A stretch of DNA of 64,000 bases, taken from contig JAFXXU010000058.1 in assembly GCA_017542125.1 (NCBI GenBank), positions 336,371 through 400,370 of the forward strand. Reading direction: 5' to 3'. The translations under genes and the position numbers were made by a program. Numbering within the stretch: position 1 is the first letter of the stretch; every line of letters begins with the position of its first letter. Shown piece by piece: positions 1-64,000 of the stretch. The notes under the pieces were generated by a model. That model ran no database searches and was not told the DNA's origin. It saw only the letters and a program-made list of their open reading frames with translations. This DNA is from Ruminococcus sp. GTDB lineage: Bacteria > Bacillota > Clostridia > Oscillospirales > Ruminococcaceae.

Positions 1-244
1 AGGAATCGTAGCCCATCGGGTGCAGCACATTGTAGCCTTGCATACGCTTCATCCTGGATACTATATCCGTAGCGGTATAGCCCTCGGGATGACCAGCGTG
101 CAGACCTACTCCCGAAGGATATGGGAACATATCCAGAGCATAGAACTTGGGCTTTGAGAAATCCCAGACATCCGTCTTGAAGGTCTCATGCTCCTCCCAG
201 TATTTCTGCCATTTTTTCTCCACAGAACTGAAATCGTACTTCAT
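1..244 (-). CDS. leuS: Leucyl-tRNA synthetase, N-terminal part (cut by window edge)
   Basis: Charges tRNA-Leu with leucine in the cytoplasm. Only the first 81 or so residues are present; the gene runs off the left edge. The visible protein starts [16 protein letters not shown] and carries the class I catalytic motif in the form [12 protein letters not shown] around residues 50-61, inside the YPSG...G.H.GHP block typical of LeuRS. The ATG is at 244, with a modest AAGGA about 11 bases upstream. I looked for a T-box leader in the short gap to the next gene and saw none, so the gene is probably read from the upstream operon. Confidence 0.95.
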
Positions 245-288
245 TATTATATCATTCCTTTGATAATAGTATACTGTTTAATGCTGAA

Positions 289-630
289 TCAGCTTTTTCT
301 GAAATGCTCTTTGATATCCTCGTTGAACAGCAGCTTGTAAGCGCAGACAACATCTATGACTGCCTCAACAAGATAGATCAGGTGCCTGTTAAGACCGATC
401 TCGGTTATATTGTCCTTGATGTTGAAAACAACAAGCGCGATCAGGAAGCCTGCAGTAAAGAGGTTCATATACTTGAACCCCATTATAAGACAATACCCAA
501 GAAATACAGATACGCCCAGTGCTATGATATTGGTAACACCGAACCCGAGGATAAGATTGAGTATCCCCTTGATCACCATATAAACCGCGATAAGGCCGCA
601 GAGGTTCCTGCCGTTGACAGAATGACCCAT
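289..630 (-). CDS. Small integral membrane protein, function unknown
   Basis: A 113-residue hydrophobic protein with about three or four predicted membrane segments (roughly residues 10-30, 33-50, 55-70 and 82-102) and a charged C-terminus. I do not recognise the family with certainty. A strong GGGGAGGG ribosome site sits just before the ATG. It lies between rsfS (17-base gap) and leuS in the same orientation, so it is probably co-transcribed with them. The reading frame keeps clean membrane periodicity, and the opposite-strand frame overlapping it lacks a ribosome site. Confidence 0.7.
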   Translation of the reverse strand: MGHSVNGRNLCGLIAVYMVIKGILNLILGFGVTNIIALGVSVFLGYCLIMGFKYMNLFTAGFLIALVVFNIKDNITEIGLNRHLIYLVEAVIDVVCAYKLLFNEDIKEHFRKS

Positions 631-646
631 AATAGTTCCCTCCCCG

Positions 647-1006
647 TTATTCCTTAACTATAAGCTCAGAGATATCCACCTGCTCGGCATCGTTCCAGAG
701 CCTTTCAAGGTTGTAATAATCCCTGGTCTCCTTGTAGAAAACGTGAACTATGACCGTTCCGTAGTCCATAGCTATCCAGTTAGCGGTCTGATAGCCCTCA
801 ACGCGCTGAGGCTCGATGCCGTTCTGCTTCAGACGGAATTCCACCTCGTCGGCAAGAGCCTTTGTCTGTGTGGTGGAGCTGCCGTCGGCGATAACGAAAT
901 AATCAGCCACAACGGTAATGTCCTTAATACAGAGCAGCTTGATATCCTCTGCACGCTTTGAGTCAAGCGCCTTTATCATTGTCTCGATCATTTGCTTCTG
1001 ATCCAT
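647..1006 (-). CDS. rsfS: Ribosomal silencing factor RsfS
   Basis: RsfS (Iojap/YbeB family) binds ribosomal protein uL14 on the 50S subunit and blocks subunit joining when nutrients run low. The 119-residue length is normal. The family signatures VVADYFVIADGSS (about residues 31-43) and EGYQTANWIAMDYGTVIVHVF (about 70-90) are clear. It starts one base after the stop of the NadD-YqeK gene. The nadD-yqeK-rsfS order is common in Firmicutes, which supports both calls. Confidence 0.95.
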   Translation of the reverse strand: MDQKQMIETMIKALDSKRAEDIKLLCIKDITVVADYFVIADGSSTTQTKALADEVEFRLKQNGIEPQRVEGYQTANWIAMDYGTVIVHVFYKETRDYYNLERLWNDAEQVDISELIVKE

Positions 1007-1007
1007 A

Positions 1008-2219
1008 TTAAACCTCCTTTTTGCTGTTAGCTTTTACAAAATCATTATAGCATTCAAGCGTTGAGACCGGTATGGTATTCTCCTTTCCGACAGAGTCGGC
1101 TACCGAGAATTTCAATGCCTCCAGCATTGCCTTATCCAGCCCCTGCTCGGCATATTTGCGCATTTTCTTGACATCCTTGTAATCCCTGTCCTCGGAGATA
1201 AGGTCGGCTATGTACACGATCTGCGAGAGCTTGTCCATATTGCCGCAGCCCACGGTATGATACCTTATGGCACAGATAATATCGGGATCGTTGATGCCCA
1301 GCTTTTCCTTGACATATACGGAGCCAGCCACAGCGTGATAAAGCGGCGGAGCCTTCTTCTCTATCTCGCATACATCCAGGTCGGATCTGAGGACCAGCGC
1401 CAGCTGCTCCTCCTGAGGAAGCTCCTTACATACATCGTGCAGGATACCTGCTATATAAGCCTTTTCCTCGTCCTCACCGTACAGCTTCGCAAGCTTCACG
1501 GCAGCATCGGCAACGTTAAGTGAGTGCTGATAGCGCTTTTTGGAGAGCATATCCTTTATGATATCTTTGTACTTGCCATACTTCTTTTTGTCCTGCATGG
1601 GGTCTTTTGCCTCTTGTCTGTATAGATTGTTTTCTTTGATGTATTCCTGCACTTTCGGCGCAAGATACATCGAAGCATCCTCTCCGCTGCCGATAAGCTC
1701 TCTTATCCTGGTGGAGGATATCTCAAAGGGCTTGGCGTTGACGGCAATGATACTGCTGCCGCCGCCGGAAAGCTCTCTTGCTTTGGCTTCAAGCTCTTCA
1801 TGAGAGATCTCATCCTCCCGTGAAACGGCAATGATGCCTGTCATTTCAAGGATCTCCGCGGACTTGTACCACTTATCAAAGGTCAGGAACTGATCGCTGC
1901 CCATGATAAAGTAAAGCTGAGCATCGGGATACAGCTCTCTGAAATGCTTAACGGTATAGTATGAGTAGCTCTTGCCCTCGTTTTTCAGCTCAAAGTCGGA
2001 GACCTCGATGTTATCCACATCTGAGAAGGCGAGCTCACACATCTCAAACCTGTCCTGCTCGGAGGTCAGACCACTCGCCATCTTGTGGGGAGGTATCTTG
2101 GCGGGGATTATAAACACCTTATCAAGGCTCACCGCCGCAATGACCTCATCCAGCAGATGCCTGTGCCCCAGATGTACGGGATCGAAGGTGCCTCCGAATA
2201 TACCTATCGAGCGGATCAT
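1008..2219 (-). CDS. nadD-yqeK: Fusion of nicotinate-nucleotide adenylyltransferase (NadD) and YqeK HD phosphohydrolase
   Basis: One 403-residue protein joins two enzymes that are usually separate. Residues 1 to about 200 are NadD, which makes deamido-NAD from nicotinate mononucleotide and ATP; the nucleotidyltransferase motif GGTFDPVHLGH is at 9-19 and the ISSTRIRELI motif lies near the domain end. After a charged linker (about 200-215), the second half is a YqeK-type HD domain with the metal-binding pattern H...HD (HSLNVAD, then LHDVCKE) and later HAVAG and RYHTVG. YqeK proteins hydrolyse Ap4A symmetrically. The start overlaps the yhbY stop by four bases. No stop or frameshift separates the halves. 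Confidence 0.93.
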   Translation of the reverse strand: MIRSIGIFGGTFDPVHLGHRHLLDEVIAAVSLDKVFIIPAKIPPHKMASGLTSEQDRFEMCELAFSDVDNIEVSDFELKNEGKSYSYYTVKHFRELYPDAQLYFIMGSDQFLTFDKWYKSAEILEMTGIIAVSREDEISHEELEAKARELSGGGSSIIAVNAKPFEISSTRIRELIGSGEDASMYLAPKVQEYIKENNLYRQEAKDPMQDKKKYGKYKDIIKDMLSKKRYQHSLNVADAAVKLAKLYGEDEEKAYIAGILHDVCKELPQEEQLALVLRSDLDVCEIEKKAPPLYHAVAGSVYVKEKLGINDPDIICAIRYHTVGCGNMDKLSQIVYIADLISEDRDYKDVKKMRKYAEQGLDKAMLEALKFSVADSVGKENTIPVSTLECYNDFVKANSKKEV

Positions 2220-2512
2220 TTGTTTTTGAGCCTGATGACCGGCTCTTTCTCATTGCGCTTGTAGAGTATCGCCTTAGAACCTATTACCTGAACGACCTCG
2301 GCAGATATCCTTTCGGATATCTCGGCTGCTGCCTCCTTGGCAGTATAGAGCGAATTATCAAGTACTTTTATCTTTACAAGCTCGTGAACTCTCAGGTAAT
2401 CGTCGATCTGCAGGACCTGCGGCTCGCTTATACCGCCCTTGCCTACCTGAAAAGCAGGTTCCAGCGAATTGGCAAGAGCTTTGAGCTCGGCTCTTTGCTT
2501 AGGTGTTATCAT
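2216..2512 (-). CDS. yhbY: YhbY-family CRM-domain RNA-binding protein
   Basis: A 98-residue CRM-domain protein, associated in bacteria with pre-50S ribosomal particles. The opening MITPKQRAELKALAN and the RNA-contacting loop VGKGGIS (residues 23-29) are typical, and the length is normal. It overlaps both neighbours by four bases (ATGA), first with the rdgB stop and then with the nadD-yqeK start, which implies translational coupling. Its place among nadD, yqeK and rsfS is the usual Firmicutes arrangement. Confidence 0.93.
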   Translation of the reverse strand: MITPKQRAELKALANSLEPAFQVGKGGISEPQVLQIDDYLRVHELVKIKVLDNSLYTAKEAAAEISERISAEVVQVIGSKAILYKRNEKEPVIRLKNK

Positions 2513-3093
2513 ATATCGTATCCTTTCAGTTTAGCTATAAGGTCTTTTAATGCCATTGCCCTGTGAGATACTGAGTTCTTCTCCTCTGACGAAAGCTCGG
2601 CAAAGCTGCGGTCCCCGTACATAAATATAGGATCATAGCCGAAGCCGTTCTCACCTTTAAAGCCATATCCGATACTGCCGTCACAGGAGCCGGATGCCCG
2701 GATCTCCCTGCCGTCGGCAAGAATAAGATGGATAGCGCATACAAAATGCGCTCCCCTTTCTTCCGCCGGGACGTCTTTCAGCTTTTCAAGTATCCTGAGA
2801 GAACGCCCCTCCGAGGTATCTATCCCCTCATATCTGGCAGAATAGATACCGGGCTCTCCGCCCAGAGCATCAACAGTCAGACCGCTGTCGTCCGCAAGAA
2901 CGGCACAGTCGGTGATCTCAAATATAGCCCGAGCCTTTATAGCTGAATTCTCCGCAAAGGAGCTGCCGTTTTCATCCGGCTCCAGCTCGATTCCGGCCTC
3001 CCTCTGAGACAGGACTTCAAAGCCCATAGGCTCCAGTATCTCTTTGTACTCTTTGATCTTGCCCTTATTATTGCTTGCAACTATCAGCTTCAT
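2509..3093 (-). CDS. rdgB: XTP/dITP diphosphatase (HAM1/RdgB family)
   Basis: Removes non-canonical purine nucleotides (dITP, XTP) from the pool by hydrolysing them to monophosphates. The N-terminal substrate-binding motif is ASNNKGKIKEY (about 6-16). DDSGL (about 68-72) with GGEPGIYSARY, FGYDPIF and SHRAMAL all match the family. The length of 194 residues is normal. It is the second gene of a tightly packed run and its stop overlaps yhbY. Confidence 0.95.
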   Translation of the reverse strand: MKLIVASNNKGKIKEYKEILEPMGFEVLSQREAGIELEPDENGSSFAENSAIKARAIFEITDCAVLADDSGLTVDALGGEPGIYSARYEGIDTSEGRSLRILEKLKDVPAEERGAHFVCAIHLILADGREIRASGSCDGSIGYGFKGENGFGYDPIFMYGDRSFAELSSEEKNSVSHRAMALKDLIAKLKGYDI

Positions 3094-3106
3094 AATGATC
3101 CTCCGA

Positions 3107-3613
3107 TCAGTCTATGAAGATAACTCTGTTTCTCTTGATCTTCTCTCTCATCTTTACGGATTTATCGGGAGAATTGGAGACCATGCAGGCGTGATTGAAA
3201 ATAACATCGACCTTAAGATCGTTGGTAGCGGTAACGGCTGCGGTGCAGATCGAGGTGTTGATATCGGCGCCCACAAGCTCGACCTCCTTGATATGGCGGG
3301 CTCTGAGCATATCTACGACCTCATCGGAAGAGAATATATCCAGCTTGCTGCGCTCATAGATGTTCTTGTTGATTACCTTTAACCTTTCCACCAGCTTTGC
3401 TTCGTGAGTACCCGCCTTGGGGAAACTTCCGAGCATCCCGCCGAGGCCCTTGGCGATCCCGATAAAATAGAAAACCTCCTCGTTTGCATACTGCGCGATT
3501 TTCTTATTGATCGAATCAATCAGACTGTCACTGTCATAACGATACTTATCGACATTTCTTCCTCTGCCGACATAGATCTCCTGCATATCGATAATAAATA
3601 ATGCTTTATCCAT
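3107..3613 (-). CDS. Isochorismatase-like cysteine hydrolase
   Basis: A 168-residue member of the isochorismatase/nicotinamidase superfamily. A plausible catalytic triad is Asp9 (ALFIIDMQ), Lys90 (ERSKLDIF) and Cys123 (INTSICTAA), and GADINTSIC matches the family's usual G.dTn.CV block. It lacks the usual metal-binding D..H signature of nicotinamidases, so I do not call PncA; the substrate is unknown. It lies between ftsY and rdgB with short gaps on the same strand. A GGGAAG ribosome site precedes the ATG. Confidence 0.8.
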   Translation of the reverse strand: MDKALFIIDMQEIYVGRGRNVDKYRYDSDSLIDSINKKIAQYANEEVFYFIGIAKGLGGMLGSFPKAGTHEAKLVERLKVINKNIYERSKLDIFSSDEVVDMLRARHIKEVELVGADINTSICTAAVTATNDLKVDVIFNHACMVSNSPDKSVKMREKIKRNRVIFID

Positions 3614-3682
3614 ATCTTCCCATCCATTTCAATTCAATTACTTCAAATAGCCTTAATTCCCGTTCTTTACTTCCTGATTTCC

Positions 3683-4588
3683 TTACTCAAACAGCGCCTC
3701 AACAAAATCGTGAGTGTTGAAGGGCTGGATATCGTCGATCTTCTCGCCCACAGTAACCAGCTTCACAGGGACTTTGAGATCGTCGGTTATACTTATTATT
3801 ATACCACCTTTTGCCGTTCCGTCAAGCTTTGTGAGAATAATTCCTGTGATATCCGCAACTTCGTTGAACTGTCTGGCCTGATTTACGGCATTTTGGCCGG
3901 TAGTAGCATCAAGTGCGAGCAGCACCTCAAGAGCGCAGCCCTCTGCCTGCTGATGAACAATACGGGAGATTTTCTGAAGCTCCTGCATAAGGTTTTTCTT
4001 GTTATGGAGCCTTCCGGCAGTATCACAGATGACCACGTCGGTTTTTCTGGCTTTAGCGGCCGAAAGAGCGTCAAACACCACAGAAGCAGGGTCAGAGCCC
4101 TCGTTGTGCTTGATGATATCCACTCCCGCACGCTCTGTCCAGACCTCAAGCTGATCTATGGCGGCAGCTCTGAAAGTATCGGCAGCGGCAACGATGACCT
4201 TCTTGCCCTCGTTATGGAGCTGATATGAGAGCTTTCCTATGGTGGTAGTCTTTCCTACGCCGTTTACTCCGATAACCAGAATAACGGAGGGCGTGGTGGA
4301 AAGATCCAGAGGGACCTCCTCACCCAGCATTTCGGCGATGATCTGTTTGAGCAGATCCTTGACCTCCATCGGGTCTGTGATCCCCTGAGCCTTAACACGG
4401 CTCCTGAGCTCATCACATATCCTTTCGGCTGTATTTACTCCTATATCGGATGTGATGAGAGTTTCTTCAAGTTCCTCAAAGAGATCCTCATCTATCTTGG
4501 TGAATGAATGGAGCAGTCTTTCGATCTTGCCCATCATTGAATCCTTGGTCTTTTTCAGACCGGCTTTCAGCTTTTCAAAAAATCCCAT
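3683..4588 (-). CDS. ftsY: Signal recognition particle receptor FtsY
   Basis: The SRP-receptor GTPase that docks ribosome-SRP complexes at the membrane. The 301-residue protein is essentially the NG domain: the four-helix N domain (about 1-95), then G motifs GVNGVGKTTT (107-116), DTAGR (189-193) and TKLDGTAKGG (about 250). The long acidic A domain of proteobacterial FtsY is absent, as is usual in Firmicutes. The ATG shares one base with the smc stop (TGATG), so the pair is translationally coupled. Confidence 0.97.
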   Translation of the reverse strand: MGFFEKLKAGLKKTKDSMMGKIERLLHSFTKIDEDLFEELEETLITSDIGVNTAERICDELRSRVKAQGITDPMEVKDLLKQIIAEMLGEEVPLDLSTTPSVILVIGVNGVGKTTTIGKLSYQLHNEGKKVIVAAADTFRAAAIDQLEVWTERAGVDIIKHNEGSDPASVVFDALSAAKARKTDVVICDTAGRLHNKKNLMQELQKISRIVHQQAEGCALEVLLALDATTGQNAVNQARQFNEVADITGIILTKLDGTAKGGIIISITDDLKVPVKLVTVGEKIDDIQPFNTHDFVEALFE

Positions 4589-7500
4589 CAGCTATGCCTC
4601 TTTTCTTCCAGATCAATATTGACCGTTGTTCCCGGGTCCATTTTCAGCAGCTTGGATATACCCTCGTCCTGCATAGTTACACCGTAAAGTATATCCGCTT
4701 CCTCCATAGTTCCGCGCCTGTGAGTTATCGCAATGAACTGTGTGGTGTCGGTAAATCTGTGGAGGTACTGTGCGTACTTGACTACATTGCTGTCGTCCAG
4801 CGCAGCCTCGATCTCGTCAAGTACGCAGAAGGGCGACGGCCTTATCATCAGTATCGAGAAATAGATGCAGACCGCAACAAATGCCTGTTCACCGCCGGAG
4901 AGTGAGAGCAGGTTCTTGATGATCTTCCCGGGGGGCTCCACAACTATCTCTATCCCGCATTCCAGGACGTCATCGGGGTCAGAGAGTACAAGCTCGCCGT
5001 GGCCGCCTCCGAACAGCTCTGTGAATACCTTTTTGAAGTTCTTGTTTATCTTTTCGAAGCTGTCAATGAACAGCTCCTTCATCGTTTCTGTCAGCTCGGA
5101 GATTAGCTGCTCCAGCTCACGCTTGCTTTCGGTAACATCCGAAAGCTGATGCTTAAGGAATTCGTATCTCTCGGAGACTTCGGCGTATTCCTCGATAGCA
5201 CCGAGATTGACATGACCGAGGGCGTTGATTTTTCCTCTCAGTTCTGCAAGCTCTTTGTTTGCCTGGGGCATATTATCGACCGTCTCAAAGCTCTGCTCCG
5301 CATCGGAAAGGGTAAGCTCGTGCTCATCAAACAGCTTTGCACTCAGCTTGTCAAATTCGGTCACAATAGCTCCGCGGCGCTCTTCAAGCCTGTTGACTTC
5401 ATTGGAGAGCTTCTCCTTTTCGTCCAGTTTGATCTTCTCATCCTGACGAAGCAGCGTAGCCTTGTTTTCAAGTTCAAGATGCTCTCTCTGTGCATCGGAG
5501 ATCTGCTTTTTGATCTCACTGATGACCTTTGCCGATTCTCCCGATGAAGCCTTGACGCCCTCTATCTCCGACTTCTTACCCTCGATAAGTGCCAGGCTTT
5601 CATCGATCTGAGCCAGCAGCTTTTCCTTTTCAACACCGCTGCCACTAATGCTTTCTTCAAGCTGTTTTACCGAGAGCTCGCAAGCGTCCTTATCCTTTGA
5701 AAGCTCGATCTGCTTGATCTTCAGCTCCGAAAGCTCGGCTGAAAGCGACTCTCTGTCGGCCCGGAGGTTTTCAAGCTCGTTCTGCGAATTTTTGAGAGCA
5801 GCCTCACCCTCGGCAATGCTGCCGTCTGTTTTGGTGAGCAGAACGTTTATCTCATCGGTGTCCTTCTGCAAAAGGGTCAGACGCATGGTAAGGCGCTCGT
5901 ATTCCGAGGCTATCTCGGCAAGCCTTGTACTGTACTGCTCGGAAAACTCAGCTATGCGCTTGATATCCATATCAAGCCTCAGCAGCTCCTTTGAAAGCTC
6001 TGAAAGCTGCTCCTTCACGCCTTCGATATCGGCTGAGAACTTCGCAGCCTCCTGCGAAAGCCTCTCTCTTTCCTGCTTGGAGCTCTCAAAGCTTTCTCTT
6101 ATCTTATCAAGCTGTGCTTTCAGCTTTTCTATCTCATTCTTTCTTGAAAGTATACCGGTGTTCTTTGATGTGCTTCCGCCGGTGAATGAACCTCCGGCAT
6201 TTATGACCTGCCCGTCAAGAGTGACGAGCTTGATCTTATAATCTGATTTCTTTGCAATGGCAGTTGCGCTGTCAAGATCCTCAGCAACGCATATCCTTCC
6301 CAGAAGATGCTCGGCTATGACCTTATATTTCTCATCGCAGCTGACCAGCTCGCTGGCAACGGCAACAAAGCCCTCCGCGTCGCGGGGGATATCACGCAGC
6401 TCGGTGACTTTGACCGATGTGAGCGGAAGGAAGGTCGCTCTGCCTGCGCGGGAGTCTTTCAGCAGCCTGATACCGCGCTTGGCACTGTCCTCATTCTCGA
6501 CTACAATGTTCTGCAAAGCATTTCCGAGAGCTGTCTCTATCGCCGTAGTGTACTCGGAGGATACTGTGATAAGCTGCGATACAGACCCGCAAACTCCGCT
6601 GATCCTTCCCTGCTTTGAGGCTGTAAGGATGCTTTTAACGCTGAAAGCAAAGCCCTCCATTGAGTTTTCTAGATCGGAGAGTATTTTCAGCTTCTGCTCG
6701 GTCTCTACAAGTTTACGGCTGTTATCTTCAAATATGCTTTCAGCCGAAGCTAATTTGCTGTTTCTGTTTTCAAGCAGCTTGTTAAGACCTGCAAGCTTGT
6801 TTCCAAGCTCGGTCTCCTTTTCGGAGGCAGACTCTCTCTGCTTTTTGAGATTGGCAAGATCACCGTCGGCGAGCTTTGCTCTGCTCTCAAAATCAGACTT
6901 ATCCTCCATCAGCGAGGCAAGCTTCTCCTGAGTTTCCGAGAAGCTGTTCTTTGAGCTTTCCAGCTTGTAGCTAAGCTCCGAGCGCTTGATATACAGATCG
7001 TTGAGCGCATCCGAAGCATTTGAAAGGGTCTTGTCAAAGCTGTCTGACTTGGTGGTCAGCTTGGAGAAGCTTTCTTCCTTGGCTTTTATGCTTTCGGAAA
7101 GCTCCGCAGCCCTATCGTCAAAAGAGAGCAGCTCCTTTTTCTTGGATTCCAATTCGGTCTCCAGGAAATACTTTGAACTCTCTGAACGGTCAATCTGTTC
7201 CTTGATGCTCTCTATGGCTGTTTCTATATGCTTGATGTCATTTTCAAGAACAGCTATCTTTGCATCCGCCTGTGAGTCTTCAAGCTCTATGGCGTGGATC
7301 CTGTCACGCAGGCTGTCGATAAGCACCGACTTTTCAGAGCTTTTCTCTCTGGAAAGCTCAACCTCATCGCTGAGCTTTTCAGCTTCCTTGGCAACTGTCT
7401 CATACTGCTCTTTCAGCAGCGCGGACTTCTCCTTATTATCGGAGAGCGCCTTATCCAGCTCGTGGAGCTGTGTCATCCAGACCGCAATCTCCAGCTGGGA

Positions 7501-8166
7501 TTTGCGGTCATACAACACCTTGAACTTCTTGGCCTTCTCGCATTGTTTTTCAAGGGGGCCGATCCTATCTTCGATCTCGGCAAGTATATCGTTGAGCCTA
7601 GCTATATTCTCGTCGGCAGCTTTGAGCTTGCGTTCGGCTTCCTCTTTCTTGTAGCGGAACTTGGAGATACCCGCTGCTTCCTCGAAGATCTCGCGCCTCT
7701 CTGTGGATTTGCTGCTGACTATATCAGCGATCCTGCCCTGACCGATGATCGAGTAACCGTCTCTGCCGAGACCGGTATCCATAAACAGCTCTACAATGTC
7801 CTTTAATCTGACATTGCTGCTGTTGATCATATACTCGCTCTCTCCGCTGCGGTAAAGCTTTCTCGATACCGATACCACATCGCTGTCGATAGCCAGGGCG
7901 TGATCGGTGTTGTCGATATTGAGTGTGACCTGTGCGAAAGCTGCGGCGGGGCGGGTCTTGGTCCCGTGAAAGATAACATCCTCCATTTTGCCGCCTCTGA
8001 GAGTCTTAGAGGACTGCTCGCCCATTACCCAGCGCATCGCATCGCCTATATTCGATTTTCCTGAACCGTTTGGCCCGACAACTGCCGAGATACCCTCATC
8101 GAAATCCAGCTTTATCTTGTCGGGAAAGGACTTGAAGCCCTGTAATTCAAGCGATCTCAGGTACAT
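4588..8166 (-). CDS. smc: Chromosome condensation ATPase SMC
   Basis: The core ATPase of the SMC-ScpAB condensin complex, which organises and segregates the chromosome. The 1192-residue protein has the full layout: Walker A GPNGSGKS at 31-38, a long coiled coil, a hinge at about 510-650 that is poor in coil and rich in glycine (GGSFTGGS), the returning coiled coil, and the ABC-type C-terminal head with LSGGEQ and the Walker B/D-loop FCVLDEIEAALDD. The first helix begins MYLRSLELQGFKSF as in other Firmicutes. It follows the radical SAM gene by four bases and overlaps ftsY by one. Confidence 0.98.
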   Translation of the reverse strand: MYLRSLELQGFKSFPDKIKLDFDEGISAVVGPNGSGKSNIGDAMRWVMGEQSSKTLRGGKMEDVIFHGTKTRPAAAFAQVTLNIDNTDHALAIDSDVVSVSRKLYRSGESEYMINSSNVRLKDIVELFMDTGLGRDGYSIIGQGRIADIVSSKSTERREIFEEAAGISKFRYKKEEAERKLKAADENIARLNDILAEIEDRIGPLEKQCEKAKKFKVLYDRKSQLEIAVWMTQLHELDKALSDNKEKSALLKEQYETVAKEAEKLSDEVELSREKSSEKSVLIDSLRDRIHAIELEDSQADAKIAVLENDIKHIETAIESIKEQIDRSESSKYFLETELESKKKELLSFDDRAAELSESIKAKEESFSKLTTKSDSFDKTLSNASDALNDLYIKRSELSYKLESSKNSFSETQEKLASLMEDKSDFESRAKLADGDLANLKKQRESASEKETELGNKLAGLNKLLENRNSKLASAESIFEDNSRKLVETEQKLKILSDLENSMEGFAFSVKSILTASKQGRISGVCGSVSQLITVSSEYTTAIETALGNALQNIVVENEDSAKRGIRLLKDSRAGRATFLPLTSVKVTELRDIPRDAEGFVAVASELVSCDEKYKVIAEHLLGRICVAEDLDSATAIAKKSDYKIKLVTLDGQVINAGGSFTGGSTSKNTGILSRKNEIEKLKAQLDKIRESFESSKQERERLSQEAAKFSADIEGVKEQLSELSKELLRLDMDIKRIAEFSEQYSTRLAEIASEYERLTMRLTLLQKDTDEINVLLTKTDGSIAEGEAALKNSQNELENLRADRESLSAELSELKIKQIELSKDKDACELSVKQLEESISGSGVEKEKLLAQIDESLALIEGKKSEIEGVKASSGESAKVISEIKKQISDAQREHLELENKATLLRQDEKIKLDEKEKLSNEVNRLEERRGAIVTEFDKLSAKLFDEHELTLSDAEQSFETVDNMPQANKELAELRGKINALGHVNLGAIEEYAEVSERYEFLKHQLSDVTESKRELEQLISELTETMKELFIDSFEKINKNFKKVFTELFGGGHGELVLSDPDDVLECGIEIVVEPPGKIIKNLLSLSGGEQAFVAVCIYFSILMIRPSPFCVLDEIEAALDDSNVVKYAQYLHRFTDTTQFIAITHRRGTMEEADILYGVTMQDEGISKLLKMDPGTTVNIDLEEKRHS

Positions 8167-8170
8167 TTGC

Positions 8171-9178
8171 TCACTTCCTTTTCTCGCAGCTTATAAGCTT
8201 AAGCTTTTCCTTCTGCGAGCTGTCGGGGGAGATATGTAGATGTATCCCCCTGTCTTCAAAAAATCTGATGTTGCTTTTCTTCTGACCCAGAGCCTTGCTG
8301 AGCTCTCTTCCGGGCACAGAAAACTGCGCTGATACGATGTCCTTGTGCTTGGCAAGCTCCGCCTCGATCAGCTTCCTGTAGATCACAGCCTCGCAGAGCT
8401 CTCTGAATGCGGGATGATAGAACCCTCCCAGCATATCCTGCTCAACGAGCTGCGAAGCGTGCAGCCCCACCTTGATGACCCTTATGCCTTCGGATTCAAA
8501 CCGGAGCATGGCGTGAGATGTGATCTCCACCGCCTCATCAAAGTCAAAGGGCTTGTATACACCGCTGAGGAACAGCTCCCCCAGCCTAGTATTATTCAGT
8601 ATAACAACGGGATATATCCTCACCGTGTCGGGCTTTAGTGCGCATATGATATTGATAGTATCCCACTCTGCGGTGCGGCTGCTTCCGTAAAGACCCACCA
8701 TCATCTGCAAGCCAAGCTCAAAATGATTCTTCTGTATCAGGCGAGATGCATTGATCACATCCTCACGGGTATGCCCCCGCTCGTTCATTGCAAGAACTCT
8801 GTCGTCAAGGGACTGCGCCCCCAGCTCAATGGCGGTAACGCCGTATTCTCTGAGAAGCCTCAGAATATCCTTGTCAATGTGATCGGGGCGGGTAGAGATG
8901 CGAATACCCTTGAACTTTCCTTCACCGACAAACTCTCTTGCCGCTTCAAGCAATTCAAGCATATATTCCCGCCTTATGGCTGTGAAGCTGCCGCCAAAAA
9001 ATGCGATCTCTGTTTCCTCCGGTGATCGGGAGCACTCAAGCGCCTCCGAGCAGACCTTTCTGACATACTCCCCGTCCGGCTGAAACATCGCACCGGAGAT
9101 AGAATTCTGGTCACAGAAGCTGCATTTGTGAGGACACCCAGCGTGAGGAACGAAGATAGAGATATTGCTGTGTGCCAT
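8171..9178 (-). CDS. Radical SAM protein, Elp3-like
   Basis: A 335-residue radical SAM enzyme. The 4Fe-4S cluster motif is CX4CX2C-like: PHAGCPHKCSFCDQ (about 11-24). FFGGSFTAI and ELGAQSLDD fit the Elp3-related group found between rnc and smc in many Clostridia. There is no acetyltransferase domain, so it is shorter than true Elp3. Its substrate is unknown; the association with RNase III and SMC is positional only. The ATG overlaps the rnc stop by one base. Confidence 0.85.
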   Translation of the reverse strand: MAHSNISIFVPHAGCPHKCSFCDQNSISGAMFQPDGEYVRKVCSEALECSRSPEETEIAFFGGSFTAIRREYMLELLEAAREFVGEGKFKGIRISTRPDHIDKDILRLLREYGVTAIELGAQSLDDRVLAMNERGHTREDVINASRLIQKNHFELGLQMMVGLYGSSRTAEWDTINIICALKPDTVRIYPVVILNNTRLGELFLSGVYKPFDFDEAVEITSHAMLRFESEGIRVIKVGLHASQLVEQDMLGGFYHPAFRELCEAVIYRKLIEAELAKHKDIVSAQFSVPGRELSKALGQKKSNIRFFEDRGIHLHISPDSSQKEKLKLISCEKRK

Positions 9179-9873
9179 CAGGGTCTGATCCCCATAAGGG
9201 CAAGCGCTTCCTTAGCAGCACTCTGCTCGGCAGCCTTTTTGGATCTGCCGGTGCCCTCGCCGATCACATTGTTATTGAGCAGCACCTGAACAGTAAAATG
9301 CTTGTCGTGATCGGGGCCGCTTTCGGATTTGAGGTGGTAAACTATCTTCTCCTCGGGATTTTTCTGAATGACCTCCTGGAGGATGGTCTTGTAATCGTGG
9401 AAAGCACTGCTGCCCTTTGGAGTAATATCCTGAGGGATGAATGAAAGGATATAGGGTGTGACTGCTTCAATGCCGCCGTCAAGATAGATAGCTGCGATAA
9501 CAGCCTCAAAAGCATCGGAAACGATCGAGGGGCGCTCACGGCCTCCCGTCAGCTCCTCGCCCTTGCCAAGCAGGATATAGCTGCCAAGTTCTATCTTTTT
9601 TGAGAACTCAAACAGCGAGCTCTCGCACACCAGCGAGGCTCTGAGCTTTGTGAGCTCACCCTCGGGGATGTGGGTAAAGTGCTTGAAGATATAGTCGGAT
9701 ACCACGATGGAAAGTACGGAATCTCCGAGAAATTCAAGCCTTTCATTGCTGTTGAGGGCCTTGTTCTCATTTGAATAGGAGGAATGAGAGAGCGCCTCAA
9801 AAAGCAGCTTCTCGTTCTTGAATTTATAACCTATCCTGTTCTGAAGCTCGGCAACGCTTTCATTGGCGGTCAT
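9178..9873 (-). CDS. rnc: Ribonuclease III
   Basis: Cleaves double-stranded RNA in rRNA precursors and structured mRNAs. The catalytic signature ERLEFLGDSVLSIVVSDYIF is near residue 40-60, SDAFEAVIAAIYLDGG follows, and a dsRNA-binding domain ends in AAEQSAAKEAL. I prefer the ATG at 9873: the in-frame ATG at 9882 directly abuts the AAAGGA ribosome site, which is correctly spaced (nine bases) for 9873. The gene follows plsX directly. acpP, often found between them, is not there. Confidence 0.95.
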   Translation of the reverse strand: MTANESVAELQNRIGYKFKNEKLLFEALSHSSYSNENKALNSNERLEFLGDSVLSIVVSDYIFKHFTHIPEGELTKLRASLVCESSLFEFSKKIELGSYILLGKGEELTGGRERPSIVSDAFEAVIAAIYLDGGIEAVTPYILSFIPQDITPKGSSAFHDYKTILQEVIQKNPEEKIVYHLKSESGPDHDKHFTVQVLLNNNVIGEGTGRSKKAAEQSAAKEALALMGIRP

Positions 9874-9887
9874 AGTTTTCATTCCTT

Positions 9888-10907
9888 TCAGCCTTCGTCG
9901 GAATTATCATCGGCAGGCTTTAACTGTGCCAGCGATTCGGAGATCTCATTTATAGCATTCGACTCGATAAACAGCTTTGCCTGTCTTACAGCATTGAAGA
10001 ATGCTCTCGCATTGGAGGAGCCGTGAGCCTTGATCACAGCCCTTCTTGTACCGAGAAGCGGAGCCCCGCCGTACTCGGAATAGTCAAGCTTTTTCTTGAA
10101 ATCCTTGATAGCGCCCATCATAATAGCCGCAGCAAGCTTGGTCTTGGCGCTCTTTGAGAACATCTCCTTCAATTCCTTGGAGAAGAACTTGCCCATACCC
10201 TCGTATGTCTTTAAGATCAGATTGCCGCAGAAGCCGTCAGCGACCACAACATCCGCCTCGTCAAAGGGGATGTAACGAGCCTCGATGTTTCCGGAGAAAT
10301 TCACAGGTGCAGTTTTGAACTGCTGATATGCTTCGATCTCAACGGGTCTGCCCTTGCTTTCCTCAGCACCGATGTTCGCCAGAGCCACCTTGGGGTCCTC
10401 CATCTTCATTACCTTGTTCATATAGATCGAGCCCATAACACCGAACTGAACAAGTATATCGGCTCTGCACTCGGCATTGGCGCCGCTGTCAAGGAGCATA
10501 GCCGGCTTGTCAACGGTAGGCAGCAGGGTCGCAAGCGCAGGGCGCTTTACACCCTTGATCCTCTTAACTATAAATGTCGCACCTACGAGCAGCGCAGCGG
10601 TGGAGCCTGCCGAAACAAAAGCATCTCCCTCGCCGTCGGCAAGCATCTGGAGACCGATTGCCATCGAAGAATTCTTCTTGCTCTTGATAACGCTTTTGGG
10701 ATCGTCGCAAATGTCGATAACTCCCTCGGCGTGTCTGATCTTCAGGTTCGAGATATCGAGCCTGTTCTCATCGGCACATGACTTTATCCTCTGCTCATCG
10801 CCCACAAGAGTGATCTCAACACCGAACTCTCTCTGCGCGTCGATAGCTCCCTTGATAACTTCCAACGGAGCGTTGTCGCCGCCGAATGCGTCCATAACTA
10901 TGTTCAT
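9888..10907 (-). CDS. plsX: Phosphate acyltransferase PlsX
   Basis: Converts acyl-ACP to acyl-phosphate, the acyl donor for PlsY in phospholipid synthesis. The start MNIVMDAFGGDNAP is a family signature, with SAGSTAALL (about 110) and ADGFCGNLILKTYEG (about 223-237). The 339-residue length is normal. A strong GGAGG precedes the ATG. The gene is upstream of rnc with only a short junction and no fabD, fabG or acpP nearby, so the fatty-acid genes must lie elsewhere. Confidence 0.96.
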   Translation of the reverse strand: MNIVMDAFGGDNAPLEVIKGAIDAQREFGVEITLVGDEQRIKSCADENRLDISNLKIRHAEGVIDICDDPKSVIKSKKNSSMAIGLQMLADGEGDAFVSAGSTAALLVGATFIVKRIKGVKRPALATLLPTVDKPAMLLDSGANAECRADILVQFGVMGSIYMNKVMKMEDPKVALANIGAEESKGRPVEIEAYQQFKTAPVNFSGNIEARYIPFDEADVVVADGFCGNLILKTYEGMGKFFSKELKEMFSKSAKTKLAAAIMMGAIKDFKKKLDYSEYGGAPLLGTRRAVIKAHGSSNARAFFNAVRQAKLFIESNAINEISESLAQLKPADDNSDEG

Positions 10908-10924
10908 CTTTATACCTCCAAACC

Positions 10925-12247
10925 TCAGAAAGTTTTGATCATTTCATCCAGATCGCGCAGACCTCTTTCGGCCAGCGCTTCATATCTCAACTGTTTATCT
11001 CTAATCCTCTCACCCAGTTCAGGGAGGATGCCCATATTGCAGCCCATAGGCTGAAAGTTTTCAACAGTCGGGTCGCTTATGTATCTCGATAAGGCGCCTG
11101 TCATCGTAGTATCGGGGAGGGTGATAAGCTCCCTGCCCGTCAGCAGACGGGACATATTCAGCCCCGCCATTATTCCGCTGGCAGCGGATTCAATATAGCC
11201 CTCAACTCCGGTCATCTGCCCCGCAAAGAACAGGTTACCGCGCTGTCGCATATTGAAACACGGTGTCAGCAGCGCCGGAGAATTTATGAATGTGTTCCTA
11301 TGCATTACACCGTAGCGGACGAACTCAGCGTTTTCAAGACCGGGTATCATCGAAAACACTCTTTTCTGTTCGCCGAATTTAAGATTGGTCTGGAACCCGA
11401 CGATATTGTACAGCGTCCCCTGAGAATTCTCTGCTCTGAGCTGTACCACGGCATAGGGCCTCCTGCCTGTCCGCGGGTCGGTTATCCCGACAGGCTTAAG
11501 CGGGCCGAACCGCATAGTATCCTCGCCGCGCTTGGCAAGGACTTCTATGGGCATACAGCCCTCATAGACCTTGAAGCCGTCCTTGCCGAAATGTTCCTTT
11601 TCAAATTCTTTAAGCGGAGCAGACTCGGCATTCACCAGCTCATTGTAAAAAGTCAGGTACTCATCCTTGTCAAAGGCGCAGTTTATATAATCAGCCTCGC
11701 CCCTGCCATAGCGTGAAGCGAAGAAGACCTTGCTCTTATCAAGGCTTTCAAAGGTCACAATGGGTGCTGCCGCATCGTGGAAATACAGCTGCTCTCCGCA
11801 AAGCGTCCTTATGCTTTCGGCCAAAGCCTCGGATGTGAGAGGTCCCGTGGCGATGATAACATTTCCCTCGGGTATCTCAGTGACCTCGTCCTCGATCACG
11901 GTTATAAGCGGCTCGGACTTTATCCTGTCAGTCACAGCATCGGAAAAGCGCTCTCTGTCAACGGCAAGTGCACCTCCGGCTGAGACCTTTGCAATATCGG
12001 CACATTCCATTATGAGCGAACCGAGCCTGCGCATCTCTTCCTTGAGCATTCCCGCTGCAGAGCATATCCTTTCGGCTTTCAGCGAGTTGGAGCATACCAG
12101 CTCAGCGAAGCCCTTGTATTTATGCGCAGGAGTGTATTTCTTCGGTTTCATTTCATAAAGCTCAACAGCTATCCCGGCTTTTGCGAGCTGCCAGGCAGCT
12201 TCACAGCCGGCAAGCCCGGCTCCGATAACACGGACTTTATCACTCAT
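10925..12247 (-). CDS. trmFO: Methylenetetrahydrofolate-tRNA (uracil-54-C5) methyltransferase TrmFO
   Basis: Makes ribothymidine at position 54 of tRNA, using methylene-THF and FAD instead of SAM. The FAD-binding motif [14 protein letters not shown] is at about 7-20. [28 protein letters not shown] and [12 protein letters not shown] are characteristic of the GidA-like TrmFO group. The 440-residue length is normal. It is directly downstream of topA; the topA-trmFO pair is widespread in Firmicutes. Confidence 0.97.
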
Positions 12248-12279
12248 CTTATCATTTGTCCTTTATTCGTTGTAAAAGA

Positions 12280-14376
12280 TCATTCACCATTACCGCCGGA
12301 AAGATCCTTCTGATAGCCGCAGCCCTCCTTGTGGCAGACAAGCACACCGTTCCTGCCGCCCTTCTGGAAAAGGGTCGAACCACAGGTGGGACACTTCTGA
12401 TCAGAGGGGATATCCCAGGTCATAAACGTGCAGGTCGGGTTGTCCTCACAGCCGTAATACTTCTTACCGCGCTTGGACTTCTTAAGCAGAACTCTCTTTC
12501 CGCAGAACGGGCACTTTCCGCCCGAATCCTCAACGATCTTCTTGGTGTTGGTACACTCCGGGAATCCGGAGCAAGCCATAAATTTACCGTATCTTCCGAT
12601 CTTGATGACCATAGGCTTTCCGCAGAGCTCACAGATCTCATCGGTAGCCTCATCAGGGATCCTGATACGCTTGCCGTCCATGGCTTCCTCAGCCTCAACG
12701 AGCTCACCCGAGAATTCCTTGTAGAACTCATCAAGAGTCTTAGTCCAGCTTCTGCTGCCGCTTTCCACCTGATCGAGACTGTCCTCCATCTTGGCAGTGA
12801 ACTTAACGTCAACGATCTTGTCAAAGTGATCCTTCATCAGCTCGTTTGTCACTTCACCCAGCGGTGTGGGTTTCAGGTGCTTACCCTCTCTCTCAACATA
12901 GCTTCTGGCAAGAATAGTCGAAATTGTGGGAACATATGTGGAAGGACGGCCGATGCCGGTCTCCTCAAAAGCCTTTACCAAGGTAGCCTCGGTATAGCGC
13001 GGAGGCGGCTGGGTGAAATGCTGATTGCCGTCAAGAGACTTGACCTTCAGCAGATCGTTCCTTTTCAGAGGAGGCAGCACATTCCTGCCCTCTTCTTCCT
13101 CGTCCTTGGTCTCCTCGTAGAGGATAGTAAAGCCGTCAAACTTAACGGCATAGCCGGAAGCCTTGAAGGTGCAGCCGTCAGCATCAATGTCAGCGGAAAC
13201 CGTATCCAGCAGACAATTGGACATCTGGCTGGCAATGAACCTCTCCCAGATCAGCTTATAAAGCTTGAATTGATCGTTGGTAACACCGCTGGCCTTGACG
13301 ACATCGGGAGTAAGCTCAGGATGTGCAGGTCTGATAGCTTCGTGACCGTCCTGGGAGTTGCCCTTGGACTTATATTTTCTCGGAGCGTCGGGCAAGTAAT
13401 TTTCGCCGTACTTCTCCCTGATATACTTGTATGCGGCATCCCTGGCCTCGTCAGAGATCCTGGTGCTGTCGGTTCTCATATAGGTTATAAGACCGGTAAC
13501 GCCCATACCCTTGATCTCAACGCCCTCATAGAGCTCCTGGGCTGTCTTCATAGTCCTGCGTCCCTGGAAAGAAAGCCTTCTCGAAGCCTCCTGCTGGAGG
13601 GTCGAGGTGGTGAAAGGAGCCGCAGGCGCTTTCTTGTGAACGCTCTTCTTGATGCTCTGTATCACAAACTTGGCATCCTTAAGACGTTCCAGCAGCTTAT
13701 CGGTCTGCTCCTTGGTCGCAAGCTCGGCCTTGACGCCGTCAACAGCCGCGAGCTTGGCTGCGAAAGCCTTTTTGCTGCCGGGGGCTATAAGCTTGGCGTC
13801 GATAGACCAGTATTCCTGGGAGACAAAAGAGCGGATCTCTTCCTCTCTGTCGCAGATCATCTTTACCGCTACCGATTGAACTCTGCCAGCCGAAAGCCCG
13901 CGCCTGATCTTCCTCCAGAGAAACGGAGAGATCTTATAGCCCACTAATCTGTCAAGAACACGCCTTGCCTGCTGAGCGTTGACAAGGTTTATGTCTATGG
14001 AACGTGGTGCGCTCATTCCTGTCTTGATGCCGCTCTCTGTGAGCTCGTTGAAGGTCACTCTGTTCTTGTCCTTCATATCAAGGCCGAGCAGCGTCGCCAG
14101 ATGCCAGGATATAGCCTCTCCCTCACGGTCAGGGTCGCTTGCGAGGTAGATATGGTCGCTCTTTTTGGCAAGCTTCTTGATGCTCCTGATGGTTTCTTCT
14201 TTTTCTTTGATGTTCACATACTGGGGGGCAAAATCATTGTCGATATCAACACCGAGCTTTGATTTCGGAAGATCTCTGACGTGCCCCTTTGATGCAACGA
14301 CCTCAAATCCGTCCCCGACATATCTTTTGATCGTTCTGATCTTTGTCGGTGACTCAACAATTATCAAATCAGACAA
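12280..14376 (-). CDS. topA: DNA topoisomerase I
   Basis: Relaxes negatively supercoiled DNA. The Toprim domain opens DLIIVESPTK and contains SDPDREGEAI (about 79-88); the active-site tyrosine lies in LITYMRTDST near residue 300. Three C-terminal C4 zinc ribbons follow (CELCGK..., CPFCGK..., CPTCGS...). Length is 698 residues. The start appears to be TTG at 14376, because GGAGAG is six bases upstream and no ATG fits the conserved N-terminus. It lies between dprA and trmFO, the usual dprA-topA-trmFO order. Confidence 0.97.
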   Translation of the reverse strand: MSDLIIVESPTKIRTIKRYVGDGFEVVASKGHVRDLPKSKLGVDIDNDFAPQYVNIKEKEETIRSIKKLAKKSDHIYLASDPDREGEAISWHLATLLGLDMKDKNRVTFNELTESGIKTGMSAPRSIDINLVNAQQARRVLDRLVGYKISPFLWRKIRRGLSAGRVQSVAVKMICDREEEIRSFVSQEYWSIDAKLIAPGSKKAFAAKLAAVDGVKAELATKEQTDKLLERLKDAKFVIQSIKKSVHKKAPAAPFTTSTLQQEASRRLSFQGRRTMKTAQELYEGVEIKGMGVTGLITYMRTDSTRISDEARDAAYKYIREKYGENYLPDAPRKYKSKGNSQDGHEAIRPAHPELTPDVVKASGVTNDQFKLYKLIWERFIASQMSNCLLDTVSADIDADGCTFKASGYAVKFDGFTILYEETKDEEEEGRNVLPPLKRNDLLKVKSLDGNQHFTQPPPRYTEATLVKAFEETGIGRPSTYVPTISTILARSYVEREGKHLKPTPLGEVTNELMKDHFDKIVDVKFTAKMEDSLDQVESGSRSWTKTLDEFYKEFSGELVEAEEAMDGKRIRIPDEATDEICELCGKPMVIKIGRYGKFMACSGFPECTNTKKIVEDSGGKCPFCGKRVLLKKSKRGKKYYGCEDNPTCTFMTWDIPSDQKCPTCGSTLFQKGGRNGVLVCHKEGCGYQKDLSGGNGE

Positions 14377-14394
14377 TTCGTACTCTCCATTCTT

Positions 14395-15609
14395 TCATAT
14401 AAGACTGTACTGCTTACCCGGCAGAGATCTTACAAAGCCCTCCACCTCAAGCCTTGTGAGCTCGGTAAGCACATCTGTAATATTCATATCCAGTTTTGCT
14501 GCGATCATATCCGCGAGCTGTGTTCCCTCTTTCAGAAGCTCACAAATGCGAACGCCCTTTTCATCCAGCGAGGAATAATCGAGCTCCTTTGGTATCTCAG
14601 GCTCCGGAGCCTCTTCAAGCGCCTTCTCGGCATTGGCTCTCGCAGGCGTTTTCGGTTCGGAAGGCTCAGGGCTCTCATTCTTGAAAAATGAATAATCGCT
14701 CAGCTGCGAAAAGCTGTCACCCACTCCGGTGTATTCAAGTCCTTCGATATTTGTGTGAGCAATAAAGAACAGGATGTCCTGCTCGCTGAATACCGGCCTG
14801 CAGCCGCGTCTGATGAGCCACGCCTGCCCGGAATATCTGTCATCGGTTATATCGTGAGGCGGGATAACAAACAGGAACCTGCCTCCGCTGATAGCCTGCT
14901 CGCAAAGGTTAAGGCCCTTGCTGTTGACAGAGCCCTCAACGAAAACAATCGCATCTGAAAGCCCGACTATAAGCCTGTTCCGTTCAACGAAGTTAGGCCT
15001 TGAACGCTCAAACCGCTCACAGTTTTCTGAGATCAGTGCACCGTTCTTAACTATCTCCTCGGCAAACTCATCGTCTTCATAGAGGTCGATAGCAAGCCCG
15101 CAGACACCGAGCGTTGGAAAACCTTTCTTAACGGCAGCGTTTAAGGCGGTCATATCAATGCCGTTTGCCATACCCGATGCAATAACGCAGCCTCTCTCCG
15201 CCAGCTTTGCACAAAGCAGCTCTGTAACACCCGAGGAATAAGCGGATGGTTCTCTTGCACCGGCAAAATCTATCACGGTGCTATTGTCTAAAAAGTCAAG
15301 ACTCCCTCTGACAAAAATAACTGCCGGGGGATTATGTATCTCCCTCAGTTTGTCGGGATAGCCCTCACTTTCATAGCAATAGACCTTGATGCCGTTTGAT
15401 CTGTATTCGTCAACGATCTCTGCGGCTTCCATAATATCAAGCTCGGCAGCTGTTTCAGCCTCGCTTTTGCTGAGTTCTCTGATCTTGCCGCTTTTGACAG
15501 CATCCACAAATCTCTCCACCGTATCAAAACCGGCAGCCAGCTTCCAGAGCTTTCTGTTTGCGGGACCGAATACACAGACCAGCCAGAACCAGTATGCACA
15601 AATATCCAT
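14395..15609 (-). CDS. dprA: DNA-processing protein DprA
   Basis: DprA protects incoming single-stranded DNA and loads RecA during transformation. The 404-residue protein has the central Rossmann-like domain with FAGAREPS, VIASGMANGID and FERSRPNFVERNRLI (around 160-230), plus a C-terminal winged-helix domain (about 340-404). The linker around 310-340 is rich in Pro, Glu and Ala. The first ATG overlaps the SpoU-gene stop by one base. DprA is common in species with no known competence, so its presence does not prove natural transformation. Confidence 0.95.
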   Translation of the reverse strand: MDICAYWFWLVCVFGPANRKLWKLAAGFDTVERFVDAVKSGKIRELSKSEAETAAELDIMEAAEIVDEYRSNGIKVYCYESEGYPDKLREIHNPPAVIFVRGSLDFLDNSTVIDFAGAREPSAYSSGVTELLCAKLAERGCVIASGMANGIDMTALNAAVKKGFPTLGVCGLAIDLYEDDEFAEEIVKNGALISENCERFERSRPNFVERNRLIVGLSDAIVFVEGSVNSKGLNLCEQAISGGRFLFVIPPHDITDDRYSGQAWLIRRGCRPVFSEQDILFFIAHTNIEGLEYTGVGDSFSQLSDYSFFKNESPEPSEPKTPARANAEKALEEAPEPEIPKELDYSSLDEKGVRICELLKEGTQLADMIAAKLDMNITDVLTELTRLEVEGFVRSLPGKQYSLI

Positions 15610-16424
15610 CAGCGGTCACCTCTCGTCATTTCCCAGAGGAATATCGTGGCAGCAGCTGCGGCGTTTAGGGAATTGATGCTCCCCTTCATACCTATGCTGA
15701 TCCTGCCGCTGCACATTGCAGCGTGTTCCTCGGGAAGGCCCCTGCCCTCGTTGCCGATGACAACAGCTCCGCCCGCAGAAAAATCCTGATCCTGGATCAG
15801 CTTGCCTCCGCTGATGACGGCAGCCAGCGTTTCTACACCGCACTCTCCAAAGAGCCTGAACACCTTCTCACAGTTATCTTCAATGAAGATCCTGACTCTC
15901 GTAAGACTGCCGACTGTCGATCTTACCACCTTTGGATTATAGAGATCAACGCAGTGCCCTGTCAACACGATACCGTCTATGCCCACAGCATCGGCAGTTC
16001 TGAGGATCGTCCCCAGGTTCCCGGGATCCTGCAATCCGTCAAGTATAAGATATTTACAGCCGCACATCAACGCCCCGGCCTCCAACGGGAGATCGGCCTT
16101 CCGGGCAACTGCAAATAGCCCCTGACTTGTTTCGGTATTGCCGACCTTATCAGCGATCTCACGGGTGATCTCAAAGCGCAGATCATCAGGCAGCTCAGCT
16201 ATCCTCTCTGTAGGGAGGATATCAGAAAAGCTGTCAAGAGCCTCCGGGACGTAGTACACTCCCTCAAGCACGATCCCCTTATTATCGAGAAATGCTTCAA
16301 CTGCATCAACACAGCCGCGCATCCCCTCAATGACAAAGCAGCTCTCCTCATTTCGTGCCTTACGGCTGGAAATAAGCTTGCCTAGTCTCTTGATCCTTGG
16401 GTTATCCCGACCCGAAATGAGCAT
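15609..16424 (-). CDS. TrmH/SpoU-family RNA 2'-O-methyltransferase
   Basis: A SPOUT-fold methyltransferase that probably acts on 23S rRNA or tRNA ribose. SpoU motifs are present: LQDPGNLGTILRTADAVG (motif 1), VVIGNEGRGLP (motif 2) and GSINSLNAAAAATIFLWEM (motif 3). An N-terminal substrate-binding domain precedes them (LISGRDNPRIKRL). I place the start at 16424: AAAGGGTGAG is upstream with good spacing, and the longer in-frame ATG at 16481 lies inside the rplT terminator stem. This gives 271 residues. Exact target nucleotide unknown. Confidence 0.9.
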   Translation of the reverse strand: MLISGRDNPRIKRLGKLISSRKARNEESCFVIEGMRGCVDAVEAFLDNKGIVLEGVYYVPEALDSFSDILPTERIAELPDDLRFEITREIADKVGNTETSQGLFAVARKADLPLEAGALMCGCKYLILDGLQDPGNLGTILRTADAVGIDGIVLTGHCVDLYNPKVVRSTVGSLTRVRIFIEDNCEKVFRLFGECGVETLAAVISGGKLIQDQDFSAGGAVVIGNEGRGLPEEHAAMCSGRISIGMKGSINSLNAAAAATIFLWEMTRGDR

Positions 16425-16464
16425 ATATCTCACCCTTTCGCAGGAAATGACAAAGTCGTTATTA

Positions 16465-16506
16465 TACAACAAAACACGCATCTCCGTCTGAACATGCGTG
16501 TTATTG
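16465..16506 (-). terminator. Terminator of the infC-rpmI-rplT operon
   Basis: On the minus strand a perfect nine-base stem AACACGCAT / ATGCGTGTT (16494-16502 and 16473-16481) is followed by a T-rich run. It lies six bases past the rplT stop codon. A TATAAT-like hexamer just after it could serve the downstream methyltransferase gene. Confidence 0.8.
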
Positions 16507-16511
16507 ATGTA

Positions 16512-16865
16512 TTAAAGCGCAGCCTTGGCTTTCTCAACGATCGCGGTGAAGGATGCAGGATCGTTGATAGCGATCTCGGAGAGCATCTTTCTGTTGAGAG
16601 TGATGCCGGCCTTGTTGAGACCGTTCATAAAGGTGGAATAGTTCATTCCGTTGAGCTTGCAGGCAGCGGAGATCCTGGTGATCCAGAGCTGTCTGAAATC
16701 TCTCTTCTTCTGCCTTCTGCCGATGTAAGCGTACTGACCGCTCTTCATCACGGCCTGCTTGGCCATCTTGAAATGCTTGCTCTTTGCGCCGAAATAGCCC
16801 TTAGCAAGCTTTAAAGTCTTGTTTCTTCTCTTACGAGTCATCATTGCTCCCTTAACACGAGCCAT
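16512..16865 (-). CDS. rplT: 50S ribosomal protein L20
   Basis: Early-assembling 50S protein. 117 residues with the typical [19 protein letters not shown] start, [28 protein letters not shown] and a C-terminal [11 protein letters not shown]-type block. It is third in infC-rpmI-rplT and is followed at once by a hairpin terminator. In Bacillus, L20 represses this operon by binding its leader, and a folded leader is present here. Confidence 0.98.
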
Positions 16866-16912
16866 AGTAAATTACCTCCTGATTAATTTTGATTACGTTC
16901 CCTACAACTCGC

Positions 16913-17110
16913 TTACTTGTAAGGGATAAGAGCCTTAACGTTCTTGATGTTGGTATCGTCAGCGTAAGCTGCACCTCTCAGGATCCTCTTGCGCTTGTGA
17001 TCCTTCTGGGTGAGTCTGTGTCTCTTGTTGGTGTGCTGGAACTTTACCTTGCCGGTGCCGGTTACGGAAAAACGCTTCTTTGCACCGGAATGAGTTTTGA
17101 TCTTGGGCAT
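16913..17110 (-). CDS. rpmI: 50S ribosomal protein L35
   Basis: 65-residue basic protein of the 50S subunit. The sequence MPKIKTHSGAKKRFSVTGTG and KRHRLTQKDHKRKR are diagnostic. Second gene of the infC operon, 18 bases after infC and 47 before rplT. A GGAGG ribosome site precedes the ATG. Confidence 0.98.
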   Translation of the reverse strand: MPKIKTHSGAKKRFSVTGTGKVKFQHTNKRHRLTQKDHKRKRILRGAAYADDTNIKNVKALIPYK

Positions 17111-17128
17111 AAATATATCCTCCTTAAA

Positions 17129-17650
17129 TTATTTGTTGGTCTTCGGAGCGACGAACATCACCAGGCTTCGCCCCTCCATTTTGGACGGCTTGTCAACAAC
17201 ACCGTGCTCCGCGATCGCATCCTTGAAATTCTTCAGCAGCTCTTCGCCGAACTGAGGATGAGCAACTGTTCTCTTTCTGAAACGAACCGAAACCTTCAGT
17301 TTATCTCCTCCGTCAAGGAACTTGATAGCCTGATTGACTTTAGTATTGAAATCATGAGTGTCGATGGTCGACGACATCCTGATCTCCTTGATCTCCATAG
17401 TCTTCTGGTTTTTTCTTGCTTCCTTCTCGCGCTTCTGCTGTTCAAAAAGGAATTTGCCGTAATCCATGATACGGCATACGGGCGGGGTCGCCTGCGGAGC
17501 GATCTTTACAAGATCGAGATCCTTTTCTTCAGCGATGGCAAGAGCTTCCTTTGCGGATAAGATCCCTAACTGACCACCGTCAACGTCGATGACGCGCAGC
17601 TCTTTATCGCGTATTTCTTCGTTGATCTGGTATTCCTTGCTGTTGCTTAT
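17129..17650 (-). CDS. infC: Translation initiation factor IF-3 with an AUA start codon
   Basis: IF-3 checks start-codon pairing and prevents premature subunit joining. No ATG, GTG or TTG can start the full protein: the first in-frame ATG (17467) would remove the whole N domain. Reading upstream in frame gives an intact N-terminus ISNSKEYQINEEIRDKELRV... and a TGA at 17654-17656, so only two codons (GTT, ATA) precede the conserved segment. GGAGG at 17660-17664 is nine bases from ATA (17648-17650), which is the likely start; 173 residues. E. coli infC uses AUU, and IF-3 discriminates against such codons as autoregulation, so the choice fits the family. Confidence 0.9.
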   Translation of the reverse strand: MSNSKEYQINEEIRDKELRVIDVDGGQLGILSAKEALAIAEEKDLDLVKIAPQATPPVCRIMDYGKFLFEQQKREKEARKNQKTMEIKEIRMSSTIDTHDFNTKVNQAIKFLDGGDKLKVSVRFRKRTVAHPQFGEELLKNFKDAIAEHGVVDKPSKMEGRSLVMFVAPKTNK

Positions 17651-17794
17651 AACTCAGCACCTCCAAAACTAAAATAAAAACAGGTACAGAATATGATCCG
17701 CACCCGCATAAAGACACACTTAAAAAGCATGATCAATATTGACCTCTTTACTCATTCGCTGGAGGTGAGAACGGATCAGGTTCTTCTTTGTTCT
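17651..17794 (-). promoter_or_regulatory. infC operon leader, probable L20-responsive element
   Basis: The roughly 145-base untranslated leader contains a long-range helix: TGATCCG (17772-17778 read on the minus strand) pairs with CGGATCA (17694-17700), extended by CACC/GGTG across a four-base bulge. A U-rich stretch follows before the GGAGG site. B. subtilis controls this operon by L20 binding to a leader with long-range pairing. I infer the same role; I did not match a specific Rfam model. Confidence 0.6.
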
Positions 17795-17799
17795 GATAT

Positions 17800-17828
17800 A
17801 TTATACTACACCTCTCCCCGTTTGTCAA
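17800..17828 (-). promoter_or_regulatory. SigA promoter of the infC operon
   Basis: Consensus TTGACA (17823-17828) and TATAAT (17800-17805) separated by exactly 17 bases on the minus strand, about 145 bases upstream of infC. Confidence 0.92.
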
Positions 17829-17855
17829 GCATTTTTTTGAAAAAATCCTCAGAAA

Positions 17856-17885
17856 AATGCAAGCGCCCCCGTAATGAGGGCGCAT
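17856..17885 (-). terminator. Terminator after the MoxR-like ATPase gene
   Basis: Minus-strand hairpin GCGCCC...GGGCGC seven bases past the stop codon, followed by TTGCATTTTT. Confidence 0.75.
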
Positions 17886-17891
17886 ATGGTT

Positions 17892-19397
17892 TTAATCTCT
17901 GGCGTTGGGGTTGAGAGCGAGGTGCTCGATCTTGGAGAAATCAACGGTATGGGTAGGTCCGCCGATGTAATCCTCGAAGCCGTACTTTCTCATAAACTTC
18001 TGGCAGTGATAGCACATCTTCATCTCATTATAAAGGTATGACATCTCCTCGCCGTTGTCATAAACAGCCTCAACGAAGGTAAATGCGTTCTGCATCTTCT
18101 TGATAGCCTGATCGGTAACTGCGATCATCTTGTTGAGGGTAACTCCAAACTCCTGCATTACGCACTGAACAGCTCTCGGGTTATCTCTGCACTTGGTGGT
18201 CTTGTCCATATAGATACCGAGGCTGTAGATGATCCAGTGCATGATCCTCTTATTGGAGGGCGAGATAACTCTTGCTCTGGACAGTTTCTCCAGCTTGGCC
18301 TGCTCACGCATGATGTGCTGAGAGAGTATCTCACGGTTTGAGAAGTTGGCATTCAGTCTGGCAATGGTATCCTGGAGGATGGGGTGGAGCTGTTTCAGCA
18401 TCTTCTCCATTTCAAGGCTTTCCTTCATAGTCCTGGAAACGCTTTCGATGATCATACCGAAAAGCAGCCTCTTCTCGTCAGGATCAGCCATCTTAGCCGA
18501 CTCTATGATATCCTCGGAAACATTGCCCTCAAGGATATCGTCTACATAATACTTATTATAGTATTCAACATACTTGCTGTAATAAGCCAGGAATCTGGTA
18601 GCTATCGGGATATCCTGGATGTACTGCTCTACGAGAGTATTGTCGATATTGATGCCGTCCTCTTCGTAAAGGAGCATCATTTCCGAAAGGTCCTCCCAGC
18701 CTCGGGCGGTAACAAAGCTTACGATAGCATTGTTCTCGTCCTTGCCGATATGGTAGAAGTCATCCTGTTTGCTCTCAAGGAAGCAGGTGATAGCGGTATG
18801 TATATGCTGCTTGTAGGCATATTCCTTCCAGATCAGGAAGTCAGGCTCAACATCGATCTTTTTCAGACGGTCGAGGGTAACGACGTCGAATTCGTTAACC
18901 GACTTATTGAACTCAGGCGGGTTACCTGCGGTACAAACGACCCAGCCGTGAGGGATCTGATGCTTACCGAGCATCTTATACTGTAAGAACTGAAGCATAA
19001 CAGGAGCAAGTGACTCAGATACGCAGTTGATCTCATCGAGGAACAGGATGCCTTCCTTGATACCCGTAGCCTCAATAGTATCGTAAAGCATAGCAACGAT
19101 CTCACTCATGGTATATTCTGATATCTGGAAATCGGCGCCCGTATAGTTTCTGTGAACTATCTGAGCCAGACCGAGAACAGACTGCCTGGTATGGTGAGTC
19201 ATCGAATAGGCCACAAGGCTTATGCCGGTTTCCTGAGCGATCTGCTCCATAATAGCGGTCTTTCCTATACCGGGGGCACCCATAAGGAATACAGGGCGCT
19301 GCCTTTCCAGCGGGATCCTGTACTCGCCGAATTCATCCTTCATCAGATAAGCTGTTATAGCATTTTGTATCTGCTGCTTTGCTTCTTTTATGTTCAT
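17892..19397 (-). CDS. MoxR-like AAA+ ATPase with a long C-terminal region
   Basis: AAA+ ATPase of the MoxR-related kind. Walker A GAPGIGKTA is near residue 42-50, Walker B ILFLDEIN near 117-124, and the sensor-1 region is VVCTAGNPPEF (about 152-162). MoxR proteins usually work as chaperones with a VWA-domain partner. About 260 residues of mostly helical sequence with no recognised domain follow the ATPase core. It has its own consensus promoter and terminator, and no VWA gene lies beside it. Start ATG at 19397 (501 residues) is chosen over the in-frame TTG at 19403 because GGAGG is seven bases upstream. Confidence 0.85.
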   Translation of the reverse strand: MNIKEAKQQIQNAITAYLMKDEFGEYRIPLERQRPVFLMGAPGIGKTAIMEQIAQETGISLVAYSMTHHTRQSVLGLAQIVHRNYTGADFQISEYTMSEIVAMLYDTIEATGIKEGILFLDEINCVSESLAPVMLQFLQYKMLGKHQIPHGWVVCTAGNPPEFNKSVNEFDVVTLDRLKKIDVEPDFLIWKEYAYKQHIHTAITCFLESKQDDFYHIGKDENNAIVSFVTARGWEDLSEMMLLYEEDGINIDNTLVEQYIQDIPIATRFLAYYSKYVEYYNKYYVDDILEGNVSEDIIESAKMADPDEKRLLFGMIIESVSRTMKESLEMEKMLKQLHPILQDTIARLNANFSNREILSQHIMREQAKLEKLSRARVISPSNKRIMHWIIYSLGIYMDKTTKCRDNPRAVQCVMQEFGVTLNKMIAVTDQAIKKMQNAFTFVEAVYDNGEEMSYLYNEMKMCYHCQKFMRKYGFEDYIGGPTHTVDFSKIEHLALNPNARD

Positions 19398-19460
19398 TTT
19401 CAAACCTCCGCAAAAGGGATTATGCGCAATAAGCCACTATAAATCTTATTACACACTATA

Positions 19461-19489
19461 ATTATATACTATTTACAAATTCATGTCAA
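19461..19489 (-). promoter_or_regulatory. SigA promoter of the MoxR-like ATPase gene
   Basis: TTGACA (19484-19489), 17-base spacer, TATAAT (19461-19466) on the minus strand. The roughly 60-base leader contains an AATAAG/CTTATT inverted repeat. Confidence 0.9.
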
Positions 19490-19555
19490 TAGGATTTTTG
19501 AACTTTGGCTTTTATAACAAAACTGCGAATAAAAATATGTATGATATGCAAAAAG

Positions 19556-20236
19556 TCATTTGTCGCGATCATTATTGCGGTTGGCGATGATATTATTGAT
19601 GTTCTGCATCTCGGTATCCAGCTCCTGGATAGCCCGGGCGCAGATCTTCAAACGGTACCTGAGATCCTCGGCTACCTCGTTATCCGACTTGTATTTGAGC
19701 TTGTGCTCCAGGCTCGCCCAGAAATCCATGGCAATAGTCCGTATCTGTATCTCAACCGGAATGGGCATCGAGCCGTCCGAGAGAAATATGGGAACCTCAA
19801 CTATCAGGTGAAGGCTCTGATAGCCCGAAGCCTTAGGAGTTTTGATATAGTCCCTGCGGCGCAGGAGGGTGACATCGCTCTGGCTGAGCAGCATCGACTC
19901 CACCTTGTAGATATCGTCGATATAATTGCAGATGACCCTTATTCCCGCGATATCGGTGACATTCTGTTTGATATTCTCCAGCGTGACTTCAAGCTTCTTC
20001 TCCTTGACCTTCTCGATTATGCTTTTTATGGATTTGAGCCTGGACTCGATATGATGTATGGGATTATAGGAGTATTTGGTCTGGAATTCCTCGTCAAGTA
20101 TCTCGAGCTTGGTGCGGATCTCCTTTATACCGGAATTGTATATCATCATCTGATTGAGAAAATCCTGTATGCTCATCTCGAGAGTTTCGGAAAACAGTGC
20201 CTCATATTCGCTGTTAGAGTTGATCAGTTCTTTCAC
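19556..20236 (-). CDS. relQ: Small alarmone synthetase RelQ (YjbM type)
   Basis: Synthesises (p)ppGpp from ATP and GDP/GTP but has no hydrolase domain. The 226-residue protein carries the RelA-type synthetase core: DIAGIRVICNYIDDIY (around 92-107), YIKTPKASGYQSLHLIV and PVEIQIRTIAMDFWASLEHKLKY, with the ribosome-independent small-synthetase layout. Start is GTG at 20236 with GGGGGTG five bases upstream. An extended -10 TGGTATAAT lies about 30 bases before the start. A full-length Rel is also encoded in this window, so the two enzymes would share the alarmone pool. Confidence 0.93.
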   Translation of the reverse strand: MKELINSNSEYEALFSETLEMSIQDFLNQMMIYNSGIKEIRTKLEILDEEFQTKYSYNPIHHIESRLKSIKSIIEKVKEKKLEVTLENIKQNVTDIAGIRVICNYIDDIYKVESMLLSQSDVTLLRRRDYIKTPKASGYQSLHLIVEVPIFLSDGSMPIPVEIQIRTIAMDFWASLEHKLKYKSDNEVAEDLRYRLKICARAIQELDTEMQNINNIIANRNNDRDK

Positions 20237-20317
20237 ACAAGCACCCCCGATAACTTATCTTTTTTTATTATACCACACATTCTCACAAAAAGAAAGAGGT
20301 TTTTATGTCAAATTTCA

Positions 20318-21121
20318 TCAATTATTGTCATTTTTTATTCTTAACTGCTCTTCAAGCTCCTGTTTGGTCACATTATTTCCTGCAGAGAGTTCTGTATAGT
20401 ATTTTCCCTTGTCAGCCAAACCGGCTGATGAACCGTTATCGGAATAGGCTAAAAGCGTCCAATCAGGGCAGAAAGCATCGGTATCGCTGTCCTCAGCCAG
20501 GATAAGACAGTTCCCTGCCAGGCTTTGGTACTCATCATAAGCATCCCTGTCCACCCAGAGCATTACTCTTCCTCCCGCTGCCTGGGACAGCTTTTCGATC
20601 AGCTCACTAAGCCTTTCCGATACTGCCCTGCTGTCGGAGCAGAACAGGCGCTCAAAGAGATTCTTTCTCAGGTCTATGACCGGCACAAGCTGCCCGGTGA
20701 GGTCACCTATAAGCTCCAGGAATGCCTCTGCCTGCATACCGCCGTCAGATGTGAAGTCAAAATCGTGTATAAAACCGTAAGGCAGACCGGAACGCACCAC
20801 ACCCTTCCGGTTATTCTCAAACTGCCTGTCCTTGAAAGATATTCCCTTTGAAGCCCTGATATATACGAATGAGATATATGATTCGTTGAACCTATCCCAA
20901 TTGATCCGACCTGAGTTTTCAGAGAGCAGCGCTCCCCTGCAGGGATATTCGGAGATGTGCGGCGCACTGTCAAACATAAGCCCCTTGCTTCTAAGCACCG
21001 AGACCGACGCAAACGCCAATCCGGCACATATAAAAGCGGCACAGAAGGCTGCTTTGAGCCATCTGTGCCTGATGTTTCTTTTCTTTTCAGAGCGCAAGCT
21101 CCCTGATCTCATTGCTCTCAT
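20318..21121 (-). CDS. Membrane-anchored GH25-like protein lacking catalytic residues
   Basis: A basic N-terminus and one membrane segment (about residues 20-45) precede a domain with the shape of a GH25 lysozyme: INWDRF, ISFVYIRASKG, KDRQFENN, VRSGLPYGFIHDF and VPVIDL. The two expected acids are missing. The motif usually read as GIDVSEYQG is PHISEYPCR here (Asp to His), and DVE is DLR (Glu to Arg). It may bind peptidoglycan without cutting it. I choose the ATG at 21121 (267 residues), eight bases after AAAGGG. The start overlaps the Rrf2 gene by 35 bases. Confidence 0.75.
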   Translation of the reverse strand: MRAMRSGSLRSEKKRNIRHRWLKAAFCAAFICAGLAFASVSVLRSKGLMFDSAPHISEYPCRGALLSENSGRINWDRFNESYISFVYIRASKGISFKDRQFENNRKGVVRSGLPYGFIHDFDFTSDGGMQAEAFLELIGDLTGQLVPVIDLRKNLFERLFCSDSRAVSERLSELIEKLSQAAGGRVMLWVDRDAYDEYQSLAGNCLILAEDSDTDAFCPDWTLLAYSDNGSSAGLADKGKYYTELSAGNNVTKQELEEQLRIKNDNN

Positions 21122-21545
21122 CTGCGGCACCCTTTATCTTATCCTGAGATGCCAGCAGATCGGCAAAGGTATACTGCTCAAGCCTGTCCCGAACCAGATC
21201 GGAGATCTCGCCGAAAGCACGCTGATAGCAGCATATCCCCGACATTCCCCGGTTGCATATACCGTCTGGGGAAAGGCATCTCGAAAAATAGTATGTACCC
21301 TCGATAGCCTCGATGACCTGCCTGAGATTTATGTCCTTGGGGTCTTTTTTGAGGATATAGCCCCCTTGAGTCCCCTTGAAGGACTCTACAAGATCGGCTG
21401 AAACAAGCTTTCTGAGTATTTTTAATGCAAATCGCAGCGAAACGTAGGCTTTCTCCGAGATCGCCTTGGCGTCTGCTCTGCCGTTTTCCATGCAGAGGAC
21501 GGAAACGATCCTGACAGCATAGTCTGCTTCAAGTGTAAGCTGCAT
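21087..21545 (-). CDS. Rrf2-family transcriptional regulator
   Basis: 152-residue winged-helix regulator of the Rrf2/IscR/NsrR family. The opening MQLTLEADYAVRIVSVLC and KGTQGGYILKKDPKDI are typical. The C-terminal loop has cysteines in the order C-x6-C-x7-CC (about residues 88-105), so it may bind an Fe-S cluster and sense iron, oxidant or NO; which one cannot be told. The gene lies 40 bases after rpoD. No iscS/iscU genes are adjacent, so regulon membership is open. Confidence 0.9.
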   Translation of the reverse strand: MQLTLEADYAVRIVSVLCMENGRADAKAISEKAYVSLRFALKILRKLVSADLVESFKGTQGGYILKKDPKDINLRQVIEAIEGTYYFSRCLSPDGICNRGMSGICCYQRAFGEISDLVRDRLEQYTFADLLASQDKIKGAADESNEIRELAL

Positions 21546-21585
21546 AAATTCCCTCCGTTACTATAATAGACAGAACTGTGCTGAT

Positions 21586-22689
21586 TTATTCAAGGTAATC
21601 TCTGACCTTGTTGCTCCTGTTGGGGTGGCGAAGCTTTCTCAAAGCCTTGGCTTCGATCTGCCTGATACGCTCTCTTGTTACATTGAACTGCTGACCGACT
21701 TCTTCAAGAGTTCTGGCTCTGCCGTCTTCAAGACCGAAACGCAGCCTGAGGACTCTTTCCTCCCTGTCGGTAAGGGTGGAAAGCACCTGATCCAGCTGCT
21801 CCTTGAGCAGTACCTGTGAAGCAGCCTCTGCGGGAGCGGGAGCTTCCTCATCGGGGATGAAGTCACCGAGGTGAGAATCCTCCTCTTCACCGATAGGAGT
21901 CTCAAGCGAAACGGGGTCCTGAGCTATCCTCATTATCTCTCTTACTCTCTCAACAGACATCTCGAGCCTCTCTGCGATCTCCTCTGCAGAGGCATCGTGA
22001 CCGTTCTCGTGGAGGAGCTGGCTGGAGACCTTCTTAACCTTGGTGATAGTCTCGACCATATGAACGGGTATTCTGATCGTCCTGGCCTGGTCTGCGATAG
22101 CACGGGTGATAGCCTGCCTGATCCACCAGGTAGCATAGGTCGAGAACTTAAAGCCCTTGGTATAGTCGAACTTCTCAACTGCCTTGATCAGACCCATATT
22201 ACCTTCCTGGATAAGATCAAGGAAGCTCATGCCTCTGCCCACATATCTCTTGGCAATGGAAACAACGAGCCTGAGGTTTGCCTCAGCAAGACGCTTTCTG
22301 GCGCTGGAAGCTTCCTTTTCGTTGCTGCCGGACATCTTCTCGGCAAGCTGGATCTCCTCCTCGGAGGTCAGCAGCGGAACGCGTCCGATCTCTTTAAGAT
22401 AGATCTTTACAGGGTCGTCAATGGCTATGCCGTCGGTTGAGAGCCCGATATCCACATCGTCGGGAGACATCTCATCCTCGGGATTGACCAGCACCAGGGT
22501 ATCGTCGGGGACGATATCGTCGATGATCTCGATGTTCAGCGCCGAGCAGTTATCATAGAAATTATCTATCTGCTCAACGTCGAAATCAAGCTTTTCCAGA
22601 GCATCGGTGATCTCCTTTGCGGTGAGCTTACCGTTTGCCTTGCCCTGTTCCATAAGGTTTTCCATTATCTGCTTTTTGTTTTCAGACAT
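21586..22689 (-). CDS. rpoD: Primary sigma factor SigA
   Basis: Housekeeping sigma factor. The 367-residue protein has a short region 1.1, then 1.2 ([16 protein letters not shown]), 2.1-2.4 ([26 protein letters not shown] and [12 protein letters not shown]), region 3 ([11 protein letters not shown]) and 4.2 ([20 protein letters not shown]). It follows dnaG by 14 bases, the classical dnaG-rpoD operon. It lacks the long non-conserved insert of proteobacterial sigma-70. The strong promoters in this window fit this factor's consensus. Confidence 0.98.
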
Positions 22690-22703
22690 TTGCTACCTCT
22701 CCT

Positions 22704-24470
22704 TTACTTTTTCCTTAATTTTGATATCATACTCAGAAGATCATCATCTGACGGGGGTTCGTCATTTTTCGCTGCCCCCTGAGGTGTATAATCAAGCAGT
22801 ATCCTGATACAGTCCTCCGCAACGGCGGAGTCTATCCCCTTATCACCATTCTCGGCAATAATGGAAGCTATCCTGCTGACCTGCTCCGGTGAAAACTCGT
22901 CGCTGAACGAGGAGAAGGAATAATCCTCGCCGGCAAGTATCTTTTCGCTCATCGCAGCATAGATCCTGGCATTAAGCTCGGTCACGAACCTGTCAGCAGG
23001 CAGGCGGCTCGTTACATAGCGGCACTTGTCCGGGAAGGTGTAGATATAGTAGATAAGCTGCTGCTCGGCGGAGTTCTCTCTCGGATGCAGCGCCGCATCG
23101 GGGTTGAGCGGATCGCGCTTCACGGCCAGATTGAGCACAGCCTCGCGCTGCTTTTTCTGTTTGACAAAGTAATCCTTGCGGAGCATCGCATTGATCTGCT
23201 CCTCGATGGCCTGTTTGGAAACACCCTGCTCCTTGGCGACCTTCGACATATAGATATCCCGCTCGATGGGGGATTTTATCCCTGCAATGATCTCACAGGC
23301 TTTTTTCATATAATCGTTCTTGCCTACCTCGGCATTCAGGTCAACACCGCCGGCTGCACTGTTGAGCTCAAAGGTTACGGAATCAGAGGCATTTTTCAGT
23401 ATATGCTCAAATTTAGCCTTACCGAACTTGTTTATGAACTCATCGGGATCCTTGGCGCCCTCCATTCTTATGACCGAGACCTTCAGCCCGCACTCACGGA
23501 GTATACCGATAGCCTTGCGAGTTGCCTTCTGCCCTGCCTCATCAGAATCATAGCAGATGACAGCCTCATCGGCATAATTGGATATCAGCTTGGCCTGTTC
23601 GGGAGTCAGCGCCGTACCGCAGGAAGCAACGGCGTTCTCAAAGCCCGCCTGATTCATCGAGATAACATCAAGATTACCCTCACAGAGAAGTATCTTCTTG
23701 TTCTTGACGGCAACATCCTTGGCAAAGTTCATTGAGAACAGGAATTTGTTCTTATTATATACAGGCGTGTCCTTTGAATTCAGGTATTTGCGTTTATCGT
23801 CAACGCTGAGGGTACGCCCGCCGAAGCCGACAATATTGCCTCTGAGGTCAAAAAACGGGAACATCGCCCTGTAAACGAAGAAATCATAGCAATTACGGGT
23901 GTTCTTCTGTGAACGGGAGATCAGGCTGGCTTCCTCCAGCTCGTGCTCGTCGTACCCCTCGGAGAGCATATAGTTTTTCAGGGCGTTCCAGCTTTGGGGA
24001 GCAAAGCCCATACCGTATTTCTTTATGGTATCCACCGTAAGCCCGCGCTTTAGCAGGTATTCCCTGCAGGGCTTGCCCTCAGGAGAACGCAGCTGCTCAT
24101 AGAAAAATCTGGCAGCCTTCTTGTTCATCTCATAGATACGCTTGCGCTTGTCGCCCTGACCCTTATTATAGCCGCTGTCCTCCGGAAGTGGAACGCCTCC
24201 GCGCTCGGCGAGAAGCTTCACAGCCTCCCAGTAGTCAAGGTTGTTGTAGCGCATCGTAAAGGTTATGACATCCCCGCCCGCACCGCAGCCGAAGCAATGG
24301 AAGAATTCCTTATCGGGGTGAACATAGCAGGAGGGGGTCTTTTCGTTGTGAAAGGGGCAAAGGCATACATAATCCCTGCCCGAGCGTTTCAGAGTGACAT
24401 ATGTACCCATAACCTCCGCTATGGGGTTGGCGGCTTTGAGCCGTTCCAGAAAATCCAGCGGAAGCGGCAC
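22704..24470 (-). CDS. dnaG: DNA primase
   Basis: Makes RNA primers for replication. The N-terminal zinc ribbon is visible (CLCPFHNEKTPS then FHCFGCGAGGD), followed by the Toprim core with VGFGGRTL, LLCEGNLDVIS and VICYDSDEAGQKA, and a helicase-binding C-terminal region (after about 440). I place the start at GTG 24470 because AAAGGAG is eight bases upstream; the in-frame GTG at 24479 overlaps that site. Length about 588 residues. Immediately upstream of rpoD in the macromolecular-synthesis arrangement. Confidence 0.96.
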   Translation of the reverse strand: MPLPLDFLERLKAANPIAEVMGTYVTLKRSGRDYVCLCPFHNEKTPSCYVHPDKEFFHCFGCGAGGDVITFTMRYNNLDYWEAVKLLAERGGVPLPEDSGYNKGQGDKRKRIYEMNKKAARFFYEQLRSPEGKPCREYLLKRGLTVDTIKKYGMGFAPQSWNALKNYMLSEGYDEHELEEASLISRSQKNTRNCYDFFVYRAMFPFFDLRGNIVGFGGRTLSVDDKRKYLNSKDTPVYNKNKFLFSMNFAKDVAVKNKKILLCEGNLDVISMNQAGFENAVASCGTALTPEQAKLISNYADEAVICYDSDEAGQKATRKAIGILRECGLKVSVIRMEGAKDPDEFINKFGKAKFEHILKNASDSVTFELNSAAGGVDLNAEVGKNDYMKKACEIIAGIKSPIERDIYMSKVAKEQGVSKQAIEEQINAMLRKDYFVKQKKQREAVLNLAVKRDPLNPDAALHPRENSAEQQLIYYIYTFPDKCRYVTSRLPADRFVTELNARIYAAMSEKILAGEDYSFSSFSDEFSPEQVSRIASIIAENGDKGIDSAVAEDCIRILLDYTPQGAAKNDEPPSDDDLLSMISKLRKK

Positions 24471-24494
24471 GGATATCACTCCTTTGAAAAAAGA

Positions 24495-24953
24495 TCAAGA
24501 CATAACAGACGGAAGATAGCTGAATGCGAAATACCCCAGCGCAAATACCGAAAGACAGACTATAAACATTGTAAACCCGATAGCCTTTACAGCAATAGAT
24601 TCAGCCTTTCCGGCAGTTCGCTCCTTAAAGGGGTCATCGGAACGAGAGAGCTTATAGAGCCTGATAACATAGTATATCCCTTTGCCTGCAAGCAATGCGA
24701 CAGAAGCAGCAAGCTGTATAGGTCTCAGCAGCTTATCAGTAAAAGGTATTAGCAGAGCAAGACCGATCAGTACGGAATAAAGTACCGTCATCAGTTTTGT
24801 CAGCTTTATCAGCCTGTTCAGACTGCTTTCAGGAAGTTCGTTATTTGAAGCAAGCCTCTTGCAGCGGCCGTCAAAGACATCTGTCACCACCGTGAGCAGG
24901 ACAGTTACAAGCGCTGATGTTAGAAACAGGATATGGTATACAATCTCAGCCAA
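24495..24953 (-). CDS. Membrane protein of unknown function between dgt and dnaG
   Basis: 152 residues with probably four membrane segments (about 5-24, 55-72, 78-97, 122-147). I do not recognise the family. The apparent start is TTG at 24953, five bases after AAGGTGAG, and the ribosome site overlaps the end of dgt. It sits in a dgt-membrane protein-dnaG-rpoD run with gaps of a few bases, so it is co-expressed with replication genes, but no role can be read from the sequence. Confidence 0.7.
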   Translation of the reverse strand: MAEIVYHILFLTSALVTVLLTVVTDVFDGRCKRLASNNELPESSLNRLIKLTKLMTVLYSVLIGLALLIPFTDKLLRPIQLAASVALLAGKGIYYVIRLYKLSRSDDPFKERTAGKAESIAVKAIGFTMFIVCLSVFALGYFAFSYLPSVMS

Positions 24954-25967
24954 TCATCTCACCTTCCACTCGATGGGAATGAAAAGCTCGGTGAAAAGAT
25001 CTATGGCATACCTGTCGGTCATTCCGGAAATGTAGTCGCAGACGGCACGCTCCTTGCCGAAGCGCTCTGCCAGCGAGATATAGAGAGGAGGCATCTTATA
25101 CACGTTCTCACAGAAATGCTCATAGAGCTTTTTGAGCATCTCCTGCGCCTTTGCTTCCTCGGATTTGCACTTGGGGTTGCGATAGACACTGTCGAACATA
25201 AAGCGGTGGAGCGCCTGATAAGCCTTGTTGATACGCTCATCCATACCTACATCAGGCTCACCGTCGGTAAGATATATCCCCTTATTTATGATAGACCCGA
25301 CAAGAGAGGTTATCCTCTCGGACTTGGAGTGCCCGAGAACATCTGTGATCTCAGAGGGGATATCCTCCTCTGTGATGATCCCGCCTCTTATCGAATCGTC
25401 GATATCGTGATTTATGTAGGCTATAACATCCGCGTAGCGGACAACATAGCCCTCCAGGGTCTCAGCCTTGGCATTGGTGTGTTTGAGGATGCCGTCCCTT
25501 ACCTCATAGGTAAGATCAAGGCCGGAGCCGTTCTTTTCGATCAGCTCCACGACCCTTATCCCCTGCTCGTAATGACGGAACCCGTCGGGACAGAGGCGGT
25601 CAAGGGCTCGCTCCCCGGCATGGCCGAAAGGTGTATGCCCCAGATCGTGACCCATAGCGATAGCTTCGGTCAGATCCTCATTGAGCCTTAATGCTCTGGC
25701 GATAGTTCTTGCTATCTGGCTGACTTCAAGAGTATGGGTCAGGCGCGTTCTGTAATGGTCGCCGGAGGGGGAAAGAAAGACCTGGGTCTTATGCTTCAGC
25801 CTGCGGAAGGAATTGCAGTGGATTATCTTATCCCGGTCACGCTGGAACTCGGTGCGGTAATCGCACTTTTCAAGCGGCACATCCCTGCCCTTTGTCTCGG
25901 AAGAACGGCAGGCATACTCGCAGAGAAGCTCTTTTTCAAACTGTTCATATCTCTCACGCGGGGTCAT
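24954..25967 (-). CDS. dgt: Deoxyguanosinetriphosphate triphosphohydrolase-like HD protein
   Basis: HD-domain dNTPase that releases triphosphate from dNTPs, dGTP in the best known members. The metal-site pattern is present: HTLEVSQIARTIA, GHDLGHTPFGHAGE, FRHYEQG and IAYINHDIDD. FRRLKHKTQVF near residue 50 is the usual substrate-side motif. The ATG at 25967 follows GGGAGGTG; an earlier in-frame start at 26006 has no ribosome site. About 337 residues. Located upstream of dnaG and rpoD, a common Clostridia arrangement. Confidence 0.92.
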   Translation of the reverse strand: MTPRERYEQFEKELLCEYACRSSETKGRDVPLEKCDYRTEFQRDRDKIIHCNSFRRLKHKTQVFLSPSGDHYRTRLTHTLEVSQIARTIARALRLNEDLTEAIAMGHDLGHTPFGHAGERALDRLCPDGFRHYEQGIRVVELIEKNGSGLDLTYEVRDGILKHTNAKAETLEGYVVRYADVIAYINHDIDDSIRGGIITEEDIPSEITDVLGHSKSERITSLVGSIINKGIYLTDGEPDVGMDERINKAYQALHRFMFDSVYRNPKCKSEEAKAQEMLKKLYEHFCENVYKMPPLYISLAERFGKERAVCDYISGMTDRYAIDLFTELFIPIEWKVR

Positions 25968-26048
25968 AATCCACACCTCCCGACAGCACTCTGTAATTAT
26001 ATACAATATGGGTATAAAAATATCCTTTATTTTGCCGATAATTTATTT

Positions 26049-26672
26049 TCAGGCAAAATCCTCCCAAACACCCGCCTCTTCGTCGATGGAGACCTTGCCG
26101 TTGGAAGTATCTGTCAGCTTATCCTTCAAAGCCTCGCAGAATCTGTCCTTAACAAGCAGAGTAAGCGTAACATCATCGGCAAAGGCTTCGTTCTCGGTCT
26201 TGACCTGGTACTCGGGGAGGATATAGCTAAGCTTGCCGTATAGTCCGTAATCGCAGCGGACGGTCAGCCGCGAGCAGCTGCACATTATCATCCTGACAGA
26301 TGCATCCACAGCCAGCTTGCAGGCGTGGGAATAGGCCCTGACAAGCCCCCCGCCCCCTAAGAGGATGCCTCCGAAATAGCGCGTCACCACAACGCAGATA
26401 TCTGTGAGCCCCTCTTTGCGGAGTACCTCCAGCACAGGAACTCCGCCCGTACCCTGGGGCTCGCCGTCGTCGGAGTAGCGTGAAATGTTCCCCTCCCGGG
26501 TCATATAGGCATAGACGTTATGCCTCGCCTTGCGATGTTTGGCCTTGACAGCCTCGATAAAAGCTATCGCCTCATCGGAGTTTTTTACAGGGCATATCTG
26601 CCCTATAAACTCTGACTTTTTCTCTGTAAAGCTGTCCTCGGCATAAGCCTTTACCGTTATGTAATCCGCCAC
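26049..26672 (-). CDS. yigZ: YigZ/IMPACT-family protein
   Basis: 207-residue UPF0029 protein. The N-terminal IMPACT domain shows KKSEFIGQICPV, HNVYAYM, SDDGEPQGTGG and VTRYFGGILLGGGGLVRAY, which define the family; the C-terminal DUF1949 domain follows. The molecular function is unclear; eukaryotic IMPACT regulates Gcn2. The start is GTG at 26672 because AGGAGGGG lies just upstream, and the in-frame TTG at 26690 is inside the rpmE terminator. Confidence 0.92.
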   Translation of the reverse strand: MADYITVKAYAEDSFTEKKSEFIGQICPVKNSDEAIAFIEAVKAKHRKARHNVYAYMTREGNISRYSDDGEPQGTGGVPVLEVLRKEGLTDICVVVTRYFGGILLGGGGLVRAYSHACKLAVDASVRMIMCSCSRLTVRCDYGLYGKLSYILPEYQVKTENEAFADDVTLTLLVKDRFCEALKDKLTDTSNGKVSIDEEAGVWEDFA

Positions 26673-26687
26673 GCTCACCCCTCCTAA

Positions 26688-26715
26688 CAAAAAAGAGCGG
26701 ACTTGCCGCTCTTTT
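26688..26715 (-). terminator. Terminator after rpmE (works on both strands by sequence)
   Basis: Perfect seven-base stem GAGCGGC/GCCGCTC type hairpin (GAGCGG at 26695-26700, CCGCTC at 26706-26711) with A-run on one side and T-run on the other, eight bases past the rpmE stop. Confidence 0.9.
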
Positions 26716-26722
26716 GATGTTA

Positions 26723-26923
26723 TCAGTCAAGATTGAATCTCTTCTTGAATCTGTCAACACGTCCGCCGGTATCAACCAGCTTCTGCTTGCCGGTGAAGAA
26801 CGGGTGGCACTTGGAACAGATCTCGACCTTGATATCCTTCTTGGTAGAACGAGTCTTGATCACATTTCCGCAAGCGCAGGTAATAGTGGTCTCCTCGTAC
26901 TTAGGATGAATACCTTCCTTCAT
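26723..26923 (-). CDS. rpmE: 50S ribosomal protein L31, zinc-binding type
   Basis: 66-residue L31 with the start [20 protein letters not shown]. Cysteine pairs CAC and CSKC mark it as the zinc-containing form, which is swapped for a zinc-free paralog under zinc limitation in some bacteria. It is monocistronic, with its own consensus promoter and terminator. GGAGG lies ahead of the ATG. Confidence 0.97.
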
Positions 26924-27025
26924 TTGAACAAACCTCCTTCCAAACCAAAAATTATGAACTCATAGAAGCCCATCATCCTTAGTTCAGACAGTAGTTCTAT
27001 GTAGTAATCACAAATTTACTGATAT
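26924..27025 (-). promoter_or_regulatory. rpmE leader, possible autoregulatory fold
   Basis: About 100 untranslated bases between promoter and rpmE. GAACT...AGTTC can pair (minus strand, around 26957-26988), and a second AGAACTAC segment upstream competes for the same AGTTC. L31 leaders that bind L31 are described in Firmicutes; assignment here is inference from position and length. Confidence 0.4.
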
Positions 27026-27054
27026 ATTATATCACAACACTTCCCGTTTGTCAA
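27026..27054 (-). promoter_or_regulatory. SigA promoter of rpmE
   Basis: TTGACA (27049-27054), 17-base spacer, TATAAT (27026-27031) on the minus strand. The -35 hexamer is followed by the same AAACGGG context as the infC promoter. Confidence 0.92.
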
Positions 27055-27073
27055 TACCCCAAAACGGAATTTT

Positions 27074-27613
27074 TTAAACTATTTCAGTAACAAGTCCGAG
27101 CAGTTTTTCAACGGAGTCTTCATAATCACTTTCTATGACCGTGACCTCTTCCCCGGCCTGTGAAAATCCTTCAATGTATCTGCGGTTTTCTTCGATGAGA
27201 ATTTTGGGGTTGAGCCAACCGTCATCGAGCCTTGATTCGATATCGCAGCCGTGAGACTTGATAACATCAAAGCTTTCCCGGATATACTCTTCCGAAAAGG
27301 CAAGGCATATGAATCTGATCTTTTCGGCATACTCCTTATCAAGATCTTTTCTCCAATCAAAGGGAATGTAACACCCCTCAACGATAAGATCCTGATCGTT
27401 CTCAATGGCTGTTTTTATCATCTCACGGACTATCGGCCAGAGATAAGCGGTAAGCTCATCGTCGTCTAGAGGGGTCAGCGAGGTGTTCCCGCTGCGGATA
27501 AGCCCCATTTTCAGGTGATCTATGGACAGATACGGATAATGCAGCCTTTCAAGCAGCCTTTGAGCAAGGAAGGTCTTACCTGTATGAGATGTGCCGGTAA
27601 TGATTATGACCAT
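27074..27613 (-). CDS. P-loop kinase-like protein
   Basis: 179-residue P-loop NTPase. It starts MVIIITGTSHTGKT (Walker A GTSHTGKT at 7-14), followed by LSIDHLKMGLIR and LIVEGCYIPFDWRKD, the layout of small-molecule kinases of the AAA_33/zeta-toxin/2-phosphoglycerate-kinase type. The substrate is unknown. The ATG at 27613 follows GGAGGGG; the longer frame to 27646 would overlap the preceding gene. It is the last gene of a three-gene cluster with two paralogous small proteins. Confidence 0.75.
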   Translation of the reverse strand: MVIIITGTSHTGKTFLAQRLLERLHYPYLSIDHLKMGLIRSGNTSLTPLDDDELTAYLWPIVREMIKTAIENDQDLIVEGCYIPFDWRKDLDKEYAEKIRFICLAFSEEYIRESFDVIKSHGCDIESRLDDGWLNPKILIEENRRYIEGFSQAGEEVTVIESDYEDSVEKLLGLVTEIV

Positions 27614-27642
27614 ATTCCCCTCCGAACCGATGCTGACCGTCA

Positions 27643-27972
27643 TCACATAAAACTGTATTCTATCTCAGCTTTAGTGATAAGTATGGTATCGGTGTTTATC
27701 ATCTCTTTTAGTCTCTCACCCAGATGTATGAGTTCTTCTTCATTGATACCTATAATGATAACTCTCAGGCTGGTTTCAGTAGTGTAGCCCTTATTGTGAG
27801 TGTAGCCGCCGAACTGTGTGAGCATCGTAAAGCTGATCTGCTTCTCGGTGCATATCTCGGTCAACAAGGCTTTAAAGCTGTCAACATTGAGGATCTCATC
27901 ATAAGTATCCTTGTCCTTGAGCCCGATAAAGATCTCATATCTTATACCCTTTTTAAACATATTCTCATTCAT
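27643..27972 (-). CDS. Small conserved-looking protein, paralog of its upstream neighbour
   Basis: 109 residues, no signal peptide or membrane segment. It aligns end to end with the neighbouring 105-residue protein: Y-I-IG near the start, then I-F-M, GGY-H--G, E-SL, IIG and a C-terminal MN-x-T/E-L block. The alternation of strands and helices suggests a ferredoxin-like or PII-like small fold, resembling DUF3574 proteins, but this is only an impression. AAGGTGA precedes the ATG. It lies 29 bases before the P-loop kinase. Confidence 0.65.
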   Translation of the reverse strand: MNENMFKKGIRYEIFIGLKDKDTYDEILNVDSFKALLTEICTEKQISFTMLTQFGGYTHNKGYTTETSLRVIIIGINEEELIHLGERLKEMINTDTILITKAEIEYSFM

Positions 27973-27984
27973 ATTAAAGTCACC

Positions 27985-28302
27985 TTAACGGAAATCAGCT
28001 TTGACAGATTCTTTTACGACCAAAGAGCATTCCTGGTTCATCAGCATCGAGATACTCTTAGCAAGCCTTATGATATCAAGATCATCGGCACCTATAATAT
28101 TTATACATAAGGAATTCTCATATACAAAGCTGCCGTCCTCGTGGAGGTATCCGCCCTTAGCGCTGTACATCGAGAAGTCGATCTTGTACTGACGGAAAAA
28201 CCGCGTTACCGTTTCTCTCAGCTCGTCCTCGCTGACGACCTCCGTAAAGAGCTGGGAATCATGGCAGCCGATATAGATCTGGTATTCTCTGTTTTCTTTC
28301 AT
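27985..28302 (-). CDS. Small conserved-looking protein, paralog of its downstream neighbour
   Basis: 105-residue soluble protein and first gene of the paralog-paralog-kinase cluster. Shared positions with the next gene include YQIYIG, IDFSMY, KGGYLHEDG, ENSLCINIIG and the closing VKADF against IEYSF. The pair probably arose by tandem duplication and then diverged to roughly one quarter to one third identity by eye. GGGGGCCGGAA precedes the ATG. Function unknown. Confidence 0.65.
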   Translation of the reverse strand: MKENREYQIYIGCHDSQLFTEVVSEDELRETVTRFFRQYKIDFSMYSAKGGYLHEDGSFVYENSLCINIIGADDLDIIRLAKSISMLMNQECSLVVKESVKADFR

Positions 28303-28333
28303 TTCCGGCCCCCATAAAAATATTATCTGCTTA

Positions 28334-29692
28334 TTATTTATTCCGTGACATAAGCACTACGCACTCAACATGAGTGCTCCTCGGGAACAGATCAACTGCC
28401 CTGCACTTTTCGGGCTTATAGCCGAGCTCTGCCAAGATAGCACAGTCGCGGGCGGCGGTGGCGTGGTTGCAGGAGATCATTACTATTCGCTCCGGAGCCA
28501 TTGCCGCCATGTATTCCAAAGTATCTCCGGTACAGCCCTTGCGAGCAGGGTCTGCGATGATAACATCGGGGCGCTCCCCTCTCTCAAAGAGAAAGCGTGC
28601 TGCTTTGCAGGCATCGCCGCAAATGAATTCAGCGTTTTTGATGCCGTTAGCTTCGGCGTTTCTCCTGGCGTTCTCTATGGCCTCCGGGACGATCTCCGCT
28701 CCTATAATCCTACCGACCCGGGTAGCCATGGAAAGCCCGATAGTTCCCGCTCCGCAGTAAAGATCGAGAAGCAGTTCCGATCCGTTAAGGCCGGCATACT
28801 CGGCCGCTATAGAATAAAGCCTCTCCGCCTGAACAGTGTTGACCTGATAGAACGAAAGCGGCGATATCTCAATGCGGTTTCCGCACATAGTATCGGTGAT
28901 GACATCGGAACCCGCTAGGGTCACAAGCCTTTTCCCAAGGATAGCATTGGTCTTTTCCCGGTTCTCATTGAGAACTACGCTTTTTATATCGGGGTACTTG
29001 CTGATCATACTGTCGGCAAAAGGCTTTAACACCTGTGCCTCCTTGATACTGGTTACCACAAAGCAAAGCATGATCTCGTGAGAATGCTCACCTCGCCTAA
29101 GATAGATATGACGAATGAGACCCTTACCGTCCAGCTCGTTATAGGCAGTAAGACCGGCATTGTTTATGAATTCAAGGCAATCCGAGAGGATCTTCGCGAA
29201 GATCTCCGGCTGCAAAGCGCAATCACGGTGCTCGATGACGCGGTGAGAGCGGCGAGAATAGAACCCGCATATGACTTTTCCGTTTAGCTCGGCAACGGGG
29301 TACTGCGCCTTGTTGCGGTATCTCCCGGTCTGCTCAGCGCCCAGGATCGGCTCATATTCAAGAGTGAGCCTGCCGATACGCTCAAATGAAGCCTCCACCA
29401 TTTCCTGCTTGATACGCAGCTCTTCGGCATAATCGAAATTCCTGAACGCGCAGCCTCCGCACTTGGAATAGACCTCGCACCCCGGCTCACAGCGGTAAGG
29501 CGATGGAGTGACCAGCTTCTCTGTTATGCCGTAGCAATAGCTCTTGGCCACTTTGACGATCCTGCACTCGATCACATCCCCTACAGCGGTCATAGGGACG
29601 AACACTGCTATCCCCTCTGCCCTGCCGACGCCGTTGCCCTCGTTGGTGATACCGGTTATTTCAATAAGTACGGTCTCATTCTTTTTCAGCAT
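28334..29692 (-). CDS. rlmD: 23S rRNA (uracil-C5)-methyltransferase, RlmD/RumA family
   Basis: Transfers a methyl group from SAM to C5 of a uracil in 23S rRNA (or tRNA in some paralogs). An N-terminal TRAM domain (ITGITNEGNGVGR) is followed by the iron-sulfur cysteines CEPGCEVYSKCGGC (about 70-85), the SAM motif LLDLYCGAGTIGL and the catalytic cysteine in MISCNHATAARD. About 452 residues from the ATG at 29692, which overlaps the hemZ 3' end by 17 bases. Clostridia often carry several RlmD paralogs, so the exact target base is uncertain. Confidence 0.9.
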   Translation of the reverse strand: MLKKNETVLIEITGITNEGNGVGRAEGIAVFVPMTAVGDVIECRIVKVAKSYCYGITEKLVTPSPYRCEPGCEVYSKCGGCAFRNFDYAEELRIKQEMVEASFERIGRLTLEYEPILGAEQTGRYRNKAQYPVAELNGKVICGFYSRRSHRVIEHRDCALQPEIFAKILSDCLEFINNAGLTAYNELDGKGLIRHIYLRRGEHSHEIMLCFVVTSIKEAQVLKPFADSMISKYPDIKSVVLNENREKTNAILGKRLVTLAGSDVITDTMCGNRIEISPLSFYQVNTVQAERLYSIAAEYAGLNGSELLLDLYCGAGTIGLSMATRVGRIIGAEIVPEAIENARRNAEANGIKNAEFICGDACKAARFLFERGERPDVIIADPARKGCTGDTLEYMAAMAPERIVMISCNHATAARDCAILAELGYKPEKCRAVDLFPRSTHVECVVLMSRNK

Positions 29693-31154
29693 AAAAATCA
29701 ACTATCTCTTTCTTCTTTTCAAGCATAAGATCGAAATGCCTGATGTATTCAAGGGGGTGCTTATAGTTGAATACCCGCTCAAGCCTGCCGCCTTTAAGAT
29801 CAACAAGCTTCGTGGAAGCCCCAGCTCCCACAGCGAGGATCGTCTGTATCTCTTCCATTATAAAGATATTGTAAAGGCTCTCCGCCCCCTGCTTGCTCCA
29901 TCCGATGTTTTCAAGGTTTTCAAGCATATTCTTCTGCCTGTAAAGATAATAGGGACGGTATGAAGCCGTCAGGAGCTTTTCCGTGGCGCTGTCCACCATT
30001 ATGCCCGCAGGGCTTCTGAGGACTTCCCGTTTGCCCTTGGCGTGATTGAGATCGGCAGCACGCTTTATAGAAAGGGTGTGTACGGTTATATTATCGGGTG
30101 ACAGGTCAATAAGACCGTTAATGGTTCTGTCAAAGCTCTCGGGAGTGTCCGTAGGGAGTCCCGCGATAACGTCCGTATTTATATGTTCAAACCCAAGCTT
30201 ATTCGCAAGCTCAAAGGCTTCATAGAACTGTGCTGCGGTGTGCTTTCTGCCGATGGCTTCAAGAACGCTGTCATTGAGCGTCTGGGGATTGACTGAAAGT
30301 CGTGTGCAGCCGTTGACCTTGACAGCTCTCAGCTTATCCTCGGTAATGGTATCGGCTCTGCCAGCTTCAACGGTGTATTCTCTCACACCCGACATATCGA
30401 AGCTTCGGGAAACAGCCTGCATTATCCGTTCAAGCTGAGGGGCTTCAAAGGATGTAGGCGTGCCGCCGCCGAAATAGACGGTATCAAGCTTTAGCCCCAG
30501 CTCTGAGACAAGCTTGCCGGTATAGGTAATCTCCTCACAGAGCTTGTTTATATAATCGGGGATGAGCTTCCGCCCGGAAGCAACAGTCTGGGAAATAAAG
30601 GAGCAGTAGGAGCATCGGGTGGGACAGAAGGGTATGGAAACATAAAGACTGAACGAGCGCCCGTCAAGCCCTTGCTTTAAATACTCCTGGACGGAGGCTG
30701 TTCTGTATGCGATATCAGCCTTCTTTTCCGATACCAGGTACTTATCCTTCATAACAGAGATAACGCCCTCACGGTCAAGTCCGGAGGCTATCAGCCTATT
30801 GACACGCTTAACGGGTCTAACACCCGTTAGCATCCCCCAGCCGGAGGTTATACCCGTAAGCTCAGACATTACGGTATACAGAAGCCTGCACAGCATAAGC
30901 TGACAGGTATCCTCGATGTCTTCTGTTGTATCTCTTATCACAGCCGACTTGTGAGATGTCTTCCCGCCTATTTGGCAGACAGCATATACGAGCATCCTGC
31001 CCTTTACCGCGGTCTTTCTCATAAATGCATAATCGCCGCTGACGGGCACAGCTCTGTCGGTATATATAAGCTCAAATCTCTCGGCAGGGATGAAAAGCTT
31101 CATTACCGCTTCAAGCTGATATTTGTAGTCGTTCCCGCTGAAAACAAGTGTCAT
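29676..31154 (-). CDS. hemZ: HemZ-type radical SAM protein (oxygen-independent coproporphyrinogen dehydrogenase-like)
   Basis: 492-residue radical SAM protein with cluster motif FCPTRCSYCSF (around 170-180) in the HemW/HemN arrangement (VSIPFCP, VYFGGGTPTS, EYTVEAGR, VNPQTL). The long N-terminal region and GMLTGVRPVKR identify the HemZ subgroup. No other haem genes are here, so the role may differ from coproporphyrinogen oxidation. The ATG at 31154 lies two bases after the MBL-gene stop and follows GGAGTG; the longer frame to 31274 lies inside that gene. Confidence 0.88.
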   Translation of the reverse strand: MTLVFSGNDYKYQLEAVMKLFIPAERFELIYTDRAVPVSGDYAFMRKTAVKGRMLVYAVCQIGGKTSHKSAVIRDTTEDIEDTCQLMLCRLLYTVMSELTGITSGWGMLTGVRPVKRVNRLIASGLDREGVISVMKDKYLVSEKKADIAYRTASVQEYLKQGLDGRSFSLYVSIPFCPTRCSYCSFISQTVASGRKLIPDYINKLCEEITYTGKLVSELGLKLDTVYFGGGTPTSFEAPQLERIMQAVSRSFDMSGVREYTVEAGRADTITEDKLRAVKVNGCTRLSVNPQTLNDSVLEAIGRKHTAAQFYEAFELANKLGFEHINTDVIAGLPTDTPESFDRTINGLIDLSPDNITVHTLSIKRAADLNHAKGKREVLRSPAGIMVDSATEKLLTASYRPYYLYRQKNMLENLENIGWSKQGAESLYNIFIMEEIQTILAVGAGASTKLVDLKGGRLERVFNYKHPLEYIRHFDLMLEKKKEIVDFYAEKE

Positions 31155-31155
31155 A

Positions 31156-31791
31156 TCAAAGCACTCCGAAACAGGTAAGATATGAGTTATAGTGTCTTTC
31201 GTGGTCAAGGGTGGTATTCTGCATATGACCGGGATAGATCTTAAGATCGCCGCCGAGGCCGCAGATCTTGGCAAGAGACTGCTTCATAACTTCTGGATCG
31301 CCGTCGGGCATATCCGTTCTGCCGATGGAGCGTGCGAAGAGGGTATCTCCCGAGAACATAACATCACCGATTATGTAGCAGACCGAGCCGCTGGTGTGCC
31401 CGGGTGTATGGAGGACATCAAATTCCAGCTCATCGAGCTTGATAACATCGTCCTCGGAGATCGGAGTAGCTTTCTTGACCGTCTTTACAGTCCCTGCCCC
31501 GAAAAATCTGCTCATCATATTGTCTCCGCTCATAAGCTTTGAGAGATCCTTGCCGTGGATATAGACCTCACAGCCAGTCATCTCAACAAGATCGGCTACC
31601 GCGCCGATATGATCGAAATGGCCGTGAGTGAGCAGTATCATTTTAAGATCAAGACCCAGAATGTCGATCTGCTCCATGATATAATCAGCATCGTCGGGAG
31701 CGTCGATAAGCGCACAGTTCCCACTGTCGGAAACAACGATATAGCTGTTGGTGTCACAGATGCTCAGCGGCTTAAGTTTGATTATCCTCAT
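31156..31791 (-). CDS. MBL-fold metallohydrolase (glyoxalase II-like)
   Basis: 211-residue metallo-beta-lactamase fold enzyme. The metal motif THGHFDHIG is present, with HTPGHTSGSVCY and SGDTLFARSIGRTD, as in the glyoxalase II-like YqgX/YcbL group. The final histidine is in IYPGHM. Substrate unconfirmed. The ATG at 31791 follows AAGGGGG, and the gene begins 10 bases after the rel stop. rel-MBL-hemZ is a common Firmicutes order. Confidence 0.88.
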   Translation of the reverse strand: MRIIKLKPLSICDTNSYIVVSDSGNCALIDAPDDADYIMEQIDILGLDLKMILLTHGHFDHIGAVADLVEMTGCEVYIHGKDLSKLMSGDNMMSRFFGAGTVKTVKKATPISEDDVIKLDELEFDVLHTPGHTSGSVCYIIGDVMFSGDTLFARSIGRTDMPDGDPEVMKQSLAKICGLGGDLKIYPGHMQNTTLDHERHYNSYLTCFGVL

Positions 31792-31801
31792 AGCTGCCCC
31801 C

Positions 31802-34021
31802 TTACTTTCCGCTTCTTTCAACGGAGATCACATTCTTGATCTTCTTGATCTTGGCAATGACGCTGTTGAGCTGCTCCATACCTGCGATACTGAGAGTAAC
31901 AGAAAGAATGGCATTGCCGTTTTTCAGCTCTCTGGATGTGGATTCGTGGATATAGATGTTGATCATAGCCAGCGCCGAGGAAACATCAGCCAGCAAGCCT
32001 ATCCTGTCTACGGCTATTATGTCGAGGGTAGTCTTGAAATAGCCCCTGTTGTCCTTGACCTCAGCCCACTTTACACTTACCCACCTGGATTCCAGCTCAG
32101 GCTGGTCTTTCTGCTTCTGATAGTTGGCGCAGTCGCACTTATGAACGGAAATGCCGTGGCCTCTGGTTATGAAGCCCACTATCTCGTCACCGGGCAGAGG
32201 ATTACAGCACTGAGCGAATTTAACAACACAGTCGTCGATGCCGTCAACGATAACTCCGGAGGAATTCTTGGATACACGAGGCTTGATATCCTCCATATCG
32301 ATATCGGCAGTTATCTTTTCGCCGTAGCGCTTGTTATACTCGGTCTTGAGGCGCTGTATGACCTTGGAGAGTTGAACTCCGCCGTAGCCGATGGCTGCGA
32401 AGAAATCATCGAGAGTTTCGCAATTGTGGCGGTCCATATCGGTGGAAAGGAAATCCTCCAGCTCATCCTCGGGAACTCTGATCATATTGCGGCGGAATTC
32501 TCTTTCAAGGGCGGAACGTCCCTCAAAGATATTCTCCTCGCGGCGCTCCTTCTTGAACCAGGAGCGTATCTTGGACTTGGCTTCATTGGTCTTGCAGATA
32601 TTGAGCCAGGAACGGCTGGGGCCGTGGCCCTCGGCGTTGGTGGTCAGTATCTCGATGATCTCGCCCGTCTTGATCTGATAATCGAAGGAGACCATCTTCT
32701 TGTCAGCCTTGGCTCCGATCATACGGTGACCTACCTGAGTATGGATAGCGTAGGCAAAATCTATGACAGTAGAGCCCATAGGAAGGGTTATCATATCGCC
32801 CTTGGGGGTGAATGCAAATACATCCTCGGGAGCAAGATCGTTCTTGATAGCCCTTACGATCTCCTCAACATCGTTGGACTCCTGCTGAGACTCGATTATC
32901 TGCCTGATCCAGGCCAGGCGGTTATCGTCCTTGGAGCTTCCTCTTACGCCCTCTTTGTATTTCCAGTGAGCCGCGATGCCGTATTCAGCGGTCTTGTGCA
33001 TATCGTAGGTTCTGATCTGCACCTCAAAGGGTATCCCCTGCCTGCCGATAACGGTAGTATGGAGCGACTGGTACATATTGGGCTTGGGTGTGGATATATA
33101 GTCTTTGAAACGGTTGGGAATGGGCTTGAACATATCGTGGATGATACCCAGCACATTGTAGCACTCGGTCACGGTATTGACAATGATCCTGACGGCATAG
33201 CGGTCATAGATCTGGTCAATCTCTTTGCCGTCGCGGAAGACCTTCTTATAGATACCGTAGTTGCTCTTAACACGACCCTCGATCAGAGGAACGGGGTCGA
33301 ACTCATTGGCAAGCCTTGTTTCTATCTTATACTTGATATCGTCGATCAGCTTGCCTCTGGCTTCCTTACGGAGCTTCATCTGGCGCTCGATCTCGGAATA
33401 AGCATAGGGGTCAAGGTAATAGAAGGCCAGATCCTCAAGCTCATCCTTGATGGAGCGGATACCGAGCCTGTGAGCGATAGGGGCATAGATGTTCATCGTC
33501 TCGTGAGCAATGACCCTGCGCTTCTCATCACGGCAGTAATTCAGCGTCCGCATATTATGGAGCCTGTCAGCCAGCTTGATTATGATTACTCTGATATCCT
33601 CGCTCATAGCAAGCAGTATCTTGCGGATATTCTCGGCTTTCTGTTCGTCCTTGGTGAATATCTCGACTTTTTCCAGCTTTGTAACGCCGTTTACGAGCAT
33701 AGCCACATCCGAGCCGAACTGCTTCTTGATCTCGTCAAGGGTGCAGTCGGTGTCCTCTACGACATCGTGAAGAAGAGCTCCGCAGATGGTATCGGTATCC
33801 ATGCCGAGCTCGAGAAGGATATAAGCCACGGAAACGGGGTGAGTGATATAAGGCTCGCCAGATTCGCGCTTCTGCCCCGAATGATAACGGTCCGCAAGCT
33901 CGTAGGCCGATACTATCTTCGAGAGATCGTACTGCTTTTCATCGTCTAGTATTTTCTGGATCAGCGCGTCGATCGTATAATCGGTTTTACCGACCGAAGC
34001 CGGTCTTGCGTCATTACCCAA
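31802..34021 (-). CDS. rel: Bifunctional (p)ppGpp synthetase/hydrolase Rel
   Basis: Long RelA/SpoT homolog that makes and degrades (p)ppGpp in response to amino-acid starvation on the ribosome. Domains in order: HD hydrolase with GALLHDVVEDTD (about 70-82), synthetase with YAVRIIV and PNMYQSLHTTVIG, TGS (about 400-460), a conserved-cysteine domain CCNPLPGDEIVGF, and a C-terminal ACT domain (about 665-739). The hydrolase site looks intact, so this is a true bifunctional Rel. Start is TTG at 34021, five bases after AGGAGGAG. Confidence 0.96.
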   Translation of the reverse strand: MGNDARPASVGKTDYTIDALIQKILDDEKQYDLSKIVSAYELADRYHSGQKRESGEPYITHPVSVAYILLELGMDTDTICGALLHDVVEDTDCTLDEIKKQFGSDVAMLVNGVTKLEKVEIFTKDEQKAENIRKILLAMSEDIRVIIIKLADRLHNMRTLNYCRDEKRRVIAHETMNIYAPIAHRLGIRSIKDELEDLAFYYLDPYAYSEIERQMKLRKEARGKLIDDIKYKIETRLANEFDPVPLIEGRVKSNYGIYKKVFRDGKEIDQIYDRYAVRIIVNTVTECYNVLGIIHDMFKPIPNRFKDYISTPKPNMYQSLHTTVIGRQGIPFEVQIRTYDMHKTAEYGIAAHWKYKEGVRGSSKDDNRLAWIRQIIESQQESNDVEEIVRAIKNDLAPEDVFAFTPKGDMITLPMGSTVIDFAYAIHTQVGHRMIGAKADKKMVSFDYQIKTGEIIEILTTNAEGHGPSRSWLNICKTNEAKSKIRSWFKKERREENIFEGRSALEREFRRNMIRVPEDELEDFLSTDMDRHNCETLDDFFAAIGYGGVQLSKVIQRLKTEYNKRYGEKITADIDMEDIKPRVSKNSSGVIVDGIDDCVVKFAQCCNPLPGDEIVGFITRGHGISVHKCDCANYQKQKDQPELESRWVSVKWAEVKDNRGYFKTTLDIIAVDRIGLLADVSSALAMINIYIHESTSRELKNGNAILSVTLSIAGMEQLNSVIAKIKKIKNVISVERSGK

Positions 34022-34036
34022 AGCTACTCCTCCTTT

Positions 34037-36070
34037 TTATGATCTGCTTCTGAGTTCTTCAAGCACCCTTGCCGAGTTGATATCCACCTTATGCTGCGCA
34101 GGCAAAAGCTTTATTATCCCAGTTGAGGGAGAATAGACAGCCAGCCCTGTCTGCACAAATGCGTCGATAATGATATTCAGCTTGCAAAGGTTCATGGAAC
34201 GGTCGATCGTCCTGGCGTAGAGGCTGTCAAGATTGGTCTGCCCCAGGGCAGAAAGCACTTTATATATCCTGACGAGCTCATCTCTCGTAGGTGTGATGAC
34301 CTTTATGTAACTGGAAGGAAGCTCTTCCCCCAGCGTGAACTTTTCGTAGCAATCCCTCGCGTTGAAATAACGCTCCTGGTCAATACCGCTGTAACGGCAA
34401 TCCACCAGCCTGAAATTTATGCTCTCCTTATCGTTATAGACATTTATATCAAGGTTTACAGCAAGATCCAGCCTGCATCCTGCCGGGTAAAACAGCTCCT
34501 CCGGGGCTTTTCCGAAAACGGCAACGGATATCTGCTTGTCTCCGTAGGTCAGCTCAAGACGGCTGTGCTTGCCCTGAGACATTGATGATATCCTGTTGAG
34601 GACAGCTCCGGTCATGACAAACAGCGGTCTGACATTCTCGGAGCCGAAGGGCTCCAGTACAGAAAGCGCCTTAACGTTCTCTATAGTAAGATCCTCCGGC
34701 GCAAGCGTCAGGTCACACTCGACCACAGCGGTGGGCATTGTGGGAAAGCCTGATGTATATCGGTATACTCTCTTGGTGAATTCGGGGATCCTGTCAGCGG
34801 AGAGAGTCAGCCCTCCAGCGCCCTCATGGCCTCCGAAATGATCGAGAAGCCCATCCTCACCGTTAGCAGCAAGGAGGCACTTAAATACATCAAAGCCCTT
34901 TACGCCCCTCCCGGAACCTCTGGCAACTCTGTTCTTATCTATCGAGAGCAGGATCACAGGCTTTCCGAAGGTCTCGGTCAGCTTTGAGGCAACAATACCT
35001 ATAACTCCCAAATGCCAGTTGTTGCCGGCAAGTATCAGAACTCTGCGGCATAGCTCCTCAGGGTGGGCATCCAGGTATTTCATTATAGCGTTATATATCT
35101 CCGACTCGGTCTTTTTACGCTGCTCATTGAGAGTGACCATAGTCTCGACGTACATCTCAGCGTCTTCCTCGTCCTCGGCGAGCAAGGCTTTAACGGCAGT
35201 TATAGGCGTTCCGAACCGCCCGGAGGCGTTGATCCTCGGAGCGAGCTGAAAGGAGATAGTCGTGGCATTGAGCTGTTCTCTCTTGACGCCAGCGGCATCC
35301 ATTAGATGATCGAGACCGTAATTCTCGGTATTCTTCATATACTCAAGACCGGTTTTGACGATAGTTCGGTTCTCACCTTTGAGCGGTACGATATCGGCAA
35401 CAGTTGCCATAGCGCAGATATCCGAGTACTGCTCCATTATCATATCGGTATTGCCCTCGTTGAGCGCGATGCAAAGTTTAAGGGCAACACCTGCACCGCA
35501 GAGGTTCTTATCCTTTGAGGGGCAGTCCGCCCTGTGAGGATCGACCACGGCTTCGGCTCTAGGGAGCTTATCCAAGGGCTGATGGTGATCTGTAACGACC
35601 AGCTTCATACCCAGCTCATATATCCTCTCAGCCTCGGCAATGGCAGAGATCCCGTTATCAACGGTAACTATCAGCTTGACGTCCCTTTCGGCAAGCATCT
35701 CAACAGCTGAAATGCTCATCCCGTAGCCGTCGCTTCTTTCGGGAATGTAATACATCACATTGGCACCGATGTTTTCAAGATAGCTGAAAAGAATGGCAGT
35801 AGCCGAAACACCGTCACAGTCGTAATCGCCGTATATACAGATAAGGCTGTAATCGTCGATAGCGGTGTTGATGGTATCGACAGCCTCTTTCATATCCTTT
35901 ATCTCATAGGGGTCGGTAATACTGCTCCCGTTAATAAACTCAGCGATAGCCTCAACGCTGTCAAAGCCCCTGGAATTCAGTACCTTAAGCACCAAGGGCA
36001 TAAGATCGCACCTGCGGCGGAGCTTATCGACGGTATTCTTATCGTATTCGCTTATCTTCCACTTTTTCAT
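34037..36070 (-). CDS. recJ: Single-strand-specific exonuclease RecJ, with C-terminal extension
   Basis: 5'-3' exonuclease for single-stranded DNA in repair and recombination. DHH motifs are visible: IYGDYDCDGVSAT, VDNGISA, VTDHHQP, DPHRADCPS, followed by the DHHA1 motif HFGGHEGAGGLTL and the OB domain. About 100 residues after the OB fold (from about 570) form an extension seen in some Firmicutes RecJ. The ATG at 36070 follows GAGGGC; the longer frame to 36130 is ruled out because it runs through the promoter. 677 residues. Confidence 0.94.
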   Translation of the reverse strand: MKKWKISEYDKNTVDKLRRRCDLMPLVLKVLNSRGFDSVEAIAEFINGSSITDPYEIKDMKEAVDTINTAIDDYSLICIYGDYDCDGVSATAILFSYLENIGANVMYYIPERSDGYGMSISAVEMLAERDVKLIVTVDNGISAIAEAERIYELGMKLVVTDHHQPLDKLPRAEAVVDPHRADCPSKDKNLCGAGVALKLCIALNEGNTDMIMEQYSDICAMATVADIVPLKGENRTIVKTGLEYMKNTENYGLDHLMDAAGVKREQLNATTISFQLAPRINASGRFGTPITAVKALLAEDEEDAEMYVETMVTLNEQRKKTESEIYNAIMKYLDAHPEELCRRVLILAGNNWHLGVIGIVASKLTETFGKPVILLSIDKNRVARGSGRGVKGFDVFKCLLAANGEDGLLDHFGGHEGAGGLTLSADRIPEFTKRVYRYTSGFPTMPTAVVECDLTLAPEDLTIENVKALSVLEPFGSENVRPLFVMTGAVLNRISSMSQGKHSRLELTYGDKQISVAVFGKAPEELFYPAGCRLDLAVNLDINVYNDKESINFRLVDCRYSGIDQERYFNARDCYEKFTLGEELPSSYIKVITPTRDELVRIYKVLSALGQTNLDSLYARTIDRSMNLCKLNIIIDAFVQTGLAVYSPSTGIIKLLPAQHKVDINSARVLEELRSRS

Positions 36071-36101
36071 AGCGTCTGCCCTCACTGATAGATAATAGTA
36101 T

Positions 36102-36130
36102 ATTATATCACAGAAACAACAGTATTTCAA
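36102..36130 (-). promoter_or_regulatory. SigA promoter of the recJ-rel-MBL-hemZ-rlmD run
   Basis: TTGAAA (36125-36130), 17-base spacer, TATAAT (36102-36107) on the minus strand, about 30 bases before the recJ start. Confidence 0.85.
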
Positions 36131-36193
36131 GAGGCACAGGCTAAAAATCTGTAAACATTATTATACCGAATCTCAAGCAGATGATACCCGCCC

Positions 36194-36222
36194 TTGACAA
36201 AAAGCCTGTATTATGCTATAAT
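36194..36222 (+). promoter_or_regulatory. SigA promoter of tRNA-Leu
   Basis: TTGACA (36194-36199), 17 bases, TATAAT (36217-36222), 15 bases before the mature 5' end of the tRNA. Confidence 0.92.
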
Positions 36223-36237
36223 AACCCTTGTCATTAT

Positions 36238-36321
36238 GCGGGTATGGCGGAATTGGCAGACGCGCCAGATTTAGGTTCTGGTGCCAAAAGCGTGCAGGTT
36301 CAAGTCCTGTTACCCGCACCA
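36238..36321 (+). tRNA. tRNA-Leu (anticodon UAG)
   Basis: Acceptor arms GCGGGTA and TACCCGC pair fully; the anticodon stem CCAGA/TCTGG encloses the loop TTTAGGT (anticodon UAG); a long variable arm marks it as class II; the T arm contains GGTTCAAGT. Discriminator A and CCA are encoded. Reads CUA and other CUN codons. Confidence 0.97.
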
Positions 36322-36338
36322 GTAAGGCGTACCCCTTT

Positions 36339-36373
36339 AACAGCGTTCTCGTCAAAGAGAGCGCTGTTTTTTC
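36339..36373 (+). terminator. Terminator of tRNA-Leu
   Basis: Twelve-base stem AACAGCGTTCTC/GAGAGCGCTGTT with one G-T pair, followed by a T6 run. Confidence 0.9.
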
Positions 36374-36381
36374 GCCAAAGA

Positions 36382-36421
36382 ACAAAAAAACCGCCTTCTG
36401 CAAGCTTGCAAAAGACGGCTT
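36382..36421 (-). terminator. Terminator of tRNA-Gly
   Basis: On the minus strand CCGTCTTTTGCA pairs with TGCAGAAGGCGG (two G-U pairs) around an AGCT loop, followed by T7. It starts a few bases past the tRNA CCA. Confidence 0.9.
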
Positions 36422-36422
36422 T

Positions 36423-36497
36423 TGGAGCAGATAACGGGAGTCGAACCCGCATTCTCAGTTTGGGAAACTGAAGTAATGACCGCTATACTATATCTGC
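36423..36497 (-). tRNA. tRNA-Gly (anticodon CCC)
   Basis: Acceptor GCAGATA/TATCTGC, discriminator U and encoded CCA; anticodon stem TCAGT/ACTGA with loop TTCCCAA (anticodon CCC); T arm GGGTTCGACTCCC. Reads GGG. A U discriminator is normal for tRNA-Gly. Confidence 0.96.
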
Positions 36498-36506
36498 AAT
36501 GTATCT

Positions 36507-36535
36507 ATTATAGCATTGTCGGGGCGGTTTGTCAA
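36507..36535 (-). promoter_or_regulatory. SigA promoter of tRNA-Gly
   Basis: TTGACA (36530-36535), 17 bases, TATAAT (36507-36512) on the minus strand, ten bases before the mature 5' end. Confidence 0.92.
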
Positions 36536-36554
36536 GAAGGAAATTTGTCATTTT

Positions 36555-36587
36555 ATAAAAGAGCGGGCTGAACATATACAGCCCGCT
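36555..36587 (-). terminator. Terminator after the TVP38-family gene
   Basis: Perfect nine-base stem AGCGGGCTG/CAGCCCGCT (36562-36587 on the minus strand) followed by CTTTTAT, directly at the end of the coding region. Confidence 0.85.
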
Positions 36588-37306
36588 TATTTTTCTGTCT
36601 TGTGCCTGTGCTTGCTTATGCGCCCGAGAATAGGCTCTTTAAGCGCAAATCCCACAACTGCCGCCACTGCGCATATCACCAGCACGATAACTGCGGTCTT
36701 GAAGTTCCCTCCCGCAACATTGCTGCCAAAAACGGTAGACATCAGTATCGCCGGGATGCGGCAAGGCATGACGTACAGGAAGAAATCCCTCTTTGTTACC
36801 TTTGTCAGCGGAACAAGATAGCTGATAACATCCTTCGGGACTATCCCCGGTATGATATAGAGTATCATCAGTATCCTGACCAGCTTCTTCTCGTCCTGGA
36901 GAAAGGCAAAGCGGGTCATAAGCTTTTCATCCACAAAAGCCTCAGCCAAGGGCCTCCCGAACCGTTTGACGATAATAAAGATCAGGAACGTCCCCAGCAG
37001 CACACCCAGGAACGAGAGCACTGCTCCCCAGAACCATCCGAAAAGTACTCCCCCGACTATCTGTATCGGAGGAACTATGGCTATCACCACCTGCAACGCC
37101 TGGATGGCTGTAAATACAAGTACCCCGACTATACCGCTGTAGCTTTCAAGGCGTTCTCTCATCTTAGTCAGGCCCTCTTCCGTGCGGAGGTCTCTGATGA
37201 GAGGTATGCAGAGGATCGTTGCAAGTATCAGAAAAGCCGCAAGCGCTGCTATGCTGATGATACGGACACGTTTTTTATAGTCTGCCCCTTTATTCTCCCT
37301 TTTCAT
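36587..37306 (-). CDS. TVP38/TMEM64-family membrane protein
   Basis: 239 residues, five or six membrane segments, and the SNARE-associated/DedA-like core: GGVLFGWFWGAVLSFLGVLLG (split re-entrant hairpin, about 83-104) and IPGIVPKDVISYLVPLTKV. A lysine-rich N-terminus precedes the first helix (about 13-35). The family is linked to lipid scrambling and transport by analogy with DedA and TMEM41B/VMP1; the bacterial role of this subgroup is not settled. It closes a run that starts at DUF5685. Confidence 0.88.
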   Translation of the reverse strand: MKRENKGADYKKRVRIISIAALAAFLILATILCIPLIRDLRTEEGLTKMRERLESYSGIVGVLVFTAIQALQVVIAIVPPIQIVGGVLFGWFWGAVLSFLGVLLGTFLIFIIVKRFGRPLAEAFVDEKLMTRFAFLQDEKKLVRILMILYIIPGIVPKDVISYLVPLTKVTKRDFFLYVMPCRIPAILMSTVFGSNVAGGNFKTAVIVLVICAVAAVVGFALKEPILGRISKHRHKTEK

Positions 37307-37318
37307 CCTATCGGTTTT

Positions 37319-37861
37319 TCACTTTCTTTTCAGTATCTTTTTACGGAACCAGTTAACGTAAATATCCGTAAGCTGCCCCAGCAGCCTGTCATATATCAGG
37401 AAAAAGACGTTTGCACCGGCCCACAGCACCAAAAGCGCGTATTTCCCGAAGCTTTCCATCCCCTCCAGAAGATTTTCGGTCATAAAGACATACTGGAAGA
37501 GAGCATAGAAGGTTATGGCCGCTGCGTTGAAGACCGCAAGCTTTACGAAGAATATGAATACCCTGGCATTGAACTTGTCCAGAAAGTATTTCAGTATGGG
37601 ATAATACCCCATAAACAGCACAAACAGCAGCGAAGCCTGCAAATTCGGCGTTATGAGTATCGACATAAGGCTTACTGCGATATATGTCAGAAATGCCCAG
37701 CCTGCATTGGTCTCCACGATCATTATTACCATTAGAAAGCCTGCAAAGGTGGGGATGGTGTATTCAAACAAAGGCAAAAAGCCCGAGCAGAACATAAACA
37801 GCAGGCAGAGAGATCCTATGACCCCTCCCAGCGCTACACGGAACGCAAGCTCGTTTTTCAT
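37319..37861 (-). CDS. Polytopic membrane protein, possibly ECF S-component-like
   Basis: 180 residues with five or six hydrophobic segments. The start LAFRVALGGVIGSLCLLFMF, the conserved-looking VETNAGWAF and LFVLFMGYYPILKYFLDK recall small ECF-transporter substrate-binding subunits. This is a structural impression only, and I cannot name a substrate. The ATG at 37861 is five bases after the J-domain gene stop and lacks a strong ribosome site, suggesting translational coupling. The longer in-frame start (37939) lies inside that gene. Confidence 0.65.
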   Translation of the reverse strand: MKNELAFRVALGGVIGSLCLLFMFCSGFLPLFEYTIPTFAGFLMVIMIVETNAGWAFLTYIAVSLMSILITPNLQASLLFVLFMGYYPILKYFLDKFNARVFIFFVKLAVFNAAAITFYALFQYVFMTENLLEGMESFGKYALLVLWAGANVFFLIYDRLLGQLTDIYVNWFRKKILKRK

Positions 37862-37866
37862 ACGGA

Positions 37867-38487
37867 TCAGATGCAGCGGATAAGGTCGCCGCCCATACAT
37901 TCGCAGCAGCAATCCATAATACACAGCGTCGAGAGACAATCGCAGGCGTTATCCATATCGGAGCGCTGGGCTCTGGTGGGGCCGCCGGCCATATAGCCGC
38001 CTTTCTGAGCGTTCATACGGTTGTATGCGGCGCTGTATTCCTGATTATAGGGATCCATCTGGGCTGCCTGTGCAAAGCAGTTATAGGCCTCCTCCAGCCA
38101 GCCGCGGGAGTAAGCGATATTGCCTCTCAGGAAGAACCATTCAGCATTTCTGTCACCCTCCGTGACCTGATTGAGCTGCTGCTCGGCCTCGGTTATGTTG
38201 CCGGAAGCTATCATCCTCCTGATAGCGGCATAATCTATGCCGCCGGTGTAGGTGCTGCCGGAGCTGTAATTAAAGGTGCTGCCCGAGCGGGTGCCGTTGC
38301 GCCTTTCATTCATTATAGCGTCGTATGCGGCATTGATCTCAGCCATTTTTTCCTCTGCGAACTCGGAGAGAGGGTTATCCTGATACTGGTCGGGATGGTA
38401 TTTCCTCACCAGAGCCTTATAAGCAGACTTGATCTCCTCCTCCGAAGCATTTCTTGATACCCCAAGTACCTGATACGGATCATTCAT
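37867..38487 (-). CDS. J-domain protein with TPR-like repeat and cysteine-rich tail
   Basis: 206-residue co-chaperone-like protein. The N-terminal J domain is complete (DPYQVLGVSRNASEEEIKSAY, HPD in KYHPDQY). After a Gly/Ser/Tyr linker there is a TPR-like helical pair (about 115-155: AEWFFLRGNIAYSRGWLEEAY). The last 30 residues hold eight cysteines (CDC, C, CCCEC, C), possibly a metal or lipid-modified membrane tether. There is no DnaJ zinc domain, so it is not the general DnaJ. ATG at 38487 chosen by the AAAGGA nine bases upstream. Overlap-free but immediate to DUF5685. Confidence 0.85.
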   Translation of the reverse strand: MNDPYQVLGVSRNASEEEIKSAYKALVRKYHPDQYQDNPLSEFAEEKMAEINAAYDAIMNERRNGTRSGSTFNYSSGSTYTGGIDYAAIRRMIASGNITEAEQQLNQVTEGDRNAEWFFLRGNIAYSRGWLEEAYNCFAQAAQMDPYNQEYSAAYNRMNAQKGGYMAGGPTRAQRSDMDNACDCLSTLCIMDCCCECMGGDLIRCI

Positions 38488-38492
38488 TACTG

Positions 38493-39377
38493 TCAATCCT
38501 TTCTTTCTTTTTTTCTGAATGTCTGTTTCTTGACCTGTTCAAAAACATCAGTAAGCCCAAGATATATGATATTGTCCAGTATGCTCTTATATGAGCCTAT
38601 CTCCAGCTTGACATACTTTTCGGCAAGCTGCCCCAAAGTAAGCCTGATGTTCATTTCGATAATACCGGCAGCCTTTTCAAACTCTTCATCGGTAATACTG
38701 CCTTTGAGCCCCAGCCTTACAGCAAGAGGATTGTAGCCTCCCGAAGCTGCATCCTTTTTAAGATCGTCAAGAGCATCTACAAGATATGTATACCTGCCGA
38801 GGAAATACCCGAAGCTGCCCAGCAGCTTTTTCCGAGGCTTGTCCTCACCCAATTCGGCGAAAACAGCCCTCGTCATCTGCCCTGTGGGTTCGGCTGCCCT
38901 GTCCAGACTTGAACAAAGCTCTTTTTCCAGCTTCATCTGCTCCTTGGTCTGCTTTTCAACTACCGCCGCCAGCCTGGGATAAGCGGCTCTTGCTTTGATG
39001 TAAGCCCCCGTCAGCGCTGCCGCAGCAGGCCGGGCGATGAGCCTGTCCTTCAAGCTCCCGTCGGAAAGGTCGTCCTTGAGCTTGTGATACATAAGTATCA
39101 CCGATGCATATGCCGCAAACTCCGTCCCTGCGGAGACCGCGCAGCTGCGCTTGGTCAGAGGATGAGCTATACACCTCTGAGGCTCTGCTTTCAGCTCGAT
39201 GCCTCTTACAGACATCTCAAACAGCGAAAGGAATGCCGCATCATAAGTTAACCCGAACCGTGAGACCTCACCGAGGAACCTGCCCATAGACTTGCAGACG
39301 CCGCAGTAAACGCTCTTATACGCCTCGTATTCGCAGACTCTGAGATAAGGCTTGTAGGGTCTGACATATCCAAACAT
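38493..39377 (-). CDS. DUF5685 family protein
   Basis: 294 residues, predicted mainly helical and soluble. The N-terminal signature MFGYVRPYKPYLRVCEYEAY followed by CGVCKSMG (CxxC) matches DUF5685 proteins of Ruminococcaceae and Lachnospiraceae as I know them. The repeated aspartates and YTYLVDALDDLKKD resemble the helical, aspartate-rich look of squalene/phytoene-synthase-like or polyprenyl-processing proteins, which is only an analogy. No function is established. It leads a run with the J-domain protein and two membrane proteins. Confidence 0.8.
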   Translation of the reverse strand: MFGYVRPYKPYLRVCEYEAYKSVYCGVCKSMGRFLGEVSRFGLTYDAAFLSLFEMSVRGIELKAEPQRCIAHPLTKRSCAVSAGTEFAAYASVILMYHKLKDDLSDGSLKDRLIARPAAAALTGAYIKARAAYPRLAAVVEKQTKEQMKLEKELCSSLDRAAEPTGQMTRAVFAELGEDKPRKKLLGSFGYFLGRYTYLVDALDDLKKDAASGGYNPLAVRLGLKGSITDEEFEKAAGIIEMNIRLTLGQLAEKYVKLEIGSYKSILDNIIYLGLTDVFEQVKKQTFRKKERKD

Positions 39378-39412
39378 AAACTACCTCTTATTATTGCACA
39401 CTAATGTGAAAA

Positions 39413-40132
39413 CTATATGACAGAGCTGTCGGAGCTGCTGTCTTCTGTCTTGAAAAGCTCTTTAAGAGCCTCAGTGCGGTCCTTTCCTGTAAGGACATCG
39501 CCGTTCTTTGTGACGCTTTTCAGCCCGAAATCGGTATAAGTATAACCGTCGTGGACTACCCTGAACACAAACACATATTGATCTGTGCCTGACAGGTCAG
39601 TTCCCTTTACAGTTATGATCCTCTCATCACCGTTGACCGAAAGCTCGTAATCCACATCCTTCAAAGCACGCCCGACGGCTTTTTCAAAGGATTCATAAGC
39701 CGCAAAGCTCTTGAATTCCGAAATGGATGTCATAGCTTCATTCTTGACAGCCTGTAGAACAGTATCATTATCAACAAATAAGCCGCTGATAAAGCCGTTG
39801 CCGATGGCCCCGTAGGAAAAACAGATAAGACAAACAACGGCAAGCGCAGTATTCTGCCTGAAGATCATACATCTCTTGAAGAGATAGACTGTAGGCAGCA
39901 AAACAAACCAAGGGCTGCCTATCTGCTCATAGCCCGCACTCAGAAGATTGCGGCGGTCAATATAGCAGCACAGTGGCCTTGCGGTAATGACTATTCCCCA
40001 GATCAAAAACCCGAGATATTTGTTCAGGGCAAAACGTTCCAAAAGCAATGCCACAGCAGGAACGAATGCGCAGTACCAGACAAGACCGTCCCTGACCTTG
40101 CCGCGGACGCTTGTCTCAGGATTGGTAGACAT
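39413..40132 (-). CDS. Membrane protein with soluble C-terminal domain, unknown function
   Basis: 239 residues. About four hydrophobic segments fill residues 17-110 (with YIDRRNLLSAGYEQIGSPW between), then a roughly 130-residue soluble domain with strand-rich sequence (RIITVKGTDLSG, YVFVFRVVHDGYTY) and an acidic serine tail. I do not recognise the family. AAGGTGA precedes the ATG. It is divergent from the Spo0A-like gene across a 235-base intergenic region. Confidence 0.7.
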   Translation of the reverse strand: MSTNPETSVRGKVRDGLVWYCAFVPAVALLLERFALNKYLGFLIWGIVITARPLCCYIDRRNLLSAGYEQIGSPWFVLLPTVYLFKRCMIFRQNTALAVVCLICFSYGAIGNGFISGLFVDNDTVLQAVKNEAMTSISEFKSFAAYESFEKAVGRALKDVDYELSVNGDERIITVKGTDLSGTDQYVFVFRVVHDGYTYTDFGLKSVTKNGDVLTGKDRTEALKELFKTEDSSSDSSVI

Positions 40133-40286
40133 ATTGATATCACCTTGTATGTAAAGATTGGCTCAAAAATATATGTACGCATTGTTAAGCTACGTCATAT
40201 ATCAAATGATATTCCAAGAATTATGAATAAAGCATAGAATATTAGTGAATAATTAAGACTATTCGCTAAAAGAAGTGTTAAAGCCA

Positions 40287-40315
40287 TTGATTTGTCGGAA
40301 GAATAAGAATATAAT
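40287..40315 (+). promoter_or_regulatory. Promoter of the Spo0A-like gene with embedded 0A-box-like site
   Basis: TTGATT (40287-40292), 17-base spacer, TATAAT (40310-40315), about 50 bases before the start codon. TTGTCGGAA at 40292-40300, just downstream of the -35 element, is one mismatch from the 0A box TTGTCGAA bound by Spo0A. The rest of the 40133-40355 intergenic region is AT-rich with no other clear element. Confidence 0.6.
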
Positions 40316-40367
40316 CATATTTGTCCCTAGGAACCAAGACAGATAACAAACATCAATGGAGGAAATG

Positions 40368-41099
40368 ATGAAAGACACAAACTACATTATCGAGTCCTTT
40401 TCCAACGAGTTCACGGAAAAGGTAAACCAGCACCTCATAGGAGAGGACGTTACCGTTATGTATGCAGATATCGGAACTGCAAAGCTTTGCTCCGATTCAG
40501 GTCTGAAAAACGTGAGGGCTATCTTTGTCAGCTCAAAGCAGGAAGCTCATATCTACAACACAATTCTCAGGCTGACGGAGAGCGATCCTTACATCTTCGT
40601 AGTATCCGAAACGGAAACAGACGAAGGCACCGAGAACAACACAGCCATCCTCAGCGGGCGCGAGGATCCCAAGCAGATAGCCGCTATGCTTATGAGGCTT
40701 ATCGAGATCCAGGAATACAACCGCAGGAAGGAATTGGAGAAAAGGCTTGAAAACCACGTTGCCGACCTGCTTATGAGCGGCGATATCACTCCGGAATATC
40801 TGGGCTTCCACTACATCAAGGAGGCTATCCTGATCTACATAAATACCGAGATCCGTGATTACAATCTCAAGGACAAGGTCTATCAGCAGATCGCAGAAAC
40901 TCATATGACCACTACTGTATCAATAGAGCGCAGCATCCGCTGCTCGATAATAAGAAGCTGGGAGAACAGCCCCTTTGAGTTCCGCCAGAAGTATTTCGGA
41001 ACTCTGGGCATCAAGAAGATCAAGGTCCCCTCTCCCAAGGAATACATAATGACTATCGCAGAAAAGGTGAAGCGCGATCTTAAAAACGGCGAGATATAA
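40368..41099 (+). CDS. Spo0A C-terminal-domain protein with degenerate N-terminal half
   Basis: 243 residues. The C-terminal half (about 130-243) matches the Spo0A effector domain: ITPEYLGFHYIKEAI corresponds to the domain's first helices, TTTVSIERSIRCSIIRSW to the recognition helix (TTASRVERAIRHAIEVAW in Bacillus), and PSPKEYIMTIAEKVK to its last helix. The N-terminal half has alternating strands and helices like a receiver domain but shows no phospho-acceptor Asp motif or acidic pair. It may be a phosphorylation-independent Spo0A relative. The ATG at 40368 follows GGAGG by five bases; earlier in-frame ATGs overlap the site. Monocistronic, on the opposite strand to its neighbours. Confidence 0.88.
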   Translation: MKDTNYIIESFSNEFTEKVNQHLIGEDVTVMYADIGTAKLCSDSGLKNVRAIFVSSKQEAHIYNTILRLTESDPYIFVVSETETDEGTENNTAILSGREDPKQIAAMLMRLIEIQEYNRRKELEKRLENHVADLLMSGDITPEYLGFHYIKEAILIYINTEIRDYNLKDKVYQQIAETHMTTTVSIERSIRCSIIRSWENSPFEFRQKYFGTLGIKKIKVPSPKEYIMTIAEKVKRDLKNGEI

Positions 41100-41100
41100 G

Positions 41101-41130
41101 CATCCCGCAAAGGGCTTGCTCTGCGGGATG
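41101..41130 (+). terminator. Probable terminator of the Spo0A-like gene
   Basis: ATCCCGCA (41102-41109) pairs with TGCGGGAT (41122-41129) around a 12-base loop just past the stop. The following tract is GGTATATATAT, not a T-run, so termination may be weak. Confidence 0.5.
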
Positions 41131-41196
41131 GTATATATATCATCAGCAGAAGCCGTACAGGGGATCCCCTGCCCGACGGACGCTGTTGATATATAC
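41131..41196. repeat. Nested palindromic element of unknown nature
   Basis: Three nested stems in 66 bases: GTATATATATCATCAGC (41131-41147) with GCTGTTGATATATAC (41182-41196), CCGT (41153-41156) with ACGG (41176-41179), and a perfect 14-base palindrome CAGGGGATCCCCTG (41158-41171). It could be a structured RNA or a miniature mobile sequence. The rest of 41197-41325 shows no gene. Confidence 0.5.
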
Positions 41197-41325
41197 TATG
41201 CCGCAGCACATCCCGGCGCGACCCCATCATCGAACAAGCCTATTATCAAAAACCGCTGGATCACAGGCTTTTATAGGTTTTTATCCCAGCCCGGAGCTGA
41301 TCCTGGGCGTATTTGCAGAAGAATA

Positions 41326-42906
41326 TTATTTCGGAGCGAACCTTGACATTATCTCCAGCGCTACCTTTATCCCGTCTACCGCAGCTGACATAATGCCGCC
41401 TGCATAGCCGGCGCCCTCGCCGCAGGGAAACAGGTTTTCAAGGGTAAGAGAATTGAGCTTCTCCCCTCTTGTGATCCTTACGGGGGAGCTGGTGCGGGTC
41501 TCGGGAGCAGTCAGCATTGCATCGCCGCTGCCGAAACATTTCATTTTGCGTGAGAAATCGTGAAGCCCGTATCTCAGAGCATCGCAAATATTTTTTGGGA
41601 ACAGCTTATCAAGCTCGACAGGCAAAACTCCGCGAGCATAGCTGGGAGTTACGCTGCCCGAAAGCTCAGCTTTTCCGATAAAGAAACCTCTGACTGAGGT
41701 CGCGGGTGCTTTATATGAGCCGGTAAGCTTGAAAGCTCTCTGCTCGATGCTTCGGGCGAAATACATCCCGTCAAGGGGCGAAATACCGTAATCCTTCGGC
41801 GATACAGCGACAGCTATCGCAGCATTGGCGTTCTCGCCGTCGCGTGCGAACTCGCTCATACCGTTGGTAACAACAGAGTTTTCCTCCGAGGCAGCCGGAA
41901 CGACCACCCCACCGGGGCACATACAGAATGTATAGACTGCTCTGCCTGTGCTGTCCTTTGCAGAAAGCTGATACTCGCCCTTGGGCAGGAGCGGCTCTCC
42001 CGCAAACTTGCCGTAGAGGCTCTCATCCACATCTCTCTGCTTATGCTCTATCCTGACACCTACCGAGAAAGGCTTGGGTTCGAGAAAAACGCCCTTCCCT
42101 GCAAGCATCTCAAAGGTATCTCGGGCTGAATGGCCTGTAGCCATAACAAGCGCCGAGCAGCTCTCGGAGCCTCCTCGGTAACGGACGGAAGCCACACGGC
42201 TGTCGATGATATCAATATCCTCAACAGGCGAGAGGAACCTTACCTCTCCGCCCAGCTCGATGACCCTTTCCCGTATCTTCTTGACTATACCCCGGAGCTT
42301 ATCCGTGCCGATATGGGGCTTTGCCTTTGAAAGTATCTCTTCGGGAGCGCCGAACCGGACGAACTGCTCCAGCACATATCTGCAAAGAGGATCCTTGATA
42401 CGGGTAGTGAGCTTGCCGTCGGAAAAGGTGCCGGCGCCTCCTTCACCGAACTGGACATTACTTTCGGTATCCAGCGCTCCGCCCTTCCAGAACCCGCTGA
42501 CAGCCTTCACTCTGCTGTCAACATCGCCTCCGCGCTCAAATACTATGGGCGAGTAACCGTTCTCGGCCAGCACAAGAGCACAGAACATCCCCGCAGGTCC
42601 GAAGCCGGCGATACATACTCTGCCCTCCTGCTCTGAAGTTCCGAAGACAGGGCTCACAGAGCACGGAGCAACATAAACTGCATCGGAGCAGCGCTTTACG
42701 ACATCTCTCTCCTCTTCCTCGGAAGAAAGCTCTGCATAGACCGAATGAACGTAGTGTATATCGCTGCGCTTCCTGGCGTCGAGAGAGGTCTTGTAGACCG
42801 TAGCCTTAACTGCTCTGCCTATCCCGGCTGCCCTCAGCGCAGATGTAATGACCTCGCTGCTGTCTGCCGAAAGTCCGCTCTTTATATTGTTGATAACTAT
42901 CGGCAT
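41326..42906 (-). CDS. FAD-dependent oxidoreductase of the cdaA-cdaR-linked type
   Basis: 526 residues. A dinucleotide-binding motif CIAGFGPAGMFCALVLAENG appears near residue 100, followed by VFERGGDVDSR and NVQFGEGGAGTFSDGKLTTR, with a C-terminal GEGAGYAGGIMSAAVDG that closes the FAD site. This is the large, uncharacterised 'FAD-dependent dehydrogenase' family often found beside cdaA-cdaR in Clostridia. The N-terminal 90 residues form a separate small domain. ATG at 42906 chosen over the in-frame TTG at 42921 by spacing from GGAG. A hairpin terminator separates it from cdaR. Confidence 0.85.
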   Translation of the reverse strand: MPIVINNIKSGLSADSSEVITSALRAAGIGRAVKATVYKTSLDARKRSDIHYVHSVYAELSSEEEERDVVKRCSDAVYVAPCSVSPVFGTSEQEGRVCIAGFGPAGMFCALVLAENGYSPIVFERGGDVDSRVKAVSGFWKGGALDTESNVQFGEGGAGTFSDGKLTTRIKDPLCRYVLEQFVRFGAPEEILSKAKPHIGTDKLRGIVKKIRERVIELGGEVRFLSPVEDIDIIDSRVASVRYRGGSESCSALVMATGHSARDTFEMLAGKGVFLEPKPFSVGVRIEHKQRDVDESLYGKFAGEPLLPKGEYQLSAKDSTGRAVYTFCMCPGGVVVPAASEENSVVTNGMSEFARDGENANAAIAVAVSPKDYGISPLDGMYFARSIEQRAFKLTGSYKAPATSVRGFFIGKAELSGSVTPSYARGVLPVELDKLFPKNICDALRYGLHDFSRKMKCFGSGDAMLTAPETRTSSPVRITRGEKLNSLTLENLFPCGEGAGYAGGIMSAAVDGIKVALEIMSRFAPK

Positions 42907-42919
42907 ATACATCAACTCC

Positions 42920-42955
42920 AAAACAGCTGCCGTGCTTATGCTGCACGGCAGCCTA
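42920..42955 (-). terminator. Hairpin terminator/attenuator between cdaR and the FAD oxidoreductase
   Basis: Perfect ten-base stem GCTGCCGTGC/GCACGGCAGC (42943-42952 and 42926-42935 on the minus strand) followed by TGTTTTGG. The oxidoreductase ribosome site begins directly after it. Confidence 0.8.
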
Positions 42956-42960
42956 TTGTT

Positions 42961-44280
42961 TTATTCGCTATCGGCATTTGATGAGCTGTCGCTGGTCTTT
43001 TCAGAGATCTCCAGCTGAACTACCTGATCCCCGATGCACCAGATATCATCATAGGAATTCGAGTAGATAGTTACAGAGTGAGCTATGGAGCCGGTCGTAG
43101 CGATATCGGAAAGATCCACCACAGCGGTTAGGCTGTCAAGATCAAGATCCGAAATGGATGACTCGGGACCGAACATCGTTACAGAAGGCAGCTGCTTGGT
43201 GTCGATGACCACCTTGGTATTGGCAGGCGCATTGGTGATCTTGATGGAGCTTGCCGGTATGATAAAGTTCTTCGACATATAATTGTTGGTAGCAAAGTCA
43301 AAGGAAACTGTCACCGTATCAATACCGCTCTGGTTTACCTCACCGGAAGCGATCTTACCGTTGACGTCAAAGGTGAATTCCTCACCGTCCTGTATCCGTT
43401 TGAGAGATATGGAGCCCAGGCTCAGCGTCTGTACGGAGACATCCTCGAGGTTGGGGGTTATGATACCTATCTGGCTTTCCGAAAGCTTATACGGGATGGA
43501 AGAAGTATCAAAACCGGGAGGACAGTCGGTAAAGTCAACTGTGAAGTTAACGGTCTTCTTCTTGTAAACATCAAAGGTGATATCGAACTTCTCAGCGTCA
43601 AGCACCTTAAACTTGGAAGAATCCAGCTCCTGATTGTTCTCATCGTAGAATATGATCTGATCGGTAGAGAGGGTAGCAGCCTCGGAAAGTGTGGCATCCT
43701 CAGTATATCTCGCCTCTACCTTGCTGATCTTCCTGAGCTCTGCAGAAGAGCCCTGGACATTGACCACGCTTGGGGATACCGTCATTTCCTTGAGGGTCTT
43801 GCCCTGCTCCGCCTTAACGTTGGGAGCGCTGGGCACTACCTCAAACTCGGAATTGTCGATATGAACGAATGTGACCTCCACCGTGCTGGGAGTTACCGAA
43901 AGCACATCGACTCTGTCAGAGCTGTGGGTGGACCGGACGTCTATATCAAGGGAATAGGTACCCTCTTTTGTAACATTGCTGACATTGACGGAAGCAGTAA
44001 GATCGTTGGCGCTGTAGCTGCCGATCTCATAGTTCATACCCTTGATCTCAACATCTACGGATATTTCCTTATAGCCGAGGGCCTGAAGGCCCTTTTCTTC
44101 GGCAGAGGTGCCGTCCATGGAGAAGGAAACGGGTATATTGGTAATAGTCTTGTTTATGGTGGGGTACTCGGTTATGGAAAGGATGAGCCAGACAAGGATA
44201 GCTATTATCAGAGCAAGCACCTTAAGGCTAAGATCCTTGATGTAGATCCCCGAGCCCTTTTTCTTCTCTACTTTTTCCAT
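42961..44280 (-). CDS. cdaR: YbbR-domain protein CdaR, regulator of diadenylate cyclase
   Basis: Membrane-anchored extracellular regulator of CdaA. 439 residues: cytoplasmic basic start, one membrane segment (about 13-33, LSLKVLALIIAILVWLIL), then several YbbR repeats of about 80-90 residues (motifs such as PSTVEVTFV, PSVVNVQGS, DVSVQTLSLGS). The C-terminus is a Ser/Asp-rich tail. The ATG overlaps the cdaA 3' end by 13 bases. cdaA-cdaR is the standard c-di-AMP pair of Firmicutes. Confidence 0.93.
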   Translation of the reverse strand: MEKVEKKKGSGIYIKDLSLKVLALIIAILVWLILSITEYPTINKTITNIPVSFSMDGTSAEEKGLQALGYKEISVDVEIKGMNYEIGSYSANDLTASVNVSNVTKEGTYSLDIDVRSTHSSDRVDVLSVTPSTVEVTFVHIDNSEFEVVPSAPNVKAEQGKTLKEMTVSPSVVNVQGSSAELRKISKVEARYTEDATLSEAATLSTDQIIFYDENNQELDSSKFKVLDAEKFDITFDVYKKKTVNFTVDFTDCPPGFDTSSIPYKLSESQIGIITPNLEDVSVQTLSLGSISLKRIQDGEEFTFDVNGKIASGEVNQSGIDTVTVSFDFATNNYMSKNFIIPASSIKITNAPANTKVVIDTKQLPSVTMFGPESSISDLDLDSLTAVVDLSDIATTGSIAHSVTIYSNSYDDIWCIGDQVVQLEISEKTSDSSSNADSE

Positions 44281-45146
44281 TTTGACATCACCCTTCCCGC
44301 AAAGGAGCTTTCCTTTGCAGCCTCGCCGCTTGACTCGGGAACAAGGCTGAGCATAAGCATCTTCTTAAGAGAATCCTTGGTGTAGCCTCTGGTGAGCTCG
44401 CCGTTCTCGGCTACGGAGATAGCTCCCGTCTCCTCAGAAACGACTATAACGATAGCATCGGAGTTCTCGCTCATGCCTATAGCCGCCCTGTGCCTTGAAC
44501 CCAGCTGCTTGTCAATAAGCTCCTCCTTCTGAGGCTTCGGCAGAAAGCATCCGGCAGCAAGGATATTTCCGTCTCTCAGTATGACCGCACCGTCGTGCAG
44601 AGGTGTGTTCGGGAAGAAGATGTTCCCAAGCACCGCCGCCGAGGGGGTACAGTTGAGCACAGTACCCGTGGCGATCTGCTCGCCCAGCTTGGTGGTCCTC
44701 TCAAATATTATGAGCGCACCCGTCTTGGTGGATGAAAGATCGGCAGAAGCCTCACAGACGGCATCTATACATTCTCTCATCTTGATAATGTTGTTTTCAT
44801 CCTCGCTGCTGCCGAATATCTGGAACCGGGTGAACCGCGTTCGTCCCATCTTTTCCAGAATACGCCGGAACTCCGGCTGGAACAGGATAATAATGGCGAG
44901 TATTCCCCACTGGAACAGCAGCTTCAGCAGATACCGCATCGTCTGTAATCTCAGGAAAACAGCGATCAGATAGAAGGCTATCATAAACAGTATGCCCTTT
45001 ACGAGCTGCTGAGCTCTGGTCTCCCTGATAAGCAGGATACCGTGATATATAAGAAATGTAAGGATAATGATATCAATGATATCGGATATCCGGATAGATT
45101 TGAAAACGTTCCACACTGAAAGCAGAGCGTCGGTGACAGCACCCAA
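44268..45146 (-). CDS. cdaA: Membrane diadenylate cyclase CdaA
   Basis: Condenses two ATP to c-di-AMP. About 292 residues: three membrane segments in the first 95 residues, a coiled linker, then the DisA_N domain with FERTTKLGE, LHDGAVILRD (catalytic DGA) and GSRHRAAIGMSE (RHR). I place the start at TTG 45146, eight bases after GGGGAG. The in-frame ATG at 45185 has no ribosome site and lies before a GCGGC/GCCGC hairpin. The C-terminal tail (about 30 residues) is non-conserved. Confidence 0.94.
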   Translation of the reverse strand: MGAVTDALLSVWNVFKSIRISDIIDIIILTFLIYHGILLIRETRAQQLVKGILFMIAFYLIAVFLRLQTMRYLLKLLFQWGILAIIILFQPEFRRILEKMGRTRFTRFQIFGSSEDENNIIKMRECIDAVCEASADLSSTKTGALIIFERTTKLGEQIATGTVLNCTPSAAVLGNIFFPNTPLHDGAVILRDGNILAAGCFLPKPQKEELIDKQLGSRHRAAIGMSENSDAIVIVVSEETGAISVAENGELTRGYTKDSLKKMLMLSLVPESSGEAAKESSFAGRVMSKWKK

Positions 45147-45188
45147 AATGATCACTCCCCGCGGCAAAGCCGCAAAATATGACAAATT

Positions 45189-45217
45189 GTTATAATTTTT
45201 ATCTCGTTGAACCGCAA
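45189..45217 (-). promoter_or_regulatory. Probable promoter of cdaA-cdaR
   Basis: TTGCGG (45212-45217), 17 bases, TATAAC (45189-45194) on the minus strand. Downstream in the leader, GCGGC and GCCGC (45161-45173) form a tight hairpin directly before the ribosome site at 45155-45160. Confidence 0.65.
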
Positions 45218-45284
45218 ATATGTATGCTTATAAATATTGTATCACATTTTCAATAAAAGTACAATAGCAAAATGCAAAAAAATC

Positions 45285-45318
45285 ATAAAAAAGCCCCCGT
45301 AATTTGCATACGGAGGCT
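45285..45318 (-). terminator. Terminator after the cysteine desulfurase gene
   Basis: Minus-strand AGCCTCCGTA/TACGGGGGCT (45309-45318, 45292-45301) with one G-T pair, followed by T6. Confidence 0.9.
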
Positions 45319-45322
45319 GTAA

Positions 45323-46441
45323 TCATATACTGAGAACGGCATCAGCCAGCATATCGGTCTGTCTGAGGGTGTTGAATACCGAGGGTGAAAATCTTACTGT
45401 TCCCTGGGAGGTGGTACCAAGAGCATCATGAGCGAGAGCCGCACATTGCAGCCCTCCCCTGAGGGCAAAGCCTTTCTCACTGAGCTTCATTGCTGCGATG
45501 TGTGAGCTGATATCCCCGATATTGAAGGACACTATGGGCAGATATTCCGCTTCGGAACGGTATATCCTGATATCCTTTCGCTCCGAGATACGGGTGATAA
45601 ACCTTGAACATAACTGCTGCTCGTGCTGCCTGATGCGTTCGGGGCCAAGTCTTGAAACATATCGTATCCCCTCCCCCAGCCCGATTATTCCTACGGTATT
45701 GAGGGTGCCGCTTTCAAGCCGCTCGGGAAGCTCCGAAGGCTGTTCAAGCAGCGCAGAATTAGTACCCGTCCCGCCCTCGATTATTGTAGAGAGCGGGTAT
45801 TCCCCGTTTGTGATAAGCAGCCCCGTACCCGTAGGGCCGTAAAGTGCCTTATGCCCGGAGGTGCATATGAAATCAAACCCGTCACTAAGCTTCAAATCAA
45901 TGATCCCCGCAGCCTGGGAGCAATCTGCTATAAAGCATATACCCTGTTCTTTGCATAGCTTCGCTATCCTTTTATAAGGCAGCACCCGCCCTGTAACATT
46001 TGATGCAACACAACAGCAGATGCATTTGGTATCCGGCCTGATTAGACGCCGGAAGCTGCGAAGCGTTTCTTCTTCATTGTCTGTGATCCTTGCGATGGAG
46101 AACTCTACCCCACGGCTCTCGGAAAGCGCATAAACAGGCCTTGAAACGGCGTTGTGTTCGTGGTCAGAGATTATCATATGCCCGCCGTACTGCATTATCC
46201 CCTTAATCGCCATATTTAGAGCATAGGTGCAGTTTACCGTAAATGCAACGTTCTCGGTCTCTGCTCCGAAGAACTCCGCCGCTGCCGCTCTGACCTCAAA
46301 GACCTTCTGCGCCGCCTGCATAGAAAGCTCATGGCCGCTCCTGCCGGGATTCCCGCCGTACTTCTTCACCGCTTCGGAAACAGCACGCCTGACGCTTTCT
46401 GGCTTCGGGAATGTAGTTGCGGAATTATCGAAATTTATCAT
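45323..46441 (-). CDS. Cysteine desulfurase family protein (class V aminotransferase)
   Basis: 372-residue PLP enzyme. Key features: FDNSATTFPKPESV start, ISDHEHNAV, FIADCSQAAG (PLP-binding Asp), CTSGHKALYGPTG (Schiff-base Lys) and the C-terminal RGGLQCAALAH loop with a plausible catalytic cysteine. It resembles the subgroup of cysteine desulfurase-like proteins linked to selenium or sulfur transfer rather than IscS/SufS. The next upstream gene is DUF3343, a known partner. No strong ribosome site precedes the ATG. Confidence 0.88.
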   Translation of the reverse strand: MINFDNSATTFPKPESVRRAVSEAVKKYGGNPGRSGHELSMQAAQKVFEVRAAAAEFFGAETENVAFTVNCTYALNMAIKGIMQYGGHMIISDHEHNAVSRPVYALSESRGVEFSIARITDNEEETLRSFRRLIRPDTKCICCCVASNVTGRVLPYKRIAKLCKEQGICFIADCSQAAGIIDLKLSDGFDFICTSGHKALYGPTGTGLLITNGEYPLSTIIEGGTGTNSALLEQPSELPERLESGTLNTVGIIGLGEGIRYVSRLGPERIRQHEQQLCSRFITRISERKDIRIYRSEAEYLPIVSFNIGDISSHIAAMKLSEKGFALRGGLQCAALAHDALGTTSQGTVRFSPSVFNTLRQTDMLADAVLSI

Positions 46442-46519
46442 AGTTATACGGTTCGTGCCGAAAAAGCCAGCCGCTCCAACGGCACGAACGCGCCCCCTTC
46501 CCTATACCGAAGCGGCATA

Positions 46520-46735
46520 TCATATCTCATAGCTTTGCTTGTGAGGTATCCTGTTCTTATCAAGCAGGGCAACAGCCTTTTCGATATCCCCTCTTACCGA
46601 GAGCGAATAACCGCAGCCGCTGCCGATATTTTTCGGAGTCCTGACCACATCGCATCGGATGCCGCTTGCTGTACAGAGCTCCTTTGCCTTCATCGCATAG
46701 GTGATAGAGGTCATAGCAATCATTGTTTTCTTCAT
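46520..46735 (-). CDS. DUF3343 putative Se/S carrier-like protein
   Basis: 71-residue protein. TYAMKAKELC, PKNIGSGCGYSLSV and a C-terminal IPHKQSYEI match DUF3343, a small family proposed to carry sulfur or selenium for a partner desulfurase. The cysteine in GCGY is the expected carrier residue. It is 78 bases upstream of the desulfurase-like gene in the same orientation. Start uncertain: ATG at 46735 fits the family length, although AGGAG is about 14 bases away. Confidence 0.75.
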   Translation of the reverse strand: MKKTMIAMTSITYAMKAKELCTASGIRCDVVRTPKNIGSGCGYSLSVRGDIEKAVALLDKNRIPHKQSYEI

Positions 46736-46811
46736 TCTTTCACTCTTTCTCCTCTGCCATATGACCGACACCTTATACTATGCTGCGCCGGGTGAAAAGG
46801 TCAATGAGCAT

Positions 46812-46846
46812 ACAGAAAGCCCGCAAGGGACTATCCCCTGCGGGCT
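46812..46846 (-). terminator. Terminator after the ABC exporter genes
   Basis: AGCCCGCA/TGCGGGCT stem (46818-46846) with inner GGGGATAGTCCC pairing on the minus strand, followed by TTCTG. The T-run is short. Confidence 0.65.
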
Positions 46847-46854
46847 GTTGATTA

Positions 46855-48606
46855 TCAGACCTCAAACTGTGAGTTGTAAAGCTTTGAATAGAAGCCGTTA
46901 GCCGAGAGCAGCTCTTTATGAGTACCCTGCTCCACTATATGACCCGAATCCATAACTATAATGCTGTCAGCCTCACGGATGGTCGAGAGGCGGTGAGCGA
47001 TGATAAAACTTGTTCTGCCCTTCATCATCTCGGCAAATGTCTGCTGAATGAGTATCTCGGTACGGGTATCTATCGAGGATGTCGCCTCATCAAGGATCAG
47101 CACCGGCGGCAGCGAGAGCATTATCCTTGCGATACAAAGCAGCTGCTTCTGTCCCTGTGACAAAGAACCGCCCTCATTGGTTATGACCGTATCGTAGCCC
47201 TGTGGCAGACGCTTGATGAAGCTGTGGCAGTGAGCGGATTTTGCCGCTGCGGTTATTTCCTCCAATGTTGCATCCGGCTTGCCGTAAGAGAGGTTTTCGC
47301 GGATAGTCCCCGTCTTTAGCCAGGTCTCCTGCAATACCATACCGTACTGTGAGCGGAGCGAGGAACGTGTGCAGCTGTTTATAGGTACCTCACCGAGGGA
47401 GATTACGCCGTCGGTAACGTCATAGAACCTCATCAGAAGATTTATGAATGTAGTCTTTCCGCAGCCGGTGGGTCCTACTATTGCTATATGCTGCCCCGGC
47501 TTGACATCCAGGGAGAAGCTCTCAATGAGCGGGACATCCGGTGAATAAGAGAAGAACACCTTCTCGGCTCTGAGCGAGCCGTCGGTACCGTTCAGCAGGA
47601 CAGCATCCTCGGGATCGGGAGCCTCGGGCTTTTCCTCGATAACATCCAACGCCCGCCTTGCCGCTGCAAGTGCGCTCTGCAGCTCGGTAATAACGCCGGA
47701 TATCTCATTGAAAGGCTTGGTGTACTGATTTGCATAGGTCAGAAAGCAGGATAGCTGCCCCACTGTAAACGCCCCGCCGATAGCAGTAAAAGCTCCGATA
47801 ATGCCCACAAAGCTGTAAACAAGGCCGTTTATGAATCTGGTGCAGGGATTGGTCAGCGACGAGAAGAAAACAGCCCTTACCCAGACGTGCCTTAGATCCT
47901 GATTGAGCTTTTCAAACCTTTCCTCGGCTTCCTCCTCGTAGGAGAATGCCTTTACAGCCTTGCCGCTGCCTATCATTTCATCAACCAGTGCTGTTAGCTC
48001 TCCTCTGGCTTCTGTCTGGCGCCGGAACAGCCTGAATGTATTCCGCGAGATGAACCTCGCAACGAACAGCGAGAGCGGAGTGATGAATACCACCACGAGA
48101 GTGATCTTCACATTGATAGTCAGCATAAAGATCAGCGTGCCGAAAATAGTGACAATTCCGGTGAACAGCTGTGTAAAGCCCATAAGCAAGCCGTCGGATA
48201 CATTCTCGATATCGGATACCAGCCTGCTGATCATATCGCCCTGCTTGCAGCGGTCGATATATGAGAGCGGGAGCTTCTGCAGGTTTGAAAAGGCGTCGTT
48301 GCGCAGATCGCGAACGGTGCAGTAGGACACCTTATTTGTGCAGAGTGTCATCAGCCATTGCGCCAGACCCGCCGCGCCGATAACAATTCCCAGCTTGAAC
48401 AGTATCTTAGCAACGCCCTCAAAGTCCACATTGCCCTTGGTAACGATAATGTCGATAGCATCGCCGACGAGTATAGGTGCATATAGCGTGGCAGAAACGG
48501 TTATAACCGCAAATATCAGCGAGATCACCAGCAGTTGCCGGTAGGGTCTGACATAGCGGAGCAGGGGCTTCAATACTGAGCTTTCTTTCTTGCTTTGCTT
48601 ACTCAT
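46855..48606 (-). CDS. ABC exporter half-transporter, canonical ATPase subunit
   Basis: 583 residues: six membrane helices (residues about 30-320) and one nucleotide-binding domain with GPTGCGKTT, signature LSQGQ, Walker B LILDEATSSID with catalytic Glu, and H-loop IAHRLST. It pairs with the adjacent ABC gene as a heterodimeric exporter of the BmrCD/LmrCD type. Substrate unknown (drugs, peptides or lipids). The ATG at 48606 overlaps the stop of the upstream ABC gene by eight bases (ATGAGTAA). Confidence 0.9.
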   Translation of the reverse strand: MSKQSKKESSVLKPLLRYVRPYRQLLVISLIFAVITVSATLYAPILVGDAIDIIVTKGNVDFEGVAKILFKLGIVIGAAGLAQWLMTLCTNKVSYCTVRDLRNDAFSNLQKLPLSYIDRCKQGDMISRLVSDIENVSDGLLMGFTQLFTGIVTIFGTLIFMLTINVKITLVVVFITPLSLFVARFISRNTFRLFRRQTEARGELTALVDEMIGSGKAVKAFSYEEEAEERFEKLNQDLRHVWVRAVFFSSLTNPCTRFINGLVYSFVGIIGAFTAIGGAFTVGQLSCFLTYANQYTKPFNEISGVITELQSALAAARRALDVIEEKPEAPDPEDAVLLNGTDGSLRAEKVFFSYSPDVPLIESFSLDVKPGQHIAIVGPTGCGKTTFINLLMRFYDVTDGVISLGEVPINSCTRSSLRSQYGMVLQETWLKTGTIRENLSYGKPDATLEEITAAAKSAHCHSFIKRLPQGYDTVITNEGGSLSQGQKQLLCIARIMLSLPPVLILDEATSSIDTRTEILIQQTFAEMMKGRTSFIIAHRLSTIREADSIIVMDSGHIVEQGTHKELLSANGFYSKLYNSQFEV

Positions 48607-50341
48607 TATCCGCACCTCCCCTGTCGTTATACTGCTGGGAGACACAGATCTCATTATATATGCTGCATTCCTTCAGGAGCTGTTCGTGAGTTCCCTCACC
48701 AACGATCTCTCCGTCGTCAAGGACAAGTATCTTATCTGCCCGGCGAATGGATGAAACTCTCTGGGAGACGATAAATACGGTCATACCCTCGGTCTTTTCA
48801 GCAATAGCTTTCCTCAGAGCGGCATCGGTGGCAAGATCGAGCGCCGAGGCCGAGTCGTCAAGGATAAGTATATCCGGGCTGCCGACAAGAGCTCTGGCAA
48901 TTGTGAGCCTCTGCCGCTGACCGCCGGAGAGATTCTTGCCCCCGGCTACGATCATATGATCCAGCTTATCCTGCTTGGCGGTAACGAAATCAAGAGCCTG
49001 AGCGATATCGAGCGCCCGGTAAAGCTCCTCATCTGAGGCATCCTTTTTGCGGTAGCGGAGGTTTTCTGCAACTGTCCCTCTGAATAGCTCGGCCTTCTGC
49101 GGAACATAGCCTATCCTGCCGCGAAGCTGTGAAAAGGGGTATTTACCCACATCGTTCCCGCAGACCCTGACGCTGCCCTCGCCCACCTCATAAAATCGTG
49201 GAATAAGGCTGACAAGCGTAGACTTACCGCAGCCGGTACCGCCGATAATGCCTATTGTCTGGCCCTTGTCAGCTGTAAAGGAAATATGCTTTAAGGCGTA
49301 TTCGCTGTTCTGATGATAGGAGTAGGATACATTATCGAACTCTACTGCGGGTGCACCCGGGTCATCCTGCTGTTCTGTGTTCCCCTCATCAGTGAAGGAA
49401 GGCTTTACATCAAATACCTCATTGATCCTGATAGAAGAAGCCTGTGCCCTCGTAAGCGATGTCACAAGGATAGCAACAGCCAGCAAAGCCAGCAATATCT
49501 GATTCATATAACTGATCAGAGCGATGAGCTCGCCCTGAGTAATGCTGCCGGTATCAACATTTATACCGCCGAACCAGATGATAGCTATGATGGCGATATA
49601 TACGATCACAAATGTAAAGGGATTGGTGATCGCCGAGATCTTTCCGGCCTTTAGCTGAAGATCCAGCAGATCCCTGGCGTTCTCTTCAAAGGCCTCATTT
49701 TCCTTATCCTGGCGGGAGAATGCTCTGATAACTCTGACACCGGAGATATTCTCACCCACCATAAGTGTAGTCTTATCCAGCTTCTTCTGTATCCGTTTGA
49801 ACATCGGCACCGTCTTTTTCATTACGAAAAAGATAACCAGTGCAAGCAGGGGCGATGCTACCAGGAATATCAGAGTAAGCTTTACCGAAACGGTAAATGC
49901 CATTATAACTGCACCCACTACGATGAACGGTGATCGCAGGAAAAGTCTGAGCAGCATATTGATACCTGTCTGCGCCTGATTGACATCAACTGTCATTCTC
50001 GATACAAGGGTAGAGGGACCCAGGCTGTCGATCTCCTTGTGAGTAAGAGTATTGATATGGTGGAAAAGATCCCGCCGCAGCTCTGTTCCGAAACCCAGCG
50101 AAGCCCTTGCCGCAAAAAACTGAGCGGTCAGCGAAGCAGCCAGCCCCAGCACTCCCAACACCACCAGGACTATACCCATTTTTACGATATAGCTGCTGTC
50201 GTTATTTGCGATACCTACATCTATTATATTAGCCATTACAAGGGGCACGGCAAGCTCAAAGCAAGCCTCTGTCAGCTTGAACAGGGGCCCCAGTATGCTT
50301 TGCAGCTTGTAATGCCTGAGATAACGGAATAGTTTTATCAT
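48599..50341 (-). CDS. ABC exporter half-transporter with degenerate ATPase site
   Basis: 580 residues: transmembrane domain (about 10-300) and NBD with GGTGCGKST, LSGGQRQRL, and Walker B ILILDDSASALD, where the catalytic Glu is Asp. The switch histidine is Gln (VSQRVSS). Such residue changes in one subunit are typical of heterodimeric exporters with one degenerate site. First gene of the two-gene operon, with its own promoter and GAGG ribosome site. Confidence 0.92.
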   Translation of the reverse strand: MIKLFRYLRHYKLQSILGPLFKLTEACFELAVPLVMANIIDVGIANNDSSYIVKMGIVLVVLGVLGLAASLTAQFFAARASLGFGTELRRDLFHHINTLTHKEIDSLGPSTLVSRMTVDVNQAQTGINMLLRLFLRSPFIVVGAVIMAFTVSVKLTLIFLVASPLLALVIFFVMKKTVPMFKRIQKKLDKTTLMVGENISGVRVIRAFSRQDKENEAFEENARDLLDLQLKAGKISAITNPFTFVIVYIAIIAIIWFGGINVDTGSITQGELIALISYMNQILLALLAVAILVTSLTRAQASSIRINEVFDVKPSFTDEGNTEQQDDPGAPAVEFDNVSYSYHQNSEYALKHISFTADKGQTIGIIGGTGCGKSTLVSLIPRFYEVGEGSVRVCGNDVGKYPFSQLRGRIGYVPQKAELFRGTVAENLRYRKKDASDEELYRALDIAQALDFVTAKQDKLDHMIVAGGKNLSGGQRQRLTIARALVGSPDILILDDSASALDLATDAALRKAIAEKTEGMTVFIVSQRVSSIRRADKILVLDDGEIVGEGTHEQLLKECSIYNEICVSQQYNDRGGADNE

Positions 50342-50388
50342 TTTTAAGCCTCGTTTAAGTTAAAGGTAGTATACTTGATACATATACA

Positions 50389-50417
50389 ATTATAGCATAT
50401 CAGTTTGACATCCGCAA
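50389..50417 (-). promoter_or_regulatory. SigA promoter of the ABC exporter operon
   Basis: TTGCGG (50412-50417), 17 bases, TATAAT (50389-50394) with an extended TGC before the -10, on the minus strand. The leader contains GTATACTTGATAC-type symmetry (around 50369-50381) that could be an operator, with no regulator gene nearby. Confidence 0.75.
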
Positions 50418-50484
50418 GGATAGAATTATTTCTTAAAAAAGTTTTAAATATAAATAAATAGATAGAAAAGTTGTGGAAAAATAT

Positions 50485-50502
50485 GATCTGTTATGCTATA
50501 AT
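50485..50502 (+). promoter_or_regulatory. Extended -10 promoter of the PAP2 gene
   Basis: TGCTATAAT immediately before the gene, with a poor -35 region. It lies about 20 bases before the start codon and is divergent from the ABC promoter. Confidence 0.6.
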
Positions 50503-50522
50503 ACGCTATGGGAGGTCTGCCG

Positions 50523-51083
50523 ATGAATGCTATTACCGAATTTGACCTGTCTGTACTGCACAGCCTGGAAACTATACGAAATGAAGTTCTAACCTTCATT
50601 CTGAGGGTATTTACCCATCTTGCCGACGCCGGCATATTCTGGATACTGCTATGCGCAGCTATGCTTATCTACCCCAAGACCCGAAAGATCGGTTTTTACG
50701 CTGCGGTAGCGCTGGCTCTGCAAGCCATATTGGGCGAGGCGATATTAAAACACATCGTCTGCCGGGAGAGGCCTTATTACTATGAGCCGTGGATAGACAC
50801 TATAATCAACCGCCCCATAACCTACTCATTCCCATCGGGGCATACCTCATCAAGCGCAGCGGTTGCTCTGTCAGTATTTATACAGAACAGGAAGATGGGT
50901 GCTCCGCTTATAGTAATCGCGCTGCTGGTGGCGTTTTCGAGAGTCTACTTCATGGTGCATTACCCGACAGATGTTATCTGCGGAATAATCCTCGGATGCC
51001 TCTGTGCTGTTATTACATTTTTCATTCTCGGATACATCCTGAAAAAGTACCACGTTCCGTTTATAACGCAAAAAGACCGCTGA
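50523..51083 (+). CDS. PAP2-family phosphatase
   Basis: 186-residue membrane phosphatase with the three lipid-phosphatase motifs: KHIVCRERP, FPSGHTSSSAA and SRVYFMVHYPTD. Five or six membrane segments. Likely substrates are undecaprenyl diphosphate or phosphatidic acid; sequence alone cannot choose. The ATG at 50523 follows GGGAGG by seven bases; the in-frame ATG at 50508 precedes that site. One of the few plus-strand genes in the window. Confidence 0.9.
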   Translation: MNAITEFDLSVLHSLETIRNEVLTFILRVFTHLADAGIFWILLCAAMLIYPKTRKIGFYAAVALALQAILGEAILKHIVCRERPYYYEPWIDTIINRPITYSFPSGHTSSSAAVALSVFIQNRKMGAPLIVIALLVAFSRVYFMVHYPTDVICGIILGCLCAVITFFILGYILKKYHVPFITQKDR

Positions 51084-51098
51084 TGCGGTCTTTTTTGT
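51067..51098 (+). terminator. Bidirectional terminator between the PAP2 gene and addA
   Basis: AAGACCGC/GCGGTCTT stem with a TGAT loop (51074-51093), A-run before and T-run after, serving both converging genes. Confidence 0.9.
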
Positions 51099-54000
51099 TA
51101 CAGCTTGATCTCAACGCCCTCATTGAGCCTGAATGAATAGATATAGCAGGATTTTACAGGCTTGTCCAGTATAAGATCGAGGGCTGCTTTATAAAGCTCC
51201 AGCTGGGTCTTGTAGGTGTAGAGCTGACTAACATCGGTGACGTTATCCGTCTTGTAATCTATCAGGATATAGCCGTCGCCCTCTTCAAAAATGCAGTCGG
51301 AAACGCCCTGGAGCATAGAGCCCTTCGAGAGATAGTCGGAATACTTATCACCGAGCCCGAGCTCGTCATAACCGACAAGGAATTTCTTCTCCCGAAGCAC
51401 CTGCGGCGAATTTCTGACACGCTTGTAAAACTCTCCGGAAAAGAACTTTTCAACCGCTCCGACGTATACGCCCAATGCCTCCTTCTCGGTAAAGAAACCC
51501 TCCGAGACCAGTCTTTCAAGCTCGCCCTTAACGCTCTTCTCGGCGGAAGCATAGTCTGCAAGCTCCATAAAGAGATGAGTATAGGTGCCCTTCTGTGCTG
51601 AGCTCAGCCTGTCGAGCTGTTCGGAAAGCTTTGGGAGCGAGGGGTAGAATTCCGGGTTCTTATCGCCGTATTCTTTAGCTTTCTGTGCCGAGACTATCTC
51701 CGTTACCGTCATTTTTGAAGCAGCGGGCTCCGCCTTATCGTTTTCCTTTCGGAGGAAGCCTTTCAGAAGCTCTTCAAGGGTCTTGCTGATGACAGTACCG
51801 TTATAGAATTCCACATTCTCACTGTCAGCGTCATCATCGGGGATAAAGTCGGTATAGATGATATTGGCTTTATCGGCTGTTCTCGGGATATTCTCGGAGA
51901 TACCGAACCTTTCAAGCAGAGGCTCGCTGCCTTCACAGCAAATGAGCGCCGCAAGTATCCACCCGAGATAGCTGTTCTGCTCTCTGACTATCCTTGAGTT
52001 GACTCCTCCCGCCTGGGAGATCGCCGAAGCAAGAGATACAGCAAGCGCCTGCGTCTTTGATTCGCCTTTTTTGCTGTGCTTAAAAGGTATTGGGATTATC
52101 AGGCGCTCTCGCGCTCTGGTCATCGCCACATACAGCAGGCGCATTTCCTCGCTGAGAAGCTGATCTCTTCCTATGGCCACAAGTGCTGCATGGGCTGCGG
52201 TCTCGGTCTTTTTGAGAGACTTGCGGTCGAACAGGATAAGCCCTGCGCCAGCATACTCGTCAAGCAGAAGAACATCGCTCAGGTCATCCGTGCGGAACTG
52301 CTTTGAGATACCGCAGAGAAACACAAAGGGGAATTCAAGCCCTTTTGAGGAATGTATGGTCTTTACAACTACGCTGTCCTTGTCCTCAACGGTAGTGACC
52401 GCCTGAATAAGATCCCTGCCGCACTCGGTCACGGATTCAAGATAGCGTATAAACCCTGAAACGGATCCGTCGCTGTTTTCCTGATAGGCTGCAGCGTATT
52501 CCAGCAGCAGACGCAGATTAGCTCTTTTCTGCTTGCTGTTCTCATAGGAGGAAGCAGCTGCGACAATCTCTGTCTCGTCATATATCCTGCGGATAAGCCT
52601 GGTAACGGTCATTCCCGCGGAATAGAAGCCAAGCCTCGAGACAAGCTCCCTGGCAGACCTGCATTTTTCTTCAAGTACGCTGTCGCCTGTTTCAGGCTTA
52701 ACGATCTTTTTATCGCTGCTCTTGTCATCCTCCTCATCATCCCTGCCGATGGCAGATATGATCTGATAAAGATGATCCCAGCCGCCCTCCTTGCGCTTGC
52801 AGAGGATGCGCAGCCTTGCCAGCTCATCGGAGGTGAAGCCCATAAGAGGCGAAAGCATTACTGCAGCCATGGGTATGTCCTTCATAGGATTGTCTATGAC
52901 CTTTAAAAGACTTAGCATCAGGCTGATCTCGCGGGAGCGAAGATAACCGGAGCTCTTCTCTGCTGATACCTTTAAGCCGTATCTACCCAGGGTATCTGTA
53001 AGAGAGGCAGCAGAATCACCGCTGCGGTAAAGAACACAGAAATCCCCCGCCCTGCAGGGACGGTAGCTCTCGGTCTGAGTGTCGTAAACCAGCTCTCCGC
53101 TGTCAAGGATCTCCCTTATCCGTTTTGCGATGGCAAGGTTTTCATCAGGAGTGGTAACTGTACCGCTGCCCTCGCTGCTGTCATCCGGCTCACCGTCGAT
53201 GAAAAGTATCTCCGTAGCAGGATCCTCACCCTCGTACTTAGCCCCAAGGTGCAGTCTTTCGCCGCCGGTATATTCCACCTCGCCGATAGTCTCGCTCATT
53301 ATCTGTGAGAAGATCATATTCACGAATTTCAGGATGTTTTCACGGCTCCTGTAATTATGCTTCAGTTCAACAAGACGGAGCTTCTCCGCGTTTTCAGGCT
53401 GGGAGGCCGCTGCTCTTGCGTTGATGAAAAGCCGCGGGTTTGAAAGCCTGAATTTATAGATCGATTGTTTGACATCACCCACCACGAACACATTTTTGCC
53501 CAGAACAGTAAGATCATCCGTGTCCGAGAGCGCCTTGAAGATAAGCTCCTGGAGGTTGTTTACATCCTGGAATTCATCTATGAGTATGATCATGTACTCG
53601 CCGGAAGAGACCAGCTCCTGAGCAAAGGGAGTACGCTCGGTGATGCCCTTCTCGCGATGGACCAGCAGGCTGAGCGCCATGATCTCCACATCCGAGAATT
53701 CAAGGGCGTTCTTCCTGAGCTTTTCGTCATAAGCAAGCCTTGAAGCAATATCGGAATACAGCTTCAAGCCCTTGAAAACCTCCGCAGAGAGCTTCATCGG
53801 GGTCTCAATGTCTCTGCCCAGCTTAGCCATCCCGCTGACAATCTTTCCGAAAGTTTTCTTCGATTCCTCTCTGATCTGACCGATCTCGGTAAACAAAGCC
53901 AGAAGCTCCGGGGAATAGTCATTCTTCTTCGGCGGCGTTTTCTTAAATGACCCGAAATCATATTCAGCACGGGCATACATCATAGCCCAATCGCCGTTTT

Positions 54001-54796
54001 CGATAGCGAGCTTCATTCCGTTGAAAGCGCTGAGGTCATTATTTAACAGCTCTGTATTAGCCAGAATCGCTGAATCGGGTTCCGGGAATTTGGCTATGTA
54101 GGCTCTTGCTCGTTCATTGAGCTTTAGCGCCTTTTCGATCAGACCCGAATAATTATACCCAACTGCCTCGATCCAATCGGAGACCCTTTTGCTGTCGTTC
54201 ATATCAGAAACAGCCAGTGCGAACCATTCCTCGGGAAAAGGCAGGGAGCGGAGGAAGGTATAGAGCTTTCTCCCGTATTTCTTGATCCTGTCAGCGCTGC
54301 CGCCGAGGCGTTCAAATAAAAGCTTATAAGTCTCGGGCGAGCCCTCCGCCAGGAGATCAAGTGCGCTGTCAAAGGCTTTGTCCAGGACGAGCCCCGCATC
54401 GTTCTCGTCGATAATGCGGACACCCTCCTCAAACTCGAATTCGTTGATATTCGACCTTACCAGATCATAACAGAAGGAATTTATGGTGGAGATCCTCGCC
54501 AGCGGGAGCCTGTCCTGCTGTGAGCGGAGCCATTTGCGCTCCTCGGGGTCCTCGGTCGATCTCAGTTTAGTCTCAAAAGCCTTCTGGAGCTTTCTGCGCA
54601 GCTGGGATGCGGCATCGACGGTAAACGTCACAGCCAGCAGCTTATCCGCAGGTATCTTGTTTTTGTGGTCGGAGAGCATCCTGATAGTCCTCTCAACGAG
54701 GACAGCGGTCTTGCCGCTTCCCGCAGCTGCCGATACGACAACTCCCCTGTCGGTAGTATTTATGGCTTCACTCTGATCAGGGTTCCAATCAGGCAT
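51098..54796 (-). CDS. addA: ATP-dependent helicase/nuclease subunit AddA
   Basis: UvrD-type helicase plus nuclease of the AddAB complex, which resects double-strand breaks until it meets Chi. 1232 residues. Helicase motifs: Walker A AAAGSGKT (about 27-34), IDEFQDVNNLQE (Walker B), VGDVKQSIYKFR, VKTIHSSKGLEF and LYVAMTRARERL. The C-terminal nuclease has ILIDYKTDN (catalytic DYK). ATG at 54796 has GGAGGTG upstream and overlaps the addB stop; the frame to 54820 precedes that site. Confidence 0.97.
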   Translation of the reverse strand: MPDWNPDQSEAINTTDRGVVVSAAAGSGKTAVLVERTIRMLSDHKNKIPADKLLAVTFTVDAASQLRRKLQKAFETKLRSTEDPEERKWLRSQQDRLPLARISTINSFCYDLVRSNINEFEFEEGVRIIDENDAGLVLDKAFDSALDLLAEGSPETYKLLFERLGGSADRIKKYGRKLYTFLRSLPFPEEWFALAVSDMNDSKRVSDWIEAVGYNYSGLIEKALKLNERARAYIAKFPEPDSAILANTELLNNDLSAFNGMKLAIENGDWAMMYARAEYDFGSFKKTPPKKNDYSPELLALFTEIGQIREESKKTFGKIVSGMAKLGRDIETPMKLSAEVFKGLKLYSDIASRLAYDEKLRKNALEFSDVEIMALSLLVHREKGITERTPFAQELVSSGEYMIILIDEFQDVNNLQELIFKALSDTDDLTVLGKNVFVVGDVKQSIYKFRLSNPRLFINARAAASQPENAEKLRLVELKHNYRSRENILKFVNMIFSQIMSETIGEVEYTGGERLHLGAKYEGEDPATEILFIDGEPDDSSEGSGTVTTPDENLAIAKRIREILDSGELVYDTQTESYRPCRAGDFCVLYRSGDSAASLTDTLGRYGLKVSAEKSSGYLRSREISLMLSLLKVIDNPMKDIPMAAVMLSPLMGFTSDELARLRILCKRKEGGWDHLYQIISAIGRDDEEDDKSSDKKIVKPETGDSVLEEKCRSARELVSRLGFYSAGMTVTRLIRRIYDETEIVAAASSYENSKQKRANLRLLLEYAAAYQENSDGSVSGFIRYLESVTECGRDLIQAVTTVEDKDSVVVKTIHSSKGLEFPFVFLCGISKQFRTDDLSDVLLLDEYAGAGLILFDRKSLKKTETAAHAALVAIGRDQLLSEEMRLLYVAMTRARERLIIPIPFKHSKKGESKTQALAVSLASAISQAGGVNSRIVREQNSYLGWILAALICCEGSEPLLERFGISENIPRTADKANIIYTDFIPDDDADSENVEFYNGTVISKTLEELLKGFLRKENDKAEPAASKMTVTEIVSAQKAKEYGDKNPEFYPSLPKLSEQLDRLSSAQKGTYTHLFMELADYASAEKSVKGELERLVSEGFFTEKEALGVYVGAVEKFFSGEFYKRVRNSPQVLREKKFLVGYDELGLGDKYSDYLSKGSMLQGVSDCIFEEGDGYILIDYKTDNVTDVSQLYTYKTQLELYKAALDLILDKPVKSCYIYSFRLNEGVEIKL

Positions 54797-57700
54797 TGCT
54801 CTCACCTCCGTTAAGTTCATTGCTGATCTTTTCGATCTCTTCTAAAAACCTGTCCTTATCCTCGGGCTTGACCTCTTCGGGATCGCCGCGCAGCACCTTG
54901 CCGCAAACAGCATAATGGTCGCAGTTTGAGCAGGGAGTGTATTTTCCGGTAACCACCGGCTCGGCAGGAACACTTCCCTTTAAAAGCTTCTCCGCCAGAG
55001 AAATGATCTTTCTCCTGGCAAATTCCTCAGCTGCGATCAGGAACTTCTCCGAGACAGGCTGCTTGCTGCTCTTTGAAAGGCTCATGTCTTTATTGAATGT
55101 AAAAGGAGTAAAGGCCCCGCCGTAGCTTCGGTTAAGTGCCTGCATCAGCTTATCCTCTCCTACGAACAAGCCGTCGGGCTTATAAGCCTTCAAGCGCTTG
55201 GGCAGAACGACCTCCTCATCCTCTGAATCATCGGGGAGGCGGTCGCAATCTGCCTCTTTGATGTGTGAATACTGCACTCCCGCAGGCTCCGCCGAACCGT
55301 CGTTGGTAATAGCCAGAAGATATATGAGCATCTGGAGATTGAGGCCGTGGTAGAGAGAATCAAGATGCAGCTCAGTGCTGCCGGTCTTGTAATCAACTAT
55401 GCGGATGTATTTCTTTCCGCTTTCATCCGTAAATGTATCCACCCTGTCGATGCTGCCCTGTATGCAGATAGTCAGATCATCCGTGAATTTAAGTTCAAGA
55501 ATGCTTGTGCCGTCCCCTTTGTCAAGCCTGTATTCAAACAGCTCCGGGAGAAACCCGGAATCGGAGAACTCCTTCTGTATAAGCTTTACATTCTCATAAA
55601 CCGAGTTTTCGTACTGCTCCAACTCGGCGTAATAGGCAGGCGTCTTGCCGTAGCTGCCGCCGATCTCCTCGGCCTCGTAGCGCAGGAATGAAGCATGGAT
55701 CTTCTCTCTCAGCTGTTCCTCGGTATAAAAAACAAAGCTCTTGTTGAAGCCTTTTCCCTCGCCCTCAACAGTAGAAAGCAGATCTTCGATAGTCCTGTGG
55801 AGATAATTGCCTCGGTACATGGGATTAAGCTCTATCTTGTGCGGCATACGAAGTTTCAGGCCGTGTTTGCAGAAAAAAGCAAAGGGGCAGCGGTAAAATT
55901 CATTGACTTTCGTTGCCGAAAGCATCAGCTTATCTTCAAAGAACAGCTTTTTGGCAGTAGCCTTTGAGACTGAAAGCTGCTTTTCCTCACCGTATTTCGG
56001 AAGTGCAGCCAGCTTAGCCGAATAGATCTCGTTGTTCATAAGAGCAGCCTCGAGGGTCGCGGCTTCGTCAGCACGGGCTTTGCTGTCGAGGATCAGTTGC
56101 TTTTTCTCTTCGTTGACGATCCCCGGAGCTCTGATAACAGCCAGCTTATCCTTTGAGCGTTCAAGATATTTGTAGTATGCAGATCTGAGATCGGTGCAGA
56201 AAAAGCTCAGCGGCAGGTCTGATATCCTTATCCCGATATCTTCACCGAACTGTCCTTTGAGCTCTGTAACTATCGAGGAAGGGTTTTTCAGTCTTCCTTT
56301 TCCGTCCGTTTCAGAATAGAGTATATAGAGCTTATCAGAGGGCAGACAAAGCGTCTGATAGACAGTGAGCTTTTCGTTATCGACAGAATTCTTGGCGGTG
56401 TTTTCAAGGGTCAGGTCTATCTCGGAGAGCAGCTGCTTTTCACGCTCGGTAAACAACCCCTCGCTCCTGGGAGCAGCCGGAAACACTCCGTCGTTGACCT
56501 CGATCACGAACAAAGCCTTGACGTTATCGAGCCTGGAGCTTTCGGCATTGATACATCTGACCGAATCGAGCTTCTGAGGCGGTGCCGAGATAGTCATTGC
56601 AGCGGTCATCAGCTTGAATAGCTCATAGGTTTTCCTGAGGCTTATCTTTTCATCAGCAAGCTCATCGTTTATCGACTTGAAAGCTCCGAGGACATTCATC
56701 CAGAGCTGCTTGTTGGCTCTGGCAAGCTCAAGCTGAGTCTCATTTTGTGATGCAGAGGCTCTCTTCACAACTGAATATACCTGCTTAGAGACATCTATCT
56801 CCGTCAGCAACTCAAACAGAGCCTTGCATATCTCCGAAGCTGAGGCGTTCTCGCCGGCAAGCTTGAATCTCTCCAGAGGCTCAATGACCGTTTTTCTAAG
56901 TTCTTCAAGTCTTGAAGAGACACGGTTCTTCTTATCATGGGTGCAGAACGGAGATAGCCACATATCGCCCTCCACATTGTATGTAATGCAGTAATCCTCC
57001 AGTGCAGCAATGTCATAGTCCAATATTGGGCAAAGAGGCGATTTGATATACCTCATAATAGCGTCGGTACGGTAGTTCTTAGTTATGATACATTCAAAAA
57101 TGCTTTTCAGGTAGATAACTATTACCGAGCTGTCAGCCTTAACTGCTCTGTCGATGAAATAGGGGATGCCGTATCTCTCGAAGATACCCTCTGTAGCCGA
57201 GGAGACCACCTCCGGCTCACGGCAGGCAAGAGCAATATCGTTGTAGCTGTAATGCTCTTCTCTTACAAGCCTTTCTATCTCCGAGCAGACGTATTCAAGC
57301 TCATCGTAAACATCGTTGCCGGAGGCCACCGTCAAGCCGTTGCAGCTTTCAGGCATGGCTGGCAGCCCGCAGAAGCGCCTGTCAATAAGCTCTGAAACGC
57401 TTTTGCCCTCGCCCTCCGGCTCACAGACGATCTGCTTCAAAGGCTTGTTCTGCTCTTTGGCCATTGAAACAAGCCTTTGCTCCGTCCTGAGAGATACGTT
57501 AAAAGGCGTGTCTGGATCACCCTGGCAGTGGGCGAGCATAAGGGAAACCGTCAGCTCGTCAGCCTGTTTCAGGATACATTCCAGCATACGGTATTCATCG
57601 TAGGAAAAGGATGTAAATCCGTCAACGAAGACTGACATACTGTTAAAGTATCCTCTGTCCCTGGCAATCGCCAGGCTCTCTCCAAGGGATGAGACGCTAT

Positions 57701-58220
57701 CTTTGAGCCCCGCCTCGGCAAGGCCGTCAAGATAGTATCTGCTTATGACCGATACATCATAAAGCTTTCCTGATATGCTGCCCTCCAGCTTTTCGGAGGC
57801 TATCCTCATATCCTCGGGAGTTATACCCGCACGGAGGAGATCCTCCACAAGCCTTATCATCTCACCGATAAACTTTATCTTTTTGAGAGACTTCTTGAAA
57901 AACAAAGCCTTTTTCTCGGATTCAAAGCGGTTCACTGCTTTGAACATAACTATTATCTTTGAATTGTCAGCGGCATTCTCGCGGCTCCTGCTGCCGTATT
58001 TCTTGGCGATAAGCTCGGCGAGCCTGTTAAAGCCGGCGGAGCTGATCCTGTTGAAGGCCTTGGCTCCCAACACGTTATAAAGCTTTTTATCCGATTCAAA
58101 GGAGTACTGGTCAGGGACGATGACTAGCACTTCCCTGCCGTCCTCTGCAGCCTTTCTGACCAACTGGCAGTATTCTTTATCTCTGGCGCTGTGAGCAGCA
58201 CCCGATACTATCCTCAGCAT
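54789..58220 (-). CDS. addB: ATP-dependent nuclease subunit AddB
   Basis: 1143 residues. Partner of AddA with an inactive helicase fold for Chi recognition and an active nuclease domain (RIVDYKTGS, around 1000). The iron-sulfur cysteines are present: CPFAFFC (about 840) and CSNCDHYAVC (about 1095). The N-terminal start MLRIVSGAAHSARD lacks the Walker A lysine that most AddB proteins keep at this place. GGGAGGTG precedes the ATG. Confidence 0.95.
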   Translation of the reverse strand: MLRIVSGAAHSARDKEYCQLVRKAAEDGREVLVIVPDQYSFESDKKLYNVLGAKAFNRISSAGFNRLAELIAKKYGSRSRENAADNSKIIVMFKAVNRFESEKKALFFKKSLKKIKFIGEMIRLVEDLLRAGITPEDMRIASEKLEGSISGKLYDVSVISRYYLDGLAEAGLKDSVSSLGESLAIARDRGYFNSMSVFVDGFTSFSYDEYRMLECILKQADELTVSLMLAHCQGDPDTPFNVSLRTEQRLVSMAKEQNKPLKQIVCEPEGEGKSVSELIDRRFCGLPAMPESCNGLTVASGNDVYDELEYVCSEIERLVREEHYSYNDIALACREPEVVSSATEGIFERYGIPYFIDRAVKADSSVIVIYLKSIFECIITKNYRTDAIMRYIKSPLCPILDYDIAALEDYCITYNVEGDMWLSPFCTHDKKNRVSSRLEELRKTVIEPLERFKLAGENASASEICKALFELLTEIDVSKQVYSVVKRASASQNETQLELARANKQLWMNVLGAFKSINDELADEKISLRKTYELFKLMTAAMTISAPPQKLDSVRCINAESSRLDNVKALFVIEVNDGVFPAAPRSEGLFTEREKQLLSEIDLTLENTAKNSVDNEKLTVYQTLCLPSDKLYILYSETDGKGRLKNPSSIVTELKGQFGEDIGIRISDLPLSFFCTDLRSAYYKYLERSKDKLAVIRAPGIVNEEKKQLILDSKARADEAATLEAALMNNEIYSAKLAALPKYGEEKQLSVSKATAKKLFFEDKLMLSATKVNEFYRCPFAFFCKHGLKLRMPHKIELNPMYRGNYLHRTIEDLLSTVEGEGKGFNKSFVFYTEEQLREKIHASFLRYEAEEIGGSYGKTPAYYAELEQYENSVYENVKLIQKEFSDSGFLPELFEYRLDKGDGTSILELKFTDDLTICIQGSIDRVDTFTDESGKKYIRIVDYKTGSTELHLDSLYHGLNLQMLIYLLAITNDGSAEPAGVQYSHIKEADCDRLPDDSEDEEVVLPKRLKAYKPDGLFVGEDKLMQALNRSYGGAFTPFTFNKDMSLSKSSKQPVSEKFLIAAEEFARRKIISLAEKLLKGSVPAEPVVTGKYTPCSNCDHYAVCGKVLRGDPEEVKPEDKDRFLEEIEKISNELNGGESNA

Positions 58221-58255
58221 AAACGCACCTCCCGGAAGTGTTCTCTATCAATTAT

Positions 58256-58284
58256 ATGATACCACACTAAAAGCGCCGCGTCAA
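58256..58284 (-). promoter_or_regulatory. Probable promoter of addBA
   Basis: TTGACG (58279-58284), 17 bases, TATCAT (58256-58261) on the minus strand, about 36 bases before addB. Confidence 0.7.
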
Positions 58285-58298
58285 TACCGTTTAAGGCA

Positions 58299-58320
58299 AC
58301 TGTCCCGAATACCGGACAGT
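58299..58320. repeat. Inverted repeat ACTGTCC/GGACAGT
   Basis: Perfect seven-base arms (58299-58305 and 58314-58320) around an eight-base loop, right at the stop of the small ORF. No T-run follows on either strand, so it may be an operator or RNA end. Confidence 0.5.
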
Positions 58321-58535
58321 TAACCGAATATTTTTCTGAAAAGCTCAACTATCCCGAAGCAGTATTCAACATCATCCTCCTCAGGCTCCTCGATCTGCTG
58401 CACAAAAGCGAAGCTTGGCATAAAGCGTGAAAAGAACAGAAAAGAAAGCCTGTTCACATTTATAGCGGAGGTCAGCATTACAGCTCCGCAGCAGCCGATG
58501 ACTATCGCTCTCTTTGATCTTCCGAAAGAATACAT
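58320..58535 (-). CDS. Possible small membrane protein
   Basis: 71 residues: a basic start (MYSFGRSKRAIV), one membrane segment (about 10-30), and an acidic C-terminal stretch (IEEPEEDD). No family recognised. The ribosome site GGAGTG is correctly spaced, yet it is the 3' arm of the metH terminator stem, so translation would need read-through or a separate transcript. An inverted repeat sits at its stop. It may be real or chance. Confidence 0.4.
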   Translation of the reverse strand: MYSFGRSKRAIVIGCCGAVMLTSAINVNRLSFLFFSRFMPSFAFVQQIEEPEEDDVEYCFGIVELFRKIFG

Positions 58536-58582
58536 AAAAAACACTCCAATACCGTTTTTATCTCAAAACAAGTATTGGAGCA
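58536..58582 (-). terminator. Terminator after metH
   Basis: CTCCAATAC (58572-58580) pairs with GTATTGGAG (58544-58552) on the minus strand, with inner GTTTT/AAAAC pairing, followed by GT6. It lies 16 bases past the metH stop. Confidence 0.85.
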
Positions 58583-58597
58583 TTTTTCCATTCTTAT

Positions 58598-60961
58598 TCA
58601 GCGTCCGAAAACGAGCTTTGCGATATCGCAGCTTTCCTTGGCATCCTTTGCATAGTAATCCGCGCCGATCATCTCAGCATAATCAGGAGTGAGTACGGCA
58701 CCGCCCACCATGACCTTACAGTCAATATTGTTCTCACGCAGTAGCTTGATGGTCTTTTCCATACTGGGCAGTGTCGTAGTCATAAGCGCAGAGAGCCCGA
58801 CGAGCTTGACGTTCTGCTCCCTTGCAGTATCTACCACAAGCTGACAGTCAACGTCCTTGCCCAGGTCGATGACCTCATAGCCGTAGTTCTCCAGCAGCAC
58901 CTTCACGATATTCTTTCCTATATCGTGAACATCGCCCTTAACGGTGGCAAGGATTATCTTTCCCTTGCTCTCGGAGGCTGCCCCGCTGGCTGCAAGATGC
59001 TCTTTTATGACCTCAAAGCAGCTCTGAGCCACACCTGCTGACTGGATAAGCTGGGGCAGGAATATCTTCCCTGTTTCAAAGTCCGAGCCGATCTTATCCA
59101 GCGCGGGGATAAGGAGGGTGTTGATTATCTCCATGGCCTCCTTGTCTTTCAGGAGCTCCCGGGTGATCCGGGCGCCCTCGCCTTTAAGGCCGTTTGCCAC
59201 AGCATAGGGAAGGTCAAGGCTTGCTGTCTGCTCTGGTGCCTTTACAGCAGGAGTGCTGTTCCCGTAGTGAGCGATGAAATCGACAGAGCCAACATCATAG
59301 CAGGCAAGGAGCTTATAGGATCTCACCGACTGCATCATAGCGTCGATATTGGGATTGATGATGGGAAGTGTCAGACCCTTGGTTAGGGCCATAGTCAGGA
59401 AATTGGAGTTGACGATCTCCCTAGCAGGCAGACCGAAGCTGATATTTGAAACACCCAGCACCGTCTGACAGCCCAGCTCCTTTCTCACACGCTCCAGAGC
59501 GTTGAGGGTCTCCATAACGCCCTCCTGCTCGGCGGAGGCGGTAAGGGTGAGGCAGTCGACAAAGACGTTCCTGCGGTGGATGCCCAAAGCCTCGGCGCGG
59601 GAAACGATCCTTTCGGCTATGGCAAAACGCTCGGCAGCGGTTTTGGGGATGCCATTTTCATCAAGGCAGAGCCCGACCACGGAAGCACCGTATTTCTTGA
59701 CGAGCGGTAGCACGCTGGCAAGAGATTTTTCCTCGCCGTTGACGGAATTGACTATCGCTTTGCCGTTATAGACTCTAAGTCCGGCTTCGATGACCTCTGG
59801 ATTGGTGGAATCAAGCTGCAGCGGGAGATCTACTACCTCCTGCAAGGCCTTTACGACCCTTACCATCATATCCTTTTCGTCGATACCGGGGAGACCAACG
59901 TTAACATCCAGGATATCGGCGCCTGCATGGAGCTGCTCGATCGCCTGGGAGAGTATGTAGTCGATATCGTTGTTCATAAGCGCTTCCTTGAAACGCTTCT
60001 TGCCAGTCGGGTTGATCCTCTCACCGATGACACGGGGCTGATCTATTATCACTGTCTTTGCGGGGGTGCAGCAGGCGGAGTTAAGCTCCCGTTTGGGAGT
60101 AACGTATTTCTTATCAGCAAATTCAGCCGAGAGCGCAGCAATAAACGCAGGTGATGTTCCGCAGCAGCCGCCCACAAGCTTGATTCCCAGTGGGATAAGC
60201 TCTGTCATCAGCGAAGCAAACTCTTCGGCGCTGACCGCGTATTCACCGGTGATCGTATCAGGCAGACCGGCGTTGGGCTTCATTACGATCGGAAGGGTCG
60301 TTACAGCTGAAAGCTCCTTTACGATAGGCATAAGCTCCTTGGGTCCGAGGGAACAGTTAACACCCAGAGCGTCAACTCCCAGCCCCTCCAGAGTATATGC
60401 CATAGCGCTGACGCTGCATCCGGTGAACGTTCTGCCGTTCTGCTCGAAGGTCATTGTAGTGATTATAGGCTTATCGGAATTCTCCTTGGCAGCGAGCACC
60501 GCAGCCTTCAGTTCGAGAAGGTCGGTCATAGTCTCGAAGACGATAAGATCAGCTTCAGATCCTGCCATTACGACTTCTTTGTAGATATCATAAGCCTCTT
60601 CAAAGGAAAGAGTTCCGGCAGGCTCCAGCAGCTGTCCTATGGGGCCAACATCAAGAGCAACAAGCACACTTGAGCCCTTTGCAGCCTCTCTGGCGCAGGC
60701 GATAGAAGCCCCGATGACCTCATCAACGCTCTTACAGCTTCTTGAGAGCTTGAAGCGGTTGGCACCGAAGGTATTCGAGTATATGATATCCGAACCGGCG
60801 GCTATGTACTGCTTATGGATATCAATGATCCATTCAGGTCTGTCGATACTGCAAAGCTCGGGGATCTCTCCCATTTTAAGTCCTTTATCGAACAGCATAG
60901 TTCCCATAGCGCCGTCCAGATAAACAAATTCTTTGTTATCAAGAAGTTTCCTGAGATCCAC
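58598..60961 (-). CDS. metH: Cobalamin-dependent methionine synthase, catalytic part without activation domain
   Basis: 787 residues. Homocysteine methyltransferase domain (about 1-300, with zinc cysteines in NCSLGP and VGGCCGTSP), pterin-binding domain (about 320-570, INPTGKKRF and DVNVGLPGID), then cobalamin cap and Rossmann domain (VKGDVHDIGKN, DxHxxG). It stops after the B12 domain; the SAM-binding reactivation domain is a separate upstream gene. Start GTG at 60961 follows GGAGGAG by six bases. It overlaps that gene by 23 bases. Confidence 0.95.
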   Translation of the reverse strand: MDLRKLLDNKEFVYLDGAMGTMLFDKGLKMGEIPELCSIDRPEWIIDIHKQYIAAGSDIIYSNTFGANRFKLSRSCKSVDEVIGASIACAREAAKGSSVLVALDVGPIGQLLEPAGTLSFEEAYDIYKEVVMAGSEADLIVFETMTDLLELKAAVLAAKENSDKPIITTMTFEQNGRTFTGCSVSAMAYTLEGLGVDALGVNCSLGPKELMPIVKELSAVTTLPIVMKPNAGLPDTITGEYAVSAEEFASLMTELIPLGIKLVGGCCGTSPAFIAALSAEFADKKYVTPKRELNSACCTPAKTVIIDQPRVIGERINPTGKKRFKEALMNNDIDYILSQAIEQLHAGADILDVNVGLPGIDEKDMMVRVVKALQEVVDLPLQLDSTNPEVIEAGLRVYNGKAIVNSVNGEEKSLASVLPLVKKYGASVVGLCLDENGIPKTAAERFAIAERIVSRAEALGIHRRNVFVDCLTLTASAEQEGVMETLNALERVRKELGCQTVLGVSNISFGLPAREIVNSNFLTMALTKGLTLPIINPNIDAMMQSVRSYKLLACYDVGSVDFIAHYGNSTPAVKAPEQTASLDLPYAVANGLKGEGARITRELLKDKEAMEIINTLLIPALDKIGSDFETGKIFLPQLIQSAGVAQSCFEVIKEHLAASGAASESKGKIILATVKGDVHDIGKNIVKVLLENYGYEVIDLGKDVDCQLVVDTAREQNVKLVGLSALMTTTLPSMEKTIKLLRENNIDCKVMVGGAVLTPDYAEMIGADYYAKDAKESCDIAKLVFGR

Positions 60962-61619
60962 AGCGGTCTCCTCCTTTTCTGTAGTCACAGCTTTCATACA
61001 TATTGCAGTCAAGACAGCTGCGCGTCTGTCTGTTGAGCTCTCTGCCCGATACGCCTATAACAGCCGTTACGGACTTTGAGGGGATCATCATATCCGAATC
61101 TGTAACGCTGAGACCGATCCTCTTGCCGGCGTTCATCACATCCAGCAGCTTTCCCTGTACCGAGAGAGGGAGATCGCCGTAGCCCGGGGAAAACCTCCAG
61201 GTAAAATGCTTGTCCGGCAGCTTCTGCTTCATCTCCTGTTCAGCAGCATCGCAGATATCCTCTATTGAGGCGCTGGCCATGCAATCAACAACATAAGAAG
61301 CCGCTATATCGCTGACCGAAAGTGTTTTTATAAGCCTGTCTACCGAAGATGATAACGTAGCGCAAAGCAGTATGCAGCTTTCACAGCCCTCCAGATGCTT
61401 CTCTATCGAGCTTCCGGTGAGCACAAGATCCGTGCCGTCAAGCGATATCCCCTCATCGGTTCCGGTGATAGCGAAGTGCTTGAAAATATACGCCGGCGCA
61501 GCAGCTTCAAGGAGCAGCTTCTCACATTCAGAGATCAGAGGCATAAGAGATGTGATATCTCTCCCGCTGCCCCCCATATAACGGACGGCAAGCTCGGTGT
61601 TTATCCTTTCCAGCTTCAA
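60939..61619 (-). CDS. Stand-alone methionine synthase activation (SAM-binding) protein
   Basis: 226 residues. The SAM-binding motif RFSPGYGDLPL (about 165-175) is that of the MetH C-terminal activation domain. SVTDSDMMIPSKSVTAVIGVS follows, and a cysteine-rich tail (CLDCNMYESCDYRKGGDRC) is added. It should remethylate oxidised cob(II)alamin on MetH using SAM and an electron donor. The apparent start is TTG at 61619, ten bases after AAAGGA. Adjacent to metH and to a two-component system. Confidence 0.9.
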   Translation of the reverse strand: MKLERINTELAVRYMGGSGRDITSLMPLISECEKLLLEAAAPAYIFKHFAITGTDEGISLDGTDLVLTGSSIEKHLEGCESCILLCATLSSSVDRLIKTLSVSDIAASYVVDCMASASIEDICDAAEQEMKQKLPDKHFTWRFSPGYGDLPLSVQGKLLDVMNAGKRIGLSVTDSDMMIPSKSVTAVIGVSGRELNRQTRSCLDCNMYESCDYRKGGDRCGSQETS

Positions 61620-61638
61620 GCGGCATCATTCCTTTGTA

Positions 61639-62961
61639 TCAAAGCATATCCTCGATAATGAACGGCAGCTCGACCACAAAGCATACTCCGCCCTCATAGA
61701 GGTTCTCAACGAACACCTTGCCGTTGCAGAGGTCTATTATCCTCTTTACCAGCGCCAGACCGAGACCGTTGCCCTCGGTCTTTCTGGAGTGGTCGCCCTG
61801 ATAGAATTTTTCAAAGATCTTGTCCTTGACATCTACCGGGATAGGCATACCGTTATCCGATATCCTGGCGGTGATATTGGTATCAGTCCTGAACAGATGG
61901 ACCGAGATAAGACCGTTCTCCGGCGTGAATTTTATGGCGTTGTTGATTATATTCTGCCAGATCTGACCCATAAGATCCTCATTGCCGTAATAGAGCACAT
62001 CATCAAGAGCTATATCCATCTCGATATTCTTCTTTGACCACTCAGGCTCCAGCATAAGTATGATCTTTCTGATCTGTTCATCCAGTGAGAAACGGGTCTT
62101 GTTACCGATAGTCTTTTGGTTTTCCAGCTTGGAAAGATTAAGGATATTGGTGGCAAGCTTGGTCAGACGGGTCGTCTCGTCAATGATTATCTGTGTATAT
62201 TCCTTGCGATCATTGGGGGTGATACTCTCATCCTGAAGCAGCTTTGCAAAGCCCTGTATGGAAGCCAGAGGCGTCTTGAATTCGTGGGAAACATTACTGA
62301 TAAAGTCACCGCGAAGGGTCTCCGTCCCCGACAGCTCTTCAGCCATACGGTTAAAGTTCCTTTGCAGGCTTCTGTATTCCTGGACGCCCTTCTCCTGCAC
62401 CCTGATGTTGAAGTTGCCCCTGGCGACCTCCGAAGCCGCCCGGCTTATATCGTCGATAGGGTTGAGCAGCATCCTGGTAATAAAGATCGTGATTATAGTT
62501 CCGAAGAACAGACAGATTATAAATGAAAGGATAACTACAAAATAGATGACCCAGTAATTGTTATCCTTCGAGGCAGCTGTTATCATCAGATACCTGCCGT
62601 TGATCGACATATAGACCGTAGATGTGGGGAAGAGTCCCTCTGTTTCAGTATAATATGTACCGTTCTGGTCGGCAAGGATTATATCGTTCCTGCGCTTTTT
62701 GATCTGTTCTTCGTTGCTATCTATTTCTTCGATATAGATAGGCGGGATGGAGAGCCAGTTTATAATCTCGCTAAGACTAGCACTGCTGTTATTCTGATAG
62801 ATAAGCTTTACAGAGTTAGCCGCTCCGCGGACCTGGTTCTCGGCATTCTCACGCATTATCGGCTTGAATACAAGAGCGAGAATACCCATTGACAGTATGG
62901 CAGAAAGCAGCATTACCGCAAAAAACATCAGCGCGACCTTTAGCTGAAGACTGAATTTCAT
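61639..62961 (-). CDS. Sensor histidine kinase with HAMP domain
   Basis: 440 residues. Membrane segments at about 8-32 and 135-160 bracket an extracytoplasmic sensor domain of about 100 residues; HAMP follows (TRMLLNPIDDISRAASEV), then HisKA with SHEFKTPLASIQGF (phospho-His) and HATPase_c with N, G1 (DNGMPIP) and G2 (GNGLGLALVKRI) boxes. The sensor shows no ligand motif I know. GGAGG precedes the ATG. Partner of the response regulator 16 bases upstream. Confidence 0.93.
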   Translation of the reverse strand: MKFSLQLKVALMFFAVMLLSAILSMGILALVFKPIMRENAENQVRGAANSVKLIYQNNSSASLSEIINWLSIPPIYIEEIDSNEEQIKKRRNDIILADQNGTYYTETEGLFPTSTVYMSINGRYLMITAASKDNNYWVIYFVVILSFIICLFFGTIITIFITRMLLNPIDDISRAASEVARGNFNIRVQEKGVQEYRSLQRNFNRMAEELSGTETLRGDFISNVSHEFKTPLASIQGFAKLLQDESITPNDRKEYTQIIIDETTRLTKLATNILNLSKLENQKTIGNKTRFSLDEQIRKIILMLEPEWSKKNIEMDIALDDVLYYGNEDLMGQIWQNIINNAIKFTPENGLISVHLFRTDTNITARISDNGMPIPVDVKDKIFEKFYQGDHSRKTEGNGLGLALVKRIIDLCNGKVFVENLYEGGVCFVVELPFIIEDML

Positions 62962-62977
62962 CTGTGATACCTCCGAC

Positions 62978-63655
62978 TCAAACGAGCTTTACAGCTTTAT
63001 ATCCCAGACCTCTTACGGTCAATATCTCAAAATTGGGATTACCGTTGTATCGCTCTCTGAGCCTTTTGATGTGAACATCCACCGTTCTCTCATCGACCTC
63101 GGACTCCATACCCCACAGCTCGTCCAGCAGCTGGCGGCGCGTGAATATCTTGTTCGGATATGAAAGCAGCTTGAAAAGCAGCATAAACTCCTTAGTGGGG
63201 ATAGTCTCAGCCTGAGCATTTCCGAACCTGACAGACTGGGCATCGTAATCCAGTACGCAGGAGCCCACCACAAGTGAATGCTCGGAGGCCATCTTAGCTC
63301 TACGCAGCAGAGCTCCCACGCGGAGGATCATCTCGTTTACATCTATGGGCTTGACCATATAATCATCGGTGCCGACCATGAAGCCGCGCTGTTTGTCCTC
63401 AAAGCTTTCTTTGGCGGTTACCAGCAGTATCGGCAGATCATAATTCGCCTTACGCAGCTGTGAGGTCAGCTCGTAGCCGTCCATATTCGGCATCATTATA
63501 TCAGAGATTATCAGATCTATATTCGTTTTCTCCATAAGCTCAAGGGCTTTTTCGCCGTCCTCGGCTGTAAAAGGCTCATAGCCGTTCTGCTTGAGCGCTG
63601 CGGACATAAGCCTTCTGAGGTTGACGTCATCCTCTACAACAAGAACCTGAAACAC
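62978..63655 (-). CDS. OmpR/PhoB-family response regulator
   Basis: 225 residues. Receiver domain with acidic pair (VVEDDVNLRR), phospho-acceptor Asp in DLIISDIMMPNMDG, and K in MVKPIDV; C-terminal winged helix with KEFMLLFKLLSYPNKIFTRRQLLDELWG. I choose GTG at 63655 because GAGGGG is six bases upstream; the ATG at 63673 has no ribosome site. It heads a run of kinase, MetH activation protein and MetH. Confidence 0.93.
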   Translation of the reverse strand: MFQVLVVEDDVNLRRLMSAALKQNGYEPFTAEDGEKALELMEKTNIDLIISDIMMPNMDGYELTSQLRKANYDLPILLVTAKESFEDKQRGFMVGTDDYMVKPIDVNEMILRVGALLRRAKMASEHSLVVGSCVLDYDAQSVRFGNAQAETIPTKEFMLLFKLLSYPNKIFTRRQLLDELWGMESEVDERTVDVHIKRLRERYNGNPNFEILTVRGLGYKAVKLV

Positions 63656-63691
63656 ATTCTTCCCCTCTTTCATAATAGTGATAATACCTTA

Positions 63692-63703
63692 CATATTATA
63701 ACA
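63692..63703 (-). promoter_or_regulatory. Probable extended -10 promoter of the two-component operon
   Basis: TGTTATAAT (TATAAT at 63695-63700 on the minus strand) about 40 bases before the response regulator. No clear -35 element. Confidence 0.6.
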
Positions 63704-63839
63704 GTAAGTTATGAACCTGATATTAAGAAACACTAGTGTTTTATTTACAGAAAGTTCATCATTTTCTTCTCTGATAGTCCGATTTTTTGCCCTGAAATTC
63801 ATATTCGGTTCATACAGAGGTGTTATTATATAGTTGTCA

Positions 63840-63977
63840 AAGGGAAAACCACTCCTTTGGACAGCTCGCAGGATGATAAAACTTAAAGTGAGGCTCACCT
63901 CACTTCCCCCATACAACATAGTTGTATGATACAGCCTCTGCTTTAAGTTTTATGATCCACCGAACTCAAATCCCTTT
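63840..63977. ncRNA. Strongly folded non-coding element (possible structured RNA)
   Basis: A 7-base closing stem AAAGGGA/TCCCTTT (63840-63846, 63971-63977) encloses an unpaired zone and a long stem: GGATGATAAAACTTAAAG (63871-63888) with CTTTAAGTTTTATGATCC (63941-63958), one mismatch. It extends to GAGGCT/AGCCTC, which competes with the hairpin GTGAGG-CTCA-CCTCAC (63888-63903). A further hairpin CATACAAC-ATA-GTTGTATG is at 63910-63928. Strand unknown. The 63674-64000 stretch holds no convincing gene. Confidence 0.55.
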
Positions 63978-64000
63978 CATAATTCTATAGAAAACTAATG

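What the first reader, a model, noticed from the sequence alone, without database searches (positions are those of the whole stretch)
40368..41099. Receiver-degenerate Spo0A relative
The DNA-binding half keeps the Spo0A helices and recognition helix, while the N-terminal half shows no phospho-acceptor aspartate. A Spo0A-type protein freed from the phosphorelay could act constitutively, or sense something directly through its altered N-terminal domain. It is isolated on the opposite strand, not in a spoIVB-spo0A context.
Basis: partly seen in the sequence, partly recalled or inferred. Interest (0 to 1): 0.75.

Follow-up and report, generated by a model that had tools for sequence, protein, structure and literature searches.

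The report
Spo0A relative with a dead switch
A gut Ruminococcus carries, beside its normal sporulation master switch Spo0A, fast-changing extra copies that keep the DNA-binding half but have lost the phosphate-receiving site, so they probably act without the usual on/off signal.

Summary
Confirmed. Window 40368-41099 (+) encodes a 243-aa protein with a Spo0A_C domain (63.8 bits, cut-off 25) and no Response_reg match. Its N half is a decayed receiver (hhalign 60.2; shuffles at most 16.7). Acceptor Asp, second acidic residue and Lys are missing at the aligned columns in nine of nine full-length relatives. The genome also has a canonical Spo0A with an intact pocket and a third, more degenerate copy near rpsB. 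The gene keeps its place beside fadOx-ybbR-cdaA in 8 of 10 Ruminococcus genomes that can be judged. It evolves very fast: 19% (N) and 33% (C) mean identity, against 82% and 92% for canonical Spo0A of the same genomes; yet dN/dS is 0.14 in the one pair tested. Upstream lie sigma-A promoters (8 of 9) and more 0A boxes than before other genes (exact box 3 of 10 against 1 of 83). Best reading: a phosphorylation-independent regulator inside the Spo0A network, made in growing cells. The spoIVB argument fails: canonical spo0A is not beside spoIVB either.

The parts
40368..41099 (+). coding sequence of the receiver-degenerate Spo0A_C protein (243 aa; 247 aa if read from 40356)
40362..40709 (+). N-terminal decayed receiver (pseudo-receiver), P0001 residues 3-118, as aligned to canonical Spo0A receivers
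   Evidence: hhalign
40758..41066 (+). Spo0A_C DNA-binding domain, P0001 residues 135-237
40917..40961 (+). recognition-helix region VSIERSIRCSIIRSW; keeps E213/R214/R217 equivalents, lacks R211 and H218
40287..40315 (+). sigma-A-type promoter TTGATT-17-TATAAT upstream of the gene
40293..40299 (+). 0A-box-like heptamer TGTCGGA in the promoter spacer, one mismatch to TGTCGAA, starting 75 bases before the ATG at 40368; such boxes are enriched upstream of the relatives as a set, this single one proves nothing
40358..40362 (+). ribosome-binding site GGAGG
41101..41130 (.). 12-pair hairpin just after the stop, between the convergent genes; terminator-like on the - strand
   Evidence: number of such sites no higher than in shuffles
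41326..42921 (-). FAD-dependent protein, conserved convergent neighbour
42961..45185 (-). ybbR and cdaA (di-adenylate cyclase), conserved neighbours
39413..40132 (-). divergent membrane-protein-like gene; a homologue also found in five other loci that hold the gene (L092, L093, L095, L096, L097), not found in L098 and L102

Best explanation
It is a paralogue of Spo0A whose receiver has decayed into a pseudo-receiver. It is made in growing cells from its own sigma-A promoter. It works as a DNA-binding regulator that does not wait for Asp phosphorylation, and its activity is set mainly by how much is made. Its upstream region carries 0A boxes, so it is wired into the Spo0A network: Spo0A~P or the paralogue itself, or both, would set its level. 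It most likely binds 0A-box-like sites, since it keeps the E/R/..R core of the recognition helix, and so competes with or tempers canonical Spo0A~P at some promoters. Shown by computation: domain make-up, loss of pocket residues, coexistence with an intact Spo0A, conserved place, fast divergence with purifying selection in one pair, promoter, box enrichment. Inferred: DNA binding, who binds the boxes, competition with Spo0A, direction of the effect.
For: Spo0A_C above cut-off, no Response_reg. N half aligns with Spo0A receivers over 121 columns, hhalign probability 96.4, score 60.2; best of 100 column shuffles 16.7, reversed 12.9. Acceptor Asp, second acidic residue and switch Lys missing at the aligned columns in 9 of 9 full-length relatives. 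Canonical Spo0A with intact pocket in the same genome. Same place beside fadOx-ybbR-cdaA in 8 genomes. dN/dS in the one pair tested (G008/G010) 0.14 overall, N half 0.19, C half 0.095 by NG86; canonical Spo0A of the same pair 0.025. Sigma-A promoter of at least 10/12 in 8 of 9 upstream regions, shuffles mean 0.52, max 3, 0 of 300 as high. 0A boxes (at most one mismatch, G2 and C4 kept) in the 200 bases upstream: 11 in 10 regions, against 32 in 83 control regions of the same genus; 12 of 20000 draws of ten controls reach 11. Exact boxes in 3 of 10 against 1 of 83. Shuffles mean 3.4, 0 of 400 as high. In C. difficile boxes of bound promoters lie 67-82 bases before the start (PMC3485338, passages); the window's begins 75 before. 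The isolated Spo0A DNA-binding domain binds targets without phosphorylation (same passages). Gut phages carry Spo0A copies with no receiver at all (PMC10294663, passages). spoIVA is found in 15 of 16 genus genomes, own included.
Against: R211 and H218 equivalents are lost in 10 of 10 relatives of the window type, and 4 of the 10 have E-H or D-H in place of E-R, so the protein's own sites may not be 0A boxes. The upstream boxes could serve canonical Spo0A alone. Three of 10 upstream regions have no box within 200 bases (L092, L094, L097; starts of the first two are uncertain). The control regions come from rough gene calls in related loci and are a little richer in GC, 0.39 against 0.32. The C-domain tree does not join the relatives into one clade but gives two starred groups. 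Two genomes lack the gene at the locus: G003 has an empty site, and G014 shows no match in the 818 bases past fadOx. In Spo0A an unphosphorylated receiver inhibits DNA binding, so a dead receiver could also lock the protein off (PMC3485338).
Confidence: 0.5

Rival explanations
1. A phosphorylation-independent regulator whose own binding sites have left the Spo0A regulon: it is perhaps controlled by Spo0A, but binds its own, fast-changing sites and controls something other than sporulation.
For: R211 and H218 equivalents lost in all ten, E213/R214 changed to D-H or E-H in four of ten; fast divergence of the C domain, mean 33% identity while canonical stays at 92%; vegetative promoter.
Against: R217 equivalent and the FG motif kept in ten of ten; the window protein keeps E-R..R; 0A boxes enriched upstream of its own gene.
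Confidence: 0.26
2. A partner that pairs with canonical Spo0A through the pseudo-receiver or the DNA-binding domain and blocks or alters it, without its own site choice.
For: Every one of the 16 genus genomes has a canonical Spo0A; receiver fold traceable.
Against: The N domain is hardly conserved (one invariant column) while canonical Spo0A barely changes, so a kept interface is not visible.
Confidence: 0.12
3. A ligand sensor: the altered N-terminal domain binds a small molecule directly (c-di-AMP would be the natural guess from the neighbour cdaA).
For: Conserved place next to cdaA in eight genomes; pseudo-receivers that respond to ligands are known (recalled).
Against: One invariant N-domain column in nine relatives; the gene is convergent with the cdaA operon, not co-transcribed; relatives in G009, G002 and R. 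bicirculans have other neighbours.
Confidence: 0.08
4. A decaying duplicate without function.
For: Low identity; one empty site and one further locus without it; L092 lacks a usual start codon at its 5' end.
Against: Open frame from a usual start codon in nine of ten relatives, dN/dS 0.14 in the one pair tested, promoter kept in 8 of 9.
Confidence: 0.04

Closest known systems
Spo0A (Pfam PF08769 + PF00072; NCBIfam TIGR02875)
   Same: Two-domain order, Spo0A_C effector domain, R217 and FG motif, receiver-derived N half.
   Different: Phosphorylation pocket residues missing; 47 bits against the family cut-off of 200; evolves far faster than canonical Spo0A of the same genomes; extra to an intact Spo0A.
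Receiver-less Spo0A homologues of gut phages (PMC10294663, passages read)
   Same: Spo0A DNA-binding half without a phosphorylatable receiver; proposed there to act without host signals. The C half of the window protein matches two PHROG families of unknown function (40.7 and 32.8 bits).
   Different: Here chromosomal, mostly in a conserved place among core genes, with a pseudo-receiver kept; tblastn of the protein finds no match in 50,697 phage records at E 0.01.
Atypical response regulators with pseudo-receivers (GlnR of actinomycetes is called atypical in an abstract listed; FrzS, NblR, ChxR recalled)
   Same: Receiver fold without usable phospho-acceptor chemistry.
   Different: Other effector domains; no case with a Spo0A_C effector turned up in the searches made (listings and some passages seen).

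Membership tests
Spo0A (equivalog) | Spo0A_C effector domain over the curated cut-off | tested here: met
   63.8 bits, cut-off 25
Spo0A (equivalog) | whole-protein score over the spore_0_A cut-off | tested here: not met
   47.1 bits, cut-off 200; the canonical protein of the same genome 267.3
Spo0A (equivalog) | receiver with acidic pair, acceptor Asp, Ser/Thr and Lys | tested here: not met
   no Response_reg match
Spo0A (equivalog) | recognition-helix residues R211, E213, R214, R217, H218 (list of contact residues recalled, numbering) | tested here: inconclusive
   three of five kept in the window protein
Spo0A (equivalog) | binds TGTCGAA boxes and controls sporulation entry | not testable with these tools
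   needs binding and genetic data; boxes are enriched upstream of its own gene, which does not show what binds them
Pseudo-receiver (atypical) response regulator | N domain homologous to receivers | tested here: met
   hhalign 96.4%, score 60.2 against at most 16.7 in 100 column shuffles
Pseudo-receiver (atypical) response regulator | phosphorylation chemistry absent | tested here: met
   by sequence only, 9 of 9 full-length relatives at the aligned columns
Pseudo-receiver (atypical) response regulator | receiver fold retained | not testable with these tools
Phage receiver-less Spo0A | effector domain alone, in a phage genome | tested here: not met
   two domains; core chromosomal neighbours; no phage record matched

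The most novel reading that the evidence does not exclude
Ruminococcus runs sporulation (or what is left of it) with a layered, partly phosphorylation-independent Spo0A network. Two sets of receiver-dead Spo0A paralogues, at the cdaA and rpsB loci, have 0A boxes upstream and recognition helices that change quickly. In one clade the canonical Spo0A itself carries a Glu in place of the acceptor Asp. The paralogues would act as dose-set competitors of the master regulator, in an evolutionary race over who controls the 0A regulon.
Probability: 0.24. Interest if true: 0.8.

Novelty: new variant of a known kind. Interest (0 to 1): 0.55.

Why it matters
Surveys use the Spo0A_C domain as the mark of Spo0A and of sporulation potential; [quoted passage not shown] In this genus the domain also marks receiver-dead paralogues, so such counts can over-call Spo0A. 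If the paralogues bind 0A sites, they offer a natural way to change sporulation decisions in gut commensals without touching the phosphorylation pathway. Relatives exist in Ruminococcus sp. Marseille-P6503 and R. bicirculans 80/3 (that both are in culture is recalled).

Tried and rejected
Prophage or mobile origin: disfavoured; the neighbours are core genes kept in order and no phage record matched, though the C half matches two PHROG families weakly. N half as a new domain: rejected by profile comparison with controls. Partnership with the divergent gene 39413-40132: not general; no homologue found beside the gene in L098 and L102. First genome-contig scan with the single protein found nothing; the second needed a narrower alignment. 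A C. pasteurianum paper with many 'paralog' hits was irrelevant (passages). The spore_sigF search gave no match over its cut-off in any of 16 genomes, so I rest the sporulation gene set on spoIVA and spoIVB only.

A mended statement: after I judged by rough reckoning that 0A boxes upstream were near chance. Searches tested this and showed the opposite, an enrichment. For that reason the best explanation went from 0.45 to 0.5, the rival of a regulon left behind from 0.30 to 0.26, the novel case from 0.20 to 0.24 and the interest from 0.50 to 0.55. One search also showed that G014 reads 818 bases past fadOx without the gene, so the place is kept in 8 of 10, not 8 of 9, genomes that can be judged.

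Rows dropped: L092 was left out of the pocket, promoter and N-domain counts because no usual start codon lies at its 5' end. For L094 the promoter count used an internal ATG 72 bases downstream of the listed start. In L093 the -10 hexamer lies 7 bases from the listed start, so its true start is probably further down. dN/dS used one pair only; the other pairs were not run, because at such low identity they would be saturated. One of 11 rpsB-locus genes dropped out for lack of 200 bases upstream.

Full report
What is there. The window gene (40368-41099, +) encodes a protein with a Spo0A_C domain at residues 135-237 (63.8 bits, cut-off 25) and no Response_reg match. As a whole it fails the Spo0A equivalog model (47.1 of 200 bits), whereas the canonical Spo0A of the same genome scores 267.3. 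In the PDB its only sequence matches below E 0.1 are the Spo0A effector-domain entries 1fc3 and 1lq1. The start at 40368 fits the ribosome site GGAGG at 40358-40362 better than the ATG at 40356. The genes from recJ to the cysteine desulfurase on both sides lie on the other strand.

The genome holds three Spo0A_C proteins. One is canonical, with an intact pocket. One is the window gene. The third (G000:C67:77560-77826; L224 7135-7920) lies between tex and a ylmC-like PRC gene, rpsB and tsf, downstream of a sigma gene of the sigF/sigG kind whose spore_sigF score (283 bits) is below the cut-off (the names tex, ylmC, rpsB, tsf and sigG are recalled from the sequences). The canonical gene (C75) is flanked by a ROK-like gene and a phosphatase, followed by rpoC and rpoB (names recalled). 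spoIVB is on contig C11 (328.8 bits, cut-off 305). The absence of spoIVB next to the window gene therefore says nothing.

N-terminal half. An alignment of nine full-length relatives matches canonical Spo0A receivers over 121 columns (hhalign probability 96.4, score 60.2). One hundred column-shuffled versions reach at most 16.7 and the reversed alignment 12.9. At the aligned pocket the acceptor is S, T, C, P, G, T, T, S, S in the nine; the switch Lys is absent in nine of nine; the second acidic residue is absent in nine of nine (three of them gaps); the first is kept once (L095, beside a gap). L095 has an Asp one column on, L093 and L102 one two columns on, and L097 a Lys one column early, so small misalignments are possible there. 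A second alignment method leaves many of these columns as gaps, for the window protein all five, so the exact columns are less certain than the general loss. It is a decayed receiver rather than a replaced domain.

C-terminal half. Against B. subtilis numbering (assuming chain residue 1 of 1lq1 is residue 148), the window protein keeps E213, R214 and R217 equivalents and loses R211 and H218. Across ten relatives of the window type R217 and the FG motif are kept in ten, E-R at 213-214 in six, E-H in one and D-H in three; R211 and H218 are kept in none. Which of these residues touch bases is recalled. The C. difficile paper says that contacts fall on G2, C4 and G5 of TGTCGAA (PMC3485338, passages).

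Conserved place, fast change. A homologue sits at the same spot beside fadOx-ybbR-cdaA in eight genomes counting the window (window, L092, L093, L095, L096, L097, L098, L102), 211-493 bases past fadOx. G003 has fadOx followed by the next gene after 277 bases with no paralogue, an empty site, and G014 shows no match in 818 bases past fadOx. In G002, G007 and G009 the contig ends 316-425 bases past fadOx, too soon to tell, and in G001, G004 and G011 fadOx was not found. Relatives in G009 and G002 lie in other surroundings, as does one in R. bicirculans. Thirteen of 16 genus genomes have at least one non-canonical Spo0A_C protein over the cut-off, and all 16 have a canonical one. In the same nine genomes the mean pairwise identity is 19% (N) and 33% (C) for the paralogue and 82% and 92% for canonical Spo0A; invariant columns are 1 and 14 against 90 and 111. 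The C-domain tree splits the ten relatives into two starred groups, with R. bicirculans joining one; it does not show them as one clade and cannot resolve deeper forks (129 columns). In the one close pair tested (G008/G010) dN/dS is 0.14 (N 0.19, C 0.095, NG86), against 0.025 for canonical Spo0A and 0.09 for fadOx. It is fast but constrained in that pair.

Expression and wiring. A sigma-A-type promoter with at least 10 of 12 matches and a 17-base spacer lies within 150 bases upstream in 8 of 9 relatives; dinucleotide shuffles give a mean of 0.52 and at most 3. The plain scan of the window region finds the same promoter but no more sites than shuffles. This points to expression in growing cells rather than under a sporulation sigma factor. 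0A boxes (TGTCGAA with at most one mismatch, G2 and C4 kept) number 11 in the 200 bases upstream of ten relatives. Shuffles give a mean of 3.4, with 0 of 400 as high. Upstream of 83 other genes in genus loci there are 32, and ten controls drawn at random reach 11 in 12 of 20000 draws. With any one mismatch allowed the excess is weaker, 22 of 400 shuffles as high at 200 bases. Exact boxes stand before 3 of 10 relatives, 3 of 10 rpsB-locus paralogues, 0 of 16 canonical spo0A genes and 1 of 83 controls. Among 300 letter-permuted motifs, tested on 330-base regions, one does as well. The window's box has one mismatch, lies in the promoter spacer and begins 75 bases before the start; boxes of bound C. 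difficile promoters lie 67-82 bases before theirs (PMC3485338, passages).

Mechanism. In Spo0A the receiver inhibits the effector domain until phosphorylation, and the isolated effector binds DNA without it (PMC3485338). Gut phages carry effector-only Spo0A, proposed to act without host signals (PMC10294663, passages). The best reading is a dose-set, phosphorylation-independent Spo0A-family regulator, itself wired to 0A boxes, that tunes 0A-like sites. The main rival is that its own sites have moved elsewhere, which the recognition-helix changes make serious. Direct sensing is less likely because hardly anything in the N domain is conserved.

Related pattern. A second receiver-degenerate set sits near rpsB in 11 genus genomes (L100, L101, L103-L110, L224; in L109 the gene is 2.4 kb from the ylmC-like gene). 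Its pocket is mostly lost, but not always: L105 reads D-P-D-S-K at the five positions, L103 keeps two Asp, L100 and L101 one. In the wider family, non-canonical Spo0A_C proteins are mixed: of 24 examined, 10 have Asp at the acceptor column. Loss is therefore common there but not the rule.

Novelty. Eight full-text searches on the topic, two on contact residues and one phage search turned up no description of pseudo-receiver Spo0A paralogues on chromosomes. I saw listings, and passages of five papers. The library holds open-licence papers only, so absence from print is not shown. I rate it a new variant of a known kind.

Noticed in passing
L035, L043, L045, L046, L047 (genus genomes G010, G014, G008, G007, G002): Canonical Spo0A carries Glu instead of Asp at the phospho-acceptor in 5 of 16 genus genomes, the other four pocket residues kept; spoIVA is present in all five. 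Among 51 canonical rows 40 are D, 10 E, 1 N; the tree needs 7 changes, and its starred branches force at least 3 for the D and for the E group. Possibly a naturally phosphomimetic master regulator.
   Followed up: partly
L224 7135-7920 and L100, L101, L103-L110: Second, even more divergent receiver-degenerate Spo0A_C set near ylmC-rpsB-tsf, in some genomes directly after a sigF/sigG-type sigma gene; exact 0A boxes within 200 bases upstream in 3 of the 10 that could be read.
   Followed up: partly
L211-L219, L222 (family genomes): Stand-alone Spo0A_C proteins of 111-149 aa without any receiver; G105 has six and G019 eight Spo0A_C matches. They resemble the phage effector-only type; L211 may be a broken longer gene (a stop inside the match).
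   Followed up: no
L206 418-1179, L209 6110-6895: Spo0A_C proteins with an intact-looking receiver pocket (EDDSK at the five positions) directly beside a long ORF that may be a sensor protein: possible two-component pairs with a Spo0A_C output.
   Followed up: no
L092 upstream of 6909: The G012 relative has an open frame upstream but no ATG, GTG or TTG at its 5' end; a non-standard start or an assembly fault is possible.
   Followed up: no
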